Shown here piece after piece: positions 1 to 62,608 of a stretch of DNA of 62,608 bases; the stretch's first letter is position 1, and every line of letters begins with the position of its first letter. The position numbers were made by a program, and so were the translations under genes. The stretch lies in contig NZAC01000037.1 of assembly GCA_002686085.1 (NCBI GenBank), forward strand, positions 1 to 62,608, given 5' to 3'. The DNA is from Roseibacillus sp. GTDB taxonomy: Bacteria; Verrucomicrobiota; Verrucomicrobiia; Verrucomicrobiales; Akkermansiaceae. The notes below the pieces were generated by a model. The model had not been told where the DNA came from, searched no databases, and saw only the letters and a list, made by a program, of their open reading frames with translations.

Positions 1-120
1 AGTGCCACCCCCACCGGTGGGGTGTGCGGGTGGAGCTGGGCCAGCAACTGCCCTGAATCCCCTACCCTGGACCGTGTGCAGGAGACGGGGTAAGGGGTGC
101 TGGAAACGTGAAGAATTAGT
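1..120. other. Unassigned foldable stretch at the window edge
   Basis: No convincing protein is seen here. Positions 9-22 form a perfect 14-base palindrome centred on ACCGGT. A nested helix can be drawn on the plus strand: CCAGCA at 41-46 pairs with TGCTGG at 98-103, and inside it CCCCTACCC at 59-67 pairs with GGGTAAGGGG at 88-97 with one bulged A. This could be the end of a structured RNA whose start lies outside the window, or a GC-rich intergenic sequence. I compared it from memory with RNase P, tmRNA, SRP, 6S and 5S RNA signatures and recognised none. Confidence 0.25.
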
Positions 121-129
121 CGCCCGTAA

Positions 130-153
130 GTGCCTACACTTGGTGCCTACACT
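130..153. repeat. Short direct repeat, 11-base unit twice
   Basis: The unit GTGCCTACACT occurs at 130-140 and 143-153, a period of 13 bases. It lies between the foldable edge region and the tRNA-Asn terminator. No function is evident. Confidence 0.5.
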
Positions 154-171
154 AGCCCTCTGCCACCAAAT

Positions 172-201
172 AAAAAACCCTCAACTGATTGAAGTTGAGG
201 G
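172..201 (-). terminator. Rho-independent terminator after tRNA-Asn
   Basis: CCCTCAACT at 178-186 and its complement near 192-201 form a strong stem with a loop of about five bases. Read on the minus strand it is followed at once by a run of six T. It starts nine bases past the CCA end of tRNA-Asn, so it most likely ends that transcript, perhaps together with the ATPase gene upstream. Confidence 0.8.
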
Positions 202-209
202 AGTTAAAG

Positions 210-284
210 TGGCTCCTGCGGTTGGATTCGAACCAACGACCTAGTGGTTAACAGCCACCCGCTCTACCGCTGAGCTACGCAGGA
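210..284 (-). tRNA. tRNA-Asn (anticodon GTT)
   Basis: The minus strand gives a complete cloverleaf: acceptor TCCTGCG pairing with CGCAGGA, D arm GCTC/GAGC, anticodon stem GGTGG/CCACT with loop CTGTTAA (anticodon GTT), and T arm GTTGG/CCAAC around TTCGAAT. The discriminator is G and the CCA tail is encoded in the DNA (210-212). A terminator follows immediately. The gene lies 86 bases past the stop of the P-loop ATPase gene on the same strand and may be read through from it. Confidence 0.95.
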
Positions 285-370
285 CCGTGAAAGCGGTGGG
301 GAAGATGATCCGAGAGCACCACACGGAGCAAGTAAATTCTCCACCTTCCGAAGGATCTGTAGAGTTCGAT

Positions 371-2815
371 TTAGTGATTATCCTGCCTCTCACGCAGGAG
401 CTTGAGCATCCTCTCCACCTCTTCTCTATCTGAAGCTGCTGGATCAACAGATCTCGGTTGCGCTCTTGCCTCTGTTTTCTTGGACTGTGGAAGGGGTCTG
501 GGAGGTGTCCCAACCGCAACAAAGGGAGATGGAGTCTCGGCGACACCCTGCTCTGTAGTATCAGATGTATCTCCCGGCCACCACTCCTTTGCAGGCTCAC
601 CCGTACTCGATTCCGAGTCAGGCACTCTGACCGCAGGGTTTTCGGTCTGTGATGGAGAAGACTCAATGGGATCTTTTGTTGGTGGAGCAACCTGAGAAAA
701 ATCACCTAACGAGCCGATTTCATGAGGGCTATAGGGTTGCTTTTCAGGAGAGTCCACTCGTGGAGCTGACTCGGAGTGCACCGCAGAGAACGGTGATTCC
801 GCAGGGTCCATAGCCTGAGGGTCAAATGGGCTCGACATCGGCACGGGATCCGTGGGAGCGGAAGGCTCTGGCTCCGGCAGGGAGTCAGGCAGCTCCTGAT
901 TTTTATTGGAATAGTCAGGGGCACTAAAGTCCAGTTCGGAACTACTCCTTCCATGCCCACCGAAGGTGCCCCCTTCTGACTCTCTCCTGTCCGGAGTCAA
1001 TGAGTCTTCAAGATGATTCGACTGCACGGGCTTTTCCGAAAGGGGCTTAAGCTTGGAAAACTCAATTTCTCCCCCGGTGGGATCCTGCTCATCTTGTATA
1101 AATGGAGAGAGTGTTTGCCCCTCATGGTCACTAGTGGCAGCGTTCTCCGGCAAAGACCCCTCGTCACTTCCGAGATTGGATGACTGATATCCATGATCGG
1201 CGCTCCTTGAGCGAAATGGCCGTGGTGGACGCTCCTCATCCTGATGCCTCGCAGGTGGCCTCTGGTCGCCTTGAGCTTCGTCATCAGAAAAATTTGCAGG
1301 CCCTGATGGATAACCTTCATCTATATCCTTATGGTCAAAAGGAACTGGAAAGGCCGGGGAAGGACCATCTGTGGCCGGCATCACAACCTCGAAGGGGCTT
1401 GAGGTCCCTATTGAGTGCTCCACGCTGGCTGACGGCAGATCTTCGACGGATGCTGACGCTCTCTCGACGGATTCCAAGCCCAATGCCTCCGGGGTGAGGA
1501 CAGGGACATCCTCGTCTAAGACCTTCTCACGGGAAACCTCTTGACCGGTGTAACTTGCTTGCCGAAGCCCCTCAGCTTGAACGTCTTCGAGGGAGTTCGC
1601 TCCAAATTCGGGAAGTTCCGAACGTGTATCATTCGCTGAATCCGGCACACTATTCTCAACCTCTTTGACCCCTTTCGCCTCCAGCATGGGATGTTCCAGC
1701 TTAGCCCAGGCCGAGGAGGCCAGCTCTACAATGCGTCTGGGATACAGAGGATCACCTGATGAGCTCCAGTCGATCTTTCCAAAAACCTCAGCGGCCCGCT
1801 CTCCTGCCCTTGCGCTGATAATAGCTTCAACCTCCTCGGCGGTGAGGGCCTCAAGGGTGATCCGGTAAGCCAGCAAGCGATCGGCGAGACCCCCGGGCAG
1901 GTTAGGCAGGAATGAAGATGCCCAAATATCATCATTAACACTAAGGATAGCAATCGCTCCTGGGCAGGACTGCGAAATGTTTGAAAGAAAAGAAGCAAGA
2001 GCCAGGGCATCCTGTGGAGAGGTTGAGAGACCCTCAGTATCGTCAACAATCAGAACGGGACACACAACCGTACTCATCAGGCTGAGGAGACCGTGCAGCC
2101 TCTCCTCTGCGGTGGAGGAAGATTGATTCTGCAGATCGTTACGGAAAATGGTTTCGAAAAGCAGCCGAGCGCGCTCCACATTATCAGGTGGCGTTGTCGC
2201 AAATCGAAAAAGGAGCTCAACCCAGTAAGAGGCTTCCCGAAGGCTTGCTCCACTGATACGCGCAAGCTCAGCGGCAAGTCTGGGACCAAGAACCTCAAAA
2301 TTTGTTTTTGTCCAATGGGCCGTAACGGCCCCGTCATAGTGAAAGTCAAAAGTCTGGGCTGGGTTATCCCGAAGACTCTCAAGAGCGCTTTCCCGATCTT
2401 GGCAGGGCACCTCCCCGGATTCAACGAGAGGTTCCAGCCCTAGGGCGAGGACCTCCCGGGCAAGCAAATCTAACTGTGTAAGGGTCGAGCTCTCAGAAAC
2501 TACTTCACACAGAGATTGGAGAACATACTCCAAGACGTGAGCCGCATCGGTAGTCCGGCCGTTCGTAAGTTGGATACGCACGAAACGGTGACTTTCTCCA
2601 AGGTCGGCGGCAATCGACTGCAGGAGAGTAGTTTTGCCATAACCAGCTCGTGGAGCCTGCAACAATATCACCCGCCCCTCTCCCTGCGAGCCTTCATGAA
2701 GGTAAGCCTTGAGAAGATCTCGAGCGGATTGATTGATCGAAATAACAAGATCTTGGGGGTCCCGTCCGAATACCTCGAAACGGCGGCTAAACGGGTCAGA
2801 AACACTCATCGGCAT
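371..2815 (-). CDS. P-loop ATPase with long acidic disordered C-terminal tail
   Basis: This 814-residue protein starts at ATG with two close alternatives. Residues 1-380 form an AAA/STAND-like ATPase: a Walker A segment PRAGYGKT ends near residue 62, a Walker B VLIVDD lies at 254-259, and a sensor-like Asn sits in SVNDD near 294. The first position of the P-loop is Pro rather than the usual Gly or Ala. From about residue 385 to the end the sequence is rich in Ser, Pro, Glu and Asp with no fold visible, then ends in a short basic and helical stretch (EEVERMLKLLRERQ) that could be a docking helix. It is last in a minus-strand series after the secretin and the AsmA-like gene, 176 bases downstream of the latter. 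A role as a motor or regulator for that envelope system is inference; no specific family is recognised. Confidence 0.8.
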   Translation of the reverse strand: MPMSVSDPFSRRFEVFGRDPQDLVISINQSARDLLKAYLHEGSQGEGRVILLQAPRAGYGKTTLLQSIAADLGESHRFVRIQLTNGRTTDAAHVLEYVLQSLCEVVSESSTLTQLDLLAREVLALGLEPLVESGEVPCQDRESALESLRDNPAQTFDFHYDGAVTAHWTKTNFEVLGPRLAAELARISGASLREASYWVELLFRFATTPPDNVERARLLFETIFRNDLQNQSSSTAEERLHGLLSLMSTVVCPVLIVDDTEGLSTSPQDALALASFLSNISQSCPGAIAILSVNDDIWASSFLPNLPGGLADRLLAYRITLEALTAEEVEAIISARAGERAAEVFGKIDWSSSGDPLYPRRIVELASSAWAKLEHPMLEAKGVKEVENSVPDSANDTRSELPEFGANSLEDVQAEGLRQASYTGQEVSREKVLDEDVPVLTPEALGLESVERASASVEDLPSASVEHSIGTSSPFEVVMPATDGPSPAFPVPFDHKDIDEGYPSGPANFSDDEAQGDQRPPARHQDEERPPRPFRSRSADHGYQSSNLGSDEGSLPENAATSDHEGQTLSPFIQDEQDPTGGEIEFSKLKPLSEKPVQSNHLEDSLTPDRRESEGGTFGGHGRSSSELDFSAPDYSNKNQELPDSLPEPEPSAPTDPVPMSSPFDPQAMDPAESPFSAVHSESAPRVDSPEKQPYSPHEIGSLGDFSQVAPPTKDPIESSPSQTENPAVRVPDSESSTGEPAKEWWPGDTSDTTEQGVAETPSPFVAVGTPPRPLPQSKKTEARAQPRSVDPAASDREEVERMLKLLRERQDNH

Positions 2816-2933
2816 GGAAGCGAAACGATCGCCCCTTAGGCTAGTGATACCTGTTCATTCCAGACAAGCTTGAATCCTGTGAACAAGATGGGATTCAAAT
2901 GTGAAAAAACTGTCAGTAACAGGACCACCAATC

Positions 2934-2953
2934 AAAAGGCCGATACGCCTTTT
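2934..2953 (-). terminator. Probable terminator after the AsmA-like gene
   Basis: AAAAGGC at 2934-2940 and GCCTTTT at 2947-2953 form a seven-base stem with a six-base loop. It lies 39 bases past the stop of the AsmA-like gene. The T tract is inside the stem rather than after it, so termination may be partial and some transcription may continue into the ATPase gene. Confidence 0.45.
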
Positions 2954-2991
2954 CTTTATGATTTACTGTCCGACTGGTTGACCCTCGTTTT

Positions 2992-4443
2992 TTAAGGGGC
3001 GTCAGACTCAATTGGCGAAGCTTGCAGTCTTTTCAGGAAATCATCATTGGGCTGATCCAGAGAGCCACTCAACTGGAGGTCGGTCCAGCAGTATCCCTGA
3101 GCGGGCTGGCTGAAGGAAGAGTATCGCGGTTGATTCAGAGTCTTCATCATCAGCACCTCTGGAACCCCCAGCCGCAACTCACCACTCATCTCCTCGTCTT
3201 CAACCACAATCGTCCCGGTTAACACCATGTGGGACCGAATCTCGTAGCGCAGATTCTCTATGGTGAGTTGATTAAGATTTCGCCGCAACACTCCTGAAAT
3301 AGTGCCGCCCTCGGGCCTCGAATAATGCTCCTTCCTGAGTATTGAGGCGAGGCCCCCTAAAAACCTGAAGCCCTCGATGGAGCTATCCTTTCCCGTGAAG
3401 GCCACTTCCACCTGAGCGTTCATCTCCCTACCAGAATTGACAGATATGGCACCGCTTGAAGAGTCCACACGTGCGCTCAGCATTCTTCCGAGACTTTTCT
3501 CACCCAACAATTGCTCCAGTGGAAACTCGGTAAGGTCCACATCAAAACTCGACACGCCCTCTTCGGCTATCGGCTGGACTCCTTTAAATACCGCCTTCCC
3601 TCCCTCTTCACTTTGCGTTCGAAGGGAAACAAGATGGAAACCGCCATCATGCCACTCTCCAAGACCATTTTGAACCTTCAGTTCGCACCAGTTTCCAAAG
3701 CGAAGAAATCCTCCGCTGAGCTGGAACTGCATTCCCCCGTTCCTCGAACTATCTCGTAACACGAGCTCAGAATCTCGAATCTGCAACGCCGCTTCCCTGG
3801 AATCCATCCCATATTCAAGATCGAACTGGTTGCACCGGTAGTGCCCAAATCTGAAAAAGTCCTCGGGCTCAACTGTCCGAATCACACTCGGGCTTCCACT
3901 GACTGGCCCCAGGCGCATTGTGGCGGTACGCGCATACATCTCAGCCCCTTCAAGTCGGGAACGGAAAAAACTGGAAAGATTAAGACGGGTTTCCAAGTCC
4001 GTAAGGGTCAGGGCGCGAGTCATGCCTCCACGGGGCCACGTCATCTCCACCGATTGAACCCGAGTTTTGATGGGATTGACCGAGAGGTCATTGATTCTTA
4101 CGGCCGCACCAGAAGCAGAACTTACGCTTGCCGCAATATCTTCCCGAAAACCCCTGCTATTGAAACGCGCTAGCATCGTCACGATGGAGATTCCACCAAC
4201 CACGACCAGTAAGATCAGGGCTATCACAACGTAGAGCCCATATTTTTTCCCGTGGACTGGCTTGGCCTTTCGCTTGCTTTGTTGCGTGCGCCGTTTCCTT
4301 TTCCGCACTCTGGTCACTTGGGAACCGTCAGCGCGGGTGACCAATTCCTTATCGCGAGTAGCCGACTGCGTTTGCTTCCCCTTCTTGAGCTTCTCCATCA
4401 TTTCCTCGACGGAGTAACTACGGGGTTCGGAGTCCTTTGCCAT
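2992..4443 (-). CDS. AsmA-like single-pass inner-membrane protein
   Basis: The protein has 483 residues. A very basic cytosolic head (residues about 45-72, rich in Lys and Arg) is followed by one strong membrane helix (about 72-95) and a large periplasmic region of alternating beta strands, of the type seen in AsmA/DUF748-like proteins thought to bridge the envelope. Phrases such as 'IRDSELVLRDSS' and 'GEWHDGGFHLVSL' fit the repeated strand pattern but no catalytic motif is visible. It starts 26 bases after the secretin stop on the same strand, so the two are probably co-transcribed. Its layout, and loosely its sequence just after the membrane helix, resembles the gene at 54534-56156. The family call is moderate; the cargo or partner is unknown. 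Confidence 0.7.
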   Translation of the reverse strand: MAKDSEPRSYSVEEMMEKLKKGKQTQSATRDKELVTRADGSQVTRVRKRKRRTQQSKRKAKPVHGKKYGLYVVIALILLVVVGGISIVTMLARFNSRGFREDIAASVSSASGAAVRINDLSVNPIKTRVQSVEMTWPRGGMTRALTLTDLETRLNLSSFFRSRLEGAEMYARTATMRLGPVSGSPSVIRTVEPEDFFRFGHYRCNQFDLEYGMDSREAALQIRDSELVLRDSSRNGGMQFQLSGGFLRFGNWCELKVQNGLGEWHDGGFHLVSLRTQSEEGGKAVFKGVQPIAEEGVSSFDVDLTEFPLEQLLGEKSLGRMLSARVDSSSGAISVNSGREMNAQVEVAFTGKDSSIEGFRFLGGLASILRKEHYSRPEGGTISGVLRRNLNQLTIENLRYEIRSHMVLTGTIVVEDEEMSGELRLGVPEVLMMKTLNQPRYSSFSQPAQGYCWTDLQLSGSLDQPNDDFLKRLQASPIESDAP

Positions 4444-4469
4444 TACTCTGAGCCGAGCTCGTTGATTGC

Positions 4470-6989
4470 CTAGCGGCTGACGGGTTGCCCGGACGGGTCC
4501 TCAAGACGGACGCTCACCAAAATAATGTAAGCGTCTTTGATTGAAGTTTGCGCCTGTGACTTAAAATAGCGACCGATTAGGGGGATCCGGCTCAGAATCG
4601 GCGTCTCATCTTCAACGCTGATCTGGGAACTTCTGAGCAAGCCGCCAAGCACTACCGTTTCGCCCTGATAGATGGATAGTGTTGAATTTCCCCGGATCGT
4701 GCTGAATACGGGCATAAGGATGGCATTTTCGGTGACCACCCCGAAGGAGCCCCCGCTAAGTGCACCCCCGGTGGGATCGAAGACCGAGCTACTGCTTCCG
4801 CCCAAAATAGGTGTTCCATAGTTAATGAAGCCGTCAAAGTCCCGTATCTCAGGTTTGATGGAGACCTCAATCACACCATCGTCACCCAGTTGAGGCAGAA
4901 CCTCAAGCATGCAGCCGAGATTAGTGGTCTCGAACGCCGTCGGATGCGCTGGTGTCACAGGAGTGACGCCAGCTGCCTGCTGCACGAAACCACCATCTGC
5001 ATCCAGTCCAATATTGCCACCGACCTGATTGGGGAGTTCTGGCGGCTCGTATTCCGTCGGGTAGATAAACTCGCGAACCGACTCGATTGTCGCGCTTTGA
5101 CCTGAGCGCGTTATGACCGTCTTCTTAGTCATTAAATCGAGTCCCTTATGCTGACCGACACCACGCATCAGCATTCCAACGGTATTGTTATTGGCAATAC
5201 CGGTTGCAAAGATCGCTCCCGGGGCCCTCAACTGGGAGTTCTCGACTGATGTCCGGGCAATGGCGCCATCAATACTATTCGTGTCGGTGGCAAGATTGCC
5301 GCTCCGATTGCCCGCGGTAATCGGCCGAAATGGAGCTGGTCCAGCAGGAGTCCCATTACCGACCGTCCCTCCACCAAGAAAGAGCTCGTTAGTGACCTCC
5401 TGAGCGCCATCAAGCAACCAGTCGAATCCGAGTTCTTCCAGTCGCTGTTCGGTGGAGCGGATGATCCGGGCCTCCACGATGATCATCACAGGTTCCGCGT
5501 CCACAATAGAGTCCACGATCACCTCAACCAACGCCATATTAGTCTCGGTATTCTTGACCGAGAGAATCGAAGATTGTGTACGATAGAGGGCACTAGCGCC
5601 GGGGGGGAAATTGACCCCTTTCTGCTTCAGGTAATCTTGGGCACTCAACCGCTTCACAAGACCCCTCGCGGGAGCATCGTTCACCGCAAACGGATCGCCA
5701 TCAGCACCCCCTGCCTCCCCGCCCAGATCTTCTCTGCTGAGAAAGTCTGGAGGCATCTTGAATTGCCTGAAAACTAACTCATCACTGATAACCCCCGCAG
5801 GGCGAATCACTACCGCATATTCATCAATGCGGGCCTGGGTTTGAGTCGCTTCCAGAATCAAATCCAGCACCTTGCGCATTGGGACATTTCGCAACTTTAG
5901 GCTGAAGGTTGTCGTCTCGATTGATCTGGCCCTTACCTCATCTGCGTTGCCGAGCTGAATCACAAACGCAATACCCTTTCGAGAAGCATCCAACTCATTG
6001 ACATCAAGGACGGCTGCTTGCTGCCTCAGGAAATCGATGGCCTCTCCCAACCGAACCTGATCCATATCCACCACAGGGATGATCATCGAAGCGAGCTTTT
6101 CCGATGCCGACGCACCGAAGCGAGCTCCGTCCCTCAAAGCCCCGAAGTCCGCATCTGCCAGTCCGCTTACTCTCTTCGGTATGGGGGATACCCAAGCCTC
6201 ACCCACATCGCTGAACAATTTGGCCCGAGCCGCATCACGAGCAGTCTCCGAATAGTCTACTTTCTGCGCATGTACCCTTTCCATGCCTCGCCTTGCTGCA
6301 GAATTGTGAGGATCAATCGTCAGGACCTGCCCATAAACAACCAGTGCTCGATCAAACTGTCCAAGCTCCACAAACCCCTCAGCCTCGGAAAGGTAACGCC
6401 GAACCTCTTCGACTTTCTTTGCGTGCTCTGGCGTCAGGGCAGGATTGTTTCGAATTGGATCTCCCAGACGGGCCATCATCTCCATCGCGCCTGCGTGTTT
6501 TGGAGCCACTCCGGGCGCCAGCACAGCATCGAGCAACGCTGCGGCCTCAGGGTAGTCTCCAACCTTGGCAAGCTCCCGGGCACGCTCTACAGACGCCTGT
6601 GCAAACCGTTCTCGAGCAGCCGACTTGAGACCGGAAGTCGCTTCGCCTCCAGGAAACAAGTCAAATGCCGCTGCAAATTCGGTCACCGCGGTTGCGTAGT
6701 CCGCAAGCCTGTATGCCTTGTCTCCAGCCAAGAGCGCCTGCTGAGCTTGCTGGGTTTCCTTGGCCCGCCTCTCAAGCTCACGCTGGACGATGTCTGAGTC
6801 GTCTGCACGACAGGCCAAAGCCCCAAGTAGCAGAACCGAAAACATCGGCACTAAGGAAGAGAAAGAGCCCACGAGGCTGCGGTGGGGCCGAGGGGTAGAT
6901 TGGGGGGCGGGTGTGATGGGGAGGTTTCTACCGGAGGTTGCCCCTTCCGTCAGCACAAAAATCGGTGTGAAACTACCTATATTGGCCAT
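4470..6989 (-). CDS. TPR-containing secretin of GspD/PilQ type (Amuc_1098-like)
   Basis: The protein has 839 residues and would form the outer-membrane ring of a type IV pilus or type II secretion machine. A signal peptide ends at an AXA-type site (GALA, residues 56-59). Residues about 65-260 are helical TPR repeats that track the 'GDY..AAALLDAVL' and 'GQFDRALVVYGQVL' pattern. Then comes an STN/N0-like domain (about 300-400), an N1-like domain, and the secretin barrel with its typical end 'GETVVLGGLLRS' and 'PILSRIPLIGRYF'. The TPR-plus-secretin layout matches the Akkermansia secretin Amuc_1098. An alternative ATG at 6845 would leave only a short, uncharged signal sequence, so the longer start is kept. 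No PilM, N, O or P genes are adjacent; the ATPase and platform genes lie at 39-44 kb. Confidence 0.9.
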   Translation of the reverse strand: MANIGSFTPIFVLTEGATSGRNLPITPAPQSTPRPHRSLVGSFSSLVPMFSVLLLGALACRADDSDIVQRELERRAKETQQAQQALLAGDKAYRLADYATAVTEFAAAFDLFPGGEATSGLKSAARERFAQASVERARELAKVGDYPEAAALLDAVLAPGVAPKHAGAMEMMARLGDPIRNNPALTPEHAKKVEEVRRYLSEAEGFVELGQFDRALVVYGQVLTIDPHNSAARRGMERVHAQKVDYSETARDAARAKLFSDVGEAWVSPIPKRVSGLADADFGALRDGARFGASASEKLASMIIPVVDMDQVRLGEAIDFLRQQAAVLDVNELDASRKGIAFVIQLGNADEVRARSIETTTFSLKLRNVPMRKVLDLILEATQTQARIDEYAVVIRPAGVISDELVFRQFKMPPDFLSREDLGGEAGGADGDPFAVNDAPARGLVKRLSAQDYLKQKGVNFPPGASALYRTQSSILSVKNTETNMALVEVIVDSIVDAEPVMIIVEARIIRSTEQRLEELGFDWLLDGAQEVTNELFLGGGTVGNGTPAGPAPFRPITAGNRSGNLATDTNSIDGAIARTSVENSQLRAPGAIFATGIANNNTVGMLMRGVGQHKGLDLMTKKTVITRSGQSATIESVREFIYPTEYEPPELPNQVGGNIGLDADGGFVQQAAGVTPVTPAHPTAFETTNLGCMLEVLPQLGDDGVIEVSIKPEIRDFDGFINYGTPILGGSSSSVFDPTGGALSGGSFGVVTENAILMPVFSTIRGNSTLSIYQGETVVLGGLLRSSQISVEDETPILSRIPLIGRYFKSQAQTSIKDAYIILVSVRLEDPSGQPVSR

Positions 6990-7003
6990 AAAAAGCCATA
7001 GGT

Positions 7004-7153
7004 CTACCCCTTGAAGACCAGCTTAGCCCCATAAGGCGAATAACGGCGCCTACCCCAGGCCCGGCGCCGATCCAGAAGATCAAATTGACGCTGTAGACGT
7101 TTCAGGCGGAGCTTGAGAAACTGATTACGCAGGTGCCATGTCAATGTGTTCAT
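7004..7153 (-). CDS. Candidate small basic protein, 49 residues
   Basis: An ATG at 7153 opens a 49-codon frame ending in TAG at 7004, 14 bases before the secretin start. The product begins MNTLTWHLRNQFLKLRLK, is dominated by Arg and Lys, and ends YSPYGAKLVFKG. There are no low-complexity runs or rare-looking codons. The ATG falls about seven bases after a good -10 box, so the message could be leaderless, like several other genes here that lack a ribosome site. I recognise no family. It may be a real small protein co-expressed with the secretin or only an open leader. Confidence 0.4.
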   Translation of the reverse strand: MNTLTWHLRNQFLKLRLKRLQRQFDLLDRRRAWGRRRYSPYGAKLVFKG

Positions 7154-7159
7154 GCGAAC

Positions 7160-7187
7160 ACCATACGTGGCATCGACCCCGTGTCAA
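7160..7187 (-). promoter_or_regulatory. Sigma-70-like promoter for the secretin operon
   Basis: On the minus strand a perfect TTGACA (7187-7182) is followed after 16 bases by TATGGT (7165-7160), four of six matches to TATAAT. It sits just past the parC stop at 7202. The expected start of transcription is at about 7153, exactly the ATG of the small basic ORF, with the secretin gene 164 bases further on. Confidence 0.55.
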
Positions 7188-7201
7188 CCCCCCATCGGCA
7201 A

Positions 7202-9151
7202 TTATGCCCTCACAACCCGGTCTACAGCATGCTTGGTAAGAATGTTTCCCTTGGCTCCACGGCCCTTTACCCCAATTTCCCCGAATTGAAATTCTCTGGA
7301 GACATTCCTAAGTCTAAGGGCAGGCTTAAGATGCACGACAACGGTATTGGCATCACTTTCGCCCAGATCATCATGGGCTGCAAAGTAAAGAACACGAGTC
7401 CCAGCGGTCCCCTTCCCTAACTCATAAATCTTGTCCCTAGTAACGCCTCCAACGCGGAAGCGCTTCGCCATCACCGGCCCATCACGCCCTTCCCGGTAAA
7501 TCATCGAATAAATTTTCTCCTCGGCCTTCCGAAAAATGGCGACATGAACAGGGCGTTTTCCAACAAAGGCCTTATCGGCGACCTTGAGAACTCTCATTTT
7601 GGCATCTTGGGAAATCGCAATGAGATCATCGAGTCGAGAGCACTTCTCAACTGAGCGCTCCTTTTTCAGTGAGATCCCGGCAAATCCATTCTTCTCGTCG
7701 ACATAGAGAGTCTCGGTGGCTGCTACTACCTGGCTGCGGTCGACTCGCTCAAATTCACCCTCATCCGTCCGCGGCTCCTTCCCGCTCCCATATTTCTTTC
7801 TAAGATTCTCGTAGTAGCGAATAGCATAACGAGTAAGTCCTCGAAGGTTCTTCTCAGTCTCCTCGATGGCATTTTCCAATCCCTTGATTTCCTCGTCAGC
7901 CCGGAAACTGTCATACTTGGAAATCCTTTTGATCCGTATCTCGGTCAGACGAACAATATCATCCTTGGTAACCGCACGCCGAAAGCGCTTCGCATAGGGT
8001 TTGAGCCCTCGCTCAATAGCATCGATCACGGCCTCCCATGTCTCACATTCCTCGATGTCCCGGTAAATCCTCTTCTCAATGAAGATCTTCTCCAGAGAAC
8101 TGAAATGCCATTTGTCCTCCAATTCTTCCAATTTGATCTGAAGCTCCTGCTTCAGGAGATCCTTCGTCTGGAATGCGGATCGTTTCAGAATTTCACTGAC
8201 GCCAAGGAATTGCGGTTTGCCGTCAGCGATGACGCAGGAATTCGGTGAAATACTGGTCTCACAATCGGTAAACGCAAAGAGCCCATCGCGAACCGACTCT
8301 GGGTCGCTACCGGCTGAAAGGTGAATGAGAATATCCGCCTCATCAGCGGTATTATCCTCAATTCGGGATATCTTGATTTTTCCCTTTTCTTGCGCGGCCA
8401 CAATCGAGGCCTGCAGAGAGGTGGTGGTCGTCCCCCAAGGGATTTCAATGATTTTAAGGAGGTTCCGTTTCACTACCTCGATTTTTGCCCGAACCCGTAC
8501 CCGCCCCCCGCGGAGGCCATCATTGTACTCACTAGCATCCATCAGCCCGCCTGTCGGAAAATCAGGAACTATTTCCACCTTCTGCTTCCGCAGGGCTCGG
8601 ATACACTGCTCGATCAGCTCGTTAAAATTGTGGGGCAGAATCTTACAGGCAAGGCCAACCGCGATACCCTCACCTCCGTGCGCCAATAAGAGGGGAAACT
8701 TCATTGGAAGGGTGACCGGCTCCCTGTTACGGCCATCGTAACTCTGTGCCCATTCCGTTGTCTTTGGATTAAAAGCAACCTCCAAGGCAAATGGAGTAAG
8801 CCGCGCCTCTATATAGCGCCCAGCGGCAGAAGGATCTCCAGTCAGCACATTTCCCCAGTTTCCCTGAGTATCGATGAGAAGGTCCTTCTGTCCCATCCCT
8901 ACCAACGCGTCCTCAATCGCCGTGTTGCCGTGCGGGTGATATTTCATTGTATCACCAACAATGTTAGCGACCTTGTTATAACGCCCGTCCTCCATTTGAC
9001 GCATGGCGTGAAGGATCCGTCGCTGCACCGGCTTGAGGCCGTCACCTAGGTGCGGAACAGCCCGCTCCATGATGACGTAACTAGCGTAATCAAGGAAGTA
9101 ATCGGAATACATGTTTCCGAGGCTTCCGTGCTCCTTTCCCTTCAAGCTCAT
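7202..9151 (-). CDS. parC: DNA topoisomerase IV subunit A (short form)
   Basis: This is the DNA-cleaving subunit of a type IIA topoisomerase, acting with ParE to decatenate chromosomes. The 649-residue protein carries the quinolone-pocket helix (VGDTMKYHPHGNTAIED, about 65-81) and the catalytic Tyr at about 113 in AGRYIEARL. A coiled-coil gate follows, then a C-terminal region from about residue 470 that is only partly recognisable as pinwheel blades and is short compared with the roughly 750-residue E. coli ParC. A GAGG ribosome site lies six bases before the ATG. parE lies 195 bases upstream on the same strand. The sequence style matches Bacteroidetes and Verrucomicrobia ParC rather than GyrA. 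Confidence 0.93.
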   Translation of the reverse strand: MSLKGKEHGSLGNMYSDYFLDYASYVIMERAVPHLGDGLKPVQRRILHAMRQMEDGRYNKVANIVGDTMKYHPHGNTAIEDALVGMGQKDLLIDTQGNWGNVLTGDPSAAGRYIEARLTPFALEVAFNPKTTEWAQSYDGRNREPVTLPMKFPLLLAHGGEGIAVGLACKILPHNFNELIEQCIRALRKQKVEIVPDFPTGGLMDASEYNDGLRGGRVRVRAKIEVVKRNLLKIIEIPWGTTTTSLQASIVAAQEKGKIKISRIEDNTADEADILIHLSAGSDPESVRDGLFAFTDCETSISPNSCVIADGKPQFLGVSEILKRSAFQTKDLLKQELQIKLEELEDKWHFSSLEKIFIEKRIYRDIEECETWEAVIDAIERGLKPYAKRFRRAVTKDDIVRLTEIRIKRISKYDSFRADEEIKGLENAIEETEKNLRGLTRYAIRYYENLRKKYGSGKEPRTDEGEFERVDRSQVVAATETLYVDEKNGFAGISLKKERSVEKCSRLDDLIAISQDAKMRVLKVADKAFVGKRPVHVAIFRKAEEKIYSMIYREGRDGPVMAKRFRVGGVTRDKIYELGKGTAGTRVLYFAAHDDLGESDANTVVVHLKPALRLRNVSREFQFGEIGVKGRGAKGNILTKHAVDRVVRA

Positions 9152-9346
9152 CCCTTACCTCTGAAGACGCGAATTTAAGATGTCCTTACTATGCTTGGCA
9201 AGGTTTGATGCGGTGTGACGCCTTTAATTTGGCGGAACGCACCCGGCTGTCCCCGGCGCCAAATACCGACTCCTGCACTCTTCGCGCTCATTACGTTCGC
9301 TGCGTAACTTTATTTGCATCCGTTTAACCTGCAAACCCCTCCACTC

Positions 9347-11209
9347 TCACGCAGCGGTCATGTCGCTCTCGCGATCAACCCCTTCCCGCAGGTTATTGAT
9401 AATGTATTCCTGCCGGTCAGGGGTGTTTTTTCCCATGTAAAAGGTAAGCATCTCGCTGAGCCCCTTCCCCTCCTCCATTAACACAGGGTCCAGGCGGATA
9501 TCCGGGCCGATCATATGTTTAAACTCGTGAGAAGAGATTTCCCCGAGACCTTTAAATCGGGTAATTTCCGACCCTTTTCCCAAAGCTTTCAGGGCGGCCT
9601 CCTTCTCCTCATCATCAAAGCAATAGTCTGTTCTCTTTTTGGTTCTCACCCGAAAGAGAGGAGTCTGGAGAATGAACAGGTGCCCCTCCCTGATTAGCTC
9701 AGGGAAAAACTGGAGAAAAAACGTCAGTAGCAACAGCCTGATATGCATGCCATCAACGTCCGCGTCAGTAGCCAAAACCACCCGGTTATAGCGAAGACCA
9801 TCAATATTTTCTTCAATTCCAAGAGCAGCCTGTAGGAGCGCAAATTCCTCGTTTTCGTAAACAACCTTTCGACTCAGGCCGAAAGAGTTCAAGGGCTTTC
9901 CTCGCAGAGAAAAGACCGCCTGAGTTTCTGCATCGCGACACGAGGTGATGGATCCGCTGGCGCTATCACCCTCAGTAATGAAAATCGTACTGGCTTTCCT
10001 CAACTTGTGCTTGGTGTTCCAATGGACGCGACAATCCCTCAGCTTCTTGTTGTGGAGCTTTGTCTGCTTGGCTCGATCCCGAGCCAGCTTTTTCACTCCC
10101 TTCAGCTCCTTGCGCTCTCTCTCAGACGCGATAATCCTTTTCTGAATCGCATCCGCAGTCTCGGGATGTTTGTGCAGGTAGTTATCCAATTGCTCCCGCA
10201 GGAAATTACCAACATAGGTCCGGATGGTTTCTCCTTCCGGTTTCATCGCACTGCTGCCCAGCTTCGTTTTTGTCTGACTCTCGAAAACCGGCTCTTCAAC
10301 CCGAAGCGACACTGCCGCTTCTAGACCTGCTCGGATATCAGCCGGGTCGTATTGTTTCTTATAAAACTCCCGTAAAACCTTTACGATCGCTTCCCGAAAG
10401 GCACCGAGATGCGTGCCACCCTGAGTGGTATGCTGCCCGTTGACGAAGGAGTAGTATTCCTCGCTACTCGACGGGGTATGAACGAAGGCAACATCAATAT
10501 CGCGACCAGAGAGACCGATGGGCTCATAGAGCGGCGCTTCATCCATCTCCTCTTTCAGAAGATCCAGGAGGCCGTTTTTGGAGCGAAACTTCTGCTTATT
10601 AAAGACCAAGCTTAATCCTGGATTCAGGTAGGCATAGTAGCGACACATCCGCTCAACGATTGCCTCTTTAAATTTTGTCCGGGAGGGAAAGATCTCACGA
10701 TCAATCTCGAACGCCAGCCGGGTCCCAGACTTGGTCTTGGAAGCCGCACGGGGCCGCTTCATTTCCTCGGTAACTTCACCCCGACTAAACTCAATGGCCT
10801 TCGTCTTTCCCTCGCGCCAGGCCTGAATTTCAAAGAATTCACTGAGAGCATTCACGGCCTTGATCCCAACCCCGTTTAAACCTACCGCCTTTTTGAACGC
10901 CTCGCTGTCATACTTGGCACCAGTATTGATCTTGGCCGCGCAATCCATCAGCTTACCGAGTGGGATTCCTCTGCCATAATCCCTCACTTCTACCCGCCCT
11001 TCGTCGTCGATCTCGATCTTGATTTCCCGCCCGTGCCCCATCACAAACTCATCGACCGCGTTGTCGATCACCTCCTTTAGAAGAAGATAGATTCCATCAT
11101 CCTGGACCGCTCCGTCCCCAAGCTTGCCGATATACATCCCCGGCCGTAAACGGATGTGCTCGCGCCAGTTGAGAGTCTTGATATCCTCTTCAGTGTAACT
11201 TGCCGACAT
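9347..11209 (-). CDS. parE: DNA topoisomerase IV subunit B
   Basis: The ATPase subunit of topoisomerase IV, 620 residues. The GHKL ATP site is intact: [11 protein letters not shown] supplies the catalytic Glu and the Mg-binding Asn, DYGRGIP the nucleotide-binding Asp, and [14 protein letters not shown] the ATP lid. The TOPRIM domain has EGDSASG and [12 protein letters not shown], the metal-binding acidic residues. The protein ends shortly after the TOPRIM/tail region, as in other ParE. It precedes parC on the same strand; the 195-base gap between them may hold a secondary promoter. No Shine-Dalgarno sequence is evident before its ATG. Confidence 0.95.
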
Positions 11210-11221
11210 ACTTGGTTACTT

Positions 11222-11251
11222 AATATTTCTAAACTAATGAAGCGAGGTCAA
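11222..11251 (-). promoter_or_regulatory. Possible parE promoter
   Basis: On the minus strand TTGACC (11251-11246) is followed after 18 bases by AATATT (11227-11222), about 12 bases before the parE ATG. The -35 box is five of six, the -10 box four of six. This is a weak prediction from the pattern alone. Confidence 0.25.
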
Positions 11252-11329
11252 AGAGCAGCCGGAAACACGGTCGTATACACATTCTGGCAGGACCCGGCCC
11301 TCATAAGGGCTGATTCTGGGGCAAGACTC

Positions 11330-13870
11330 TCAGGGTTTCCTGATCCTATAGTATTGCGCAGTCTCATCCGCGATAAATAGATCAGGAATGACAAAGCGAT
11401 GCCGCCCTGGAGAGACCTCAATACCGGAGTCGGTAGTAAGGAGCTCAAATGGGAACCATGTGGACGACCTACCAAGATCGAGACTGACATCGAAACAGTA
11501 GAGATCTCCCGGAGTGAGTCCCTCTACCTCAACGAGGACTTCAAGATTTTCCCGGTCCACATCAAAGTCGGTTATTCTGATAAACTGAATCGCGACGGCG
11601 CCATCGAAAGTATTTCCATCAACAGTAACGCCAGGTGAAAAGAGAACCCCGTCCGCACCGGACGCCTGTGAGTGCGCCACAAATGCCCCACTGCCATCCG
11701 GAGACCGGGACACGGACTCATCGAGAACCGACCCATCGTATTCAAACTCAAGAAGAGTACTTCCGCCTCCGGGGGTCTTCAGCAAAATGGTGTCTCCGCT
11801 ATTGTTAAGGCCGAGGAGCCCACTACTTGCAGTCTGCACCAGAGAGCCCCCGAATCCGCCGACCGGCGATCCACCTCCAAAAACGACAATCGCTCTCCCA
11901 GCGGCCAGCAGCGTACCAACAGGAAAGACATGCCGCATTCCCACGCCATCGTGGATCTCATAGTCACTAAGATCAAAGGCGTCCTCAGATACGTTCAGTA
12001 ACTCGATGAATTCGTCCTGCGAGGTATCCAGTGTGCCATCACGATTAGCGTCCCCTTCTGGATTTGGTGGATCCGAAAGGAACTCGTTGATCACAAGATC
12101 GCCGAACGGACCATCGCCATCGTCCTCCACCTCAAAGGTCGCACTGGCGGTCGTGTATCCGGGAGCCACAGCCCGCAGCTCAACTATCTGAGTCCCGTCC
12201 TCCGCTATATCATCCACCGCGTTGAGAGTGATCGTGAGGGAGCTCTCGTCGACCAGAAAGGTTCCCCGCGCACCCAGATCAGAAAGCGCCTCTGTCTCAT
12301 CGGTAACCACGATCACGACGTCAAGGGGCACACTGAGATCCCCTGTCCTTCGAAGAAGAGCGCTGATGCTCCCTCCATTCTCATTCATGGCTCCGGCGCT
12401 CAGACTAAAGGAAAGCTCTCCCAGAGGCGGACAGAAGTCGCTCCCGTCACTACGGGTTCCCGGAGAGAAAAGTCGACCGTCTCCAATACCGCCATGCAGG
12501 GTGAAACCGTCTGATATCTCCGGGTCTCGAACGAGAGATTGATCATTTCCTCCCTCACTCCCGTAGTTCACTGAGGCGACGAGCTCACCCTGAGCATCAT
12601 AGACACTCACAGTATCCCCTGCGTTATTCAGGCCAAGTCTGATGCTACTCACCGTCTGAAAGATGGCAGACCCCCCGAGGTTATCAACGGACCCTCCGCC
12701 AAAAACGACGATGGCGCAACCAGAAGGCACGACCGTACCCGTTGGAAAAAGATGCCGTTCCTCACTACGATCCCGCAAAGACCAGCCGCTCATATCGAGA
12801 GGTGCACCGCTCTTGTTGACGATCTCGACAAACTCATCATCCGCACTATCGGTATCTCCATCTCCGTTTGCATCGCCCGGAGCACCGGAAGGTATGTCCG
12901 CAAGAATCTCCGTAATAGCGATCGGAGAAGTATCATTATCATCTGTCACAGTGAGTGAGACAGTCCCTGAAGAAAGCCCCGTCGCAGTCGCGGTGATGAC
13001 CACCTCCTGATCACCATCCTCAATCGTATCATTAACAGCATCAATAGCCCCAAGCAGGGTCACTGACGCTTGCCCCGCAAGGATCACCCCGGTCTCCGTG
13101 GCAATCATTGCTTCGGTGTCATCACCGGATGAAAGTGTCACCGTCAGATCCTCGAGGAGAGATCCCGTTCTGGTCACCGTCACATCGACCTGTGCAGCTC
13201 CACTATCTTCCCCGATGGTCGATGAGCTCAAGGAGAGACTGAGCGATTCCGAAGCCGAGTCACTGAAGCTCTGCAGATAAAACGGATCCCCAGCCTCGGC
13301 TTCATCGACTTCTTGATTGCTAGCGACGCCCCACACCTGCGGATAATCAAGCACGGTCGAACCGGCAAGAAGGTCGAACCCTACACCTTCACTAATACGA
13401 TAAAAACTCCTGTTTGCCCCCTCATTTCCCGCATCTGTAAACGAGAGCGCATCAACGATCGCCGCCGTATCTCCCAAGGCGCCGAGCGCCGTATCATAAA
13501 GCACCACGCTGTCATCGCCATTAAAGTTAGGAGTGCCATTTGTCGACACGTCTGCAACGGCATAGGCTGGCACGACGGCTCGAGTGTTCCCGAGAAGAAG
13601 AGAGCCGTTAGGAGGAATAGACAACCCATCGAGACTGTCGCTCCCTCCCGGACTTGCCCCGTCCTGCTTCCACGCCTCTGTCGCTGCATTGGCCCACCTC
13701 GTAAGAACAAACCCATCGAGGGAAATCGCGGTATCACTTGTATTGGAAAGCTCTAACCACTTATTAAAACTTGTCCCTTCGTAATACTGGGAAATCACAA
13801 CCTCCGCACGGGCTACGGGGACAAGCCCGGAGACGAGGCAGAGGACCAAGAGAAGGTTCCGATAGTTCAT
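11330..13870 (-). CDS. Secreted lamin-tail/Calx-beta multidomain protein
   Basis: The ATG at 13870 is chosen because it opens a clean signal peptide (MNYRNLLLVLCLVSG, ending VARA); the open frame extends 33 codons further upstream. The 846-residue product alternates three lamin-tail domains, each with the 'FVEI/FIEL..L..W/Y..RHLFP..GG' pattern, with two Calx-beta-like modules carrying 'GED' and 'VTVTRTG'. Two lamin-tail domains contain Asp-rich loops, GDANGDGDTDSADDEF and a related GDANRDGTLDTSQDEF, which look like dockerin or EF-type calcium sites. The last 90 residues resemble a small beta sandwich ending in the common 'YYRIRKP' tail. It is probably an extracellular calcium-stabilised adhesin or structural protein. 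It sits alone between the M15-like peptidase and parE, both on the same strand. Confidence 0.8.
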   Translation of the reverse strand: MNYRNLLLVLCLVSGLVPVARAEVVISQYYEGTSFNKWLELSNTSDTAISLDGFVLTRWANAATEAWKQDGASPGGSDSLDGLSIPPNGSLLLGNTRAVVPAYAVADVSTNGTPNFNGDDSVVLYDTALGALGDTAAIVDALSFTDAGNEGANRSFYRISEGVGFDLLAGSTVLDYPQVWGVASNQEVDEAEAGDPFYLQSFSDSASESLSLSLSSSTIGEDSGAAQVDVTVTRTGSLLEDLTVTLSSGDDTEAMIATETGVILAGQASVTLLGAIDAVNDTIEDGDQEVVITATATGLSSGTVSLTVTDDNDTSPIAITEILADIPSGAPGDANGDGDTDSADDEFVEIVNKSGAPLDMSGWSLRDRSEERHLFPTGTVVPSGCAIVVFGGGSVDNLGGSAIFQTVSSIRLGLNNAGDTVSVYDAQGELVASVNYGSEGGNDQSLVRDPEISDGFTLHGGIGDGRLFSPGTRSDGSDFCPPLGELSFSLSAGAMNENGGSISALLRRTGDLSVPLDVVIVVTDETEALSDLGARGTFLVDESSLTITLNAVDDIAEDGTQIVELRAVAPGYTTASATFEVEDDGDGPFGDLVINEFLSDPPNPEGDANRDGTLDTSQDEFIELLNVSEDAFDLSDYEIHDGVGMRHVFPVGTLLAAGRAIVVFGGGSPVGGFGGSLVQTASSGLLGLNNSGDTILLKTPGGGSTLLEFEYDGSVLDESVSRSPDGSGAFVAHSQASGADGVLFSPGVTVDGNTFDGAVAIQFIRITDFDVDRENLEVLVEVEGLTPGDLYCFDVSLDLGRSSTWFPFELLTTDSGIEVSPGRHRFVIPDLFIADETAQYYRIRKP

Positions 13871-14001
13871 GATGGAAAAAACTGAAACAGATTTAGTGCC
13901 GATTAACCACTTGGCGGCCGGCGAAGTCAAGGAACCCTCTGAGCCGAACCTTTCAGTTTTGCGAGACAATTAACAAGACTGCCAAACCGATCATCCAACC
14001 C

Positions 14002-14643
14002 TCACCAATCGACGTTGTAGCCCCTTGTGTCAACGTGCGTAAACCCGGTATACTGGCCCACGCCACCACGGAACTTTCCTTCTTCCCGAATGTTTCGGGC
14101 GGCCCTGGCGACCGCATAAGTCGAGGCATGGAACTGCAGATCGAGAGCTATATTATCCTTGTGGAGTGAGTTTGGCTTCGCACCCGGACAACGCGCATTA
14201 TAGGACGGGCTCCGGAAAGCTGAGGTGACCCCTTTGACGGAGGTAGACAATCTCACCGCGATCTCATCAGCGACCCTCAGTGTCTGACTCATTTGCCGCC
14301 AGCTTTCGCGTCCCGGCAATGCGTTCCAGACACTACCCTTCTTGCGTGCGTGCGACGTGATGATTTGCTGCACACTGATGTGCCTCAGCCTGAGGGCTGA
14401 AAGGTAGCGCCCATATGCGTGCAAAAGAGGACCTTGCCTCCGAACCCATTCGACAGGGAGCTCATTCACGTTCAAATCCGATTGCCCACTAAAAACTGAA
14501 ACCCCTTGCGTAACACCCGCAGAGGCGAACATACCACCCGCAGTCAAAAGGGAAGCCCGCAGGAACCCTCGCCTCCCGCAGGATCCCGTCCCGACACCAC
14601 CATCCAACGGCAAGTGATTTTGGGACGAATAGCCTTTCTGCAT
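14002..14643 (-). CDS. Tat-exported M15/YcbK-like peptidase
   Basis: The ATG at 14643 is preferred over a TTG at 14706; it gives 213 residues. A twin-arginine signal GRRGFLRASLL is followed by a hydrophobic stretch. The C-terminal half has the M15 metal-site pattern: FRSPSYNARCP, then SLHKDNIALDLQF, then FTHVDTRG, supplying two His and one Asp as zinc ligands. This matches the YcbK/DUF882 group of murein-processing enzymes. A similar Tat-exported YcbK-like layout is common in Gram-negative bacteria. The substrate is most likely peptidoglycan, by analogy. The 298 bases upstream, up to the NhaC start, form a divergent AT-rich promoter region with no other gene seen. Confidence 0.8.
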   Translation of the reverse strand: MQKGYSSQNHLPLDGGVGTGSCGRRGFLRASLLTAGGMFASAGVTQGVSVFSGQSDLNVNELPVEWVRRQGPLLHAYGRYLSALRLRHISVQQIITSHARKKGSVWNALPGRESWRQMSQTLRVADEIAVRLSTSVKGVTSAFRSPSYNARCPGAKPNSLHKDNIALDLQFHASTYAVARAARNIREEGKFRGGVGQYTGFTHVDTRGYNVDW

Positions 14644-14941
14644 CTCTTCGAAATGTTTGCTAAATCTCCTGTTGTGGCCAGCGGAAAATGCTCTTGTCCG
14701 AACCAAGACAAACGTGTTTTAAACGGTAATTTAGGGAATACTCTGGATATTTTAATCGAAAATAAGGTTCTGTGAATAACTTAGGGATTCGAGCTGTTTT
14801 TCTAATAAAACTGCCACTGTGTGCTCCTTAGTTTTAAAATTATTAAAGCGGCACTTTTTTTATTCAGGAAACAAATTTCGGTCGGAATTGATATCCCTAG
14901 ATCCCTGCGAGATATGTTCTCACAAGCCTGCTGGTTCTCAG

Positions 14942-16552
14942 ATGGAAGCCACTAACAACAATAGCAAGAAACGTGCCCTCTGGGCGTGTGCTTCTTTGCT
15001 TCTTACACCCCTGGTACTGGCCCTTCCCGACAAGCTTCTTGCTCTATGGCCAGCTGCGGTTGCCCTTGGTCTCGTATTCGTTACCAAAAAGGCGCCGCTA
15101 GCTCTTGGCTCCGCCTGCCTTAGCGCCTTGCTTCTCATTGTGCTGACAGACCGGAATTCATTTTTTGAGTGGATTAGTCCCACGGGCGGCTTTCTCGCCA
15201 CCCTGACCAGCCCTTGGCATTTCTATGCTCTGCTATTTACTTTGCTCCTTGGGTCTCTTTCCGCAGTCATCGAAGCCTCGGGAGGCCTCTTTGCTCTTCT
15301 GCACGCGGGGGGAGAAATCACGGAAAAAACCCGGAGACGTTTTCTCAACAGTGTCCTTGGAATTGGTCTGCTCTGTTTCTTTGACGGCTTGGCCAATGCC
15401 CTCATGCTTGGACGGGTAGCCCGTCCTGTCGCGGACCGGTTACAAGTGCCTCGGGCTTATCTGGCCTACCTTGTTGACACAACCAGCTCTGCGGTCGCAT
15501 GCCTCGCCTTTCTCTCAACTTGGATAGTGACTCAGCTTGGTTACATCGCCACTCATAGTCCCCTCAACACGCCGCCCTATCTTCAGTTTCTCTCCTCGTT
15601 ACCGTATAACTATTACTGCCTCTTCGGCTTGGGACTCGCCATTCTCTCCGTTCGCTACCGCTGGTTGATTGGCCCCATGCGTCGCCGATTCGAAACCCTC
15701 GATACTCCGCCTGTAGATACGAATCGGATGCCGCCCGGTCGAACTTCTCCCATACGCGCATTAGTTCCGGTCCTCGTTCTCCTACTCAGCCTCCCTCTGA
15801 TTATTTTCTTCTCTTACACTCCCGAGAACGAAGTCTCCCTCTCACTGAGAATTCAAGAATCGCTCAATGCCCCCACGGTGCCGAGGGCCTTTGTCATATC
15901 GAGTTTTCTCGCCCTCATAGCCGCCTGCTTGACTTATCCTGCGACAAGGCGTGCAGAGACTCCTCGTGCCGCTTGGTCAGGTGCAAGACAGCTCATCCCC
16001 GCGCTTGGCATTCTTCTGCTGGCTTGGTTTCTCGGCAGTCTTTTCAAAGTTCTTGGTACTGCCGGCGTTCTCGCAAGCCTCTTGGGCTCATGGCTCCCTC
16101 TTGAAGCATTGGCCTCAGGGGTCTTCGTTCTCGGTTGCTTCATTTCCTTTATCTCGGGCACATCGTGGGGCACAATGGGCCTTCTTCTCCCTCTCGTCCT
16201 GCCACTTTGCGGCGCAATGGTGACTGCTCAAGGAGCTCCACCTGAAACACTTGAAGTCATTGTCCCAGCCGTTATTGGAGCGGTCTTCGGCGGAGCAGTC
16301 TTTGGAGACCACTGCAGCCCCTACAGTGATACGACTATCGTAAGTGCTCTCGCAAGTGGTGTCTCGACTCATGAGCACACAATCACGCAACTTCCCTACG
16401 CACTTATCGCGGCCGGCGCTACAGTAGTGCTCGGCTACGTCCCGGTTGCCCTTGGGCTGCCAGCGTGGATCGCACTCGTCACTGGACTAGCCTTACTTGC
16501 CGCGGTTGTAGCCGTTACAAGCCGAGGGTCACCTCCCATTAAAGGCCCTTAA
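14942..16552 (+). CDS. NhaC-family Na+/H+ antiporter
   Basis: The 536-residue protein from ATG 14942 has about a dozen membrane helices. The signature near the end, FGGAVFGDHCSPYSDTT, is characteristic of NhaC-type exchangers; a second marker is the SGTSWGTMG loop. An upstream in-frame ATG at 14819 would add a 41-residue hydrophilic head with no family support. It would exchange cytoplasmic Na+ for H+, which fits a marine or saline habitat. It is a single-gene unit, diverging from the M15-like peptidase and followed by tRNA-Arg. Confidence 0.9.
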   Translation: MEATNNNSKKRALWACASLLLTPLVLALPDKLLALWPAAVALGLVFVTKKAPLALGSACLSALLLIVLTDRNSFFEWISPTGGFLATLTSPWHFYALLFTLLLGSLSAVIEASGGLFALLHAGGEITEKTRRRFLNSVLGIGLLCFFDGLANALMLGRVARPVADRLQVPRAYLAYLVDTTSSAVACLAFLSTWIVTQLGYIATHSPLNTPPYLQFLSSLPYNYYCLFGLGLAILSVRYRWLIGPMRRRFETLDTPPVDTNRMPPGRTSPIRALVPVLVLLLSLPLIIFFSYTPENEVSLSLRIQESLNAPTVPRAFVISSFLALIAACLTYPATRRAETPRAAWSGARQLIPALGILLLAWFLGSLFKVLGTAGVLASLLGSWLPLEALASGVFVLGCFISFISGTSWGTMGLLLPLVLPLCGAMVTAQGAPPETLEVIVPAVIGAVFGGAVFGDHCSPYSDTTIVSALASGVSTHEHTITQLPYALIAAGATVVLGYVPVALGLPAWIALVTGLALLAAVVAVTSRGSPPIKGP

Positions 16553-16769
16553 GTGTGCTTAAACCCTCAGTGAGGACCCTTGAAATTCCTCAGTCCATGC
16601 CTTCCCCCTTTCAGATCCACCACCTTCCTGACTACTCGCCGGGAAAACACAGGATCCCATTCCAGCCTTGATTCCGTCTCGATAGAAGCGAGACTGCAGC
16701 CGGCCAGTGCGCAAGCGCAGGCCTCCACGCACGGAGTCTAAGCGCCTAGAGGTAGTCGACTCCTACCGC

Positions 16770-16841
16770 GGGCCTGTAGTTCAACGGATAGAACGGTGGT
16801 TTCCGGTACCACAGATCGGGGTTCGATTCCCTGCGGGCCTA
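16770..16841 (+). tRNA. tRNA-Arg (anticodon CCG)
   Basis: A full cloverleaf is present: acceptor GGGCCTG/CGGGCCT with two G-U pairs, D arm GTTC/GAAC, anticodon arm GTGGT/ACCAC with loop TTCCGGT (anticodon CCG), and T arm CGGGG/CCCTG around TTCGATT. The discriminator is A and no CCA is encoded. It lies between the NhaC gene and the convergent heme/dehydrogenase gene. Confidence 0.9.
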
Positions 16842-16901
16842 GGAGGCGGGGTCGCTCCACCTTGTAGCGAAGACACTCCACCTTGTCGGCCTCCCCACGG
16901 T

Positions 16902-19900
16902 TTACTCTTCAGAGCTCCGAAGATACTCCACAACGTCGGCAACATCCTGAGCCGTCAGGCCCAGTTGATCCGCGGACAGCATGAGAGATCGCTTCATGGG
17001 TTGCCGTGATTTCAAATCGCTCGCTGGGATCGACTGGGTGATTCCACCCATCGACCTGATGATGACCGGATCGCCATCGGCCAGAACTACACCCATGATA
17101 TCGAGTTTATCTTTATGGGTTCTCAAATGCTGCCCTTCGAACCCGAGTGAAATCTCTGCTGAAGGCTCCACGATGGCCCTTGCCACCACATCAGCTGGAA
17201 ACCGCTTACCAAAGCCTGTCAGATTTGGACCTACATCGAGACCAAGGTCCCCGATGACATGACAGCTGATACAACGGCCTGCGACCGCCTTGCCTCTGGT
17301 GACATCTCCCTTCAATTTAAGAATTTCAGCGACCGAGGGTAACTTCGAAGGCCCCTGCTCCTCCGGGATCACAACCGAGACCAGTTTTTGTTTCGCATTC
17401 CCCCCTTTAAGTTTGTCACCAGGCTTGTAGGACTTCCACCAACGGTCATTGTTCCACTTCACCCAGAAGGCAGCGCGATCCGCTAGTTCCTTTTCCTGAG
17501 CAAAATTGGCAATATCCGCCATTGCACTAGCCGCGCTCCCGCTCCTGACGAAAGCGATGGACTCAAGGGCCTGGCTCCGGTCCGCGACTGGTAGCTTCCG
17601 ATTGAACACACGCTCCTGCAGGGCTGGTATCGCTGCCGCAGTCATCAGGCGCCAGACCGCTCCTGCCGTCGCTTTATTCCAGTCAGACGACTTGGTATCC
17701 TTCACTAGAGCAGCATAAACCGCTGCCTCCTTGCCGGTTGCCCCAGTACCAAAGGCCTCCAAATAAGTGCGATCCTTACCATCATAACGTTTTGCGAGCT
17801 CCACGAGGATGGAGACCACTGACGGGTTGGCCTCTTCATTGCGCAGATAGAAGGCTACCTCCCGGCGAACTGCTGGAGATGGATCCACCGCCAGACGCCG
17901 GGCTAGATCCATGATTCCCGGATGGTTGGCTCGTCGAAAGGCTCTGAAGGCCACAATCCGAGTCTGTGGAGCTCCACCTCCCTTGAATTCGGCCTCCAAG
18001 AGCATGGAGAGCGCCCGCTCAGCTCTCCCGCCGAGCTGAGCAAGGATCCATATAGCCCGGGCAGCAACATAGGGATTGCTATCCTTGGCCAGCTGAACAA
18101 GGGGAACGATGGATTGTTCCCCAGCCTCTTTAAGCCGTGAAAAGCCGAGGTAGCGGGTGTTGATGGCGGGACTCCTAAGGGCGGCTACCTGTCCCGTCTG
18201 AGTGTTAAGATTCAATTTCGGCACCACCGGCTTGAAGCCCTTGGGAGCCACCCGGTAGATAGTCCCCGAAAGTGTTCGATCCGAAGTCCCATGTCCTCCA
18301 ACCCGTGGATCAAACCAATCCGCCACATAGATCGCTCCATCCGGCCCAACCGTCACATCGGCTGGTCGAAACCACGTATTGAGATCACGGTTTGACCGGC
18401 CCTTAAAATCTGCACCGGCCCACTTTCGCTCGGGATTCGAGGTCATGAACTCCGTGCGCTCCATCTTAAATCCCGCTTCTTGAAGTTCTGGCTGGTATCC
18501 GAAGATGACATTCTTCGCGGACTCACAACTGAGAAGAAGACCGTTATACTTTTCTGGTAAGGCGCCGTTCTCGTAGAACGTAATCCCGGTCGGCGCTCCC
18601 CCCCCGTAGACATCTCCCGGCGGCATACTCCCCGGGTCATCTTGTCGCCACTCGGCTGTGGGAGTATCTTGTCCTGGGCGCCGATCCGCTCCCCATGAGC
18701 GTAGTCCATCATTGGAGGCGAACCCCGCATTCCCATATTCCATCACCCAGCTAGTCCGGCAAGCCGGAGGGTCATCGTTGTCATTCTGGAACAGATCTCC
18801 GAGGGAGGTAATGATCTGCTCATAACTATTGCGATAATTGTGCCCAATAATCTCGCAATGAGAGCCATCGGGATTCATGCGAACCGAAAAACCACCAAGG
18901 TAGACGTGACCATCATCGCTCTTATGCCCTGCGATCTGGCGCATCGAATACGGACTCCCAATCCTGAAGGTCTTGTTGGAGCGATCCGTGAACTGGGCCC
19001 CCATGTTCCCTTGATTGAAGTACCATTTTCCATCAGGCCCAGCGACCACCGAATGGAGACTATGGTCATGATTCTTTCCGTTGAAACCAGTCAGGAGGAC
19101 TTCCCGCTTGTCCCTTGCGGCATCGAACACCTGGTTACGGTCGACATCCGTATAAACAAGCAGGTCGGGCGGCTGCGAAACCACCACCACATTATCGAAC
19201 ACTGCGACGCCCAAGGGCGACTGAAGTGCTTTCTCCTGCACAAACACATGGGACTTATCCGCCTTGCCATCACCATCCGTATCTTCGACGACCATAATCC
19301 GATCCCCTTCTCCATCTCTCCGTGCACCCCGGTAGTTTACACCCTCCGCGACCCACGCCCGGCCATGATGATCGAAGTCCATATTGGTCGGATTTCTGAA
19401 CAAAGGGGATTGGGCCCATACAGTAACTTCCAAATCCTCGGGCACGACGAAGCGCTCCAACGGCACCTCAGTCTCTTCTCCGGTCGCCGAATTTCCAGCT
19501 CCCGGTTTCTCGTTAAAGACAAGAAAGCGCACGCTGCTTGTCTTTCCTCCCTGCTGCCCCACTCCACCCTGGTCCAGCCCTCCTCCGGCAACCAAACGGT
19601 GATACCCTTCTGGCACGTCATAGATAATCGTGGAAGGGGCATGGGTTCCTATTCCGTTGGCAACAGGCTTTCCATTCACTACCATCGGTTGGCCGCCTGC
19701 ACTCCGGTTCATCTTCACGCTCCCCCATCCAGCGAAGGCCGCCTTCCATTTCAGATCCGTCAACTTCAGGGTTCCCTTGGGGCCGACTAAACGAGGTTCG
19801 ATCCAATCCGCCCAGTCACATCCGTAGCCATCTCCGGTTTCATCCACCACGAGAAAGAGAGAGCGGGACCCCTTCAGATCGACATCCATGGAGACCGCGT

Positions 19901-20018
19901 GCCCCGGGGTTTCAGCCGTAACGATCGGACTGATATACAGAGGCTTCGCTTTCTCGGCAGCAAACGTCGCGTCGGCCACCAGAAACAGGATGGGTAATGA
20001 CCAGAGTGAGGGTTTCAT
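16902..20018 (-). CDS. PVC-type membrane-bound dehydrogenase with c-type heme domain
   Basis: This 1038-residue exported protein begins with a signal peptide ending TFAA. Residues about 25-165 form an NPCBM-like carbohydrate-binding domain (GIGTHAPS). A six-bladed propeller of the PVC 'membrane-bound dehydrogenase' type follows, with NMDFDHHGRAWVAE, GITFYENG and AIYVADWFDPR. Next come HEAT-like helical repeats (about 650-870), and last a Pirellula/Verrucomicrobium-type heme domain with the single CISCH site. Such proteins are numerous in Planctomycetes and Verrucomicrobia and are thought to oxidise sugars in the periplasm. The substrate here is unknown. The gene stands alone, converging on tRNA-Arg. 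Confidence 0.9.
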   Translation of the reverse strand: MKPSLWSLPILFLVADATFAAEKAKPLYISPIVTAETPGHAVSMDVDLKGSRSLFLVVDETGDGYGCDWADWIEPRLVGPKGTLKLTDLKWKAAFAGWGSVKMNRSAGGQPMVVNGKPVANGIGTHAPSTIIYDVPEGYHRLVAGGGLDQGGVGQQGGKTSSVRFLVFNEKPGAGNSATGEETEVPLERFVVPEDLEVTVWAQSPLFRNPTNMDFDHHGRAWVAEGVNYRGARRDGEGDRIMVVEDTDGDGKADKSHVFVQEKALQSPLGVAVFDNVVVVSQPPDLLVYTDVDRNQVFDAARDKREVLLTGFNGKNHDHSLHSVVAGPDGKWYFNQGNMGAQFTDRSNKTFRIGSPYSMRQIAGHKSDDGHVYLGGFSVRMNPDGSHCEIIGHNYRNSYEQIITSLGDLFQNDNDDPPACRTSWVMEYGNAGFASNDGLRSWGADRRPGQDTPTAEWRQDDPGSMPPGDVYGGGAPTGITFYENGALPEKYNGLLLSCESAKNVIFGYQPELQEAGFKMERTEFMTSNPERKWAGADFKGRSNRDLNTWFRPADVTVGPDGAIYVADWFDPRVGGHGTSDRTLSGTIYRVAPKGFKPVVPKLNLNTQTGQVAALRSPAINTRYLGFSRLKEAGEQSIVPLVQLAKDSNPYVAARAIWILAQLGGRAERALSMLLEAEFKGGGAPQTRIVAFRAFRRANHPGIMDLARRLAVDPSPAVRREVAFYLRNEEANPSVVSILVELAKRYDGKDRTYLEAFGTGATGKEAAVYAALVKDTKSSDWNKATAGAVWRLMTAAAIPALQERVFNRKLPVADRSQALESIAFVRSGSAASAMADIANFAQEKELADRAAFWVKWNNDRWWKSYKPGDKLKGGNAKQKLVSVVIPEEQGPSKLPSVAEILKLKGDVTRGKAVAGRCISCHVIGDLGLDVGPNLTGFGKRFPADVVARAIVEPSAEISLGFEGQHLRTHKDKLDIMGVVLADGDPVIIRSMGGITQSIPASDLKSRQPMKRSLMLSADQLGLTAQDVADVVEYLRSSEE

Positions 20019-20153
20019 CCGCCCAGCTTGCAGACCAGAGACTTCCGCGCAAGCTCGCGCTCTTTGACAGGCGAGTTGAATTGGTCATCTATATCGGTGA
20101 TATCCGGTTTCATTCGGGCTTGGCGCGATTCGCACGGGCCTCCAGCATCAGGC

Positions 20154-21257
20154 ATGCGAGTCGATGGCCAGACCTACCGAACCGTTTGGAGTGATGACTC
20201 AAGACGCCTTGTCCATATCATTGACCAGCGTCACCTCCCTTGGAGTTTTTGCATTGAGAATCTTGCCACCGTAGAGTCTACAGCGACAGCGATCCGCGAC
20301 ATGCATGTCCGTGGTGCAGGCTGTATTGGAGTCCTCGCAGCCTACGGAATGTGGCTGGCTGCACGCGAGGCTCAGGGCAGCAACGAGCGTCTCCGCACAC
20401 TCGCTAAAGCCCTCATTAAAACTAGACCTACCGCGCGTAATCTCGCCTGGGCTGTGGAGCGTCAACTCGCTACGATCGCTAGCCATCCGCCCCAAGACTG
20501 GGAAAGCGCCTCGCTTGCTTCAGCTGAGGCCATTGCCGATGAAGACGCCTTATGGTGTGAACAGATCGGACAGCACGGCCTTCCCCTTCTCTCCGCGATT
20601 AATGCAGAGAAGTCGACCGAGGAACCCGTGCAAATTTTAACGCACTGCAACGCGGGGTGGCTGGCCTTTGCTGACTGGGGTTCTGCCACAGCCCCAATTT
20701 ATGCGGCCCATCGTGCCGGGATTCCGGTGCACGTCTGGGTCGATGAAACACGTCCACGAAATCAAGGCGCGCGCCTTACGGCCTGGGAGCTTCAGAACGA
20801 GGGCGTTCCGCACACCATCATTGCAGATAATGCGGGTGGACACCTCATGCAGCACAAAAAGATTGATATCGTAATTACAGGAACCGATCGAACCACCAGT
20901 AAGGGTGACGTAGCCAACAAAATTGGGACGTATCACAAAGCTCTCGCAGCCTCTGATAACGGGATTCCTTTCTACGTGGCCCTCCCTTCCTCTACCTTTG
21001 ATTGGAGTTGTGAAGATTCCCTTCGCGAGATTCCTATTGAGGAACGCGACGGCTCCGAGATCGCCTATGTTGAAGGAAGAACACGCGAGGGCGCGCTGGA
21101 AGAGGTCCAAATCGTTAATCCGAACTCCCCCATCCTTAACCCTGCCTTTGACGTCACTCCTGCCCGTCTCATTACGGGCCTGATCACCGAGCGCGGAGTT
21201 TGCAATGCCGACCAGGAATCCATCAACAAACTCTTCCCCGAGGATTCAAGGGTCTAA
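20154..21257 (+). CDS. mtnA: S-methyl-5-thioribose-1-phosphate isomerase
   Basis: The enzyme isomerises methylthioribose-1-phosphate to methylthioribulose-1-phosphate in methionine salvage. From ATG 20154 it has 367 residues, the usual length, and begins MRVDGQTYRTVW like other MtnA; the open frame upstream starts at TTG. Markers are VRGAGCIG (normally RGAPAIG), HCNAGWLAF with the catalytic Cys (normally CNTGSLAT), DETRPRNQGARLTAWEL, and GTDRTTSKGDVANKIGTY with the catalytic Asp. Two signature loops therefore differ from the consensus but both catalytic residues remain. No mtnB, C, D or K is adjacent. A distant eIF2B-like ribose-phosphate isomerase is the alternative. Confidence 0.85.
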   Translation: MRVDGQTYRTVWSDDSRRLVHIIDQRHLPWSFCIENLATVESTATAIRDMHVRGAGCIGVLAAYGMWLAAREAQGSNERLRTLAKALIKTRPTARNLAWAVERQLATIASHPPQDWESASLASAEAIADEDALWCEQIGQHGLPLLSAINAEKSTEEPVQILTHCNAGWLAFADWGSATAPIYAAHRAGIPVHVWVDETRPRNQGARLTAWELQNEGVPHTIIADNAGGHLMQHKKIDIVITGTDRTTSKGDVANKIGTYHKALAASDNGIPFYVALPSSTFDWSCEDSLREIPIEERDGSEIAYVEGRTREGALEEVQIVNPNSPILNPAFDVTPARLITGLITERGVCNADQESINKLFPEDSRV

Positions 21258-21318
21258 GATCTCTCCAAAAAGACGATTCCCCCTACATCTTGCCAACCGT
21301 AATACCGTTACGAGGATA

Positions 21319-22530
21319 CTAAATCTTCTTCGCTTGGGAAGCGGCGCCCTGATATCCCACGGCAAAGTAGAGTAAAGTAAGAAGGCACATCGCGGCAAGA
21401 CTCGCCCAGTAGACCGTCCACCCTCCATGGCCTCCTACCACCATCAAATCGTAAAGCTTCCCGCACAGCAGTGTCCCCACAAGTGAACCGAGGCCCATGG
21501 ACGCGAAAGTCACAAGGGCCTGAACCTGAGCTCTGAAGCGTTGATCGACCCGTCTGTTGAGAAAAACTCGTCCGGTTTCGAAAAAAAACGTCCAGCAGAT
21601 CCCATGGAGAGAAAGGCCAACCAGGATCCACAGGTAATGAGGAATCACCCCTCCCATCGCAAAGAGGCAGTAGCGGACCACTGCGCAGCCCATTGCCACC
21701 ATCAGCAGCGTCCGTATTCTGACCCTTCGCAGCCAATACCCCATCATCAGGAACGCCACGATCTCGAACACCTGCCCAAGAGTCATACCCGCTGCAACCG
21801 AACGAAACCCCAGATCACGAAGATGAATGGGCGTATGCATGTAAAACGCCGCGAGCGGAACTGACAGGAGAAACGTGGTGATAAGGTAGACCCTATGATC
21901 GCGATTTCTGAAGACGCTTAATGAGTCCAGGCCCAGCGCACTCTTCCAACCCTTTGAATCATTGGCCATCGGAGGGGTGTGTGGGAGGAGAAAGGCGCAT
22001 AGGCCCGCCATCACTCGCAAAGTGAAGGCTACATCTCCAACCCTTGTCGAGGAATCCAGCCCGAACCAGCTGACACCCAAACCCACAAGCACCCAGCCTA
22101 TCGTGCCCCAGACTCTGTAGAATCCAAAGCTTCGCTGCTCATCCTCCAGACTATTAAGTGCGATTGTTGTGAGAAGGCCCCACGCAGGCGCGGAGATCAG
22201 AGCGTTGATCATCATGAAAAGCAGGAACAGGTTTGGCCTGTCTGCCTCCAAGGCCCGGAACGCCGCCCAGAGGAACACTGCCCCGCCGGTAATGATATAT
22301 CCGACGAGCTTCTCGGCCGGTATCCGCTGATCAGCGCGGGCACTGAATAGGAGAGGCGAGATCATCCCCGCAATAGGACCAACCAAAAAGGCCCACATGG
22401 TTATCCGGCTCCATCCCCGAGCCTCGAGAACATTGGAGAGAACCGGAAGCCACGCACCGGGAGCTGCAGCCAAAAGACAAAAGACCACCGCAATCCAATA
22501 ACGATGTCCAACAATGCCAGGGCGAAACAC
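21319..22530 (-). CDS. MFS transporter of nucleoside-symporter/LacY-like type
   Basis: A 403-residue integral membrane protein with about 12 helices. The RVWGTIGWVLVGLG stretch and the 'FGFYRVWGTIGW' pattern occur in nucleoside:H+ symporters and related MFS proteins common in PVC bacteria. The start is a GTG at 22530. It probably takes up a nucleoside or sugar with protons, but the substrate cannot be read from the sequence. It converges on mtnA, with 61 bases between the stops, and lies 50 bases past tRNA-Ile on the same strand. Confidence 0.8.
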   Translation of the reverse strand: MFRPGIVGHRYWIAVVFCLLAAAPGAWLPVLSNVLEARGWSRITMWAFLVGPIAGMISPLLFSARADQRIPAEKLVGYIITGGAVFLWAAFRALEADRPNLFLLFMMINALISAPAWGLLTTIALNSLEDEQRSFGFYRVWGTIGWVLVGLGVSWFGLDSSTRVGDVAFTLRVMAGLCAFLLPHTPPMANDSKGWKSALGLDSLSVFRNRDHRVYLITTFLLSVPLAAFYMHTPIHLRDLGFRSVAAGMTLGQVFEIVAFLMMGYWLRRVRIRTLLMVAMGCAVVRYCLFAMGGVIPHYLWILVGLSLHGICWTFFFETGRVFLNRRVDQRFRAQVQALVTFASMGLGSLVGTLLCGKLYDLMVVGGHGGWTVYWASLAAMCLLTLLYFAVGYQGAASQAKKI

Positions 22531-22580
22531 GGCGGGAGTATCGGGGGGAAACCCCCGCTGTCGAGCGCACAGTGCGAAGG

Positions 22581-22653
22581 TGGGCCCGGCGGGACTCGAA
22601 CCCGCGACCTAACGATTATGAGTCGTCAGCTCTAACCACTGAGCTACAGGCCC
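22581..22653 (-). tRNA. tRNA-Ile2 (anticodon CAT, lysidine type)
   Basis: The minus strand gives acceptor GGGCCTG/CGGGCCC, D arm GCTC/GAGC, anticodon loop CTCATAA (CAT), and T arm GCGGG/CCCGC around TTCGAGT. The anticodon arm GACGACTCATAATCGTT closely matches E. coli ileX, whose C34 is changed to lysidine by TilS so that it reads AUA. Hence Ile rather than Met. Discriminator A; no encoded CCA. Confidence 0.88.
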
Positions 22654-22839
22654 CTCTCGAGGCAAACGAAGCATACACAGCGAGAAGATTTGGGAAAGCC
22701 TTGTCACTGAGAACCATCTTTCTGCAGCAATCTTGGCTATTCTCTCCTACCGTTACATGCCTGTTTTGGCCCCCTGATGCCTGACTCGACCAATCAACAA
22801 TTGATGAATAGTCGAAAACCCATATCCTCTCGCTGGCAG

Positions 22840-23919
22840 ATGGCCTCCAGACTCTTTACCAAGCTCAAAGTCCTCTTCGTAGTCGTTCTTTGCACTTCTG
22901 GGATCGTTTATGCGCAGAATGCGCTGACCCGAAGCGTCACCGTCGACGGGACCCAGAGGCAACTCCTGGTATATCTACCCCAAGACTTCCAGCCATCCGA
23001 ATCCTTGCCTGTCCTGTTCTGCTTTCATGGTGGTGACGACTCTGCCGAGGGCATGATGCGCTTCACCGCAGACTTCCGACCCCTCGCCGATTCTGAACGA
23101 TTCATCGCGGTCTACCCACAGGGATTACTCTATGAGGGGTCGTCCTACTGGAACTCTGAGGGCCCTTACGATAATGGGACTGATGAAATCGGTTTCACCC
23201 GAGCGATGATCGACTTACTTGTGAGAGACTACGCGGCAGACCCCGCCCGGGTATACGCCTGCGGCTTTTCCCTGGGGGGCAACCTTATGTGGGATCTTGC
23301 CTGCTATCTCGGCGATCAAGTCGCGGCCGTCGCCTCGGTCGCGGCGAGCATGTGGGAGTGGACTCTGGAAGAGTGCTCCACCAGAAATCGCACCGGGATC
23401 CTCTCTATCCATGGAACCGAGGACTCTTACAATCCCTACAACGGCAATCAGTATTCTATTTCCATCGCCAACCTTAATGCCCACTGGGCCTCTCTGAATG
23501 GCGCAAACAGATCTCCTCTCACATCGACAGTCTCCCCAGGAGTCACCCGTTACCTCTGGGACAAAGGAGACGGCTGCCATACCGTGGAGCACTATCGCAT
23601 CCAAAATGGCCCTCACTCATGGCCTTCTTTCTCAAAGGAAGTGATCTGGGAGTTTGTCTCCCGTTACAACAGCTCAGGGCTAATCGGGTGCGGCTCGGAA
23701 GTCGAACTTGTCATCGATGGCTACAATCCGAAAACTCGACAATTGACCCTGAATGTCCGAAATCTGCCAGTCGGCAGATTTGAGATTCGCCGGTCTTCGA
23801 CAGGCTCCTTTCAATCTTTTCGACCCCGGATTGAGATCGATCAGGACACCGTCTTCCCCCTCACTATCCCAAGCGTCCCCCGAGACACTTTGCTTCTTCA
23901 GATCTGGGAGCGTCCCTGA
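22840..23919 (+). CDS. Secreted PHB-depolymerase/feruloyl-esterase-like hydrolase
   Basis: An alpha/beta hydrolase of the LpqC/esterase-PHB family. From ATG 22840 it opens with a signal peptide ending IVYAQ; in-frame ATGs at 22804 and 22777 are possible. The oxyanion His-Gly is FCFHGGDD, the nucleophile Ser is in GFSLGGN, an acidic residue is in HGTEDSYN, and the catalytic His is in NGPHSWPS. About 80 residues at the C-terminus form an extra beta domain. It likely cleaves ester bonds in plant polysaccharides or polyesters outside the cytoplasm. It stands alone on the plus strand, diverging from tRNA-Ile. Confidence 0.82.
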   Translation: MASRLFTKLKVLFVVVLCTSGIVYAQNALTRSVTVDGTQRQLLVYLPQDFQPSESLPVLFCFHGGDDSAEGMMRFTADFRPLADSERFIAVYPQGLLYEGSSYWNSEGPYDNGTDEIGFTRAMIDLLVRDYAADPARVYACGFSLGGNLMWDLACYLGDQVAAVASVAASMWEWTLEECSTRNRTGILSIHGTEDSYNPYNGNQYSISIANLNAHWASLNGANRSPLTSTVSPGVTRYLWDKGDGCHTVEHYRIQNGPHSWPSFSKEVIWEFVSRYNSSGLIGCGSEVELVIDGYNPKTRQLTLNVRNLPVGRFEIRRSSTGSFQSFRPRIEIDQDTVFPLTIPSVPRDTLLLQIWERP

Positions 23920-24385
23920 AACATAAGGACCCCAAGAACGGGCTCTTTCAGCGGCCCAGCCTCTCAATGCCCTGGATTCCTACGGGAAGCCACTCACCCA
24001 ATACTTCCAGTAAGATCGCTAATCTCATGAATTCTACAGATCGATTCGAGTTCAAACGACCTTGGGAATTCACCCTGGTTTACGAGTAACGGTGTTGAAG
24101 CAAGAACATAACCTTGCAGTGGTAGAGCGCACTCAGCGAAAACGTCCTAACGGGATTACCAGAGGCGCTTTCATTCCTGAAAAATAGCAGTAATTGCAAA
24201 AAGACTGTGTCGCGAAGCGATACCGCGAAAAGCAGAACAGGTGGATAGCCCCCCTCCCGCCTTGCGTGTAGGTTAGACCAAACCAATGCAGTTCCTGCGA
24301 GTCATCCACTAAAACTAAAATCAAACCTGAATAAAAAACTACCTGTCACGTTTTACGGTTAGAGAGACATCGACCTCCTTCGATT
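23920..24385. other. Gene-free stretch of 466 bases
   Basis: I see no gene longer than about 20 codons. An ATG at 24027 opens a 20-codon frame (MNSTDRFEFKRPWEFTLVYE) with no support. A small inverted repeat TCGCG...CGCGA lies near 24211-24229. The last 80 bases before the orphan gene are AT-rich (24310-24360) and may hold its promoter. Confidence 0.4.
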
Positions 24386-24817
24386 ATGAACATCCCGGGC
24401 CACTTCAAATTCCTTCTGGACACAGTCGAGGAGACTGCACGCCAGACCGAACCAATCCTCTACAGCGGAAGTAGTTCTCTTTGGGATGACATCGTGGATA
24501 GTTTCGAAGATCGAGAAAACAACACGACTTATTGGCTTTTCTGCACCCGCTGGATGCGGGAACAACTTCTGACCGTCATGCATGGTGGATCTCCACGAGC
24601 ACTTCTGGCAATCCTTTCGGTGCTCTGCCCGGACGAAATCCCTCCTCCGAGCCACGACGGCGAACCCTCAAAGGTGATGGAGCGCCGGATCTCATCCCTT
24701 CTTCTTCCGATTTTGATGCTTGAGATTGCAACCCGAGTAAGGAATGCAGCTTCTGAGCGCCTCGGCCCCTATTGTTCGACCGTTGAGGCATTCCACCCTG
24801 AAGATCATCGAGACTAA
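24386..24817 (+). CDS. Orphan hypothetical protein, 143 residues
   Basis: I do not recognise this protein. It is hydrophilic and mostly helical, with no signal peptide or membrane segment. Acidic residues dominate the first half (DDIVDSFEDREN) and there is a YWLFCTRWMREQLL segment and an Ile/Leu-rich stretch near 103-113. Minus-strand frames overlap the same bases, but this one has the more normal composition and the longer span. It follows the longest gene-poor stretch between 20 and 60 kb and converges on the cystathionine gamma-synthase gene. It could be a lineage-specific gene. Confidence 0.55.
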   Translation: MNIPGHFKFLLDTVEETARQTEPILYSGSSSLWDDIVDSFEDRENNTTYWLFCTRWMREQLLTVMHGGSPRALLAILSVLCPDEIPPPSHDGEPSKVMERRISSLLLPILMLEIATRVRNAASERLGPYCSTVEAFHPEDHRD

Positions 24818-24856
24818 TCCCTGGCATTCTGCATGATCGAGGCCCTCAGATCCCGC

Positions 24857-26353
24857 CTAGCGAAGCGCCGAAAACGCACTCTCCAAGCGTGCAAGAATCA
24901 CCTCCTCTGGCTCCCTTCCCACTGAAAATCTCAGCAGCGCCTCACTCACTCCGCAGGAACGGGCCCATCCCATCTCCCGGTAATGGGCCAGCATCGTGTA
25001 GGGACACAAAAGGGTATAGTCAGTACCGAGACTGGGCCCTTTGCAAAACTGCATCGATTCATACAGTCCAGCAGTTTTGTCGGCCTCCTTCAGAGTAAAG
25101 CTGATCAATCCTCCGAAGCCACCGTTTGGACGGCGTATGGCCTCATAAGCTTCCCGGTCAGTAAAAGCGGGGTACCACACCTCCGAAACCTCGGGCTGGT
25201 CTGCCAGGAAACTAGCGACCTGTAATCCGTTACGATTGCATTCCGTCACTCTCGCTTGAAAATCAGAGGCATTTCGAACAAGGGCATCGCCATCTCGGTG
25301 GTAGAGGCGAGACCCCCCGGGCACCTCCCGCTCGAGGGCCTCTCGAAACTCATCGGCAAATTGAGAATCCTTCCGTAGTCGAATCGATCCTGCAAGAACA
25401 TCACCCACTCCGGAAACCCATTTGGTCAAACTTGTTGAAGCGGCATCCGCGTAGGCCAAAGTATCAATATTAAGGTGGCTGCAAACCGTATCATCGACCA
25501 ATAGAGGCACTCCCCCCTCATGGCATGCGTCTGCAACCGCCCCAAGATCCACCGTATGCAGTAACGGATTACTTGGCACCTCACAAAAGACTGCGGCATA
25601 GCGCCCAGACCTAATCCCCCGCAGGGCTTGCTCGAGCGCTTCTCCGGTCGCCTCATTGACGAAATCAACCCCTGCACCAAACTGCTCCTGAACCTTGAGA
25701 GCGTCCACATAAGGAAAACATAATTGGAGGGTCTTTAAGCCCGGGCGCCGCTCCGTGATAATCCGAAAAAGCGTAAAGATCGCAGCCATCCCACTCTCCA
25801 ACAGAAATGCGTCCTGAGGCTCCACCTCGAGAACCCTCGCCATCGACTCCCGCTGACTTTCTGCGAGACCCGGATCAGTGTTCCTGCCGCTTATTAAGTC
25901 CTCTGCCTGACGGCTGCTGATAATTTCTCCCGTATGTCTCCAATAGTCCCGTGCTGCCTGGTAACCCGCTTCCGGCACCACTAGATGCGACCGCTCCTCG
26001 GATAGCTGCCGGGCAGTCACACCAGACTGTTCCGAAACATAAGACGCAGCCCGCCCTGCGGCCTGTTCCGAGGAATAGGCTATCACTCTCTCATTTTTAT
26101 TGGCAACTCTCGCTTCTACCCGCTCAAAATACCGAGTAGTAATAGGGTGGATAAAAAAACGGGGATATCCCGCTCGCATTCTTGCAACAATCGACGCATC
26201 GCTCTCCTCATACCCAATGACCGATTGCCAAGTGGGCAGACTGACGACACAGGCATGAGAGGAATCGGGCAGAGGGAAACCCACATCCTTCTCCTGCCAC
26301 GCAGGGTCTCGCAGTAAGTCTCGCACCTGCGCTTTCTGACTCACCCTCGACAA
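24857..26353 (-). CDS. metB: Cystathionine gamma-synthase, fungal-type PLP enzyme
   Basis: The enzyme joins an activated homoserine with cysteine in methionine synthesis. The 498-residue protein opens with SLPTWQSVIGYEE...YPRFFIHP, a head typical of fungal STR2/Met-type cystathionine gamma-synthases rather than the roughly 390-residue bacterial MetB. The PLP fold is complete, with the lysine in STSLTKWVSG, the aspartate in LVDDTVCSHLN, and the substrate-binding region around GPSLGTDYTLLCPY. The frame starts at TTG 26353; a GTG at 26344 is equally possible. It diverges from the subtilase gene across a 144-base region. The gene symbol is by function; trans-sulfuration partners are not nearby. 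Confidence 0.85.
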   Translation of the reverse strand: MSRVSQKAQVRDLLRDPAWQEKDVGFPLPDSSHACVVSLPTWQSVIGYEESDASIVARMRAGYPRFFIHPITTRYFERVEARVANKNERVIAYSSEQAAGRAASYVSEQSGVTARQLSEERSHLVVPEAGYQAARDYWRHTGEIISSRQAEDLISGRNTDPGLAESQRESMARVLEVEPQDAFLLESGMAAIFTLFRIITERRPGLKTLQLCFPYVDALKVQEQFGAGVDFVNEATGEALEQALRGIRSGRYAAVFCEVPSNPLLHTVDLGAVADACHEGGVPLLVDDTVCSHLNIDTLAYADAASTSLTKWVSGVGDVLAGSIRLRKDSQFADEFREALEREVPGGSRLYHRDGDALVRNASDFQARVTECNRNGLQVASFLADQPEVSEVWYPAFTDREAYEAIRRPNGGFGGLISFTLKEADKTAGLYESMQFCKGPSLGTDYTLLCPYTMLAHYREMGWARSCGVSEALLRFSVGREPEEVILARLESAFSALR

Positions 26354-26497
26354 AGCTCAAGATTCTTCGCACTCGAAGATGGTATCCTTTGAATTACAGG
26401 CAGTCGGATTGAGTTTTCTTTGGCGTGTTCGCCAGTATATTAGTATGAACACCGAGGGCGGCGATAAGAACACGCTCGGACTGGAATTGCAGGTATT

Positions 26498-28150
26498 GTG
26501 ACGAGCCCGAAAAATAAATACTACCTTGGCATTGCGGCCATCGCTGCACTGGCTTTGGGATTTTGGCTCGTTCGGGACATTGTCGCTACCGTGAGGGGCA
26601 AGCAGAACGCCACCGGTTCAGGGGGTCCTCGTCCCCATATCCAATTCGATAGACCCAATGCCCCCAGTAAAGCTCAGTGGCGCCACGATAGCCGAAAGGC
26701 CCCCGGGATCGACGAGATCTTGTTTGGCCTCCCCGGAGAGCGTATTGTTCGATTCCAAGACGAAGAAGGGTATCGGGCTTTCCTCGCGCGTGTTGGGGAA
26801 ACCAAAATCAGAGTCCTCGGCCGCCTCGATAACTTACGGGCCGTCCGCATCGGCTTCGACGACCGAGAGGATCTTGATGGTCTGCTGGAAGATGAGAGCG
26901 CTCCAAATTTTCGCGTCTCCATTCCTGATCTTCCCCAAGTGGGGGCACAGCCAGGAGCAATAGGTTTTGGCAGAACCACCCTCGAGTGGCTCGGGGTCAC
27001 AACCGACAACTCCGATTGGGGAGAAGGAGTGAGAATCGCCATGCTGGATACTGGTGTCGGTCAACACGAAACCCTCGGGTCTCGTGTGCGCGAAATAGAC
27101 CTGGTCAGCAGCAGACAGCCCTCCAGCACAGAAATACACGGGCATGGCACCGCAGTTGCCGCTCTTATGGTCGGAAGAGACGGGATCAGTCAGGGAATCG
27201 TGCCTGCAGCCGATCTTCTTTCGATAAGAATTGCCGACGAGAACGGCAGCTCGAACTCGTTTCTTCTTGCGGAGGGAATCGTTAGAGCAGTCGATGAAGG
27301 AGCCCAGATTATTAACATCTCGATGGCCTCCTACGGAGATAGCCTTCTCGTACAGGACGCGGTTGCTTACGCGGGTGAGAAGCAGGTTCTCATCGTAGCC
27401 TCCGCTGGAAACGAAGGATACACTGTTCCTGCTTACCCTGCGGCCTATGAAAACGTAATCGCGGTCGGCGCAGTCGATGCCGCTGGTCAGCATCTCGCCT
27501 TTTCCAATACGGGCGATTCGATCGATGTGGCGGCACCAGGATTTGAGGTGCTTGCCGCCTGGCCCGGCGAGGAATACACCAGCTTCACGGGCACCTCCGC
27601 CGCCGCCCCACTGGTTGCGGGTGCCCTCGGAGCGGCACTTACTGAAACTCAATCCGGCCAATTACTCCCCCTTCAGGCGCAATCAATTCTTGAGAGCAAC
27701 TTGAACGCGTCGGGCGCCCCTGGGCACGACCCCTTCTACGGGGGCGGCACACTGGACGTTGACCGCATGGTCAACGCATATACGGACGGCCGATTCGACC
27801 TCGCAGTGGCCTCTAACTGGTATCAAGAGCCAGGCCCCGACGATGTGGTGGGCACCCTTCAGGTAACCGTGCAAAACCAAGGAACTGAGGCGATCTCTGG
27901 CGCAAGCGTGGACGTCATTATCAATGATGACATATTCAGCATGGCCCTCCCTCTTCTCCAGGAAGGTGGGTCTCACGTTGTCTCCCTTCCCGTAAACGAG
28001 CCCGAGGATAATCAGCAGATCGCAATAAGGAGCTCGATCAATCTGAACGGCAATCAGGATCGCGACCCAGGCAATAACGTGCTTGCTGGCAATATCGGAT
28101 TAATCGACGACCCTCTCCAAAGCGAGGAAGGCATACCAGTACCTGACTAA
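26498..28150 (+). CDS. Membrane-anchored subtilisin-like serine protease (S8)
   Basis: The 550-residue protein starts at GTG with an AGG four bases before it. Residues 8-24 form an N-terminal anchor or uncleaved signal. A propeptide-like region is followed by the triad: Asp184 in AMLDTGVG, His217 in HGHGTAVAAL, Ser367 in TSFTGTSAAAPLVAG, with oxyanion Asn304 in ASAGNEG. After residue 430 a CARDB-like beta domain (LQVTVQNQGTEAISGASV) probably serves for adhesion. It is likely an envelope or extracellular protease. Its stop codon overlaps the stop of the convergent enolase-superfamily gene by three bases. Confidence 0.9.
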   Translation: MTSPKNKYYLGIAAIAALALGFWLVRDIVATVRGKQNATGSGGPRPHIQFDRPNAPSKAQWRHDSRKAPGIDEILFGLPGERIVRFQDEEGYRAFLARVGETKIRVLGRLDNLRAVRIGFDDREDLDGLLEDESAPNFRVSIPDLPQVGAQPGAIGFGRTTLEWLGVTTDNSDWGEGVRIAMLDTGVGQHETLGSRVREIDLVSSRQPSSTEIHGHGTAVAALMVGRDGISQGIVPAADLLSIRIADENGSSNSFLLAEGIVRAVDEGAQIINISMASYGDSLLVQDAVAYAGEKQVLIVASAGNEGYTVPAYPAAYENVIAVGAVDAAGQHLAFSNTGDSIDVAAPGFEVLAAWPGEEYTSFTGTSAAAPLVAGALGAALTETQSGQLLPLQAQSILESNLNASGAPGHDPFYGGGTLDVDRMVNAYTDGRFDLAVASNWYQEPGPDDVVGTLQVTVQNQGTEAISGASVDVIINDDIFSMALPLLQEGGSHVVSLPVNEPEDNQQIAIRSSINLNGNQDRDPGNNVLAGNIGLIDDPLQSEEGIPVPD

Positions 28151-29541
28151 CACTGTATTGCGGGATCAGGGAGAGGACGACTGATCTCATCAAGGCGGTA
28201 TCCAAAACCGCTGCCGGTAACACTATCAAGGACGAGCCGTCCACTCCGTCTTCGGTAAAGCCCGGGATGAACTATTTCCTCGAACCTTGAAGCCTCCGGA
28301 TAGAATTGCATCGAATTACTTTCCACGCCCCGGATTGTATTTACGTGAGCAGCGAGAAGAGCATGAGGTATCTGAGCCAGCATCGGGTTAGTAAGATCCT
28401 GCACCATGAGACTCATGCCATGAGCCTCTGCCCAACAACAGCTAAGAAGCGCACCTGTTTGGGTCTTGCACGTTTTCAATGCAACTCCGGTCCAACCTAG
28501 TTCGCGCCCCATCCTTACCAGCTTCCAGTCGTGAGCGCTCTCGTCAAGGAACAGAGGCTTGCGTGACGAAACCCCACTAACATCAATAGGATGCTCCTCG
28601 AGGTCGTAGGGGAAAGGCTGTTCCACATAAACAAGCATCCGATGAATCAGAGGATGTTCTGATTCGAGCCGGTCTAGAGTTTCCGTGACATACAACGGAT
28701 CGGTCACCATGCAATTAAAGTCGGCACTAAGACTATCTACCCCTCCGGCTATCGCCACCTCGCCTACTTTAACGAGCCTCGCAAAATCCCATTCCGCATC
28801 ATTTCCACGCAATTTGACTTTGAGACATTTCAGCCCATCACGCGCAATCCACTCGGACAACTCTACCGGATAGCCGTCGTCAGGCTCATCGCCGTCGAGC
28901 TCCGCATCACCAACGGGATCCAACCCTCCCACCAGATGCCATACTGGTAAGGAGCTCGCGCGACTCCTCAGGAAGTCAGCGGGAAAGGCACCCTCAAAGC
29001 TCCGTTCACAATCCGGGGACGCGCTCAGGAATGAAGAGAGATCACGATTCATGAAAGCCGGTCGGTATGTCTCGTAGACGCTAAGGCCGTGTAAATTCCC
29101 GTATGCGTCATGAACGGCAATATCGAACAGTGAACAGCAGACCAACGCCGCTAGCCACGGCATGGGAGCCCCCTCTCTACAATCATTAAACCCCTGAAGA
29201 AGTTGTGGCAGTTCTCCTTCCAGGAAATCATGCCCCAATTCAATTGGATGACCTGACCCATTGAAACCCGACCAAGCTTCAGCGAGATGGATGCAAAACG
29301 CACGCATTGCCTCATGGCGCACCTCATACGCAAGTTCGCTTGGCCATACCCATGTGACACTCAGAGGTGTCTCGCCCCATCCCTCCGCCGATTGGCCGTT
29401 CCCTCCTTCAACCCGGACGCAAACCCTTGCACAGGTCACCGATGTAAGGGTCTCTGCCCCGAATTTCAATGGGACTCTTGTCTCTACGGGGAGAAAATAA
29501 AGATTCGCTCCCACACAGCGTATATCGGTGGACTTACCCAT
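28147..29541 (-). CDS. Enolase-superfamily enzyme (mandelate racemase-like)
   Basis: A 464-residue member of the enolase superfamily. The barrel shows the expected residues: KVKLRG with a Lys of the KxK type, metal ligands in SADFN, VEQPF and LDESAHDW, and the opposite-face Lys in KTCKTQTG. It is longer than most MenC or dipeptide epimerases. The 'ALKTCKTQTGALLSCCWAEA' pattern (helix after the second Lys) is like muconate-lactonising and o-succinylbenzoate-type branches, but the substrate cannot be assigned. It begins 10 bases after the stop of the squalene/phytoene synthase gene and is therefore probably in its operon. Confidence 0.75.
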   Translation of the reverse strand: MGKSTDIRCVGANLYFLPVETRVPLKFGAETLTSVTCARVCVRVEGGNGQSAEGWGETPLSVTWVWPSELAYEVRHEAMRAFCIHLAEAWSGFNGSGHPIELGHDFLEGELPQLLQGFNDCREGAPMPWLAALVCCSLFDIAVHDAYGNLHGLSVYETYRPAFMNRDLSSFLSASPDCERSFEGAFPADFLRSRASSLPVWHLVGGLDPVGDAELDGDEPDDGYPVELSEWIARDGLKCLKVKLRGNDAEWDFARLVKVGEVAIAGGVDSLSADFNCMVTDPLYVTETLDRLESEHPLIHRMLVYVEQPFPYDLEEHPIDVSGVSSRKPLFLDESAHDWKLVRMGRELGWTGVALKTCKTQTGALLSCCWAEAHGMSLMVQDLTNPMLAQIPHALLAAHVNTIRGVESNSMQFYPEASRFEEIVHPGLYRRRSGRLVLDSVTGSGFGYRLDEISRPLPDPAIQC

Positions 29542-29551
29542 GAATTAGGAT

Positions 29552-30541
29552 TCAGGAGCTTTGATACAATTCAATGCGACGGTGATAATTCTTCCAAGAT
29601 CCCGGCAACCACCACGCACTCAACATAAGCGCTCCGAAAAGAGTCCGCTTGACCATCTTGCGAGAAATTTTGACCCCTTTCTGAAGATCCTCCCATGAGG
29701 CGTCCTCGAGCCGCTCAAGCGTCCGAAGGCCCAGCACTGCAGGAAGCCCTGTTGAGGTGCGGAGTCGCGTACCTCGCAGCGAAGAAGTATACTTGATTCC
29801 ATCTGCGAGAAGGACCCTGGCCCGGCTATGCCACCGAGGAAGAGCTTCACAGATTGCGGCTGGATCACCGGGATTGACCCCGGGCAGATAACACCGCCCT
29901 CTCTCAAGATCCTCCGGAATATCCCTGAGAATGTTCACCAGCTGCAACCCCTTGCCATAGTTTGCACCAAGAACCCGAAGCTCCTCGGTCGAGTAGCGGG
30001 AAAACTCTGGATCACAAATCACCCCTATTTCCGTCCAGAATTCGCCCACGGATCCCGCAACCTGATAGGCGTAGGTTTCCAATTCCTCACCATCGCTCAG
30101 GGCCACGATTCCCTCCCCCTGAAACCGTTCCAGATCCCATGACTGCCCCTCAGTAATGATTCCCACTACTCTTCTGATCGCCGCTGCACGACTACCTTCC
30201 ATGGATTCCAGCCAGCCCATGCAGTCCCCTGCCCGCCGCACGAGCTCCATTTCACCCTCAGAGAGACCGGCACCATCCATCTCCTTGGGAAGCTTCGCAC
30301 ACAGCTCGGCTGCCTCTTGAGTCAGTCCAGGACTCTTCATTACAGAACAAAAGGAACTCAAAAGCGTTTTCCGACGAGCCAACTCCAAGGCCCCTGCGTC
30401 CGCAATCGTGTCGCTGAGCCTCGCGAGAAGGTAGCCGAGGCTCAGTGGACCTCGAAACTCACTCGGCAAGAGCCTGAGAGTAAGATAAAAGGACCGCGAC
30501 ACCGCTTTCAGTATATCGGTAGAGAGGTCCGCCGTGTTCAT
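29552..30541 (-). CDS. Squalene/phytoene synthase family protein
   Basis: A 329-residue head-to-head prenyl synthase. Markers are SRSFYLTLRLLP, the first Asp-rich motif in ARLSDTIAD, YAYQVAGSVGEFW, and the second Asp-rich site in LVNILRDIPEDLERGRCYLP. Both Mg-binding motifs are intact. A hydrophobic segment at the end (LFGALMLSAWWLPGSW) may anchor it to the membrane. The sequence looks closer to squalene synthase than to carotenoid CrtB, but this cannot be settled by eye. No squalene-hopene cyclase, HpnC/E or desaturase is nearby. hemW diverges 33 bases away. Confidence 0.82.
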   Translation of the reverse strand: MNTADLSTDILKAVSRSFYLTLRLLPSEFRGPLSLGYLLARLSDTIADAGALELARRKTLLSSFCSVMKSPGLTQEAAELCAKLPKEMDGAGLSEGEMELVRRAGDCMGWLESMEGSRAAAIRRVVGIITEGQSWDLERFQGEGIVALSDGEELETYAYQVAGSVGEFWTEIGVICDPEFSRYSTEELRVLGANYGKGLQLVNILRDIPEDLERGRCYLPGVNPGDPAAICEALPRWHSRARVLLADGIKYTSSLRGTRLRTSTGLPAVLGLRTLERLEDASWEDLQKGVKISRKMVKRTLFGALMLSAWWLPGSWKNYHRRIELYQSS

Positions 30542-30574
30542 CGTCTTGAAGAAGAGTGGCGACTTACCGACCCC

Positions 30575-31705
30575 TTGACCAACCCCAAATCATCCCAAGA
30601 TCTCATTCATCTTTACCTCCATATTCCCTTCTGTCGGGACATCTGCCCCTACTGCGCCTTTTATAAACATAAGCCGGGCGAGACAGATATGGGCTACTTT
30701 GTTGAAGGCATCCTCCGCGAAGCAAAACTCCGTTCAGCTTCGATAAACGCCCCTATAATCGATACCGTCTACCTTGGCGGGGGAACGCCCAGCATGCTTC
30801 CCCCTGATCTCATTCACAAACTTTTCGACGGACTCGGCGACATCTTCCGGTTCGCTCCGGGTACTGAGATCAACCTCGAGGCTAACCCCGCTACCTTTGG
30901 CAAGTCTGCTGCCAAAATGTTCTCCCAATCCGGAGTGACACGGGTCTCTTTAGGGGCCCAATCATTTAGTCCCGATGTCCTTAAAACGCTGGGCAGAACT
31001 CACGGACCGCGTGAAATAAAGCGTTCCGTTGACCTTCTGAGAGCTGCCGGCATTGAAAACGTCAGCATTGATTTGATGTTCTCTATTCCAGGGCAAACTC
31101 TGGACCAATGGAGGGAAAGCCTTGAACTCGCTCTCGAGCTCTTCCCGAATCACATATCTGCCTACAACCTCACATACGAAGAAGACACACCCTTTTTCAC
31201 TCGTTTTCGCGAAGGCCTTTACACCGACATCGAAGAAACCAACGCCTCCATGTTTGAGCTGGCACACGAGCTCCTTACCTCGCACGGACTTCGGCATTAT
31301 GAAACGTCGAATTATGCGTATCCGGGCTACGAGAGCAGGCACAACAAAGGATATTGGAGAGGGGTCGACTACCTCGGTCTTGGCCCATCTGCTGTTTCAA
31401 CGATCTCGGGCCGCCGATGGAAGAATATCCCAGACACGGCCAAATACCTTGTGCAAATCAGTAAAGGCGGATCCACAGAATCCGAAGTGGAAACCCTCAC
31501 GCCGGCTCAGCTTGACTTGGAGCGAATCGCCCTGATGTTGAGGACCGATGCTGGAGTGCACCGCCGACACCTTTCCGAAGTCCCACCGACTCGAATTGAA
31601 GCTATTGTCAGCGAGCGTCTCGCCGACTGGAAAGGCGAGCACCTCGTACTGCAAGGGCAAGGCACTATGCTGGTCGACTCCATCGTTGACCACCTTGTCA
31701 GCTAA
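30575..31705 (+). CDS. hemW: HemW-like radical SAM heme chaperone
   Basis: A radical SAM protein of the HemW group, related to oxygen-independent coproporphyrinogen oxidase HemN, which hands heme to membrane cytochromes. The cluster motif is CRDICPYCAF (CxxxCxxC) right after LYLHIPF, followed by LGGGTPSML and GAQSF. The open frame runs back to 30317, but that part overlaps the divergent synthase gene. A TTG at 30575 gives 376 residues and the normal eight-to-twelve-residue lead before LYLHIPF, so it is preferred. pyrD follows 48 bases later on the same strand, likely in one operon. Confidence 0.85.
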   Translation: MTNPKSSQDLIHLYLHIPFCRDICPYCAFYKHKPGETDMGYFVEGILREAKLRSASINAPIIDTVYLGGGTPSMLPPDLIHKLFDGLGDIFRFAPGTEINLEANPATFGKSAAKMFSQSGVTRVSLGAQSFSPDVLKTLGRTHGPREIKRSVDLLRAAGIENVSIDLMFSIPGQTLDQWRESLELALELFPNHISAYNLTYEEDTPFFTRFREGLYTDIEETNASMFELAHELLTSHGLRHYETSNYAYPGYESRHNKGYWRGVDYLGLGPSAVSTISGRRWKNIPDTAKYLVQISKGGSTESEVETLTPAQLDLERIALMLRTDAGVHRRHLSEVPPTRIEAIVSERLADWKGEHLVLQGQGTMLVDSIVDHLVS

Positions 31706-31753
31706 CCGGAGCCTTTAAAATCAGAAACATATCAACCTCAAAGCCACCCCAGG

Positions 31754-32791
31754 ATGTTAGAGCGGACTTACCCACTTGCACGAAAGGCCCTCTTTCGACT
31801 TGAGGCTGAGCGGGCCCACAACTGGTCCCTGCGCGCACTCCGGGCAGCAGACCGGTGCGGCATACTTCAGGCCTTGGCTGGGGAACTCCCTCGATCCGAG
31901 GAAATCAGGTGCATGGGTCTTACCTTCCCTAATCGTCTTGGGCTGGCCGCTGGTCTCGATAAGGAAGGTAACTCGATCGATGCATTCGGACGTCTTGGTT
32001 TTGGCTTTATCGAGATCGGAACAATTACCCCGAGACCCCAAGGCGGAAACCCCACCCCTCGCCTGTTTCGCCTTCCTGAGCACGAGGCCATCATTAACCG
32101 GATGGGCTTCAATAATCCCGGGATCGAGGAAGGTGTTCGAAATGTTGAATCCTCGACCACCTTCAAGGGCCGCGTGGGGTTTAATATCGGAAAAAACAAG
32201 GACACTCCGAACGAGCACGCGGTGGATGATTACCTCCTCTGCCTCAAAAGCGCATGGCCAGTAGCGGACTACATCGCGGTCAATCTTTCTTCTCCCAATA
32301 CCCCGGGGCTGCGGGCACTGCAAGAAGCCACAGCCGCAGCTCATCTCCTCGAGCGACTTCAGGCCGAATGGGCCAGCCTTGCGGATCAGACGGGAAGAAC
32401 AGTGCCTCTTGCAATTAAAGTCGCTCCCGACCTTGATGACGAAGAGATTTGTGCGCTGGGACAGATCTTCCTCGACCACTCTCTCGATGCGATTATCGCC
32501 ACCAACACCACCATCAATCGAGCTGACATAAAATCAGCGCCCTTGGCCAAGGAGGCGGGGGGGCTATCAGGCGCCCCCTTGGGGAACCAGTCGACAAAAG
32601 TCATCGAAGCCTTCCATCAAGCCGTGGGAGGAAAGATTCCCATCATTGGGGTAGGTGGAATCATGTCCCCGTCGGACGCCCAAGCAAAAATCGAGGCCGG
32701 GGCCACCCTGCTTCAACTCTACTCCGGCTTTATTTATCACGGGCCCCGCCTGATCCGCAAAATCCTCAGCGCAGGTCCGGAGAACCCTTGA
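31754..32791 (+). CDS. pyrD: Dihydroorotate dehydrogenase (quinone), class 2
   Basis: The FMN enzyme that oxidises dihydroorotate to orotate with membrane quinone. The 345-residue protein has the class-2 N-terminal helical head, AAGLDKEG, NRMGFNNPG, the catalytic Ser in VNLSSPNTPGLR, and the FMN-phosphate site IIGVGGI...GATLLQLYSG. An AGG is found just upstream of the ATG. A GCTGGC-TCT-GCCAGC hairpin at 32817-32831, without a T tract, lies between it and the small lipoprotein gene. Confidence 0.95.
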   Translation: MLERTYPLARKALFRLEAERAHNWSLRALRAADRCGILQALAGELPRSEEIRCMGLTFPNRLGLAAGLDKEGNSIDAFGRLGFGFIEIGTITPRPQGGNPTPRLFRLPEHEAIINRMGFNNPGIEEGVRNVESSTTFKGRVGFNIGKNKDTPNEHAVDDYLLCLKSAWPVADYIAVNLSSPNTPGLRALQEATAAAHLLERLQAEWASLADQTGRTVPLAIKVAPDLDDEEICALGQIFLDHSLDAIIATNTTINRADIKSAPLAKEAGGLSGAPLGNQSTKVIEAFHQAVGGKIPIIGVGGIMSPSDAQAKIEAGATLLQLYSGFIYHGPRLIRKILSAGPENP

Positions 32792-32876
32792 CGCAGTGAG
32801 GGCCAGGATACTTTCCGCTGGCTCTGCCAGCAAAATTGATTAATCTATCAAAAATATCAAATCCCACCTCCAAACC

Positions 32877-33140
32877 ATGAAAAAGAACATCCTTCTTGTT
32901 GTCACCTCGGTGCTCTCCCTCCTTTTTGCCAGCTGTGCAGCGGGACCCAACACTCAGTCAGGAGCTCTCACTGGCGCGGCTATCGGAGGCCTCGCAGGAG
33001 CGATCATCGGCAACAATGTAGGCGATGGAGATGCCGGACGGGGAGCATTGATTGGCGCAGCTGTCGGTGGCGCAGCAGGTGCAGCAGCTGGAAATGCCAA
33101 GGATCGCCAGCAAGGGCATATTCAAGGGCGGGGCTATTAG
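32877..33140 (+). CDS. Small glycine-zipper lipoprotein
   Basis: An 87-residue protein with a lipoprotein signal (cleavage at LFAS|C) and a Gly/Ala zipper made of TGAAIGGLAGAIIG and LIGAAVGGAAGAAAG. Similar OmpA-associated or SlyB/Rcs-like glycine-zipper lipoproteins sit in the outer membrane. A strong terminator follows 33 bases after its stop, so it is transcribed separately from dsbD. Confidence 0.85.
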   Translation: MKKNILLVVTSVLSLLFASCAAGPNTQSGALTGAAIGGLAGAIIGNNVGDGDAGRGALIGAAVGGAAGAAAGNAKDRQQGHIQGRGY

Positions 33141-33172
33141 AAAGCTAAGCCAAAATTACCCTCTCAATTACC

Positions 33173-33204
33173 AAAAGCAGCGGGGTTTCCCGCTGCTTTT
33201 TCTT
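33173..33204 (+). terminator. Strong Rho-independent terminator
   Basis: GCAGCGGG at 33177-33184 pairs with CCCGCTGC at 33189-33196 around a four-base loop, extended by AAAA/TTTT and followed by a T-rich tail. It ends the glycine-zipper lipoprotein transcript on the plus strand and leaves dsbD needing its own promoter. Confidence 0.9.
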
Positions 33205-33246
33205 TCTCGATTTTCCGGCAGGATCGCACCAAAAATCTTCCAGCCC

Positions 33247-35364
33247 ATGGTCACCTGCAACTACCTGCTCCTTTCCCTGCTCGTTGGCACCATTGCAGTC
33301 TTCGCTCCAGCAAGCCTTGCGAATCAATTTGATCCCTTTGCCGCATCGGAAGCCAACACCAATTCGAGTACTCTGGAGTTCCTCGCAGAGGCCCGTGAAG
33401 TCCCATCTGGTGAAGCATTCCATGTGCTGATGAAGATGACCCATCCGCCCGGATGGCACTCCTACTTTGTTAATCCGGGTTACGTGGGCACTTCTCTCAA
33501 GCCTAACTGGGACTTACCTCCCGGGTTTCAGGCGGAGCGAGTCGGATGGCCAATCCCTCACATCGGCACCACCGCAGGAAAAAAGACCTATGGGTATGAG
33601 CCCACCGTTTCCCACCTGTTCAGGATAACCCCGCCTGCTGGACTGCCGGCTGGGACTCAGATGAAGATTGCCGCCTCTCCCCGCTGGCAGATTTGCGATG
33701 AGGCCAACTGCCGCCCCGAACCCGGGATAGGAGCCCCGGAAACCGTAAGTGTCGTCACGATCACAGTCGGACCCGCTTTAAACTTGGTTACAGCCAATAC
33801 GCAGGCTTTTGCAGACGCGCGCGCCATGCTGCCAGCCACCCTTCCTCCTGAGCTTAAGGTCCAAGCCGTTGCAACAGCAGATGCCGTCACCCTTATTCTT
33901 TCACCCGCGGATGCAGTCGCTGATAGTACAGTTCATTTCTACGACTATGATCAGGTTCTCGACGCCCAGTCCGAACCGAATGTGACGCGGAATGAGGAAG
34001 AGGTTCGATGGAGCTTGTCGCCCAACAAGAACAGCGACACCCCCCTCGGGAATAAGATTTCTGGAATCCTCACCATTGGAGAAAAAGGCTATGAGGTAAA
34101 CGCCTCGTTCGGGGACCGGGAAGATGAACACGTGAGCTTCGGCAAGCTTCTCACCATCCTCGGAGGTATGTTTCTCGGGGGCATGATTCTCAATCTTATG
34201 CCCTGCGTCTTTCCCGTGATCGGAATCAAGATTATGAGCTTCGTTCAGCAGGCCGGGGAAGACCGACGGAAGATTCTGAACCATGGAGTTATTTACGCGG
34301 CAGGAGTAATTCTCTCTTTCTGGGTCCTCTCCGGCCTATTGCTGGCTCTGCGAGAAAATACCATCGGCAACGGGGGACAGGAAGTCACTTGGGGTTATCA
34401 GCTACAGAATCCGTGGGTCTTATGGGGCCTCATGCTCGTGATGTTCGCCCTGGCCATGAACATGTTTGGCATCTTCGAGATTGGAGCCTCCGCGACCAGC
34501 GTGGGCGGCAATCTCACCCGTAAGCAGGGAGCTGCAGGCTCCTTCTTCTCCGGGGTGCTTGCCACCGTAGTTGCCACACCATGCTCTGCTCCTTTTCTCG
34601 GAGTCGCAATCGGGCTGGCCTTCAACCTCCCTCCCCTCCTCTTCCTTCTGGCATTCACGGTAATGGCACTTGGCCTCGCCTTTCCCTACGTCCTGCTTTC
34701 TGCATTCCCAAAATTGGTTGAACGACTTCCTCGGCCTGGTCCATGGATGGAATCCTTCAAACAGGCAATGGCATTCCTTCTTTTTGGAACCACTGGCTTC
34801 CTCCTCTGGTCGTTTCTCTCCTTGAAGGAAGTGGGCCTCCCGAAGATGCTACCGATCGTTCTTGGCCTTACCATGATCGGGATCGCCTGCTGGATCTATG
34901 GACGCTGGTGTGTCGTGTCACGAACCAAGTCCACCCGTATCATTGGCTACCTTCTCGCACTCGCATTCGCTGCAATGGGAGCATTATACTCTAAACCTCC
35001 CGCCGAAGGGCTGAGATGGGAAACTTGGAGCCCTGAAGCAGTGGAGGAGGCCATCGCTAATGGCAGGCCCGTTTACGTAGACTTTACCGCAACCTGGTGC
35101 GCGACCTGCCAGGTGAATAAATCGAGAGCTTACAATGGGAAAGTTCAGGCCCTCTTTTCCAATTACAACGTCCTCGCCTTGAAGGCCGATTACACCAATT
35201 ACGACTCTCGAATTTCGACCGTCCTCGCTGAGCTCAAACGACGCGCTGTTCCGGTAAACGCCCTTTATCGACCCGGAAAACCTGAACCCGTGCTGACTAA
35301 GGAACTCTTTGGCTCCACCTATATGGCCAACTTCATTGAGGAGCACCTCGGCACCCAGGAGTAG
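33247..35364 (+). CDS. dsbD: Thiol:disulfide interchange protein DsbD
   Basis: DsbD carries reducing power from cytoplasmic thioredoxin to periplasmic disulfide reductases. The ATG at 33247 gives 705 residues and a signal peptide ending SLAN; the open frame runs further back across the terminator. The N-terminal DsbD-alpha domain has its Cys pair in QICDEANC. The eight-helix core carries one Cys in LMPCVFPV and one in ATPCSAPFLG. The C-terminal thioredoxin domain has the active site TWCATCQ. All six redox Cys are present. It converges with the ABC permease gene, 13 bases apart. It fits with the exported MsrA at 37.5 kb. Confidence 0.92.
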   Translation: MVTCNYLLLSLLVGTIAVFAPASLANQFDPFAASEANTNSSTLEFLAEAREVPSGEAFHVLMKMTHPPGWHSYFVNPGYVGTSLKPNWDLPPGFQAERVGWPIPHIGTTAGKKTYGYEPTVSHLFRITPPAGLPAGTQMKIAASPRWQICDEANCRPEPGIGAPETVSVVTITVGPALNLVTANTQAFADARAMLPATLPPELKVQAVATADAVTLILSPADAVADSTVHFYDYDQVLDAQSEPNVTRNEEEVRWSLSPNKNSDTPLGNKISGILTIGEKGYEVNASFGDREDEHVSFGKLLTILGGMFLGGMILNLMPCVFPVIGIKIMSFVQQAGEDRRKILNHGVIYAAGVILSFWVLSGLLLALRENTIGNGGQEVTWGYQLQNPWVLWGLMLVMFALAMNMFGIFEIGASATSVGGNLTRKQGAAGSFFSGVLATVVATPCSAPFLGVAIGLAFNLPPLLFLLAFTVMALGLAFPYVLLSAFPKLVERLPRPGPWMESFKQAMAFLLFGTTGFLLWSFLSLKEVGLPKMLPIVLGLTMIGIACWIYGRWCVVSRTKSTRIIGYLLALAFAAMGALYSKPPAEGLRWETWSPEAVEEAIANGRPVYVDFTATWCATCQVNKSRAYNGKVQALFSNYNVLALKADYTNYDSRISTVLAELKRRAVPVNALYRPGKPEPVLTKELFGSTYMANFIEEHLGTQE

Positions 35365-35377
35365 CCCTGACCTCTGT

Positions 35378-36409
35378 TCAGAAGTCTCGCCTCACGAAGA
35401 TCACTAACGCCAGACCCGCGACAGCCAATTCGTAGAGGAGGCTACTCCCCAGATCCTTCCAGACAGGATGGCGCTGATCAGCAGCCCGCTCTACCTCGGA
35501 ATGGCGCTTCGGGATGTCGTCAATCGGATCCCTGAGCAATAACCCCAGGAGACTCTTTCCAGCCAGCCCTCCACCCTTCTCATCCACTCTAATCAGGGAG
35601 CGCATCTGGCCGCCTACCGCGCGGGTCTTTGGGAGAGCGAGGCGGACTGCATCCAGGACCCAATGAATACGAACCATGAAATCCTCTGAACTCTCCCTCG
35701 GCTCTACCTCGTCATGATCGGCTTCTTCCCAATCGAGCTCAATGCCCAGTTGGGGCGCCGTATAGGCGAACTGATAGGAGACATCTTCCCCCCACTCGAC
35801 GAGGACCGATCCACCCCATACCAGCAGCGCCGCAAAGAGCCCTAGAATCATGGACCCTGACCAGACTGAAATAAGAACATGGACAGCATAGACAAAGCTG
35901 AAGGACAACACGACCAGAGGAACGGCCCAGAAAACACTCAGGTTCCAATCTCCGAAACGAAGACCAAGGCTCAGGTAGACGATCAGACTAAAGGGCAGCA
36001 CCTGCATCAGAACGAACAACAGGCTTCCAAAATATTTTCCGAGAAACAGGGTGACCCGGGCCGGCGGCTTGGAAAGGGCGAAATCAATCGAACCCTTCTG
36101 GATGAATTCCGGGAAAATCGAGGCACACGAAATCAACCCGAGCACAATAGCGCAGAATCCCAGCCAGTATGGGATGATGACATTGGTAAAGAGCAGAAGA
36201 TAGAGCTCTTTCGCTTCCGCAGTGCCCATACGGAAAAGCTCACTCTCGAAGGCGAGTAATCCGAAAAGAGCGGACACGCCCCCTTCATTGAAACCAATCG
36301 AGGCATAAACCAGGCCGATCAACCCAGACAGAACCAGAACCACCCAGAAAAGCCGCCTTGCACGAAGCATTCTGAAAGAGTCCAGAAGAAGCACCCAGAG
36401 GACTCTCAT
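35378..36409 (-). CDS. ABC-2 type transporter permease
   Basis: A 343-residue membrane protein with six to seven helices; the first half shows the ABC-2/NosY-like layout, with helices near 20-40, 75-100, 115-140, 145-165 and 170-200. A long soluble loop (about 210-310) rich in Asp, Glu and Arg lies before the last helix and may face the periplasm. The start overlaps the stop of the ATPase gene by four bases (ATGA), so the two are translated together. The substrate is unknown. Confidence 0.85.
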   Translation of the reverse strand: MRVLWVLLLDSFRMLRARRLFWVVLVLSGLIGLVYASIGFNEGGVSALFGLLAFESELFRMGTAEAKELYLLLFTNVIIPYWLGFCAIVLGLISCASIFPEFIQKGSIDFALSKPPARVTLFLGKYFGSLLFVLMQVLPFSLIVYLSLGLRFGDWNLSVFWAVPLVVLSFSFVYAVHVLISVWSGSMILGLFAALLVWGGSVLVEWGEDVSYQFAYTAPQLGIELDWEEADHDEVEPRESSEDFMVRIHWVLDAVRLALPKTRAVGGQMRSLIRVDEKGGGLAGKSLLGLLLRDPIDDIPKRHSEVERAADQRHPVWKDLGSSLLYELAVAGLALVIFVRRDF

Positions 36410-37341
36410 GACCGCTGTACCTCCTCCCTTAAGTCCTGTTTCTCAACGATCGACTCCATGAAGAGATCTTCGAGAGACTGGTGCGATTTTCTCACCTCAA
36501 GTATTACCACTCCGGCTGCGCGGAGAGCATCAAGAACCACCTGCAGCGGACCGGGATCAGCACCTTGAAGTGTGATCTCCCTCTCGCTAACAGAGTGCCC
36601 GAGTCCCCGAATGCGAGAAGCTGCCTCTTCAGGCAAAGAGCCCTCAACGGCCACTTGAAAGCCACGGCTACCTGCAGTCAGATCTGAAAGTGCGCCCTGA
36701 CGAACAACCTGACCTTCCTTCAGGATAGCAATAGAGTCGCACAGAGTTTCCAACTCGCCCAGAAGATGACTGTTAATAAACACGGTCACTCCATCATCGC
36801 GCAGCTTTTGCAGAATGTTGCGCATGTGATACCGGCCCTCAGGGTCAACTCCATCAGTAGGCTCATCAAGAATCACAAGACGTGGTGAATTCACAAGAGC
36901 TTGAGCTAGCCCGATCCTCTGAACCATTCCCTTGGAGTAAGTTTTGATCGCTCGATCTTCCGCTCCTCCACTCATTCCTACCAGGTCGAGCAGATCGTCA
37001 ACCTCTTCAGAAGTCACCCTGACGCCTCCCAATCCGGCGGCATAACCGATGACTTGCCTCCCTGTAAGGTAGGCCGGAAACCTCGAATGCTCGGGAAGAT
37101 AACCAACCTTTCGGAGGGTTGGCTTGTGCCCGATCGGGCTACCAAGAAGGCTGCCCCTGCATCTCGTGGGACGAATAATCGTTGTAAGAATCTTAACTAG
37201 CGTGCTCTTGCCTGCCCCATTCGGGCCCAGTAATCCGAAGATAGAACCCTCTGGAACCTGCAGTGAGACCCCTCGTAGCGCCTGCACCCGCCCTCGATAC
37301 GTCTTCTCAACTCCCGAGATATCAACAGCGCATACTGCCAT
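36406..37341 (-). CDS. ABC transporter ATP-binding protein
   Basis: A 311-residue ATPase with Walker A GPNGAGKST, signature YSKGMVQRIGLAQAL, Walker B VILDEPTDGVDPEG, and His switch SHLL. The signature begins YSKG rather than LSGG, typical of the CcmA/NatA class of exporters. About 80 C-terminal residues form the usual accessory domain. It partners the permease encoded immediately downstream. Confidence 0.93.
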   Translation of the reverse strand: MAVCAVDISGVEKTYRGRVQALRGVSLQVPEGSIFGLLGPNGAGKSTLVKILTTIIRPTRCRGSLLGSPIGHKPTLRKVGYLPEHSRFPAYLTGRQVIGYAAGLGGVRVTSEEVDDLLDLVGMSGGAEDRAIKTYSKGMVQRIGLAQALVNSPRLVILDEPTDGVDPEGRYHMRNILQKLRDDGVTVFINSHLLGELETLCDSIAILKEGQVVRQGALSDLTAGSRGFQVAVEGSLPEEAASRIRGLGHSVSEREITLQGADPGPLQVVLDALRAAGVVILEVRKSHQSLEDLFMESIVEKQDLREEVQRS

Positions 37342-37453
37342 GAGATCCGACTTCTAGGAGAAGAGAGCGGGCCAGGCAAGAAGGGATCAGAGTATCGACG
37401 TTCGTGTCCTTCCTGTTTGCACAACCGCTTGAGAACCTCTACCTTTCGAAGCC

Positions 37454-38113
37454 ATGAAACCAGTTGCGATTACGACACTTCTGAGCATGTTCCTTATCGG
37501 CGGAGCTTCCTGTCAGGATAGTAGCAGCCAGAAATCCAGCAATCTCCCGAAAACCAAGATGAAAGAATTCGCAACTGATGCCAAAGGCGCCATTCCCGAG
37601 GGTTCGGAAACGATCTCACTTGGCGCAGGGTGCTTCTGGTGCGTGGAGGCCGTCTACCAGCAACTGGAAGGTGTCCATTCAGTCGTCTCAGGTTACATGG
37701 GCGGCCATGTGCCAAATCCAACCTACGAACAGATCTGCCAGAAGAACACCGGGCACGTGGAAGTCGTTCAGGTCGTTTTTGACCCAAAAACGATTCCGGC
37801 GGCCGACATTCTGGCGTGGTTCTGGGAGCTGCACGACCCAACCAGCAAGGACCAGCAGGGAGCCGACAAGGGACCGCAGTATCGCTCAGCAGTATTTTAT
37901 CATTCAGAGGAGCAGAAAAAGGTGACCGAAGCATCCATGAAAGCAGCCCAGAAGCTCTTCACAAAGCCAATCGTGACCGAGGTCCGCAAGGCCGAAAAGT
38001 TCTGGGTCGCCGAGGATTACCACCAGAATTTTTATTTCCTGAACAAGAAAAGGAATGGATATTGTCGCGTAGTAATACAACCTAAGCTGTTAAAGCTTAA
38101 GCTCAAAGACTGA
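37454..38113 (+). CDS. msrA: Lipoprotein peptide methionine-S-sulfoxide reductase
   Basis: MsrA repairs oxidised methionine. Here it carries a lipoprotein signal peptide (lipobox GGAS|C, Cys20), so it should sit in the envelope rather than the cytoplasm. The active site GAGCFWC has the catalytic Cys at residue 60; GYMGGHVPNPTYEQIC and the GHVEVVQVVFDP stretch confirm the family. The C-terminal region lacks an obvious MsrB fusion. A promoter-like pair TTGCAC-17-TACCTT lies just upstream. Reducing power could come from the nearby DsbD by analogy with other exported Msr systems. Confidence 0.93.
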   Translation: MKPVAITTLLSMFLIGGASCQDSSSQKSSNLPKTKMKEFATDAKGAIPEGSETISLGAGCFWCVEAVYQQLEGVHSVVSGYMGGHVPNPTYEQICQKNTGHVEVVQVVFDPKTIPAADILAWFWELHDPTSKDQQGADKGPQYRSAVFYHSEEQKKVTEASMKAAQKLFTKPIVTEVRKAEKFWVAEDYHQNFYFLNKKRNGYCRVVIQPKLLKLKLKD

Positions 38114-38237
38114 CAGAAGACCCACCTCAGACCTCACCACTCCGCGAACTGAATCGAGGACCCTTTGGGCTGACGCGGCGAACGCCTTAACCAAGGTAGC
38201 GTGCGGCCCGTTCTTGATTAGCCCCTTGCAAGCGGAT

Positions 38238-38256
38238 GGAAAGTAATTAACTTTCC
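38238..38256. promoter_or_regulatory. Perfect inverted repeat before a GTG start
   Basis: GGAAAGT at 38238-38244 and ACTTTCC at 38250-38256 are perfect inverted copies separated by AATTA. The dyad ends four bases before the GTG at 38261. It could be a repressor site over the start or an mRNA hairpin that hides the start codon. Confidence 0.45.
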
Positions 38257-38260
38257 TTAA

Positions 38261-38695
38261 GTGCCTGCCGGATATGAATTCCAGATCGACCACCGCATCA
38301 TTCATGGCGCGGCTTGGGATCACGTGACCTTGGACGACCTTGAACGCTACATGGTGGAGGCCTCCCAGCTACCTGGCGATTTGAGGGGAGCAGTCGAGTA
38401 TCTTGATCTTAGCGAGGTGATCACTCTTCAGGTCAGCATGGTAGGAGCCCTCCAGTTGGCACCTTGGTATGAGTCGTTGATCGACCGTGGCATCAGGGGA
38501 TCCGTCATCTTTGCCCCCGACGAGGAAGTTTATGAGATCGCGGAGACCATCATTGCGACCTGCGCCCAAATGGGTGGGGGTTTACCGGACGGTTACCGGC
38601 TCACCTCTACACCTGTAGCTCTGACGAACGTCCACCATTTTCTCAAGCAGGGGCCAACCCTCGAGGCGCTAGCCTGCCACGCGCAGGTCGCATAG
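38261..38695 (+). CDS. Small STAS/SpoIIAA-like protein (tentative)
   Basis: A 144-residue soluble protein starting at GTG. The pattern 'GAVEYLDLSEV', then a helix 'MVGALQLAPWYESLIDRGIRGSVIFAPD' and a final 'TSTPVALTNVHHFL', resembles the alternating strand-helix layout of STAS/SpoIIAA-like proteins. Similarity is by pattern only; I cannot see a phosphorylatable Ser in the usual place. A perfect inverted repeat just upstream of the start suggests specific regulation. It converges on the gspG gene. Confidence 0.6.
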   Translation: MPAGYEFQIDHRIIHGAAWDHVTLDDLERYMVEASQLPGDLRGAVEYLDLSEVITLQVSMVGALQLAPWYESLIDRGIRGSVIFAPDEEVYEIAETIIATCAQMGGGLPDGYRLTSTPVALTNVHHFLKQGPTLEALACHAQVA

Positions 38696-38797
38696 ACCTC
38701 ACGAAGCGGCCAGCTAAGGGACTGGAAGCAAAACCCCCCAAGGAAAAGCGGCGACAGTCTCACATCACCCTACCGGCGGCCTTTTTGGCAGCGCTAC

Positions 38798-38814
38798 TGG
38801 GACCCACAGTCCCA
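38798..38814 (-). terminator. Hairpin after gspG, possible terminator
   Basis: TGGGAC and GTCCCA form a six-base stem with a five-base loop, beginning seven bases after the gspG stop on the minus strand. There is no T run directly after it, so intrinsic termination is uncertain. It would end the long trhO-to-gspG run. Confidence 0.35.
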
Positions 38815-38820
38815 CTCCCT

Positions 38821-39396
38821 CTACCAGTTACGGATATCGTCTGGCGTTCCGTTCTTACCATCTGGCCCAAGGGACCATAAATCGAAATCGGGGTTCTCCT
38901 GATCGGGACCTCCCCTCTCGTTACGGAATCGCCAGGCATTTCCCCACGGATCGACCACCGCTACAGGCAGGGGTGTCCCCTTCTTATCGATCAGGTTTCT
39001 GGGATTAGTGTTCGGGTCCAAATCTGCCAAGTAGGGCACCAGCCCTTCATCAGGACGGCCATCAAGAGCGCCATCATCCGCTGTACCTACGATCCCGTCC
39101 GCGCCCACGCCATCGCAATACAGCATGCGGTAGATAATGAGTCCACTCTGGGCCTCAATGTCCCCCTCAGTCGTCTCAGGAAGAAATCCAGCATCGGTCT
39201 GATACTCGGTGATCTTCATGTTGAATGTCTCCATCTGCGTCTTGGCCTTGTCGATGGCGGACTTCCGGTTCACATAGGATGAGACCCCTATGACCATTCC
39301 CGAGAGGATCATGATAATGGTCACAACGGTCAACAACTCCACGAGGGTAAAACCTCGGCAATCTCTGGCCTTAAGTGGGTTAGGAGCGATTTCCAT
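38821..39396 (-). CDS. gspG: Type II secretion major pseudopilin GspG
   Basis: A 191-residue pseudopilin. The prepilin-peptidase site is RG|FTLVELLTVV, followed by the hydrophobic helix and the GspG tail with DPWGNAWRFRNE and LWSLGPDGKNGTPDD, the calcium-loop region that defines GspG. A 60-residue insert around 'GADGIVGTADDGALDGRPDEGLVP' is longer than in E. coli GspG. It is the last gene of the secretion-motor block, 32 bases after gspF/pilC. Confidence 0.9.
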   Translation of the reverse strand: MEIAPNPLKARDCRGFTLVELLTVVTIIMILSGMVIGVSSYVNRKSAIDKAKTQMETFNMKITEYQTDAGFLPETTEGDIEAQSGLIIYRMLYCDGVGADGIVGTADDGALDGRPDEGLVPYLADLDPNTNPRNLIDKKGTPLPVAVVDPWGNAWRFRNERGGPDQENPDFDLWSLGPDGKNGTPDDIRNW

Positions 39397-39428
39397 TTCG
39401 AGATCGGATTGTTCAGATGCGCCGGATT

Positions 39429-40706
39429 TTACTGCTGCATCTGCTGAATGATCTTAATGAGAGGTAGGAACAATGCAAATACAATTGCCCCAACAACAAG
39501 AGCGAGGAAGACGATCATTATCGGCTCCAAAACGGAGGTTAATGCTGTGACCGCATTATCAACTTCATCGTCATACACATCGGCAATTTTGAGTAGCATC
39601 TCCGGTAACTGGCCGGTCTCTTCCCCCACGTCCACCATACTGATTACCATGGATGGAAACACACCACTTGCCCGGAGAGGCTGCACAATTGACTCTCCCT
39701 CTTTAACCGACTCATGAACCTTATTAATCGCCTCAGAAATCACCACGTTTCCAGCAGTTTCCTTGGTGATGTTCAGCGCCTGCAGAATAGGAACACCGGA
39801 GGTCACCAACGTTCCAAGGGTCCGGGAAAACCGAGACACCGCACTTTTTCTCTGAATCTCCCCGAAAAGGGGTAGCTTAAGCTTCAATTGGTCTAGAAGA
39901 CCCCGGCCCGTCTTAGTTCGACCCCAAAGCTGGAACCCGAGATAAACCAAAAACACTCCCCCAAGAATCCATACCGCATTGGGCGCAATGAATGATCTTG
40001 CCATCATAAATTCCGAAAAACCGAAGACAACCTGAGAAATCTTGGGAAGTTCCGCCCCTGCCATGTCGTTGAACATCTCCTTGAACTTCGGCACAATGAA
40101 CAGCATCAGGAAGGTCACGATCGCCACTGCGATGAACATGACGATCACGGGATAAACCATCGCAGCCACAATCTTGTTCTTCAACTTATGGGCTTTCTCC
40201 TGGTATTCAGCCAGACGAGTCAGGACCACTTCGAGAACACCTCCAAGTTCTCCGGCCTTCACCATATTGACATAGAGTTTATCAAAAATTTTGGGATGCT
40301 GCGCCAGACTCTCTGAGAAGGTGGAGCCTCCCTGAACAGAATCAGCCAACGAATTGATCGTACCGCGAAGCACCTGATTCGGTTCCTGCTTGCCTAAAAC
40401 CGTCAAGCCTCGGAGCAGAGGCAGTCCGGAGTCAATCAATGTGGCAAGCTGACGCGTAAAGATCATCAGCACCTTGGGCTTAATCCGACCTCCTGTCGTT
40501 CCTCGGGCCTTTTTCCTGCCTCTCGCCTTGGCTGCAGCTTTTTTTCCTGACGCACCGAGGGTCCCTTTGCCCTGTTCTACGATCCCAGTCGGATAAAAGC
40601 CCTGATTCCGAAGCTGGCTAGTCGCCTCGGCTTCGGATCCAGCCTGAAGTGTCCCGGTTTGCGGGTTTCCCTGCTGATCGATTGCAGTATACTGAAAATT
40701 AGGCAT
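39429..40706 (-). CDS. pilC: Inner-membrane platform protein GspF/PilC
   Basis: A 425-residue platform protein with two GspF domains (about 75-200 and 285-405) and three membrane helices. FTRQLATLIDSGLPLLRGL and FSRTLGTLVTSGVPILQAL are the repeated signatures. A Lys/Arg/Ala/Gly-rich linker (about 50-75) joins a short N-terminal domain of PilC type to the first GspF domain. It sits between the two ATPase genes and gspG on the same strand and anchors the assembly motor. Confidence 0.92.
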   Translation of the reverse strand: MPNFQYTAIDQQGNPQTGTLQAGSEAEATSQLRNQGFYPTGIVEQGKGTLGASGKKAAAKARGRKKARGTTGGRIKPKVLMIFTRQLATLIDSGLPLLRGLTVLGKQEPNQVLRGTINSLADSVQGGSTFSESLAQHPKIFDKLYVNMVKAGELGGVLEVVLTRLAEYQEKAHKLKNKIVAAMVYPVIVMFIAVAIVTFLMLFIVPKFKEMFNDMAGAELPKISQVVFGFSEFMMARSFIAPNAVWILGGVFLVYLGFQLWGRTKTGRGLLDQLKLKLPLFGEIQRKSAVSRFSRTLGTLVTSGVPILQALNITKETAGNVVISEAINKVHESVKEGESIVQPLRASGVFPSMVISMVDVGEETGQLPEMLLKIADVYDDEVDNAVTALTSVLEPIMIVFLALVVGAIVFALFLPLIKIIQQMQQ

Positions 40707-40773
40707 GGGTCTTTTTTGTCTTACGTTTTGGTAATGGTAGTGGAAAAGATGATACTAGGCTCAATTCAAAGCC

Positions 40774-42453
40774 CTACGTGTATTTGAGAACCTCTTCGAT
40801 TGTCGTTGCTCCCTCATAGATATTGCGGAGACCGTCTTCGCGCAGCGTAGTCATTCCAAGCTCGATGGCTTTTTGCTTGAGAGCTACTGTCGGCGCACGG
40901 TCGGTAATCATTTCACGGATTGGGTCCGAGACACTGAGGAGCTCAAAGAGTCCGCGACGTCCCCTGAGTCCTGTCTCCGCACAGACCTCACATCCTCTTC
41001 CCGTGTAGAAATGCTTGTCCCCGAGCTCGTGGGCTGAAAGGCCTAACTGGTTCAGGACCGCCTCATTGGGCTCGTAACTATCTCGGCAATCCTTGCAAAT
41101 CGTCCTGACCAGTCGTTGTGCCAGAACACCCTCGAGGGAAGCTGCAACAAGGAAGGGTTCCGTCCCCATATCGACTAATCGAGTCACCGACCCTGCTGCA
41201 TCATTGGTATGCAGAGTGGAGAGCACAAGGTGCCCAGTCAAGGAGGCTTGAATTGCAATTTGCGCGGTCTCCAAGTCCCGAATCTCACCAACAAGAATCT
41301 TATCGGGGTCCTGCCGGAGAAAAGCGCGAAGAATTCTAGCGAAGCTGAGGTCGATAGCCTCGTTTACCGGCACCTGAATAATACCATCAATATCATACTC
41401 CACCGGATCCTCTGCGGTAAGAAGCTTCGTATCGATGGTGTTAATCTCCTTGAGCGCAGCGTAAAGCGTCGTTGTCTTTCCTGCCCCGGTTGGCCCCGTT
41501 ACCACGAAAATCCCGTTTGGCTTTTTAATCGTGGTATTCACATAATCCTCTACATGCTGCGGAAGCCCTAAAACGCTCAAAGACATGTTCACATTAGAGC
41601 GATCAAGAACTCGGAGAACTACACTCTCCCCATATGAGGTCGGCAGCGAAGAGACCCGCAGATCGACCTGTTGATCGCCGATCTGCTTTACGATCCTTCC
41701 ATCCTGCGGCACGCGGCGCTCGGCGATGTTCATGTTAGACATGACCTTCACCCGCGACAGAATCGGCAGCGCAAGGTGGATCGGCGGTGGCGCCATCTCG
41801 TAAAGGGAACCGTCTACCCGATAGCGGATCTTGAAATCCTTCTCGAATGGCTCGAAGTGGATATCAGAGGCACGCTCCTTGATCGCCTGATAAATGACCA
41901 AGTCAACATAGCGAACGATCGGCGCGGAGTTCGCTTCATCAGCCAGCTCCTGATCAGAAAGCTCCTTCCCGTCAGTATCCAACTCACCCAGCAGCTCGGC
42001 CATTGCCGCACCCTCATCAGCGCCGCCACCGTAGGCCTCATTGATCTTCTTTTCGATGATATAGTCAGGAGCAACGACGACCTTGATCTCTTTGCCGAGT
42101 GCAAAGCGTAGATCCTCGGGGGTCTGCGGATTCATCGGATCAAGCAGAGCAACCGTGATGCCCTCCGCATCAAAATTAATCGGTAATGCGCCATGAAGGC
42201 GTGCCATCGCAGCGGGAATGACTGCTAAAAGCTCCTCAGGCGGAAGAAATTCAGAAAGATCGACAAGATCAGCTCCAAGCTCCTGGGCGATAATCCCCCA
42301 CATATCCTCTCTGGACTGCACCACTTGGAAATCAGTAAGAATATCACCCACATCCTTCCCACTTGCATCCATCTCATGGAGCATGTCCTCCGCAAGGGAA
42401 CTGTCGATCATTCCCCGGGAAACGAAAATGTCCAAGACGTTACGATTTTCCAT
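40774..42453 (-). CDS. Type IV pilus/type II secretion assembly ATPase, copy 1
   Basis: A 559-residue GspE/PilB ATPase. It has an MshEN-type N-terminal domain, Walker A GPTGAGKTTT, an Asp box (EDPVEYD), Walker B LVGEIRDLETA, His box STLHTNDAAGSVTRL, and four Cys (CKDC ... CEVC) of a zinc site. It follows a paralogue 27 bases upstream on the same strand; the two share the same layout and signature motifs but their N-terminal regions differ. It may be the extension motor; the division of labour with its neighbour is unknown. Confidence 0.92.
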   Translation of the reverse strand: MENRNVLDIFVSRGMIDSSLAEDMLHEMDASGKDVGDILTDFQVVQSREDMWGIIAQELGADLVDLSEFLPPEELLAVIPAAMARLHGALPINFDAEGITVALLDPMNPQTPEDLRFALGKEIKVVVAPDYIIEKKINEAYGGGADEGAAMAELLGELDTDGKELSDQELADEANSAPIVRYVDLVIYQAIKERASDIHFEPFEKDFKIRYRVDGSLYEMAPPPIHLALPILSRVKVMSNMNIAERRVPQDGRIVKQIGDQQVDLRVSSLPTSYGESVVLRVLDRSNVNMSLSVLGLPQHVEDYVNTTIKKPNGIFVVTGPTGAGKTTTLYAALKEINTIDTKLLTAEDPVEYDIDGIIQVPVNEAIDLSFARILRAFLRQDPDKILVGEIRDLETAQIAIQASLTGHLVLSTLHTNDAAGSVTRLVDMGTEPFLVAASLEGVLAQRLVRTICKDCRDSYEPNEAVLNQLGLSAHELGDKHFYTGRGCEVCAETGLRGRRGLFELLSVSDPIREMITDRAPTVALKQKAIELGMTTLREDGLRNIYEGATTIEEVLKYT

Positions 42454-42479
42454 TGGTATTTGGTAAAATAAGTTCGGTA

Positions 42480-44156
42480 TTAATCAGCGTCGGACATTGT
42501 GACCGAGATTACTTCCGAGGCGGAGGTTACGCCGGCAAGAACCTTTCTGATGCCGTCCTCTCGTAGAGTCCGCATGCCAAGCTCGCGCGCCCGACGGCGT
42601 AGTTGGGGCGTGCTGAGGTCCTCATTGATTAGGTGTCGCACCTCATCGTCGACCTTGAAGATTTCAAAAATACCCTGACGCCCCCGGTATCCCGATTGCC
42701 GGCAGGTTTCGCATCCCACGGGTCCCATGATCGAACTCTCTTCAAGCTGGGCGGGGTCCAGGCGTAACATCCGCATCTCGGCATCACTTAGCTCCGCAGG
42801 TCCCTTGCAATCCTTGCATAGCGCACGAACAAGACGTTGGGCCATCACCGCCCGAACTGCTGAAGCAATCAAGAATCGCTGTACCCCAATATCAGCCAGA
42901 CGCGCGACCGCACTCGGAGCATCATTGGTATGGAGAGTCGAAAATACGAGGTGCCCGGTCAGCGAGGCGTTGATCGCAATACTGGCGGTCTCCACATCAC
43001 GAATTTCTCCGACCATGATAATATTCGGAGCCTGCCGTAACATTGCACGCAAGGCTGCCCCGAAGGTCATTCCGATATCAGATTTAACCATCACCTGGTT
43101 AATCCCGGGAAGCTGATACTCAATAGGGTCCTCGACCGTAATGATCTTGCGATCAGGCTTGTTGATATAGTTCAGGCACGCGTAAAGCGTCGTAGTCTTT
43201 CCTGACCCCGTAGGACCTGTCACGAGCATGATACCATCGGGAAGGCCCATCATTTCCCGCATGATCGCTTCATCGTCAGTGAAAAATCCCAACTCCGGCA
43301 ACCCGAGAAGAAGCGAGGACTTATCGAGAATCCGCATCACAATACTCTCACCGTGATTGCTCGGGACTGTGGATACTCGAAGATCCACCTCTTTCCCGCC
43401 GATCCTCATCTGAATTCGACCATCCTGAGGAACCCGCTTCTCGGCGATACTCATTGTGCCACTCATCACCTTAACCCTTGCGACAATCGCAGGTAGAAGG
43501 CGCTTGGGGTGACTCTCCACCTCCACCAGTCGTCCGTCCACCCGGAATCGAACCCGCAAGGTTGTCTCCATTGGCTCCACGTGAATATCGGATGCTCGCA
43601 TCCGGAAAGCTTCCAATAGCATATTGGAGACCATTCGAATGATTGGGGCGTCGTTGGCATCCGCCTCCTCCGTCTCACCTTCGGTAATAACCGTAAAAGA
43701 GGTTCCAGTGTCTGCCTCTTCTGTCTCTACTCCGTAGTTGTCGTGGAGAACCTTGGTGATGGCCGATGGCGTCGAGGAAACAAATCGAACCTCTCGCCCC
43801 ACTACATGTGGCAGACTATCCAAGGTTTCAAAATCCAGCGCATCCGCTACTGCCACTGTCATGTAGGTCCCGTCATCCTCGAGAGGCACAGCCTGAAATC
43901 TTTGGGCAACCTCAACATCCATCGCTTGAAACACATGTTCTGTAAAAGGATGCCCGCCTAAGTCGACGTAATCCGTCCCTGCATTCTCTGCGATTGTCTG
44001 AGCCACCTGCTCCTCTGTCACATCACCAACCGCTACAAGAAGATCGACGACCCCTTGGTTGGGGCTCACGCCGTCACGCGCTTTCGTGATTTCGTCAGGG
44101 GTCACAGTCCCCCGCGCAACCAACAGGTCGCTGAGATAGTCTTGATTTGAATACAC
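42480..44156 (-). CDS. Type IV pilus/type II secretion assembly ATPase, copy 2
   Basis: A second full GspE/PilB ATPase. A GTG at 44156 gives 558 residues, equal to the neighbour; the open frame reaches back to 44270 without family support. It carries the MshEN-like head, Walker A GPTGSGKTTT, EDPIEYQ, Walker B MVGEIRDVETA, His box STLHTNDAPSAVARL, and the zinc Cys pairs CKDC and CETC. All catalytic motifs are intact, so it is not a decaying duplicate. A PilT retraction ATPase would lack the MshEN domain and zinc Cys, so both copies are PilB/GspE class. Confidence 0.92.
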   Translation of the reverse strand: MYSNQDYLSDLLVARGTVTPDEITKARDGVSPNQGVVDLLVAVGDVTEEQVAQTIAENAGTDYVDLGGHPFTEHVFQAMDVEVAQRFQAVPLEDDGTYMTVAVADALDFETLDSLPHVVGREVRFVSSTPSAITKVLHDNYGVETEEADTGTSFTVITEGETEEADANDAPIIRMVSNMLLEAFRMRASDIHVEPMETTLRVRFRVDGRLVEVESHPKRLLPAIVARVKVMSGTMSIAEKRVPQDGRIQMRIGGKEVDLRVSTVPSNHGESIVMRILDKSSLLLGLPELGFFTDDEAIMREMMGLPDGIMLVTGPTGSGKTTTLYACLNYINKPDRKIITVEDPIEYQLPGINQVMVKSDIGMTFGAALRAMLRQAPNIIMVGEIRDVETASIAINASLTGHLVFSTLHTNDAPSAVARLADIGVQRFLIASAVRAVMAQRLVRALCKDCKGPAELSDAEMRMLRLDPAQLEESSIMGPVGCETCRQSGYRGRQGIFEIFKVDDEVRHLINEDLSTPQLRRRARELGMRTLREDGIRKVLAGVTSASEVISVTMSDAD

Positions 44157-44273
44157 GATTGGCAACAGGTAGATGTCACCCCGGACAACCCGGAAGGGAA
44201 TATCGGGGACGGGGAAGATGCTCAAACCGCCACCGATTGGCAATCCTCTATTTACTCTGAGATCACCCAATTG

Positions 44274-44720
44274 TCACACTCCCGGAAGCGCGGCGAGAAG
44301 CCTCTCTTGGAGAGCGTCCATTTCATCCCGAGAGCTCTTGGTGTCATCCTCATAACCCACCAGATGGAGTATCCCATGCACCAGATATAGAGTAATTTCC
44401 CGCTTCAGCGGGGAATTAAACTCCTCCGCCTGCCTTTGGGCCGTTTCAACGCTGATCAGAATCTCCCCTTCCGCACCGTATGGAAAGGTGATCACGTCCG
44501 TAGGCTCAGGATTGTCCATGAATTGTGCATGCACGAGTGATATCTCCTTATCCCCGATCAGCGAAACTACGACAGATTCGGGAGGGCTCACCCGTGCTAA
44601 GCCTTCCTTCGTGACCTCCTCGATTACAGCATCCCCTGCCCTCATCAGGCTTTCGACGAACGCATCCGACATGGGACAGACGATCTGTCTGTTATGAACT
44701 TGGACCCGGGGGCGTGGCAT
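44274..44720 (-). CDS. ybeY: Endoribonuclease YbeY
   Basis: YbeY processes rRNA 3' ends and joins in ribosome quality control. The 148-residue protein carries the metal motif VHGILHLVGYEDD with two His; in E. coli the third zinc ligand is His (GYDH), here it is Asp (GYED). From memory, Bacteroidetes YbeY also has an Asp at this place, so the site is probably functional. phoH and pgpH lie directly upstream on the same strand, the usual neighbourhood. It is followed by the pilB pair. Confidence 0.9.
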   Translation of the reverse strand: MPRPRVQVHNRQIVCPMSDAFVESLMRAGDAVIEEVTKEGLARVSPPESVVVSLIGDKEISLVHAQFMDNPEPTDVITFPYGAEGEILISVETAQRQAEEFNSPLKREITLYLVHGILHLVGYEDDTKSSRDEMDALQERLLAALPGV

Positions 44721-44738
44721 ACTTACACCTGGTCTTGC

Positions 44739-46484
44739 TCAGGATTTACCCACGACCTTGCGCCGGTGCCTCTCCCATTCCTCCACTGGCACCACATTCC
44801 CTGTTTGTCCGGAGGCCCGCGCCTCATCTGGGGCCTCTGCCACTGAGGAATCTTCACGCTTTGGATAGTCGATACGACTGTGCATCATGCTCTGAAGCGT
44901 CTTGGTAAAGCTGGCCCGCATCTTCTTAAGGTCGCTCACCGTTAGCCCGCAATTATCGAGCTGACCATCCTTGATTCGATTAAACACAATTTCATCCACC
45001 AGAGATCTTATCTTACTAGGCGTAGGTTTCTGTAGGGTCCGCGCCGCACTCTCAACCGCATCCGCGAGGGAGATAATTCCGCTCTCTCTTGTCTGAGGAC
45101 TAGGACCCGGATACCGAAAGTTTTTTGCATCAACAACAGGTAGATCCTCAGGATTCTCCAATCCTTCTTGGACCTTCTCCTCTTCCATCCTTCTCTGCTC
45201 CTCTGCCTTTCGATAGAAGAAATACACTAATGAATCTCCATGGTGCTCCCGGATGACGTCAACAATTCTTGGATTCAGTTTATTCTTGATCGCCATGTCG
45301 ACACCATCCTTCACATGGGCAATAACTACCAATGCACTCATAGTTGGAGTCAAGGCATCATGAGGATTTGATTCTCCCTGATTCTCAATGAAGTAAGCGG
45401 GCTTCTGAAGCTTACCTATATCGTGGAAATAGGAACACACTCTACACATCATCGGATTGGCCCCGATCTTTTCGGCTGCTGCCTCCGACAAAGAAGCAAC
45501 CACCATGCTGTGATGAAAGGTTCCCGGGGCTTCCAACTGCATACGCCGAAGCAGCTTATGATTCAGGTCGCTCAACTCCAGCCAGCTTATATCCGTTGTC
45601 AGGCTGAAAGCTGACTCCAACAAGGGAAGAAGACCGCTGACAATCATTCCTGTAATCAGGCCAATACCAAAAGCCATCGCAATTTCGACTCCAAGGAGTT
45701 GCCACTCCAGAAGCCCTCCATCAGCCAACGAACCGAGACCGATCATCTGAAAAGAACACGCCACAAGAACTGCAGCCCCGCCGATATAGAAACCTGCTCT
45801 AAGCAGCCGCCCCCGCTTGCGGACCTGCAGAGTTACAAGAACTGCAACCGCGCCACACACCACACTCATTACCAAGTAGGGCAAGACCGAATTCTGAGGC
45901 ATCAGGAAAGCGCCCAGTAGAGACGCGGTGGCCACCGCATAAAGGCCAACCCCGGTCCCCAACAAAACTCCAAGAATCAATGGAGCGAATGCATACGGAA
46001 CAAGCAACAGTTTGAATGGACCTCCCAGAGAGGGGTTTGCATCAACCATCACCGTTGCGAGCCAAATAGCAGACAGCTGAAACGCCAAGCAGCACAGGAC
46101 GAGGAAGACGTGACTGTTTCGCTGCGTCACTTTGCGAAAAAGAACTTCCAAAAGGGCGAGACACAATCCCCCGGCTACCAGACACGAGAATCCAGCTCTG
46201 AGGCTTGCCGCGCCGCCAGTTGTTGTCCCCACAAAATTGAATGCCAAAACCGCTGCGAAAAGAGCGAACAAAAAATATAGTCCAGAGCGGAGGACGATGC
46301 TCCGGTCGAGATTGGCGGCTAATGCCCGATCGGAATGGGTCCGGCGCTTCTTACCGGAAGATAAACCCTGCTGAGTGAGGCGGCGGCGCCTGATGGAATC
46401 GAAAAGCTCCACGGGTGAATGGGGACGTTCGGAACGCTGGTCGGCGGGGAACTCCCCGCGCTGCGGAAAGCGTTCTAGGGGCAA
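44739..46484 (-). CDS. PgpH-like 7TM HD-domain phosphodiesterase
   Basis: A 581-residue membrane HD hydrolase of the 7TMR-HD family, whose studied member PgpH degrades c-di-AMP. About seven helices (about 65-290) precede the HD domain with GTFHHSMVV, FHDIGK, VIAHVKDG and REHHGDS. The large extracellular domain that Firmicutes PgpH has before the helices is missing; only a basic head of about 60 residues is present. The frame starts at TTG 46484; a GTG at 46412 is a good alternative. It sits in the conserved phoH-pgpH-ybeY order. Confidence 0.85.
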   Translation of the reverse strand: MPLERFPQRGEFPADQRSERPHSPVELFDSIRRRRLTQQGLSSGKKRRTHSDRALAANLDRSIVLRSGLYFLFALFAAVLAFNFVGTTTGGAASLRAGFSCLVAGGLCLALLEVLFRKVTQRNSHVFLVLCCLAFQLSAIWLATVMVDANPSLGGPFKLLLVPYAFAPLILGVLLGTGVGLYAVATASLLGAFLMPQNSVLPYLVMSVVCGAVAVLVTLQVRKRGRLLRAGFYIGGAAVLVACSFQMIGLGSLADGGLLEWQLLGVEIAMAFGIGLITGMIVSGLLPLLESAFSLTTDISWLELSDLNHKLLRRMQLEAPGTFHHSMVVASLSEAAAEKIGANPMMCRVCSYFHDIGKLQKPAYFIENQGESNPHDALTPTMSALVVIAHVKDGVDMAIKNKLNPRIVDVIREHHGDSLVYFFYRKAEEQRRMEEEKVQEGLENPEDLPVVDAKNFRYPGPSPQTRESGIISLADAVESAARTLQKPTPSKIRSLVDEIVFNRIKDGQLDNCGLTVSDLKKMRASFTKTLQSMMHSRIDYPKREDSSVAEAPDEARASGQTGNVVPVEEWERHRRKVVGKS

Positions 46485-46522
46485 TTGTAGAGTTTTTCAA
46501 CGTCATTCAACCTCCTGCCGCG

Positions 46523-47536
46523 TCACCTTGACTCACCCCTTCCTCTGGCAGCCCCATTTTTATTGGAGTTCCTATAATTTTCATAGGCATCAATTATTTC
46601 ACTCACGACAGGGTGGCGGACCACGTCTCCTCTCGAAAAACGGATAAATTTTACTCCAGGAACATTGTCCATGGCTGCCTCCGCCTCAACAAGCCCAGAG
46701 GCAATACCGTCGGCGAGGTCCACCTGACTCCCGTCTCCGGTCACTACGCAAGAAGATCCCTCTCCAAGACGGGTCAACAACATGAACATTTGCTCCCTTG
46801 TAGTATTCTGAGCCTCGTCAAGAATCACGCACGAGCTCGCAAGCGTACGGCCACGCATATATGCAAGCGGCGCGATTTCGATCGTTCCATCCTCTAGATA
46901 TCGATTCCCCTCCTCAGGCTCAAGAAGATCATGGATGGCATCATAGAGCGGACGGAGGTAGGGGGCCACTTTCTCCTGTAAGTCTCCGGGAAGAAACCCC
47001 AAAGCCTCACCGGCCTCTACTGCAGGACGGGTAAGAATCACCCGTGTAATCTCTCCTCTTTTGAGCCGGCACAACGCCATCGCCATTGCCAAATAGGTTT
47101 TTCCAGTTCCTGCCGGTCCAATACCAAACACTACCGGGTGCGACTCCATAGCCCGGAGGTAGTCTTGCTGGTGCGGACTACGGGGCGTAACTGCTTTTCG
47201 TGTCCGAGAACCAAGCAACCTCGTCGCGGTGAGATCGGACAGGCCCCTACTCTGCTTTCCCGCAACCATGTCGACTGCCTGCCGAAAATCCCGCCTATGA
47301 ATAGACACCCCCGAACGGCGAGCTTCTTCGAGATCGGCAAATAGTTTCTTCGCCAAGTCCAAGCCCGCTCGCGATCCACTGAACAAGATCCACCCGTCCC
47401 GAGTAACTACCCTCACTCCAAGAGCCTGCTCGATATAATTAACTTCCCTCGCATCATTCGCGAATAGCGAGTGCAGGAACTGAGGGGTTTCAAATTCCAA
47501 TTTAAGTTGGTTCTCAGGGACTGGGGGCTGACTCAT
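46523..47536 (-). CDS. phoH: PhoH-like/YbeZ ATPase
   Basis: A PhoH/YbeZ-type NTPase linked to RNA handling with YbeY. From ATG 47536 it has 337 residues (a GTG 11 codons upstream is possible). It shows an N-terminal KH-like region, Walker A GIGPAGTGKTYLA, TRPAVEAGE.LGFLPGDL, Walker B CVILDEAQNTT, and the VVTGDGSQVDL sensor. It is second in the run, after trhO. Confidence 0.93.
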   Translation of the reverse strand: MSQPPVPENQLKLEFETPQFLHSLFANDAREVNYIEQALGVRVVTRDGWILFSGSRAGLDLAKKLFADLEEARRSGVSIHRRDFRQAVDMVAGKQSRGLSDLTATRLLGSRTRKAVTPRSPHQQDYLRAMESHPVVFGIGPAGTGKTYLAMAMALCRLKRGEITRVILTRPAVEAGEALGFLPGDLQEKVAPYLRPLYDAIHDLLEPEEGNRYLEDGTIEIAPLAYMRGRTLASSCVILDEAQNTTREQMFMLLTRLGEGSSCVVTGDGSQVDLADGIASGLVEAEAAMDNVPGVKFIRFSRGDVVRHPVVSEIIDAYENYRNSNKNGAARGRGESR

Positions 47537-47584
47537 CGTAGCTTCTGAACGTTTGTGAATGGACGGCACGTATTGAACAAGTCC

Positions 47585-48610
47585 TCAGTCGCATCCAATC
47601 CCCAAGGCTGCCAAAGACAGGATCGACGCCTCCTCGCATACTGAGCTACAGAAACGGAGCTGGTCGCTCTCGCAGGAGGCACAAGAGAAATACTGACGAT
47701 TGCAACGGCTCCAACTGCAATTGACGTAACGGTCCGAAGCTACACCACAATGCAGGCATCGAGATACTACTGTTGCCCCAGCAGTATGATTCACCTCTAC
47801 CGCTATTCTTTGATCGAATACATAGCACTTACCCGCAAAACCCTCCCCTTGTATCCCTGCCTCTTTACCATACGATACGATTCCTCCATCCAGTTGGCAC
47901 ACGTCAGGGAATCCTTGCCGCAGGAGGAACCCGCTGAACTTTTCACAACGGATCCCCCCGGTGCAGTAAGTCATTATCTTTTTCCCTTCTAGCCGACTCC
48001 GATTTTCTTTCACCCAGGCCGGCAGCTCACGAAAATTTTCAACCGGCGGCAAAAGGGCCCCTTCGAAATGCCCTAGTTCCCACTCATATTGGTTTCGGGC
48101 ATCTACCAGAACGGTATTGTCGTCCCTCATCAAATCTCGCCATTGCGCCGGAGTGAGATAGTCTCCGGTAGTTTCATCGGGCGAAAAATCGTCCTTTCCG
48201 AGATCCAAGGTCACCACTTCGTCTCGCCGTTTGATACTTAGCTTGGGAAAGGCGTGTCCCGAAGCTGGATCCACCTTGAATTGGATACCCTTCGTTCTGG
48301 GATCCTCATTTAGAACCTTCATGTAGTTTTCGGTCATTTCCCGTTTCCCCGAAACAGTCCCATTCAGTCCCTCATCGGCAATCAGAATGCGACCCCGCAA
48401 TTCCAGCGCCTCACACAGTTCCAAATGCTCAGCCAGATAACCTGCCGAGTCTTCGAGAGGCCGGTAGAGGTAATATAGCAGGATCTGGTGGGATTCTACG
48501 CTGATGCCTGAATTCAGGGTCTTGACCCTCCATTTGCCAATTCCAAATTCCCCTCTTTGGAAAATAGACTCTGGCCCACAGATGATTCGGCCCTTTGATT
48601 CAACCTCCAC
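47585..48610 (-). CDS. trhO: tRNA uridine(34) hydroxylase TrhO (rhodanese family)
   Basis: TrhO (YceA) makes 5-hydroxyuridine at the wobble base of some tRNAs. The 341-residue protein has the N-terminal ferredoxin-like domain (ADEGLNGTVSG), the rhodanese loop with catalytic Cys (MTYCTGGIRCEKFS), and a C-terminal Cys-rich segment (RCLHCGV, NCSWSRCNRQY, CASCE) that probably binds zinc. The frame opens at GTG 48610; no better start is seen. It heads the minus-strand run and diverges from hisS. Confidence 0.88.
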   Translation of the reverse strand: MEVESKGRIICGPESIFQRGEFGIGKWRVKTLNSGISVESHQILLYYLYRPLEDSAGYLAEHLELCEALELRGRILIADEGLNGTVSGKREMTENYMKVLNEDPRTKGIQFKVDPASGHAFPKLSIKRRDEVVTLDLGKDDFSPDETTGDYLTPAQWRDLMRDDNTVLVDARNQYEWELGHFEGALLPPVENFRELPAWVKENRSRLEGKKIMTYCTGGIRCEKFSGFLLRQGFPDVCQLDGGIVSYGKEAGIQGEGFAGKCYVFDQRIAVEVNHTAGATVVSRCLHCGVASDRYVNCSWSRCNRQYFSCASCESDQLRFCSSVCEEASILSLAALGIGCD

Positions 48611-48702
48611 CCGTTAACAAGCGATAGGAAGAGACAGAAGACCGATTAAGACCTCTTCATCGATAAAACCGCAATTTACGGGGCAAATTCGCGCGTCGCT
48701 TC

Positions 48703-48730
48703 TCGACAAAGCACTTAACCTCCCTATCCT
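48703..48730 (+). promoter_or_regulatory. Probable hisS promoter
   Basis: TCGACA at 48703-48708 (one base from TTGACA) and TATCCT at 48725-48730 (four of six) are separated by 16 bases. The predicted start of transcription is about 13 bases before the hisS ATG, leaving almost no room for a ribosome site, and none is visible. Confidence 0.4.
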
Positions 48731-48749
48731 CCCGCCCCCCGCTAAGCCA

Positions 48750-50045
48750 ATGGCAAGTAACAACCAGCCCCTGCCCGGTTTCAGGGACTTCCCACCTCGT
48801 GAACGTCTCCAGTCCCGCTATTTGTTCGAGATCTGGAAACGGGTCGCCAAGCGCTATGGATTTTCCGAATACGAAGGCCCTATTCTGGAGTCGGCGGATC
48901 TCTACCTCAGGAAATCAGGTGGAGAGCTAGGCGAACAACTCTTTCGCTTCGAGGACAAGGGAGGAAGAGATGTTGTCCTTCGTCCCGAGTTAACTGCATC
49001 CCTCGCCCGAATCTCTGCTGGGCAGCAGAGAGACTACCCCAAGCCCTTGAAGTGGTTTGAAATCGGACGATGCTTCCGATACGAAAAACCTCAGCGAGGA
49101 CGTTTACGCGAATTTTATCAGTTTAATGCGGACATTCTCGGGGAAGCCTCTCCGGCGGCAGACGCTGAGCTCATCGCCTTGTCGATTGACGTCATGCGTG
49201 AACTTGGATTCGGCGAGGATGACTTCTCAATCCGTCTATCGGACCGTCAGGCGTGGATCAACTTCGCTCAAGATCATGAAATCGCTCCCTCGAACCTCGA
49301 TTCTTTCCTTCAGATTGTCGATAAGATCGAGCGAGATCCGGCCGAAAAGATAAAGGAAAAGCTAAAGCCTTTCTCCATCGACTTGGAAACAGTGCGTAAC
49401 TTCATCTCCACTGCAGGGGACTCCTGCTCGGAAAATCTTTCTGAAGTTCTCAAAGATCTCGGAGCGCGTAATCTCAACAGATTCGTTGAGGTCGACCTCT
49501 CGATTGTTCGAGGGCTGGCCTATTACACAGGGGTAGTCTTTGAGGTTTTTGATTCAGGAAAGAACCTTCGCTCAGTCGCTGGAGGTGGACGCTACGATAC
49601 TCTTGTTTCGATTGTAACTGACGGCTCCTCGGACCTCGCCGCAACGGGCTACGCGATGGGAGACTGTGTGATTTCCGAGCTGATTAAGGAGGTTCCTACC
49701 GCACTACTCCAATATCAGGCATGGCTGCAGACACAGGCGACCTGTGAGGTCTACATCGTGATTGCTGATGAATCGAAGCGCTCGAACGCCCTGTCTCTGG
49801 GACACACGATTCGCGACAGCGGCCTGGCAGCGGATTGGCCGCTCTCTCCTATGAAGGTCAACAAACAGTTCAAAGCTGCCGATCATACTCTTGCACGATT
49901 CGCTCTAGTGGTTGGAAGCGAGTTCCCAGATCTCAAACTCAAAAATCTTAATAGCCGAACCGAGGAAACAATTCCGGCCGGAAGTAACACTATCGATGTC
50001 ATCAAGGCGCGTCTCGAAGCGCCTGATGGACCTTTACTCGCATAG
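48750..50045 (+). CDS. hisS: Histidyl-tRNA synthetase
   Basis: A class II aminoacyl-tRNA synthetase of 431 residues. Motif 1 lies in GFRDFPP...RYGF, motif 2 in LRPELTASLAR and GRCFRYEKPQRGRLREFYQF, and the His-specific loop in VRGLAYYTGVVFEVFD, with motif 3 AGGGRYD. A C-terminal anticodon-binding domain follows. aspS begins 52 bases after the stop, so the two form an operon. Confidence 0.95.
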   Translation: MASNNQPLPGFRDFPPRERLQSRYLFEIWKRVAKRYGFSEYEGPILESADLYLRKSGGELGEQLFRFEDKGGRDVVLRPELTASLARISAGQQRDYPKPLKWFEIGRCFRYEKPQRGRLREFYQFNADILGEASPAADAELIALSIDVMRELGFGEDDFSIRLSDRQAWINFAQDHEIAPSNLDSFLQIVDKIERDPAEKIKEKLKPFSIDLETVRNFISTAGDSCSENLSEVLKDLGARNLNRFVEVDLSIVRGLAYYTGVVFEVFDSGKNLRSVAGGGRYDTLVSIVTDGSSDLAATGYAMGDCVISELIKEVPTALLQYQAWLQTQATCEVYIVIADESKRSNALSLGHTIRDSGLAADWPLSPMKVNKQFKAADHTLARFALVVGSEFPDLKLKNLNSRTEETIPAGSNTIDVIKARLEAPDGPLLA

Positions 50046-50097
50046 CCGATAGGATCATCCGAGCTCTACGAAAGAAGACACTCATAACCGAACCTCA

Positions 50098-51900
50098 ATG
50101 AGAACACACCATTGCAACGAACTACGGGCAGAAAATCAGGGAGAAACAGTGACTCTTACCGGATGGGTCAATTCATCACGGGATCATGGTGGGGTAATTT
50201 TTATTGATTTACGGGACCGTGAGGGACTCACCCAGTGCGTATTCCGTCCAGAGGAGTCCTCCGAGTCCGCCAAGGCTTCACACTCTCTCCGTGCGGAAGA
50301 TGTCGTGGAGGTAACTGGCAGGGTAGAACCAAGGCCGGAAATCGACGGCAACAGCACCGTAAATCCCGAGCTTCCTACAGGTGACATTGAGGTGGCGGCC
50401 ACCGCTCTCACTATCGTTAATAAGGCAAAGGTCCTTCCGTTCCAACTGGACAAAGAACTCTCCAATGAGGATCTCAGGCTCAGTCACAGGTTCCTTGATC
50501 TCCGGCGCCCCAGGATGAATCAGAACCTGCGAATCCGTCACCGAGTCACCAAAGCAGCTCGTGATTACCTGGATTCCCATGGGTTTATCGAGGTAGAAAC
50601 CCCAATTCTCTCCAAATCCACTCCCGAGGGAGCACGGGACTTCCTGGTCCCATCCCGAATGCACCCAGGATCTTTTTATGCACTTCCGCAAGCCCCACAG
50701 CAATACAAGCAGCTACTGATGGTTGCTGGGGTTGAGCGATACTTTCAGGTAGCTCGCTGCTTCAGAGACGAGGACCTCAGGGCCGACCGGCAGCCCGAAT
50801 TTACTCAAGTGGATGTGGAGGGCTCCTTCACTGACCAGGAAGAAATCATAGAACTCATGGAAGGGTGCCTCTCTGCCATGTTCAAGGCGGGCCGTGACGC
50901 CGATATACCAACCCCCTTCGAGCGTATGACCTGGCATGACGCCATGAATCAATTTGGATCTGATAAACCCGATCGCCGGTTTGGCATCCAAATCGAAGAC
51001 CTCAGCGATCTCTTTGCGGATAGCGGGTTCAAAGTCTTTTCGGGAGCGGTAAAGAACGGCGGAGTCGTAAAGGCGATCAACGCAAAAGGCTTCTCAGGAA
51101 TTACAACAGGCCAAGTCGATAAGCTCACTGAAATCGCCGTCAACCATGGAGCAAAAGGGCTGGCCTACATCCAGGTGCGCGGAGAGGACCCATCCACCTG
51201 GCGATCTCCCATCACCAAGTTCTTCAACGAAGAGGAGTTGCTCGGGTTGAAGGATAAACTCAACGTTGAAGAAGGTGATCTCGTTCTTTTCGCTGCTGAT
51301 CAGTGGGAATCCGCCTGTGAAATACTTGGCAGGATACGACTTGAATGCGCCTCCATGCAGTCCCTCCTTCAGGGCCGTGAAGGGGAGTTTGATTTCTTAT
51401 GGATCACCGAGTTTCCCCTGCTCGCCTACGACGAGGAGTCGGGTAATTGGTCCGCAGTTCACCATCCGTTCACAAGGCCTGTTGACGGAGATCAGGAGCA
51501 GCTTCAGCAGGGGAATTACTCCAACCTCCGCGCCCAAGCCTATGACGTTGTTCTCAATGGCCACGAATTAGGAGGCGGATCCATCCGAATACATGAGAAG
51601 GAGCTCCAGTCTGCGATGTTTACCGCCCTCGGAATCAGCGAAGAACAGGCGGCCAATGAATTTGGTCACATCCTTGAAGCCTTTGAATTTGGCGCACCGC
51701 CCCATGGAGGCATCGCTCTCGGACTGGATCGTATCGTAATGCTCATTGCCGGAGAGGAGTCGATTCGTGAAGTAATTGCATTCCCAAAAAACAACAAAGG
51801 TTGCGATCTCATGTCCGCGAGCCCGGCACCTGCTGAACCGGTCCAGCTCAGAGATCTGCGTATCAAAACCACGGTTCCCGATCCGGAGCCCGAGGCCTGA
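50098..51900 (+). CDS. aspS: Aspartyl-tRNA synthetase
   Basis: A 600-residue class II synthetase of the bacterial type, including the GAD insertion domain (about 290-400). The N-terminal OB fold shows GWVNSSRDHGGVIFIDLRD, motif 2 FRDEDLRADRQPEFTQVD, and motif 3 GIALGLDRIVMLI. Bacterial AspRS with the GAD domain can be discriminating or non-discriminating; this cannot be told from these motifs. Confidence 0.96.
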   Translation: MRTHHCNELRAENQGETVTLTGWVNSSRDHGGVIFIDLRDREGLTQCVFRPEESSESAKASHSLRAEDVVEVTGRVEPRPEIDGNSTVNPELPTGDIEVAATALTIVNKAKVLPFQLDKELSNEDLRLSHRFLDLRRPRMNQNLRIRHRVTKAARDYLDSHGFIEVETPILSKSTPEGARDFLVPSRMHPGSFYALPQAPQQYKQLLMVAGVERYFQVARCFRDEDLRADRQPEFTQVDVEGSFTDQEEIIELMEGCLSAMFKAGRDADIPTPFERMTWHDAMNQFGSDKPDRRFGIQIEDLSDLFADSGFKVFSGAVKNGGVVKAINAKGFSGITTGQVDKLTEIAVNHGAKGLAYIQVRGEDPSTWRSPITKFFNEEELLGLKDKLNVEEGDLVLFAADQWESACEILGRIRLECASMQSLLQGREGEFDFLWITEFPLLAYDEESGNWSAVHHPFTRPVDGDQEQLQQGNYSNLRAQAYDVVLNGHELGGGSIRIHEKELQSAMFTALGISEEQAANEFGHILEAFEFGAPPHGGIALGLDRIVMLIAGEESIREVIAFPKNNKGCDLMSASPAPAEPVQLRDLRIKTTVPDPEPEA

Positions 51901-51984
51901 TCTAACGAGTGCCCCGCCTGACAGCTTGCATTCTGTCCATTGTCTCTGCACGGTGAAACCTGACTTTTCTCGTCTGATTCTTCC

Positions 51985-52680
51985 ATGAAACCTTTTCCCG
52001 TCTTTCTTGTCGTTCTTGGAACGGCGTGCCCCCTTCTCAGAAGTGAAGTGGAGGAAGATATACCCTATGGAATCGAGGCGGTCACGGGGCTTCGCTCAGC
52101 CTACAGCCACCGGGGCTTTGAACTGGCAGATTCCACGCTCGATTTCCAATTGGAAACAGAGGTAACCATCAACAACGACCTCTCTCTGGCTGCGGGTGGC
52201 TGGATCGCTTCCGAGTTGGGTGGACAATTTGAGGAAAAGACAGGATTTCTCGAACTCCGGACCACCCTTGGAGACGCCTTCACGGCTAGTGGACTGATAG
52301 GCTATCACGGTTACAGCAACAGTGTCATTCGAAGCGGCTTCGATATCTCTGGAACCTTTACCTGGTATGCCGATACTGCCTGGAATTTCTCCACCTCCAT
52401 AGCTCATGACTGTGGAGCGGGAGGTTGGCACGGCGAATTATCGAGCCATTGGTACAAACGACTGTCGGACGACGCCTTCCTTTCGGGCAAGCTAGGAATC
52501 TCAGGCACTGAAGACTACTATGGGCACTCAGGCTTTGGCGACCTTAGCGGGCGCCTTTCCCTGACTTACAACGTCAACACCATGCTTTCGGTAACTCCGT
52601 TTGCAGGATGGTCCTACGAACTTCGTCATCGCGATGGCAACGAGATCCACGCTGGCGTCTGGCTCGAGGTTTCTTTTTAG
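51985..52680 (+). CDS. Outer-membrane beta-barrel-like protein
   Basis: A 231-residue exported protein with a short signal peptide (cleavage near residue 20) and alternating hydrophobic residues throughout, such as DFQLETEVTI and SGFDISGTFTWYAD. The last residue is Phe, as in proteins inserted by the BAM complex. 'GLRSAYSHRGFEL' near the N-terminus recalls the Y..RG motif of TorF-like putative porins. No enzymatic motif is visible. It lies 84 bases after aspS, perhaps with its own promoter, and converges on the EF-hand gene. Confidence 0.7.
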   Translation: MKPFPVFLVVLGTACPLLRSEVEEDIPYGIEAVTGLRSAYSHRGFELADSTLDFQLETEVTINNDLSLAAGGWIASELGGQFEEKTGFLELRTTLGDAFTASGLIGYHGYSNSVIRSGFDISGTFTWYADTAWNFSTSIAHDCGAGGWHGELSSHWYKRLSDDAFLSGKLGISGTEDYYGHSGFGDLSGRLSLTYNVNTMLSVTPFAGWSYELRHRDGNEIHAGVWLEVSF

Positions 52681-52736
52681 AGGACCAGTGTCCGGTGGGC
52701 CCTTGAGAGCCGCCTAACTACTACTCCTTACACCAA

Positions 52737-53474
52737 TTACTCCTCGTTTTTCGGCCGGCGTCCTTCCTCGCCCGGCCCGCGGCCCCGGGGCCGGCCTCGA
52801 TCGGCTCCCTCGAGTTTTCCATTTTGGTCTCGATCCATTTTATTAAATATCTTTTTGCGTTCACCCACTGAGAGGCCTCGCTGGCGCGGACCCCTCGCCC
52901 ATTCCTCGAAGGTCAGGCCGCCATCATTGTTCTGATCCAATCTTTCGATTTCAGCAGGATGTAATGGAGAACCCGGTCGCCGTGGGAAATCCGCTGCAGT
53001 CAGAACCTTGTTTCCATCGCGATCCATCCGGGAAAACATGGCCCCAAGCCGGTCGGCGCTCCACCCTTTAACCCTTGGATTTCTACTAAACTCATCAAAG
53101 GTGATTCGCCCATCCTTATTGTGGTCGTGCCCCCTGACAGAAGGAGGAATCGAGCTCGGCAGCTCCTCGAGGGTGATCTCCCCGTCATCGTTCTTATCCA
53201 GGTGATCAAAGAGGCGACGTCGTCCTGCCTCTCCTAGTGAAGCCGCCCGGCCGGCCGACCCAAACTCCTTAAACGAGACCTTGAGGTCACCGTTTGTATC
53301 GTATTTGGAAATGAAGCTCCTCCCGGAGAGAGGCCGGTGGCTCTGACCGCCCTTTCCTCCCCTGAAGGAGCCTTTCTGACTCTCTTCAGAAGCCGTTTTT
53401 CCTCCACCCCCCTGCGCCCATAGGGGCATAGCTATCGCCACAACGAGAAGGAGGGACTTGCGAAATGCCTTCAT
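52737..53474 (-). CDS. Secreted EF-hand protein with about six calcium motifs
   Basis: The ATG at 53474 gives 245 residues and a signal peptide (MKAFRKSLLLVVAIAMPL); the frame runs 50 codons further back without support. EF-type loops read YDTNGDLKVSFKEF, LDKNDDGEITLEEL, HDHNKDGRITFDEF, MDRDGNKVLTAADF, LDQNNDGGLTFEEW and MDRDQNGKLEGAD. The ends are Gly- and Arg-rich. Such proteins are frequent in PVC bacteria; they may bind calcium at the cell surface. Confidence 0.85.
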   Translation of the reverse strand: MKAFRKSLLLVVAIAMPLWAQGGGGKTASEESQKGSFRGGKGGQSHRPLSGRSFISKYDTNGDLKVSFKEFGSAGRAASLGEAGRRRLFDHLDKNDDGEITLEELPSSIPPSVRGHDHNKDGRITFDEFSRNPRVKGWSADRLGAMFSRMDRDGNKVLTAADFPRRPGSPLHPAEIERLDQNNDGGLTFEEWARGPRQRGLSVGERKKIFNKMDRDQNGKLEGADRGRPRGRGPGEEGRRPKNEE

Positions 53475-53606
53475 TAAAATACGATTGTCACAAAGAGAGA
53501 AGAGACAGGTTACTGCTTGGCAGGCTATCAAATATAACCCCCCAGTGGACGCAAAGTTCCTCAAGAAAACGAAATTCTGGGAAATACCCGTATCCAGCTT
53601 AATCGA

Positions 53607-54518
53607 ATGCAGTACACTACCCACATTTCTGAGATTCTCAATCAGGGAAACCCTTCAATTTCCTTCGAATTCTTCCCTCCGAAATCAGCCGAGGCATCAG
53701 ATCGACTTTTTTCCACAATCCACGACCTTAAGCAGCTCAATCCCTCATTTGTCAGCGTCACCTACGGAGCCGGAGGTTCCACTCGCGACCTGACTCACAA
53801 ACTCGTGCTCAGGATCATGGAGGAAACCACAATACCGGCAATTCCCCATCTCACATGCGTCAACCACAGTCGGGTCGAAATCTCAGAAATTCTCTCTGGA
53901 TATGCGAACGCCGAGGTTCCTGCAATCCTTGCCCTGCGCGGCGATCCTCCAGAGGGAACCCCCGACTACAACCGCGCTCAGGATGCCTTCTGCCATGCAG
54001 CCGACCTCGTCAGCTTCATCCAGAATTTCAACCGGGAAATCAGCAATCCAAGAAAAAAGTTTGGAGTTGGAGTTGCGGCATTTCCGGAGGGCCATCCGGA
54101 TACCCAGAACCGCCTCAAGGAAATGGATCACCTCCGACAAAAAGTTGATTCTGGAGCGGACTACATCTGCACGCAGTTATTTTTCAATAACTACTCCTTC
54201 CTTGATTTCCGAGATCGTTGCCGCCTCGCCGGAATCCACATTCCAATTATTGCAGGCATAATGCCGATCACGACAAAATCTGGCATGGTGAGGATGGCAG
54301 ACCTCGCCGCCGGCGTTCACTTTCCCGCTCTGCTGCAACGCATGCTGTTAAGCGCCAAAGATGACCCGGTTGCTTTTGAAAAAGCGGGAACGGATTACGC
54401 GACCTCCCAATGTCGCGAGCTTCTCGCGGAAGGGGTAGAGGGCCTCCATTTCTACACCCTTAACCGCAGTAGCGCTACGACACAGATTGCAACCGCCCTC
54501 GACCTTGGTCAGAAATAG
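53607..54518 (+). CDS. metF: 5,10-methylenetetrahydrofolate reductase
   Basis: The FAD enzyme that makes 5-methyl-THF for methionine synthesis. The 303-residue protein has the family markers FEFFPPKSAEA, VTYGAGGSTRD, the ALRGDPP loop, GAAFPEGH-like GVAAFPEGHPD, and ICTQLFFNN. It diverges from the EF-hand gene across 132 bases and converges on the AsmA-like gene, 15 bases apart. No SAM-riboswitch features were noticed upstream. Confidence 0.95.
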   Translation: MQYTTHISEILNQGNPSISFEFFPPKSAEASDRLFSTIHDLKQLNPSFVSVTYGAGGSTRDLTHKLVLRIMEETTIPAIPHLTCVNHSRVEISEILSGYANAEVPAILALRGDPPEGTPDYNRAQDAFCHAADLVSFIQNFNREISNPRKKFGVGVAAFPEGHPDTQNRLKEMDHLRQKVDSGADYICTQLFFNNYSFLDFRDRCRLAGIHIPIIAGIMPITTKSGMVRMADLAAGVHFPALLQRMLLSAKDDPVAFEKAGTDYATSQCRELLAEGVEGLHFYTLNRSSATTQIATALDLGQK

Positions 54519-54533
54519 AATTGGGAGCGGCAC

Positions 54534-56156
54534 TTAATTCTTCGCATGCTCGAGAATTTTCTCTGCGAGCTCTGAACCTGCCACAGGAAGACTACTGTTG
54601 AGATCGAGCTTCAACCAGCGTAACCCACTTTTCTTCTCCACTGGAAACAACTCTGATAGAACTGGTGATCGCTTCTCCTCGAAGGCCTTTGGGTGGAGTC
54701 CCAGGCTGACAGCCCCTACGAGGTACGGGATACTCCGATAGCTCGCCCTAGCCTCTTCTTCCCTCCGCATCACCTCCTGCCCAAATACCTCGGATTGAAA
54801 GATCGTACGAATTTTCTCGTCACTGTCGGATTGCTCCCGGGCAGCCCGTGCCGCCGTTATGAGGTCGAATTCGGACGCGGCGCTTTCGGCATCGGTTTCC
54901 CCTTCAGGAGAAGGCTCCTCACCGAGATTTTCCGTCTTATAGATCGCGATAGAAACCTCCTTATCTGAAGGCCGCCTCGACATGAACTCGCCTTCAAGCT
55001 GAACATGATCTTTGGCAGAGAGGTCGATGCCCGTAAACACCGCCACATTTCTGCCTGTCTCCATGGTGAACCCACCGGTACGAAAGCGTACTTTCTTGTA
55101 ACTTCGGTAACGATCAACCAGCGAAATAACATCAAGCAACTCAAATTCATCTGTCACGATAATCTCGTCCTCGGGCCCCAGATCCACTTGGACAGACACC
55201 GTGATCCCGCTCGATCCGTATGGAGATCCCCCCACCTTCACCGCCCCGGAAATTCTACCCTGCAGCACTGCCGCCACCTCCGGGTGAACACACCCTTTCA
55301 ACGGAAACCCTTCCATCATTCCTTTGGCATCAACCTGAGGATTCACTATCGGGCCTTTCACCATTCCAGAAAGCGTGATTCGTCCATCTTCTTTCCCAAA
55401 CTGAGCCTCCACAATCTTAATTCCAGCCTTCGAAACATCGAGCTCAAGAGCCTCCACTCTCATATCACGAAGCCAATTTTGGCTGAATGTACCACCAAGC
55501 ATTTTTAGCTTCCACCCAGACGCACTCCGCTTGGCGCTCAGTTTCGTATTCTTGATTGCTCCGGCTGTAGATGTCGAATAGCCCCACGTAATCGAGGCGT
55601 CCTCTATCTCGACACGATCAAAATCAAATCTTTCTACCGAGCGGAAGATCACTCCAAAGACCCCATCGGCGTCGAGAGTTTCAGATCCAGATTTCACCTT
55701 CATCGCCAGACGCTCAACGTTCACTGAATCCCCTCTCCACACCCCCAAGATACCGGCCGTCACCCGCATCCTCGTTTTAATATTCCGTGCACTCAAGCTG
55801 TCGAAAAAAGTTCCCTCAGAGCCCACCATTTCTAAGCTACTGAGCTCTAGAATCCCCTCTTTCCTCGCCGTGGGGCCGATTTCAGCAGATTCCGCATTCA
55901 AGCCTTCCTCGATCGCAACCCGGATCCCTTCACCGAAGCTTGGCGCAAACGGCCTCCTCAAGAGATAGGCATAAAATAATGTCAGGCCGATCAGGAGCAC
56001 AATGGCGGCCCGTAACCCCATTCTGGTAACCCAACTCATTAATGCTGAGGAGGCTCCACCCCCTCCATGAACCAATTGGAAAAGCAAGCCCTGACTCGTC
56101 ACCCAAGCGCTCATACGGGCCCGGAATTCCTCCAATTTCTTCTGATTCTCCTGCAT
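54534..56156 (-). CDS. Second AsmA-like single-pass membrane protein
   Basis: From ATG 56156 the protein has 540 residues (a TTG three codons upstream is the frame start). A membrane helix (about 50-70) follows a basic cytosolic head. The periplasmic part has AsmA-like beta repeats (SLEMVGSEGTFFDSL, SGMVKGPIVNPQVDAKG). About residues 410-480 are acidic and helical. Its layout parallels the protein at 2992-4443. The 119 bases to scpA hold the divergent promoters. Lipid or glycan transport across the envelope is a guess from the family. Confidence 0.65.
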   Translation of the reverse strand: MQENQKKLEEFRARMSAWVTSQGLLFQLVHGGGGASSALMSWVTRMGLRAAIVLLIGLTLFYAYLLRRPFAPSFGEGIRVAIEEGLNAESAEIGPTARKEGILELSSLEMVGSEGTFFDSLSARNIKTRMRVTAGILGVWRGDSVNVERLAMKVKSGSETLDADGVFGVIFRSVERFDFDRVEIEDASITWGYSTSTAGAIKNTKLSAKRSASGWKLKMLGGTFSQNWLRDMRVEALELDVSKAGIKIVEAQFGKEDGRITLSGMVKGPIVNPQVDAKGMMEGFPLKGCVHPEVAAVLQGRISGAVKVGGSPYGSSGITVSVQVDLGPEDEIIVTDEFELLDVISLVDRYRSYKKVRFRTGGFTMETGRNVAVFTGIDLSAKDHVQLEGEFMSRRPSDKEVSIAIYKTENLGEEPSPEGETDAESAASEFDLITAARAAREQSDSDEKIRTIFQSEVFGQEVMRREEEARASYRSIPYLVGAVSLGLHPKAFEEKRSPVLSELFPVEKKSGLRWLKLDLNSSLPVAGSELAEKILEHAKN

Positions 56157-56284
56157 TGGTAACAACCCGCCTGACCTGATAGATAAGGTTTGAACCGGGA
56201 AATTACCAATCTGATTTCACTCGTCTTTGGTCCAGTCACCCTTTTCCCTCGCCGACGGGCACTCGCTCCACTATTCAACCGCCA

Positions 56285-57019
56285 GTGGATGACGATTCCT
56301 ACAAAGTAAGGCTCGATATTTTTGAGGGCCCTCTCGATCTCCTTCTTTATCTCATTAAGAAGGATGAGATCGATATTTACGACATTTCCATCGAGGGAAT
56401 CACCAAGCAATACCTTGATTATATCGAGACCTTCAAGCTCCTCAACATCGACCTCGCCTCAGAATTTATCGTGATGGCAGCCAATCTGATGTACATTAAG
56501 AGCAGAACCCTCTTACCTCGCAGTGAGCAACCTCCAGAGGAGGACTGTGAAGAAGATGACCCTAGATGGGAACTCATCAGGCAACTGATTGAATATAAGA
56601 AGTTCAAAGACGCCGCTGGGACTCTGGCTGAAAAAGCACGCGAACAGGAAGACATGTTTGCCCACATCCCCGAAAAGCCCCCGAGCAAGAGCAGGGAATC
56701 GGCGCCCCTCGCAGAGATTTCGATTTTTGACCTGATTCGGGCCTTCCAGGGCGTCCTCAAGCGGTTTGAGGAAGCTCATGATCTTGGGGACATCATCGAC
56801 GACCGCTTTACCGTTTCCGATAAGATGGAGCTCCTGCTGAACAACTTCAGCCCGGGACAGAGCATGCCGTTCAAGTCTCTTTTCGCCTCTGCCTCGACCA
56901 AGTCCGAGGTTATCGTGACATTCCTCGCCCTCCTGGAACTGATGAAACTCAATCAATTCCTAGTCTGTCAGGACCAGATTCTCGGAGAGATTGAGATTGA
57001 GCGACGTGCTGGCACCTGA
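56285..57019 (+). CDS. scpA: Segregation and condensation protein A
   Basis: The kleisin of the SMC-ScpAB condensin. A GTG start gives 244 residues. The N-terminal SMC-neck-binding part reads FEGPLDLLLYLIKKDEIDIYDI, the central region is acidic, and the C-terminal winged helix ends VIVTFLALLELMKLNQF. nadD follows; scpB is not in the window. Confidence 0.93.
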   Translation: MDDDSYKVRLDIFEGPLDLLLYLIKKDEIDIYDISIEGITKQYLDYIETFKLLNIDLASEFIVMAANLMYIKSRTLLPRSEQPPEEDCEEDDPRWELIRQLIEYKKFKDAAGTLAEKAREQEDMFAHIPEKPPSKSRESAPLAEISIFDLIRAFQGVLKRFEEAHDLGDIIDDRFTVSDKMELLLNNFSPGQSMPFKSLFASASTKSEVIVTFLALLELMKLNQFLVCQDQILGEIEIERRAGT

Positions 57020-57026
57020 GATCGCC

Positions 57027-57614
57027 ATGGAACACAGGAGTTCAGGAAATCCCGGCCGGATCGCTCTTTTTGGTGGAACTTACGACCCCGTCCATCTTGG
57101 TCACCTCGCGATTGCGAGGGCTGCGAAAGACGCTCTCAATCTTGATCTGGTGATTTTCATTCCATGCCGCCAGTCTCCTCACAAGGATGATTCTCCCCTT
57201 GCGAGTCAGGCACAACGCCTCGCGATGTTAGATCTCGCCTTGGCGGATGAGCCGTGGGCAGAGAGTAGTAATATAGAGCATCTCCTACCAGAACCCTCAT
57301 TTTCTTGGGTTACCGCTGAGGCAATGACCAAGGTTTATCCAGACGCCAAACTTTTTTGGCTAATGGGAGCCGATCAGTGGTCGACAATCGAGACTTGGTC
57401 TCGCCCATCCTACCTCGCCGAATTGGTAGAGTTTATCGTCCACGACCGAGGCGCCCCCCCTAGCCTCATACCAGGGTTTCAAGCCCATCATATCGAGGGC
57501 CACCACCCTGCGTCGGCCTCCGAAATACGAGCACAGCCCGCGACTAGAATATCAGATGAATGGCTTCATCCTGAGGTAGTGCATTACCTGCATAGAGAGT
57601 CTATCTACTCATGA
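57027..57614 (+). CDS. nadD: Nicotinate-nucleotide adenylyltransferase
   Basis: NadD makes deamido-NAD from nicotinate mononucleotide. ATG 57027, seven bases past the scpA stop, gives 195 residues; a start at 56991 would overlap scpA. It has FGGTYDPVHLGHLAIA (the (H/T)xGH site), QSPHKD, a middle MGADQW, and the ending SASEIRAQ (ISSTxIR-like). Confidence 0.93.
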   Translation: MEHRSSGNPGRIALFGGTYDPVHLGHLAIARAAKDALNLDLVIFIPCRQSPHKDDSPLASQAQRLAMLDLALADEPWAESSNIEHLLPEPSFSWVTAEAMTKVYPDAKLFWLMGADQWSTIETWSRPSYLAELVEFIVHDRGAPPSLIPGFQAHHIEGHHPASASEIRAQPATRISDEWLHPEVVHYLHRESIYS

Positions 57615-57670
57615 TCGGCTTGACTTATCCGCCTATGAACGAGAATGGTGGTGGTGCAGGTTTTTAAACT

Positions 57671-58489
57671 ATGAAAGCTCTCTTCTCCTCAATTTGTGTG
57701 TCTGTAGCGCTGGTTATCTTTCCTCTGTGGTGTACCGCACAAGAAACCTCGCAAGCCCAGAATACAGAAAGCGAAGATGTCGTTCCACAATGGCAGAAGG
57801 ACTTTGAGGCTCTTGGAACCGAGAAGCAGGTGTCCTATCGTGGCAAGCTGAAAGAGGCGGGTCGGCTGTTTAACCAGAAGAGAATCATCGAGGCCTTGAA
57901 TGAGCTGGCAGACGCTCAAAGGATCTTTCCAAGTGAACCGGGCGCCCTCAACTTGGTTGGCGCCTGCCATGTCGAGTTTCGGAACTTCAGCAAAGCTCGC
58001 GCCGCTTTTGAAGAGGCCCTCAAGCTCCAGGATGATTATGTCCAAAGCATCAAGGTCCTCAACGGCGAGGCAAGAGCTCGCAGAATCAAACCTGTTCTTA
58101 ATATTCTCTTCAACTTGGTTGAGATGGACTTCGTAACGAGCCAATGGGCAGACTGCGTTGGGCGCATTGAGGGCCTGCTACCGGATATGGATCCATCGGA
58201 TCTCACAATGATCAGGCTGCTAGAGTTCAAATACCTGCTCTGCAAACTCAAGCTCGGAAATACCGATGAGGCTCGCACCCTTGCGAAGAAATACGACTTC
58301 CGCGACGACTACCCATATTACTATTATGCGAATGCAGCCCTTGCCTACCATGATGAAAACGAGGCGGAAGCGGAGCGATGGCGCGCCAGCGCACGACGAG
58401 TCTTCAGGCGGCCCTCTACTTTGGCGGCCTGGGAGGACACCATGATAGAAATCGGTTTCGTCAAAAGCTTCTACGGAGGAGTCAAATAG
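57671..58489 (+). CDS. Exported TPR-repeat protein
   Basis: A 272-residue protein with a signal peptide (ending CTAQ) and TPR-like helical repeats, for example 'IEALNELADAQRIFPSEPGALNLVGACHVEF'-type helices and FSKARAAFEEALKLQ. The remaining half is helical without a clear motif. It probably works in the periplasm as a scaffold. Its last eight bases overlap the end of the convergent deaminase-like gene. Confidence 0.75.
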   Translation: MKALFSSICVSVALVIFPLWCTAQETSQAQNTESEDVVPQWQKDFEALGTEKQVSYRGKLKEAGRLFNQKRIIEALNELADAQRIFPSEPGALNLVGACHVEFRNFSKARAAFEEALKLQDDYVQSIKVLNGEARARRIKPVLNILFNLVEMDFVTSQWADCVGRIEGLLPDMDPSDLTMIRLLEFKYLLCKLKLGNTDEARTLAKKYDFRDDYPYYYYANAALAYHDENEAEAERWRASARRVFRRPSTLAAWEDTMIEIGFVKSFYGGVK

Positions 58490-58964
58490 TTGGTCCGTCA
58501 ACAGCATCTACGACTCGCCCACTCAGAACGGGGGCAAATTCGCTGAGAGGGAAACACTCCACCCGCTCCAGCTTGATCCCATAGAGATCTGCGATTTCGG
58601 GAGCATCGGACTCACGGTAAATTTCGTTGTAGTAAATTTCTTGAATACCGTAGGAGCAGAGAGTTTGCATACAAGGAGTACACGGCATAGTGGTTGTCGC
58701 TACAATTCGCGCCTCTCCCCGCCTGAAAAGACTGCAGAGGTTGATCTCGGCATGGAGCATGAACTTCTGACGACCGTCCCGGTCGTCCCAGAATCCTGGC
58801 GGAGGATCAAATCCAGGGGCGAGTCCATTATAAGCTGTCCCAATGACCCTGTTATCTGCATCCAGCGCAGCAGCTCCGACTTTCCTGTAAGGGTCCTCTG
58901 AGCGCAGAGATGCGACCTGCGCGAGCGCCATGGCATACTCAGGAATGCTGATTCTTTCTCCCAC
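58482..58964 (-). CDS. dCMP-deaminase-like zinc enzyme
   Basis: A cytidine/deoxycytidylate deaminase-fold protein. The GTG at 58964 is preferred because the family starts a few residues before RISIPEYAMALA; the open frame begins at TTG 59000. The zinc site is intact: HAEIN supplies the His and catalytic Glu, PCTPCMQ the two Cys. The order resembles dCMP deaminase and ComE-like proteins more than tRNA adenosine deaminase. It follows yyaL on the same strand. Confidence 0.82.
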   Translation of the reverse strand: MGERISIPEYAMALAQVASLRSEDPYRKVGAAALDADNRVIGTAYNGLAPGFDPPPGFWDDRDGRQKFMLHAEINLCSLFRRGEARIVATTTMPCTPCMQTLCSYGIQEIYYNEIYRESDAPEIADLYGIKLERVECFPLSEFAPVLSGRVVDAVDGPTI

Positions 58965-59009
58965 GGAGATAAGTGAAGAACCGTTTACCCCAACGATCAA
59001 GTCTCAACC

Positions 59010-61196
59010 CTATTCCGGAGTCGGAGCCGATGGGATCTCTACCTCTGTTTCAGGTGATTTTTCGCTCCCTCGATCTTCCCTTAACCATTCTGCGAGCACC
59101 TCGGGATTCGTCTCAGGCAAGCGACAGGTTTGACCCACACAGTAATAGGCCGTTGTCTGACCGGGTTTGACCTCCTCCAGTTGCCGTGTGAACTTCGAGA
59201 CCGGACCCTCCGTTCCCACCACGAGGAGATTATGCCTTAGCCCAGTCCATGCCACCTTCAGGAATTCCTCCCGCTGTTTAGCACCAGCGATAACAACACG
59301 GGCCGGCTTGCCTACCATGAATGAGACCGCCTTCAGGCTTTCGGCCAACTGGGTCGGACTCTCTCTGATAGTATCACTTACCGAGAGCAGCGACTTCTCG
59401 GCAACCTCACGATATGAGCCCTCACCTGTAATTTCCGAAAGTACGCCGTATTCAAACCTTGCGACCGAACTCGGAGTAGGAGTCGCAGAGTCATAATCAT
59501 CCTTCAGACGGAAGACGAGATCATCCCGGTCTTCTCCATCAAAAAAACCACCGTTGAGCTTATCGTAAAACAGCGCGATCGCCCGGTCCGCAAGAGTTAC
59601 TGCCAGACTGAGATACGAAGGGTTCAGCGTCGCCTCGTAAAGAACCCTCGAGCCCCGAAGGAAATACAGGTAACTTTCACTCTGCTGACTTCCATCAACA
59701 TGACCTTCCCTCCAACGATGAGAGAGCGTACTGGAGGCAGGATCCCACAGCTTATTGACAACAAAAGCATGAGCCCTCTCGGCAGCCTTGAGATAACGCT
59801 CGTCCTTCAGGATCCGGCCTGCTCGAGCCATTGCCCCAATCATGAGACCGTTCCACGAGGCCAGCACTTTATCGTCGGTAGCCGGAGGCACCCTGAGCGA
59901 CCGCGCCTTTTTCATCTTCTCCTTAACGAGCGACAAAAGTTTGCGATCCTCAGGAGAGAACTTTTCGAGCCGCATCGCCCTGAAGAGAACGTTTTGATCC
60001 TTGAGCGGATCTGGGTCACTATGATCGATAAAATTACCCGAATCCGTAATCCCGTAACGCTTCCGAGCAACCGAGAGCTCCCTCTCATTCAAGAGCGCCT
60101 TTAAATCCTTCACCGTCCAACACCAATATTTGCCCTCTTTCCCCTCACTTTGTGCGTCCTGCGCACTGAGAAAGCCACCTTCGGAGTGAGTCAACTCGGC
60201 GAGCACGTAGTCAGCAATCGACTCCGCAGTAACCTTGAATTCCTCTTTCCCGGAAACTTGCCAAGCATCCACGTAGACATCAAGTAGTTGGGCTTGGTCG
60301 TAGAGCATCTTCTCGAAGTGGGGAACCAACCATATAGGGTCGACGGTATAGCGATGGAACCCTCCGCCAATTTGATCATTAATCCCTCCCTCCATCATCT
60401 TCCGGCAGGTCTTTAAAGCGAATTCCCGTCCCTCTCCTCTTTTGCTAAGAAGGAACCGAAGATGGGATGGCTGAGGGAACTTTTGCTCCTTACCCCACCC
60501 CCCGTTCATCTGATCTGCTCCCGCAAGAAATTTCGCCACCATGCCATCTAGCATGAAGCCATCAAAGGAGGCGTCGGGGTTCAAGCTTTGGATCTTATCC
60601 AGATGATCCGTGAGTTTCTCGTGAAGATCGACGGTCTTAGCCTCGACCCCCACCCGGTCTTTAACCCACAGATCATGCAAACTACTCAGAACCGTCATAA
60701 ATCCTGGCCTCTGTCCTTGATCCTTTGGTGGAAAATAGGTTCCGCCATAAAAAGGCTTCAGGTCTGGCGTGAGGAACATATTCAGCGGCCACCCTCCTCC
60801 CTGCCCGAACATGGCCTGAAAGCTGGTCATGTAAACCTTGTCCACATCTGGGCGCTCTTCCCTGTCCAGCTTGATGCTGACGAAATGTTTATTGAGGAAA
60901 TTCGCGACCTCCTCGCTCTGGAAAGATTCCCTTTCCATCACATGACACCAGTGACACGTCGAATACCCGATACTCAGAAGGATCATTTTTTTCTCCTTCC
61001 GGGCCTTTGTGAACGCCTCCTCGCCCCAGGGATACCAATCCACCGGGTTGAAAGCATGTTGGAGAAGGTAGGGAGACTTGGACTCAATCAAGCGGTTTGG
61101 CGTTGAGCCTGAATCCGGTATCTCTCTTGCACTGCCGGCAACCACCATTGCAGAGAAATATAATCCCGTCGCCCAATGCACGATTCCGACTCTCAT
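59010..61196 (-). CDS. YyaL/DUF255 thioredoxin-fold glycoside-like protein
   Basis: A 728-residue protein of the YyaL (spermatogenesis-associated 20-like) family. The ATG at 61196 follows a two-codon shorter frame than the TTG at 61202 and yields a possible signal peptide. The N-terminal thioredoxin-like domain has [18 protein letters not shown] and the active-site-like STCHWCHVM; the rest is an alpha/alpha-barrel with '[10 protein letters not shown]'-type loops ([16 protein letters not shown]). The function is not established in general. It is paired with the deaminase-like gene (the frames come within a few tens of bases of each other). Confidence 0.85.
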
Positions 61197-61202
61197 GTGC
61201 AA

Positions 61203-61676
61203 ACGCTACCCCCCAGCAACTCACACGCAATAGGGTAATTTTTTCAGTGACCGGTTTGGAGTTACTGCCAAATTGGGGTTGTTAATAACTTTTAAGGTTC
61301 TTATTTCCCTAATATTTAGCATTTTATGAAAAACATGAAAAAAATACTGTCCTTATTCCCGAGTTAGGTGTTTATTACCGGCATTACAACGAAGGCCGCG
61401 GTGAGAACCGTAGCTTTCATGTAAGGGTGAACAGCAGTTGTCAGCCCAGCATCACAGAAACGTGTGCAACGGTTGATGGACTCTGTAGAGGGGGGCGAAA
61501 GCCCCCCTCTACTTGTGTCCGGAAATAAGGTCATCACTCCCCTCCGGCATCAAGCCCATGGGCCCGGCCCTGTGGAACATCCTATCTTGGCATGTGATCC
61601 CCCTTGATCCTTGGCAACTCCCTGCTTTACTACGCCTCCCTCCGGCCTACCGGCTCATCAACGAAAAACCATTCCC
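61203..61676. other. Non-coding region of 474 bases with a strong hairpin
   Basis: No gene of normal size is visible. From 61240 to 61340 it is AT-rich, probably holding the yyaL promoter and perhaps one on the plus strand. Two tiny frames occur: a 13-codon MKNMKKILSLFPS on plus at 61326 and an 18-codon MKATVLTAAFVVMPVINT on minus from 61420. Small stems with GNRA-type loops (CGGT-GAGA-ACCG near 61400) precede the long GAAA hairpin at 61485-61512. Confidence 0.5.
61485..61512 (+). ncRNA. Candidate small RNA 3' end: 12-bp hairpin with GAAA loop
   Basis: GTAGAGGGGGGC at 61485-61496 pairs perfectly with GCCCCCCTCTAC at 61501-61512 around GAAA, a stable GNRA tetraloop. The downstream TTGTGT is only weakly T-rich on the plus strand. 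Between two divergent genes a terminator-like structure is unexpected unless something is transcribed here; a plus-strand small RNA covering about 61330-61515 is one reading. Confidence 0.4.
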
Positions 61677-62608
61677 ATGCTTGAGACCTTTCGTAAGTAC
61701 ACCATTTCCATGATCGCTGTTCTGGTTGTGGTTTTTGTCGGCCTTGTTTTTTTCGGTGCAGGATCCAGCAATTTAGGTATCGGTGCACCTGTTGTTCTTG
61801 AGGCCTACGGTCAGAAGTTCAACCAGCGCCAGCTCAAGAAATTTGAAGAGAGACATACCCGGCTGATCACCCGCCTCTCAATAAGTGCCCCTGGCGACAC
61901 TCAAGCCCTCGGCGAATACGCCAGAATCCTTGCTGGAGGTTCCGGGCTCGAGCCGACCTCTAATAATTTCGTCGTCAATCGGCTCACCCTGCAAAAGGCC
62001 ATGACTGATTTTGGCCTTCAGGCCTCTACACCCGAAGTGGAATCCTTTATTAAGGAAAAACTATTCTGGCAGGACAGCGGATTCAATGTTGTCGCATATG
62101 ATGATTTCGTGAAAGTCGAAATGGGGGCTCTTGGAGCCACCGTAAAGAATCTCAATGAGTTGGTTGCAGAGGTCATCTGCTTGATGAAGCTGAAGGAGAT
62201 TCTTAGTGCTGGGATCGAGGTCTCTCGGGACTTGACCGAGGATGACATGCTAAGCGCGCAACAGCGCATAACCTATCAGCTTCTCAGTTATCCCATTACA
62301 GGTTTCAAGGACAAGCCCATGCCCACAGAGGAGGAGATCAAGACCAAGTGGGAAGAAACAAAGTCCAATTACCTTTCAGAACCCAAGCGTAAGGTTACTT
62401 ACGTTCTCGCCGCACCAGATTATGACTCCATCGTAAAGTCGAAAGAGGCATCCAGTGAAAAACCTGATGCGATTGAAGCTGAAGGTGCTGCCCCTCCGAC
62501 CGAAGAAAATGGTTGTCAGGAACCTGCAGAGCAACCTGCAGAGCAACCTGCAGAGCAACCTGCAGAGCAACCTGCAGAGCAACCTGCAGAGCAACCTGCA
62601 GAGCAACC
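61677..62608 (+). CDS. SurA/PpiD-like peptidyl-prolyl isomerase, 3'-truncated
   Basis: The frame from ATG 61677 stays open to the window edge (310 codons). A short cytosolic head is followed by one membrane helix (ISMIAVLVVVFVGLVFFGAG) and a periplasmic SurA_N-like helical domain (about 45-190), as in PpiD. The PPIase domain is beyond the edge. The segment 'MPTEEEIKTKWEETKSNY' and 'YVLAAP' fit the PpiD linker. The last 30 codons are the repeated Glu-Gln-Pro-Ala stretch. It is an envelope folding factor by family. Confidence 0.8.
   Translation, partial: MLETFRKYTISMIAVLVVVFVGLVFFGAGSSNLGIGAPVVLEAYGQKFNQRQLKKFEERHTRLITRLSISAPGDTQALGEYARILAGGSGLEPTSNNFVVNRLTLQKAMTDFGLQASTPEVESFIKEKLFWQDSGFNVVAYDDFVKVEMGALGATVKNLNELVAEVICLMKLKEILSAGIEVSRDLTEDDMLSAQQRITYQLLSYPITGFKDKPMPTEEEIKTKWEETKSNYLSEPKRKVTYVLAAPDYDSIVKSKEASSEKPDAIEAEGAAPPTEENGCQEPAEQPAEQPAEQPAEQPAEQPAEQPAEQ
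62521..62608 (+). repeat. 12-bp tandem repeat in coding sequence
   Basis: The unit AACCTGCAGAGC is repeated 7.3 times without a mismatch from 62521 and reads Glu-Gln-Pro-Ala in the frame of the SurA/PpiD-like gene. The unit keeps frame, so copy-number change would lengthen or shorten the linker without breaking the protein. The window stops inside the repeat. Confidence 0.95.

Follow-up and report, generated by a model that had tools for sequence, protein, structure and literature searches.

A conserved small basic protein gene with a probable LexA operator across its start codon in Roseibacillus sp., and its possible link to the replication clamp

The window, that is, the whole 62,608-nucleotide stretch of Roseibacillus sp. 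DNA that was analysed, carries on its minus strand a DNA gyrase/topoisomerase IV subunit B family gene (9347 to 11,209), the subunit A gene (7202 to 9151, NF009397), a small basic open reading frame and an Amuc_1098-family secretin gene, in that order. An earlier note had described the small frame and a promoter in front of it, and both are present. The frame has 49 codons, runs from an ATG at 7153 to a TAG at 7004 and encodes a product with a net charge of +12; it is preceded on the same strand by the -35 hexamer TTGACA (7187 to 7182), a 16-nt spacer and the -10 hexamer TATGGT (7165 to 7160). The A of the ATG lies 7 nt past the final base of the -10 hexamer, a distance that fits a leaderless start. 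Overlooked in the earlier note was the palindrome TGTTCGCATGAACA (7147 to 7160, strandless), a perfect match to TGTTC-N4-GAACA and a probable LexA (SOS) operator. It begins at the final T of the -10 hexamer, extends over +1 and the start codon and itself codes for residues 1 and 2, Met-Asn.

The promoter had been presented as the best of its kind in the window. It does have the only perfect TTGACA among the sites listed, but five further sites equal its score of 10/12, and by consensus scoring alone there was no excess over chance (9 sites in positions 1 to 15,000, with 8.3 in shuffled sequence). What raises it above chance is that relatives keep the frame, the start, the promoter and the 14-bp palindrome together; TTGAC is found in all 12 members of the window's genus that carry the gene.

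The secretin gene is a neighbor outside the small-gene unit. The statement that the small frame ends 14 bases before it depends on a mechanically chosen ATG at 6989 and has to be revised. The secretin reading frame of 4470 to 6989 (minus strand) is over-extended at its 5' end, and within the extension lies a promoter-like sequence, CTGACG-N17-TAGAAA (6953 to 6925, minus strand), which is kept in the genus alignment and is probably the secretin's own promoter. The -35 element reads CTGAC[GT] in 12 of the 13 aligned genus members (GTGACG in G012) and the -10 element TAGAA[AC] in nine of them. A GTG at 6872 aligns with the ATG in G011, G013, G003 and G014 and falls near the position at which the NF042912 profile would begin by extrapolation. 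This GTG is probably the true start, placing the gene at 4470 to 6872, 131 nt past the small frame.

We searched 98 relatives and found the small frame at 71-82% identity in five genomes of the same genus and at lower identity elsewhere. A profile built from 20 members was then run against 260 genomes of the window's taxonomic family, giving 69 matches at E<=0.05, of which 47, in seven genera, were accepted. The other 22 were taken as chance; the two inspected, G272 and G269, lack a box within one mismatch. With G044, which was found through its box and not by the profile, there are 48 copies, the window's own included, and their frames of 43-72 amino acids have conserved ends. Among the 45 copies whose start codon lies in the box, 36 begin with ATG and nine with GTG, a mixture that is expected if this position is a start codon. 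The comparison of synonymous and nonsynonymous substitution proposed in the earlier note, made on six genomes of the window's clade (15 pairs, first three codons excluded), gave a pooled pN/pS of 0.22 in frame, against 1.21 and 2.93 when the reading frame was shifted either way. The retention of the frame in relatives and its low pN/pS bear out the proposal of a real, unrecognised and probably leaderless small protein gene, and indicate that the frame is under purifying selection and is a conserved protein gene. Within the window's genus the gene was found in 12 of 15 members. G002 retains the locus (L047) without the box and the small frame, and in front of its secretin promoter stands what looks like a decayed remainder of the tail; G007 and G010 gave no match to subunit A at 1e-100.

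The gene appears to be confined to one taxonomic family, at least by this profile, since among 386 genomes of the order the only two hits outside the family (G087 and G395, E of about 0.002) belong to frames 297 and 245 amino acids long. Five members scanned against Pfam and NCBIfam (E<=1), PHROGs and PADLOC matched no model, and the profile found no sequence match in the PDB. In the portions of the literature available to our search, we found neither an SOS small protein with a tag of the kind described below nor one in the Verrucomicrobia LexA regulon.

The sequence TGTTC-N4-GAACA, which we take to be the LexA (SOS) box of Verrucomicrobia, the motif of Erill et al. 2016, occurs exactly at seven places in the 3.95-Mb genome, while the reversed control occurs at none. 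Going by translations named by eye, the exact boxes stand at recA, imuA-imuB-dnaE2, radC and comM, and the remaining ones at the start of a trkA-like gene, upstream of a nameless gene and at the small gene. Relatives have the same box before radC, ssb, dinB, imuA and dnaE2 genes, again named by eye. LexA itself is encoded in the genome (L230, 204 amino acids), and its promoter contains TGTTCAAACAAACA, one base off the box, together with an extra TGTTC half-site at its ATG. Over the start codon of the small gene the box is exact in 36 of the 48 copies, has one mismatch in eight and two mismatches in one; 44 of 48, the window's copy included, thus combine a box of at most one mismatch with an ATG or GTG start at an unchanged position within it. 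The other three copies, from g12 (L158, L159 and L177), have no box at the start and carry instead, upstream of the ATG, a GAAC-N4-GTTC site, whose half-sites are ordered as in the LexA box of Gram-positive bacteria. This rearrangement, found in three genomes, is a natural case of operator evolution.

An operator in the promoter, its retention in relatives, and the presence in the genome of LexA and of further SOS genes with such a box give strong support to the placement of the small gene in a probable LexA regulon, with LexA expected to bind this site in the cell. The arrangement resembles the Verrucomicrobia LexA regulon in the exact operator over the -10 and +1 positions, the presence of LexA, and the boxed recA and imuA-imuB-dnaE2. 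As the small gene starts inside the probable LexA site, its product is probably made mainly under DNA damage.

Two further boxed genes deserve mention in their own right. The TrkA-like gene (L037, G000:C66:12981-12994; named by eye) has its ATG inside the exact box TGTTCATATGAACA in the same leaderless layout, which may reflect an SOS link to potassium transport or may be chance. The same DUF1501-like gene, also named by eye, has an exact box upstream in two genomes (L036, G000:C49:209191, and L218 in G009) and by that box would be an unexpected SOS target.

Members of the small protein family share a short basic N-terminal part and a conserved tail; the eight members for which the net charge was counted have values between +6 and +16. 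An AlphaFold2 model of the window's protein predicts one helix over residues 3-37, although the model is weak (mean pLDDT 71, pTM 0.34). Near the C terminus the pattern Q[LM]x[LF][PGL][FL] was found in 35 of 45 counted copies and in 0.1% of shuffles, a count that is partly conditioned on itself, since the filter used to pick frames demanded either the Q tag or L[VP]F[RK]. The forms were QLELPF, QMELPF, QLDLPF, QLQLPF, QLELPL, QMDLPL, QMDLLL, QLKLPF and QLEFGL, and the three g12 copies, which lie outside the 45, end by eye in QMDLPL or QLDLPL. Of the 12 copies in the window's genus, 10 lack the pattern, the window's own among them. In the window's own protein, whose tail is AKLVFKG, residues 44-47 (KLVF, codons at 7013 to 7024, minus strand) are the counterpart of the Q[LM]x[LF]PF found in most relatives outside the genus.

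Tails of this form resemble clamp-binding motifs. According to the available parts of two papers (PMC12309361, PMC3836487), that motif is in general QL[S/D]LF, and the QLSLPL of Hda binds the Escherichia coli clamp tightly. The small proteins are like Hda and the Y-family polymerases in having Q[LM]x[LF]PF at or near the C terminus in 35 of 45 copies, with DinB tails that look alike, and unlike them in that the tag sits on a protein of 43-72 amino acids and that the window's copy lacks the Q. In eight of the 10 gene-carrying genomes read, a DinB-like protein ends in a clamp-type tag: QLQFDL in the window's own genome, QLHFDL in G003, QLSLEL in G009, QLDLAL in G012, QLDLL in G022, QMSLL in G051, QLEMF in G038 and QMDLEL in G021. 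The exceptions are G059, which ends in QQELL, and G047, whose protein has no tag. The window's DinB retains the Q while its small protein lacks the pattern. ImuB lends no general support, since at 30 loci (L236-L265) the Q precedes the LPL column in only two (G022 and G034, both g9), so that likely clamp clients in these genomes do not generally carry a Q tag; LPL itself stands at the expected place of the clamp tag in 24 of the 30, and in the window's genus the Q position holds S or A. A role tied to ImuB/DnaE2 is also doubtful, since G021, G026 and G029 carry the small gene and gave no match to ImuB at the 1e-10 threshold. For the family at large, docking on the clamp is a well-founded prediction from the motif. 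Within the clade of the window the tag has diverged to LVF[RK], which makes clamp binding uncertain there; it may be lost or weak, or the tail may serve another purpose.

Starting from the frame and the selection on it, the box, the regulon and the conserved tail, each of which is read directly from sequence, we infer that LexA binds the site in the cell, that translation is leaderless, and that the product binds the clamp and affects replication. The reading that we favor, and think fairly likely though well short of certain, is that of a LexA-repressed, leaderless SOS gene whose 49-residue, basic, helical product docks, or had an ancestor that docked, on the replication clamp. In undamaged cells LexA would occupy TGTTCGCATGAACA and so cover both the transcription start and the start codon. 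DNA damage would activate RecA and lead to self-cleavage of LexA, and a transcript starting at or beside the AUG would then be translated directly, without a leader. In most relatives outside the window's genus the product would have a helix and, after it at the C terminus, a QLELPF-type tag that fits the binding motif for the beta clamp (DnaN). During the SOS response it might occupy or ride the clamp, with the basic helix near DNA while the tail contacts the clamp, and the replicase would be blocked or slowed, or polymerase exchange aided. Given how widespread the QLELPF-type tag is outside the genus, occupying or riding the clamp during SOS is probably the commonest, perhaps the ancestral, job of the family, and the tail of most of these relatives suggests an emergency regulator of DNA replication and not a part of a secretion system.

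A more specific proposal, which we put forward tentatively and which is slightly more apt to be wrong than right, is that these genes form a dedicated, stand-alone family of LexA-controlled leaderless miniproteins that plug the clamp during SOS, coupling damage to the clamp by means of one helix and a tag. Such a family would have arisen in this Verrucomicrobiota family, perhaps independently elsewhere (G080, below), and would resemble a UmuD-type checkpoint pared down to a single helix with its tag. The closest functional analogue may be SocB, a Caulobacter toxin that, in the portions available of PMC9690074 and PMC12795458, binds DnaN through the usual clamp motif. The likeness would lie in a protein that acts by filling the clamp pocket; the difference is that SocB belongs to a toxin-antitoxin pair and triggers SOS, whereas the small family instead carries a LexA box. 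SulA, YneA, SidA and TisB are small LexA-controlled SOS proteins, and the present family is like them in size and in its predicted LexA control. It differs from them in that none of the five scanned members matched a model of Pfam or NCBIfam at E<=1, a difference that presupposes models for those families in the two collections.

The two neighbors suggest other roles. In 44 of the 48 copies the subunit A gene ends directly upstream of the small gene, one of the exceptions (G255) being cut by the contig end, and the product is strongly basic with a predicted helix, so that one might imagine an SOS modulator of topoisomerase IV/gyrase or of the nucleoid, the basic helix lying on the neighboring enzyme or on DNA. 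We consider this improbable, as the small gene is set apart from the subunit A gene by its own promoter and LexA box, the copies in G025 and G044 lie some 6 kb from subunit A (parC), subunit A is present in 92 of 98 relatives while the small gene was accepted by the profile in 47 of 260 family genomes, and the QLELPF tail would be left unexplained. The earlier note had instead looked downstream and proposed that the frame serves the secretin or type IV pilus-like operon as an accessory protein or as a regulatory leader. The small frame does end 131 nt before the likely secretin start, and in 23 of the 48 copies a secretin turned up downstream, among them G025 and G044, where the small gene is not beside subunit A and still lies 0.4-0.6 kb before a secretin; a gene-order link to the secretin therefore remains and argues against full dismissal. 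On the other side, 10 gene-carrying genomes have no secretin in at least 1.5 kb of downstream sequence (in the remaining 15 without one, less was examined), and the comparison of linkage and promoters does not support the conserved linkage and shared transcription expected of a secretin accessory. Subunit A is the steadier neighbor, the SOS box belongs to the small gene, and the secretin has a separate conserved promoter, so that the small gene looks like an independent unit. The secretin proposal is thus very unlikely to hold.

A more serious competitor to docking on the clamp, though still an unlikely one, is an SOS small protein that acts elsewhere, as a division inhibitor of the SulA/YneA/SidA type or as a checkpoint peptide, its tail serving another partner. 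SidA and YneA are SOS division inhibitors, and both the LexA box and the small size of the gene product would suit such a function, as would the departure of the window's own tail from the consensus clamp tag. Division inhibitors are also common among SOS genes, to judge from the available part of PMC8565304. Against this, the net charge of +6 to +16 and the absence of an evident membrane segment by eye do not fit well, and the tails outside the genus match the C-terminal DinB tags of the same genomes. SidA and TisB are unlike the small protein in charge and membrane character. That the locus is instead a conserved DNA or RNA element with a fortuitous frame can hardly be credited: its short length is the sole point in favor, while pN/pS is 0.22 in frame and above 1 in both other frames, and frames of 43-72 amino acids with conserved ends recur in 48 genomes.

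Whatever its mode of action, the small gene adds a conserved member to the probable SOS response of Verrucomicrobiota and illustrates that the start codon of a leaderless gene can lie under a repressor site, the operator doubling as coding sequence. It may also offer a simple case of a damage-induced peptide acting on the replication clamp and, if the clamp step is true, would represent an SOS checkpoint effector of very small size.

Twenty order-level box sites were also fetched, and only one had, by eye, an open reading frame with a tag-like tail. At this site, L288 in G080 from a different family, two exact LexA boxes stand in tandem before a frame of 52 amino acids whose ATG lies in the second box and whose product ends in VEQQEFRF. 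It is possibly an independent analogue of the small gene.
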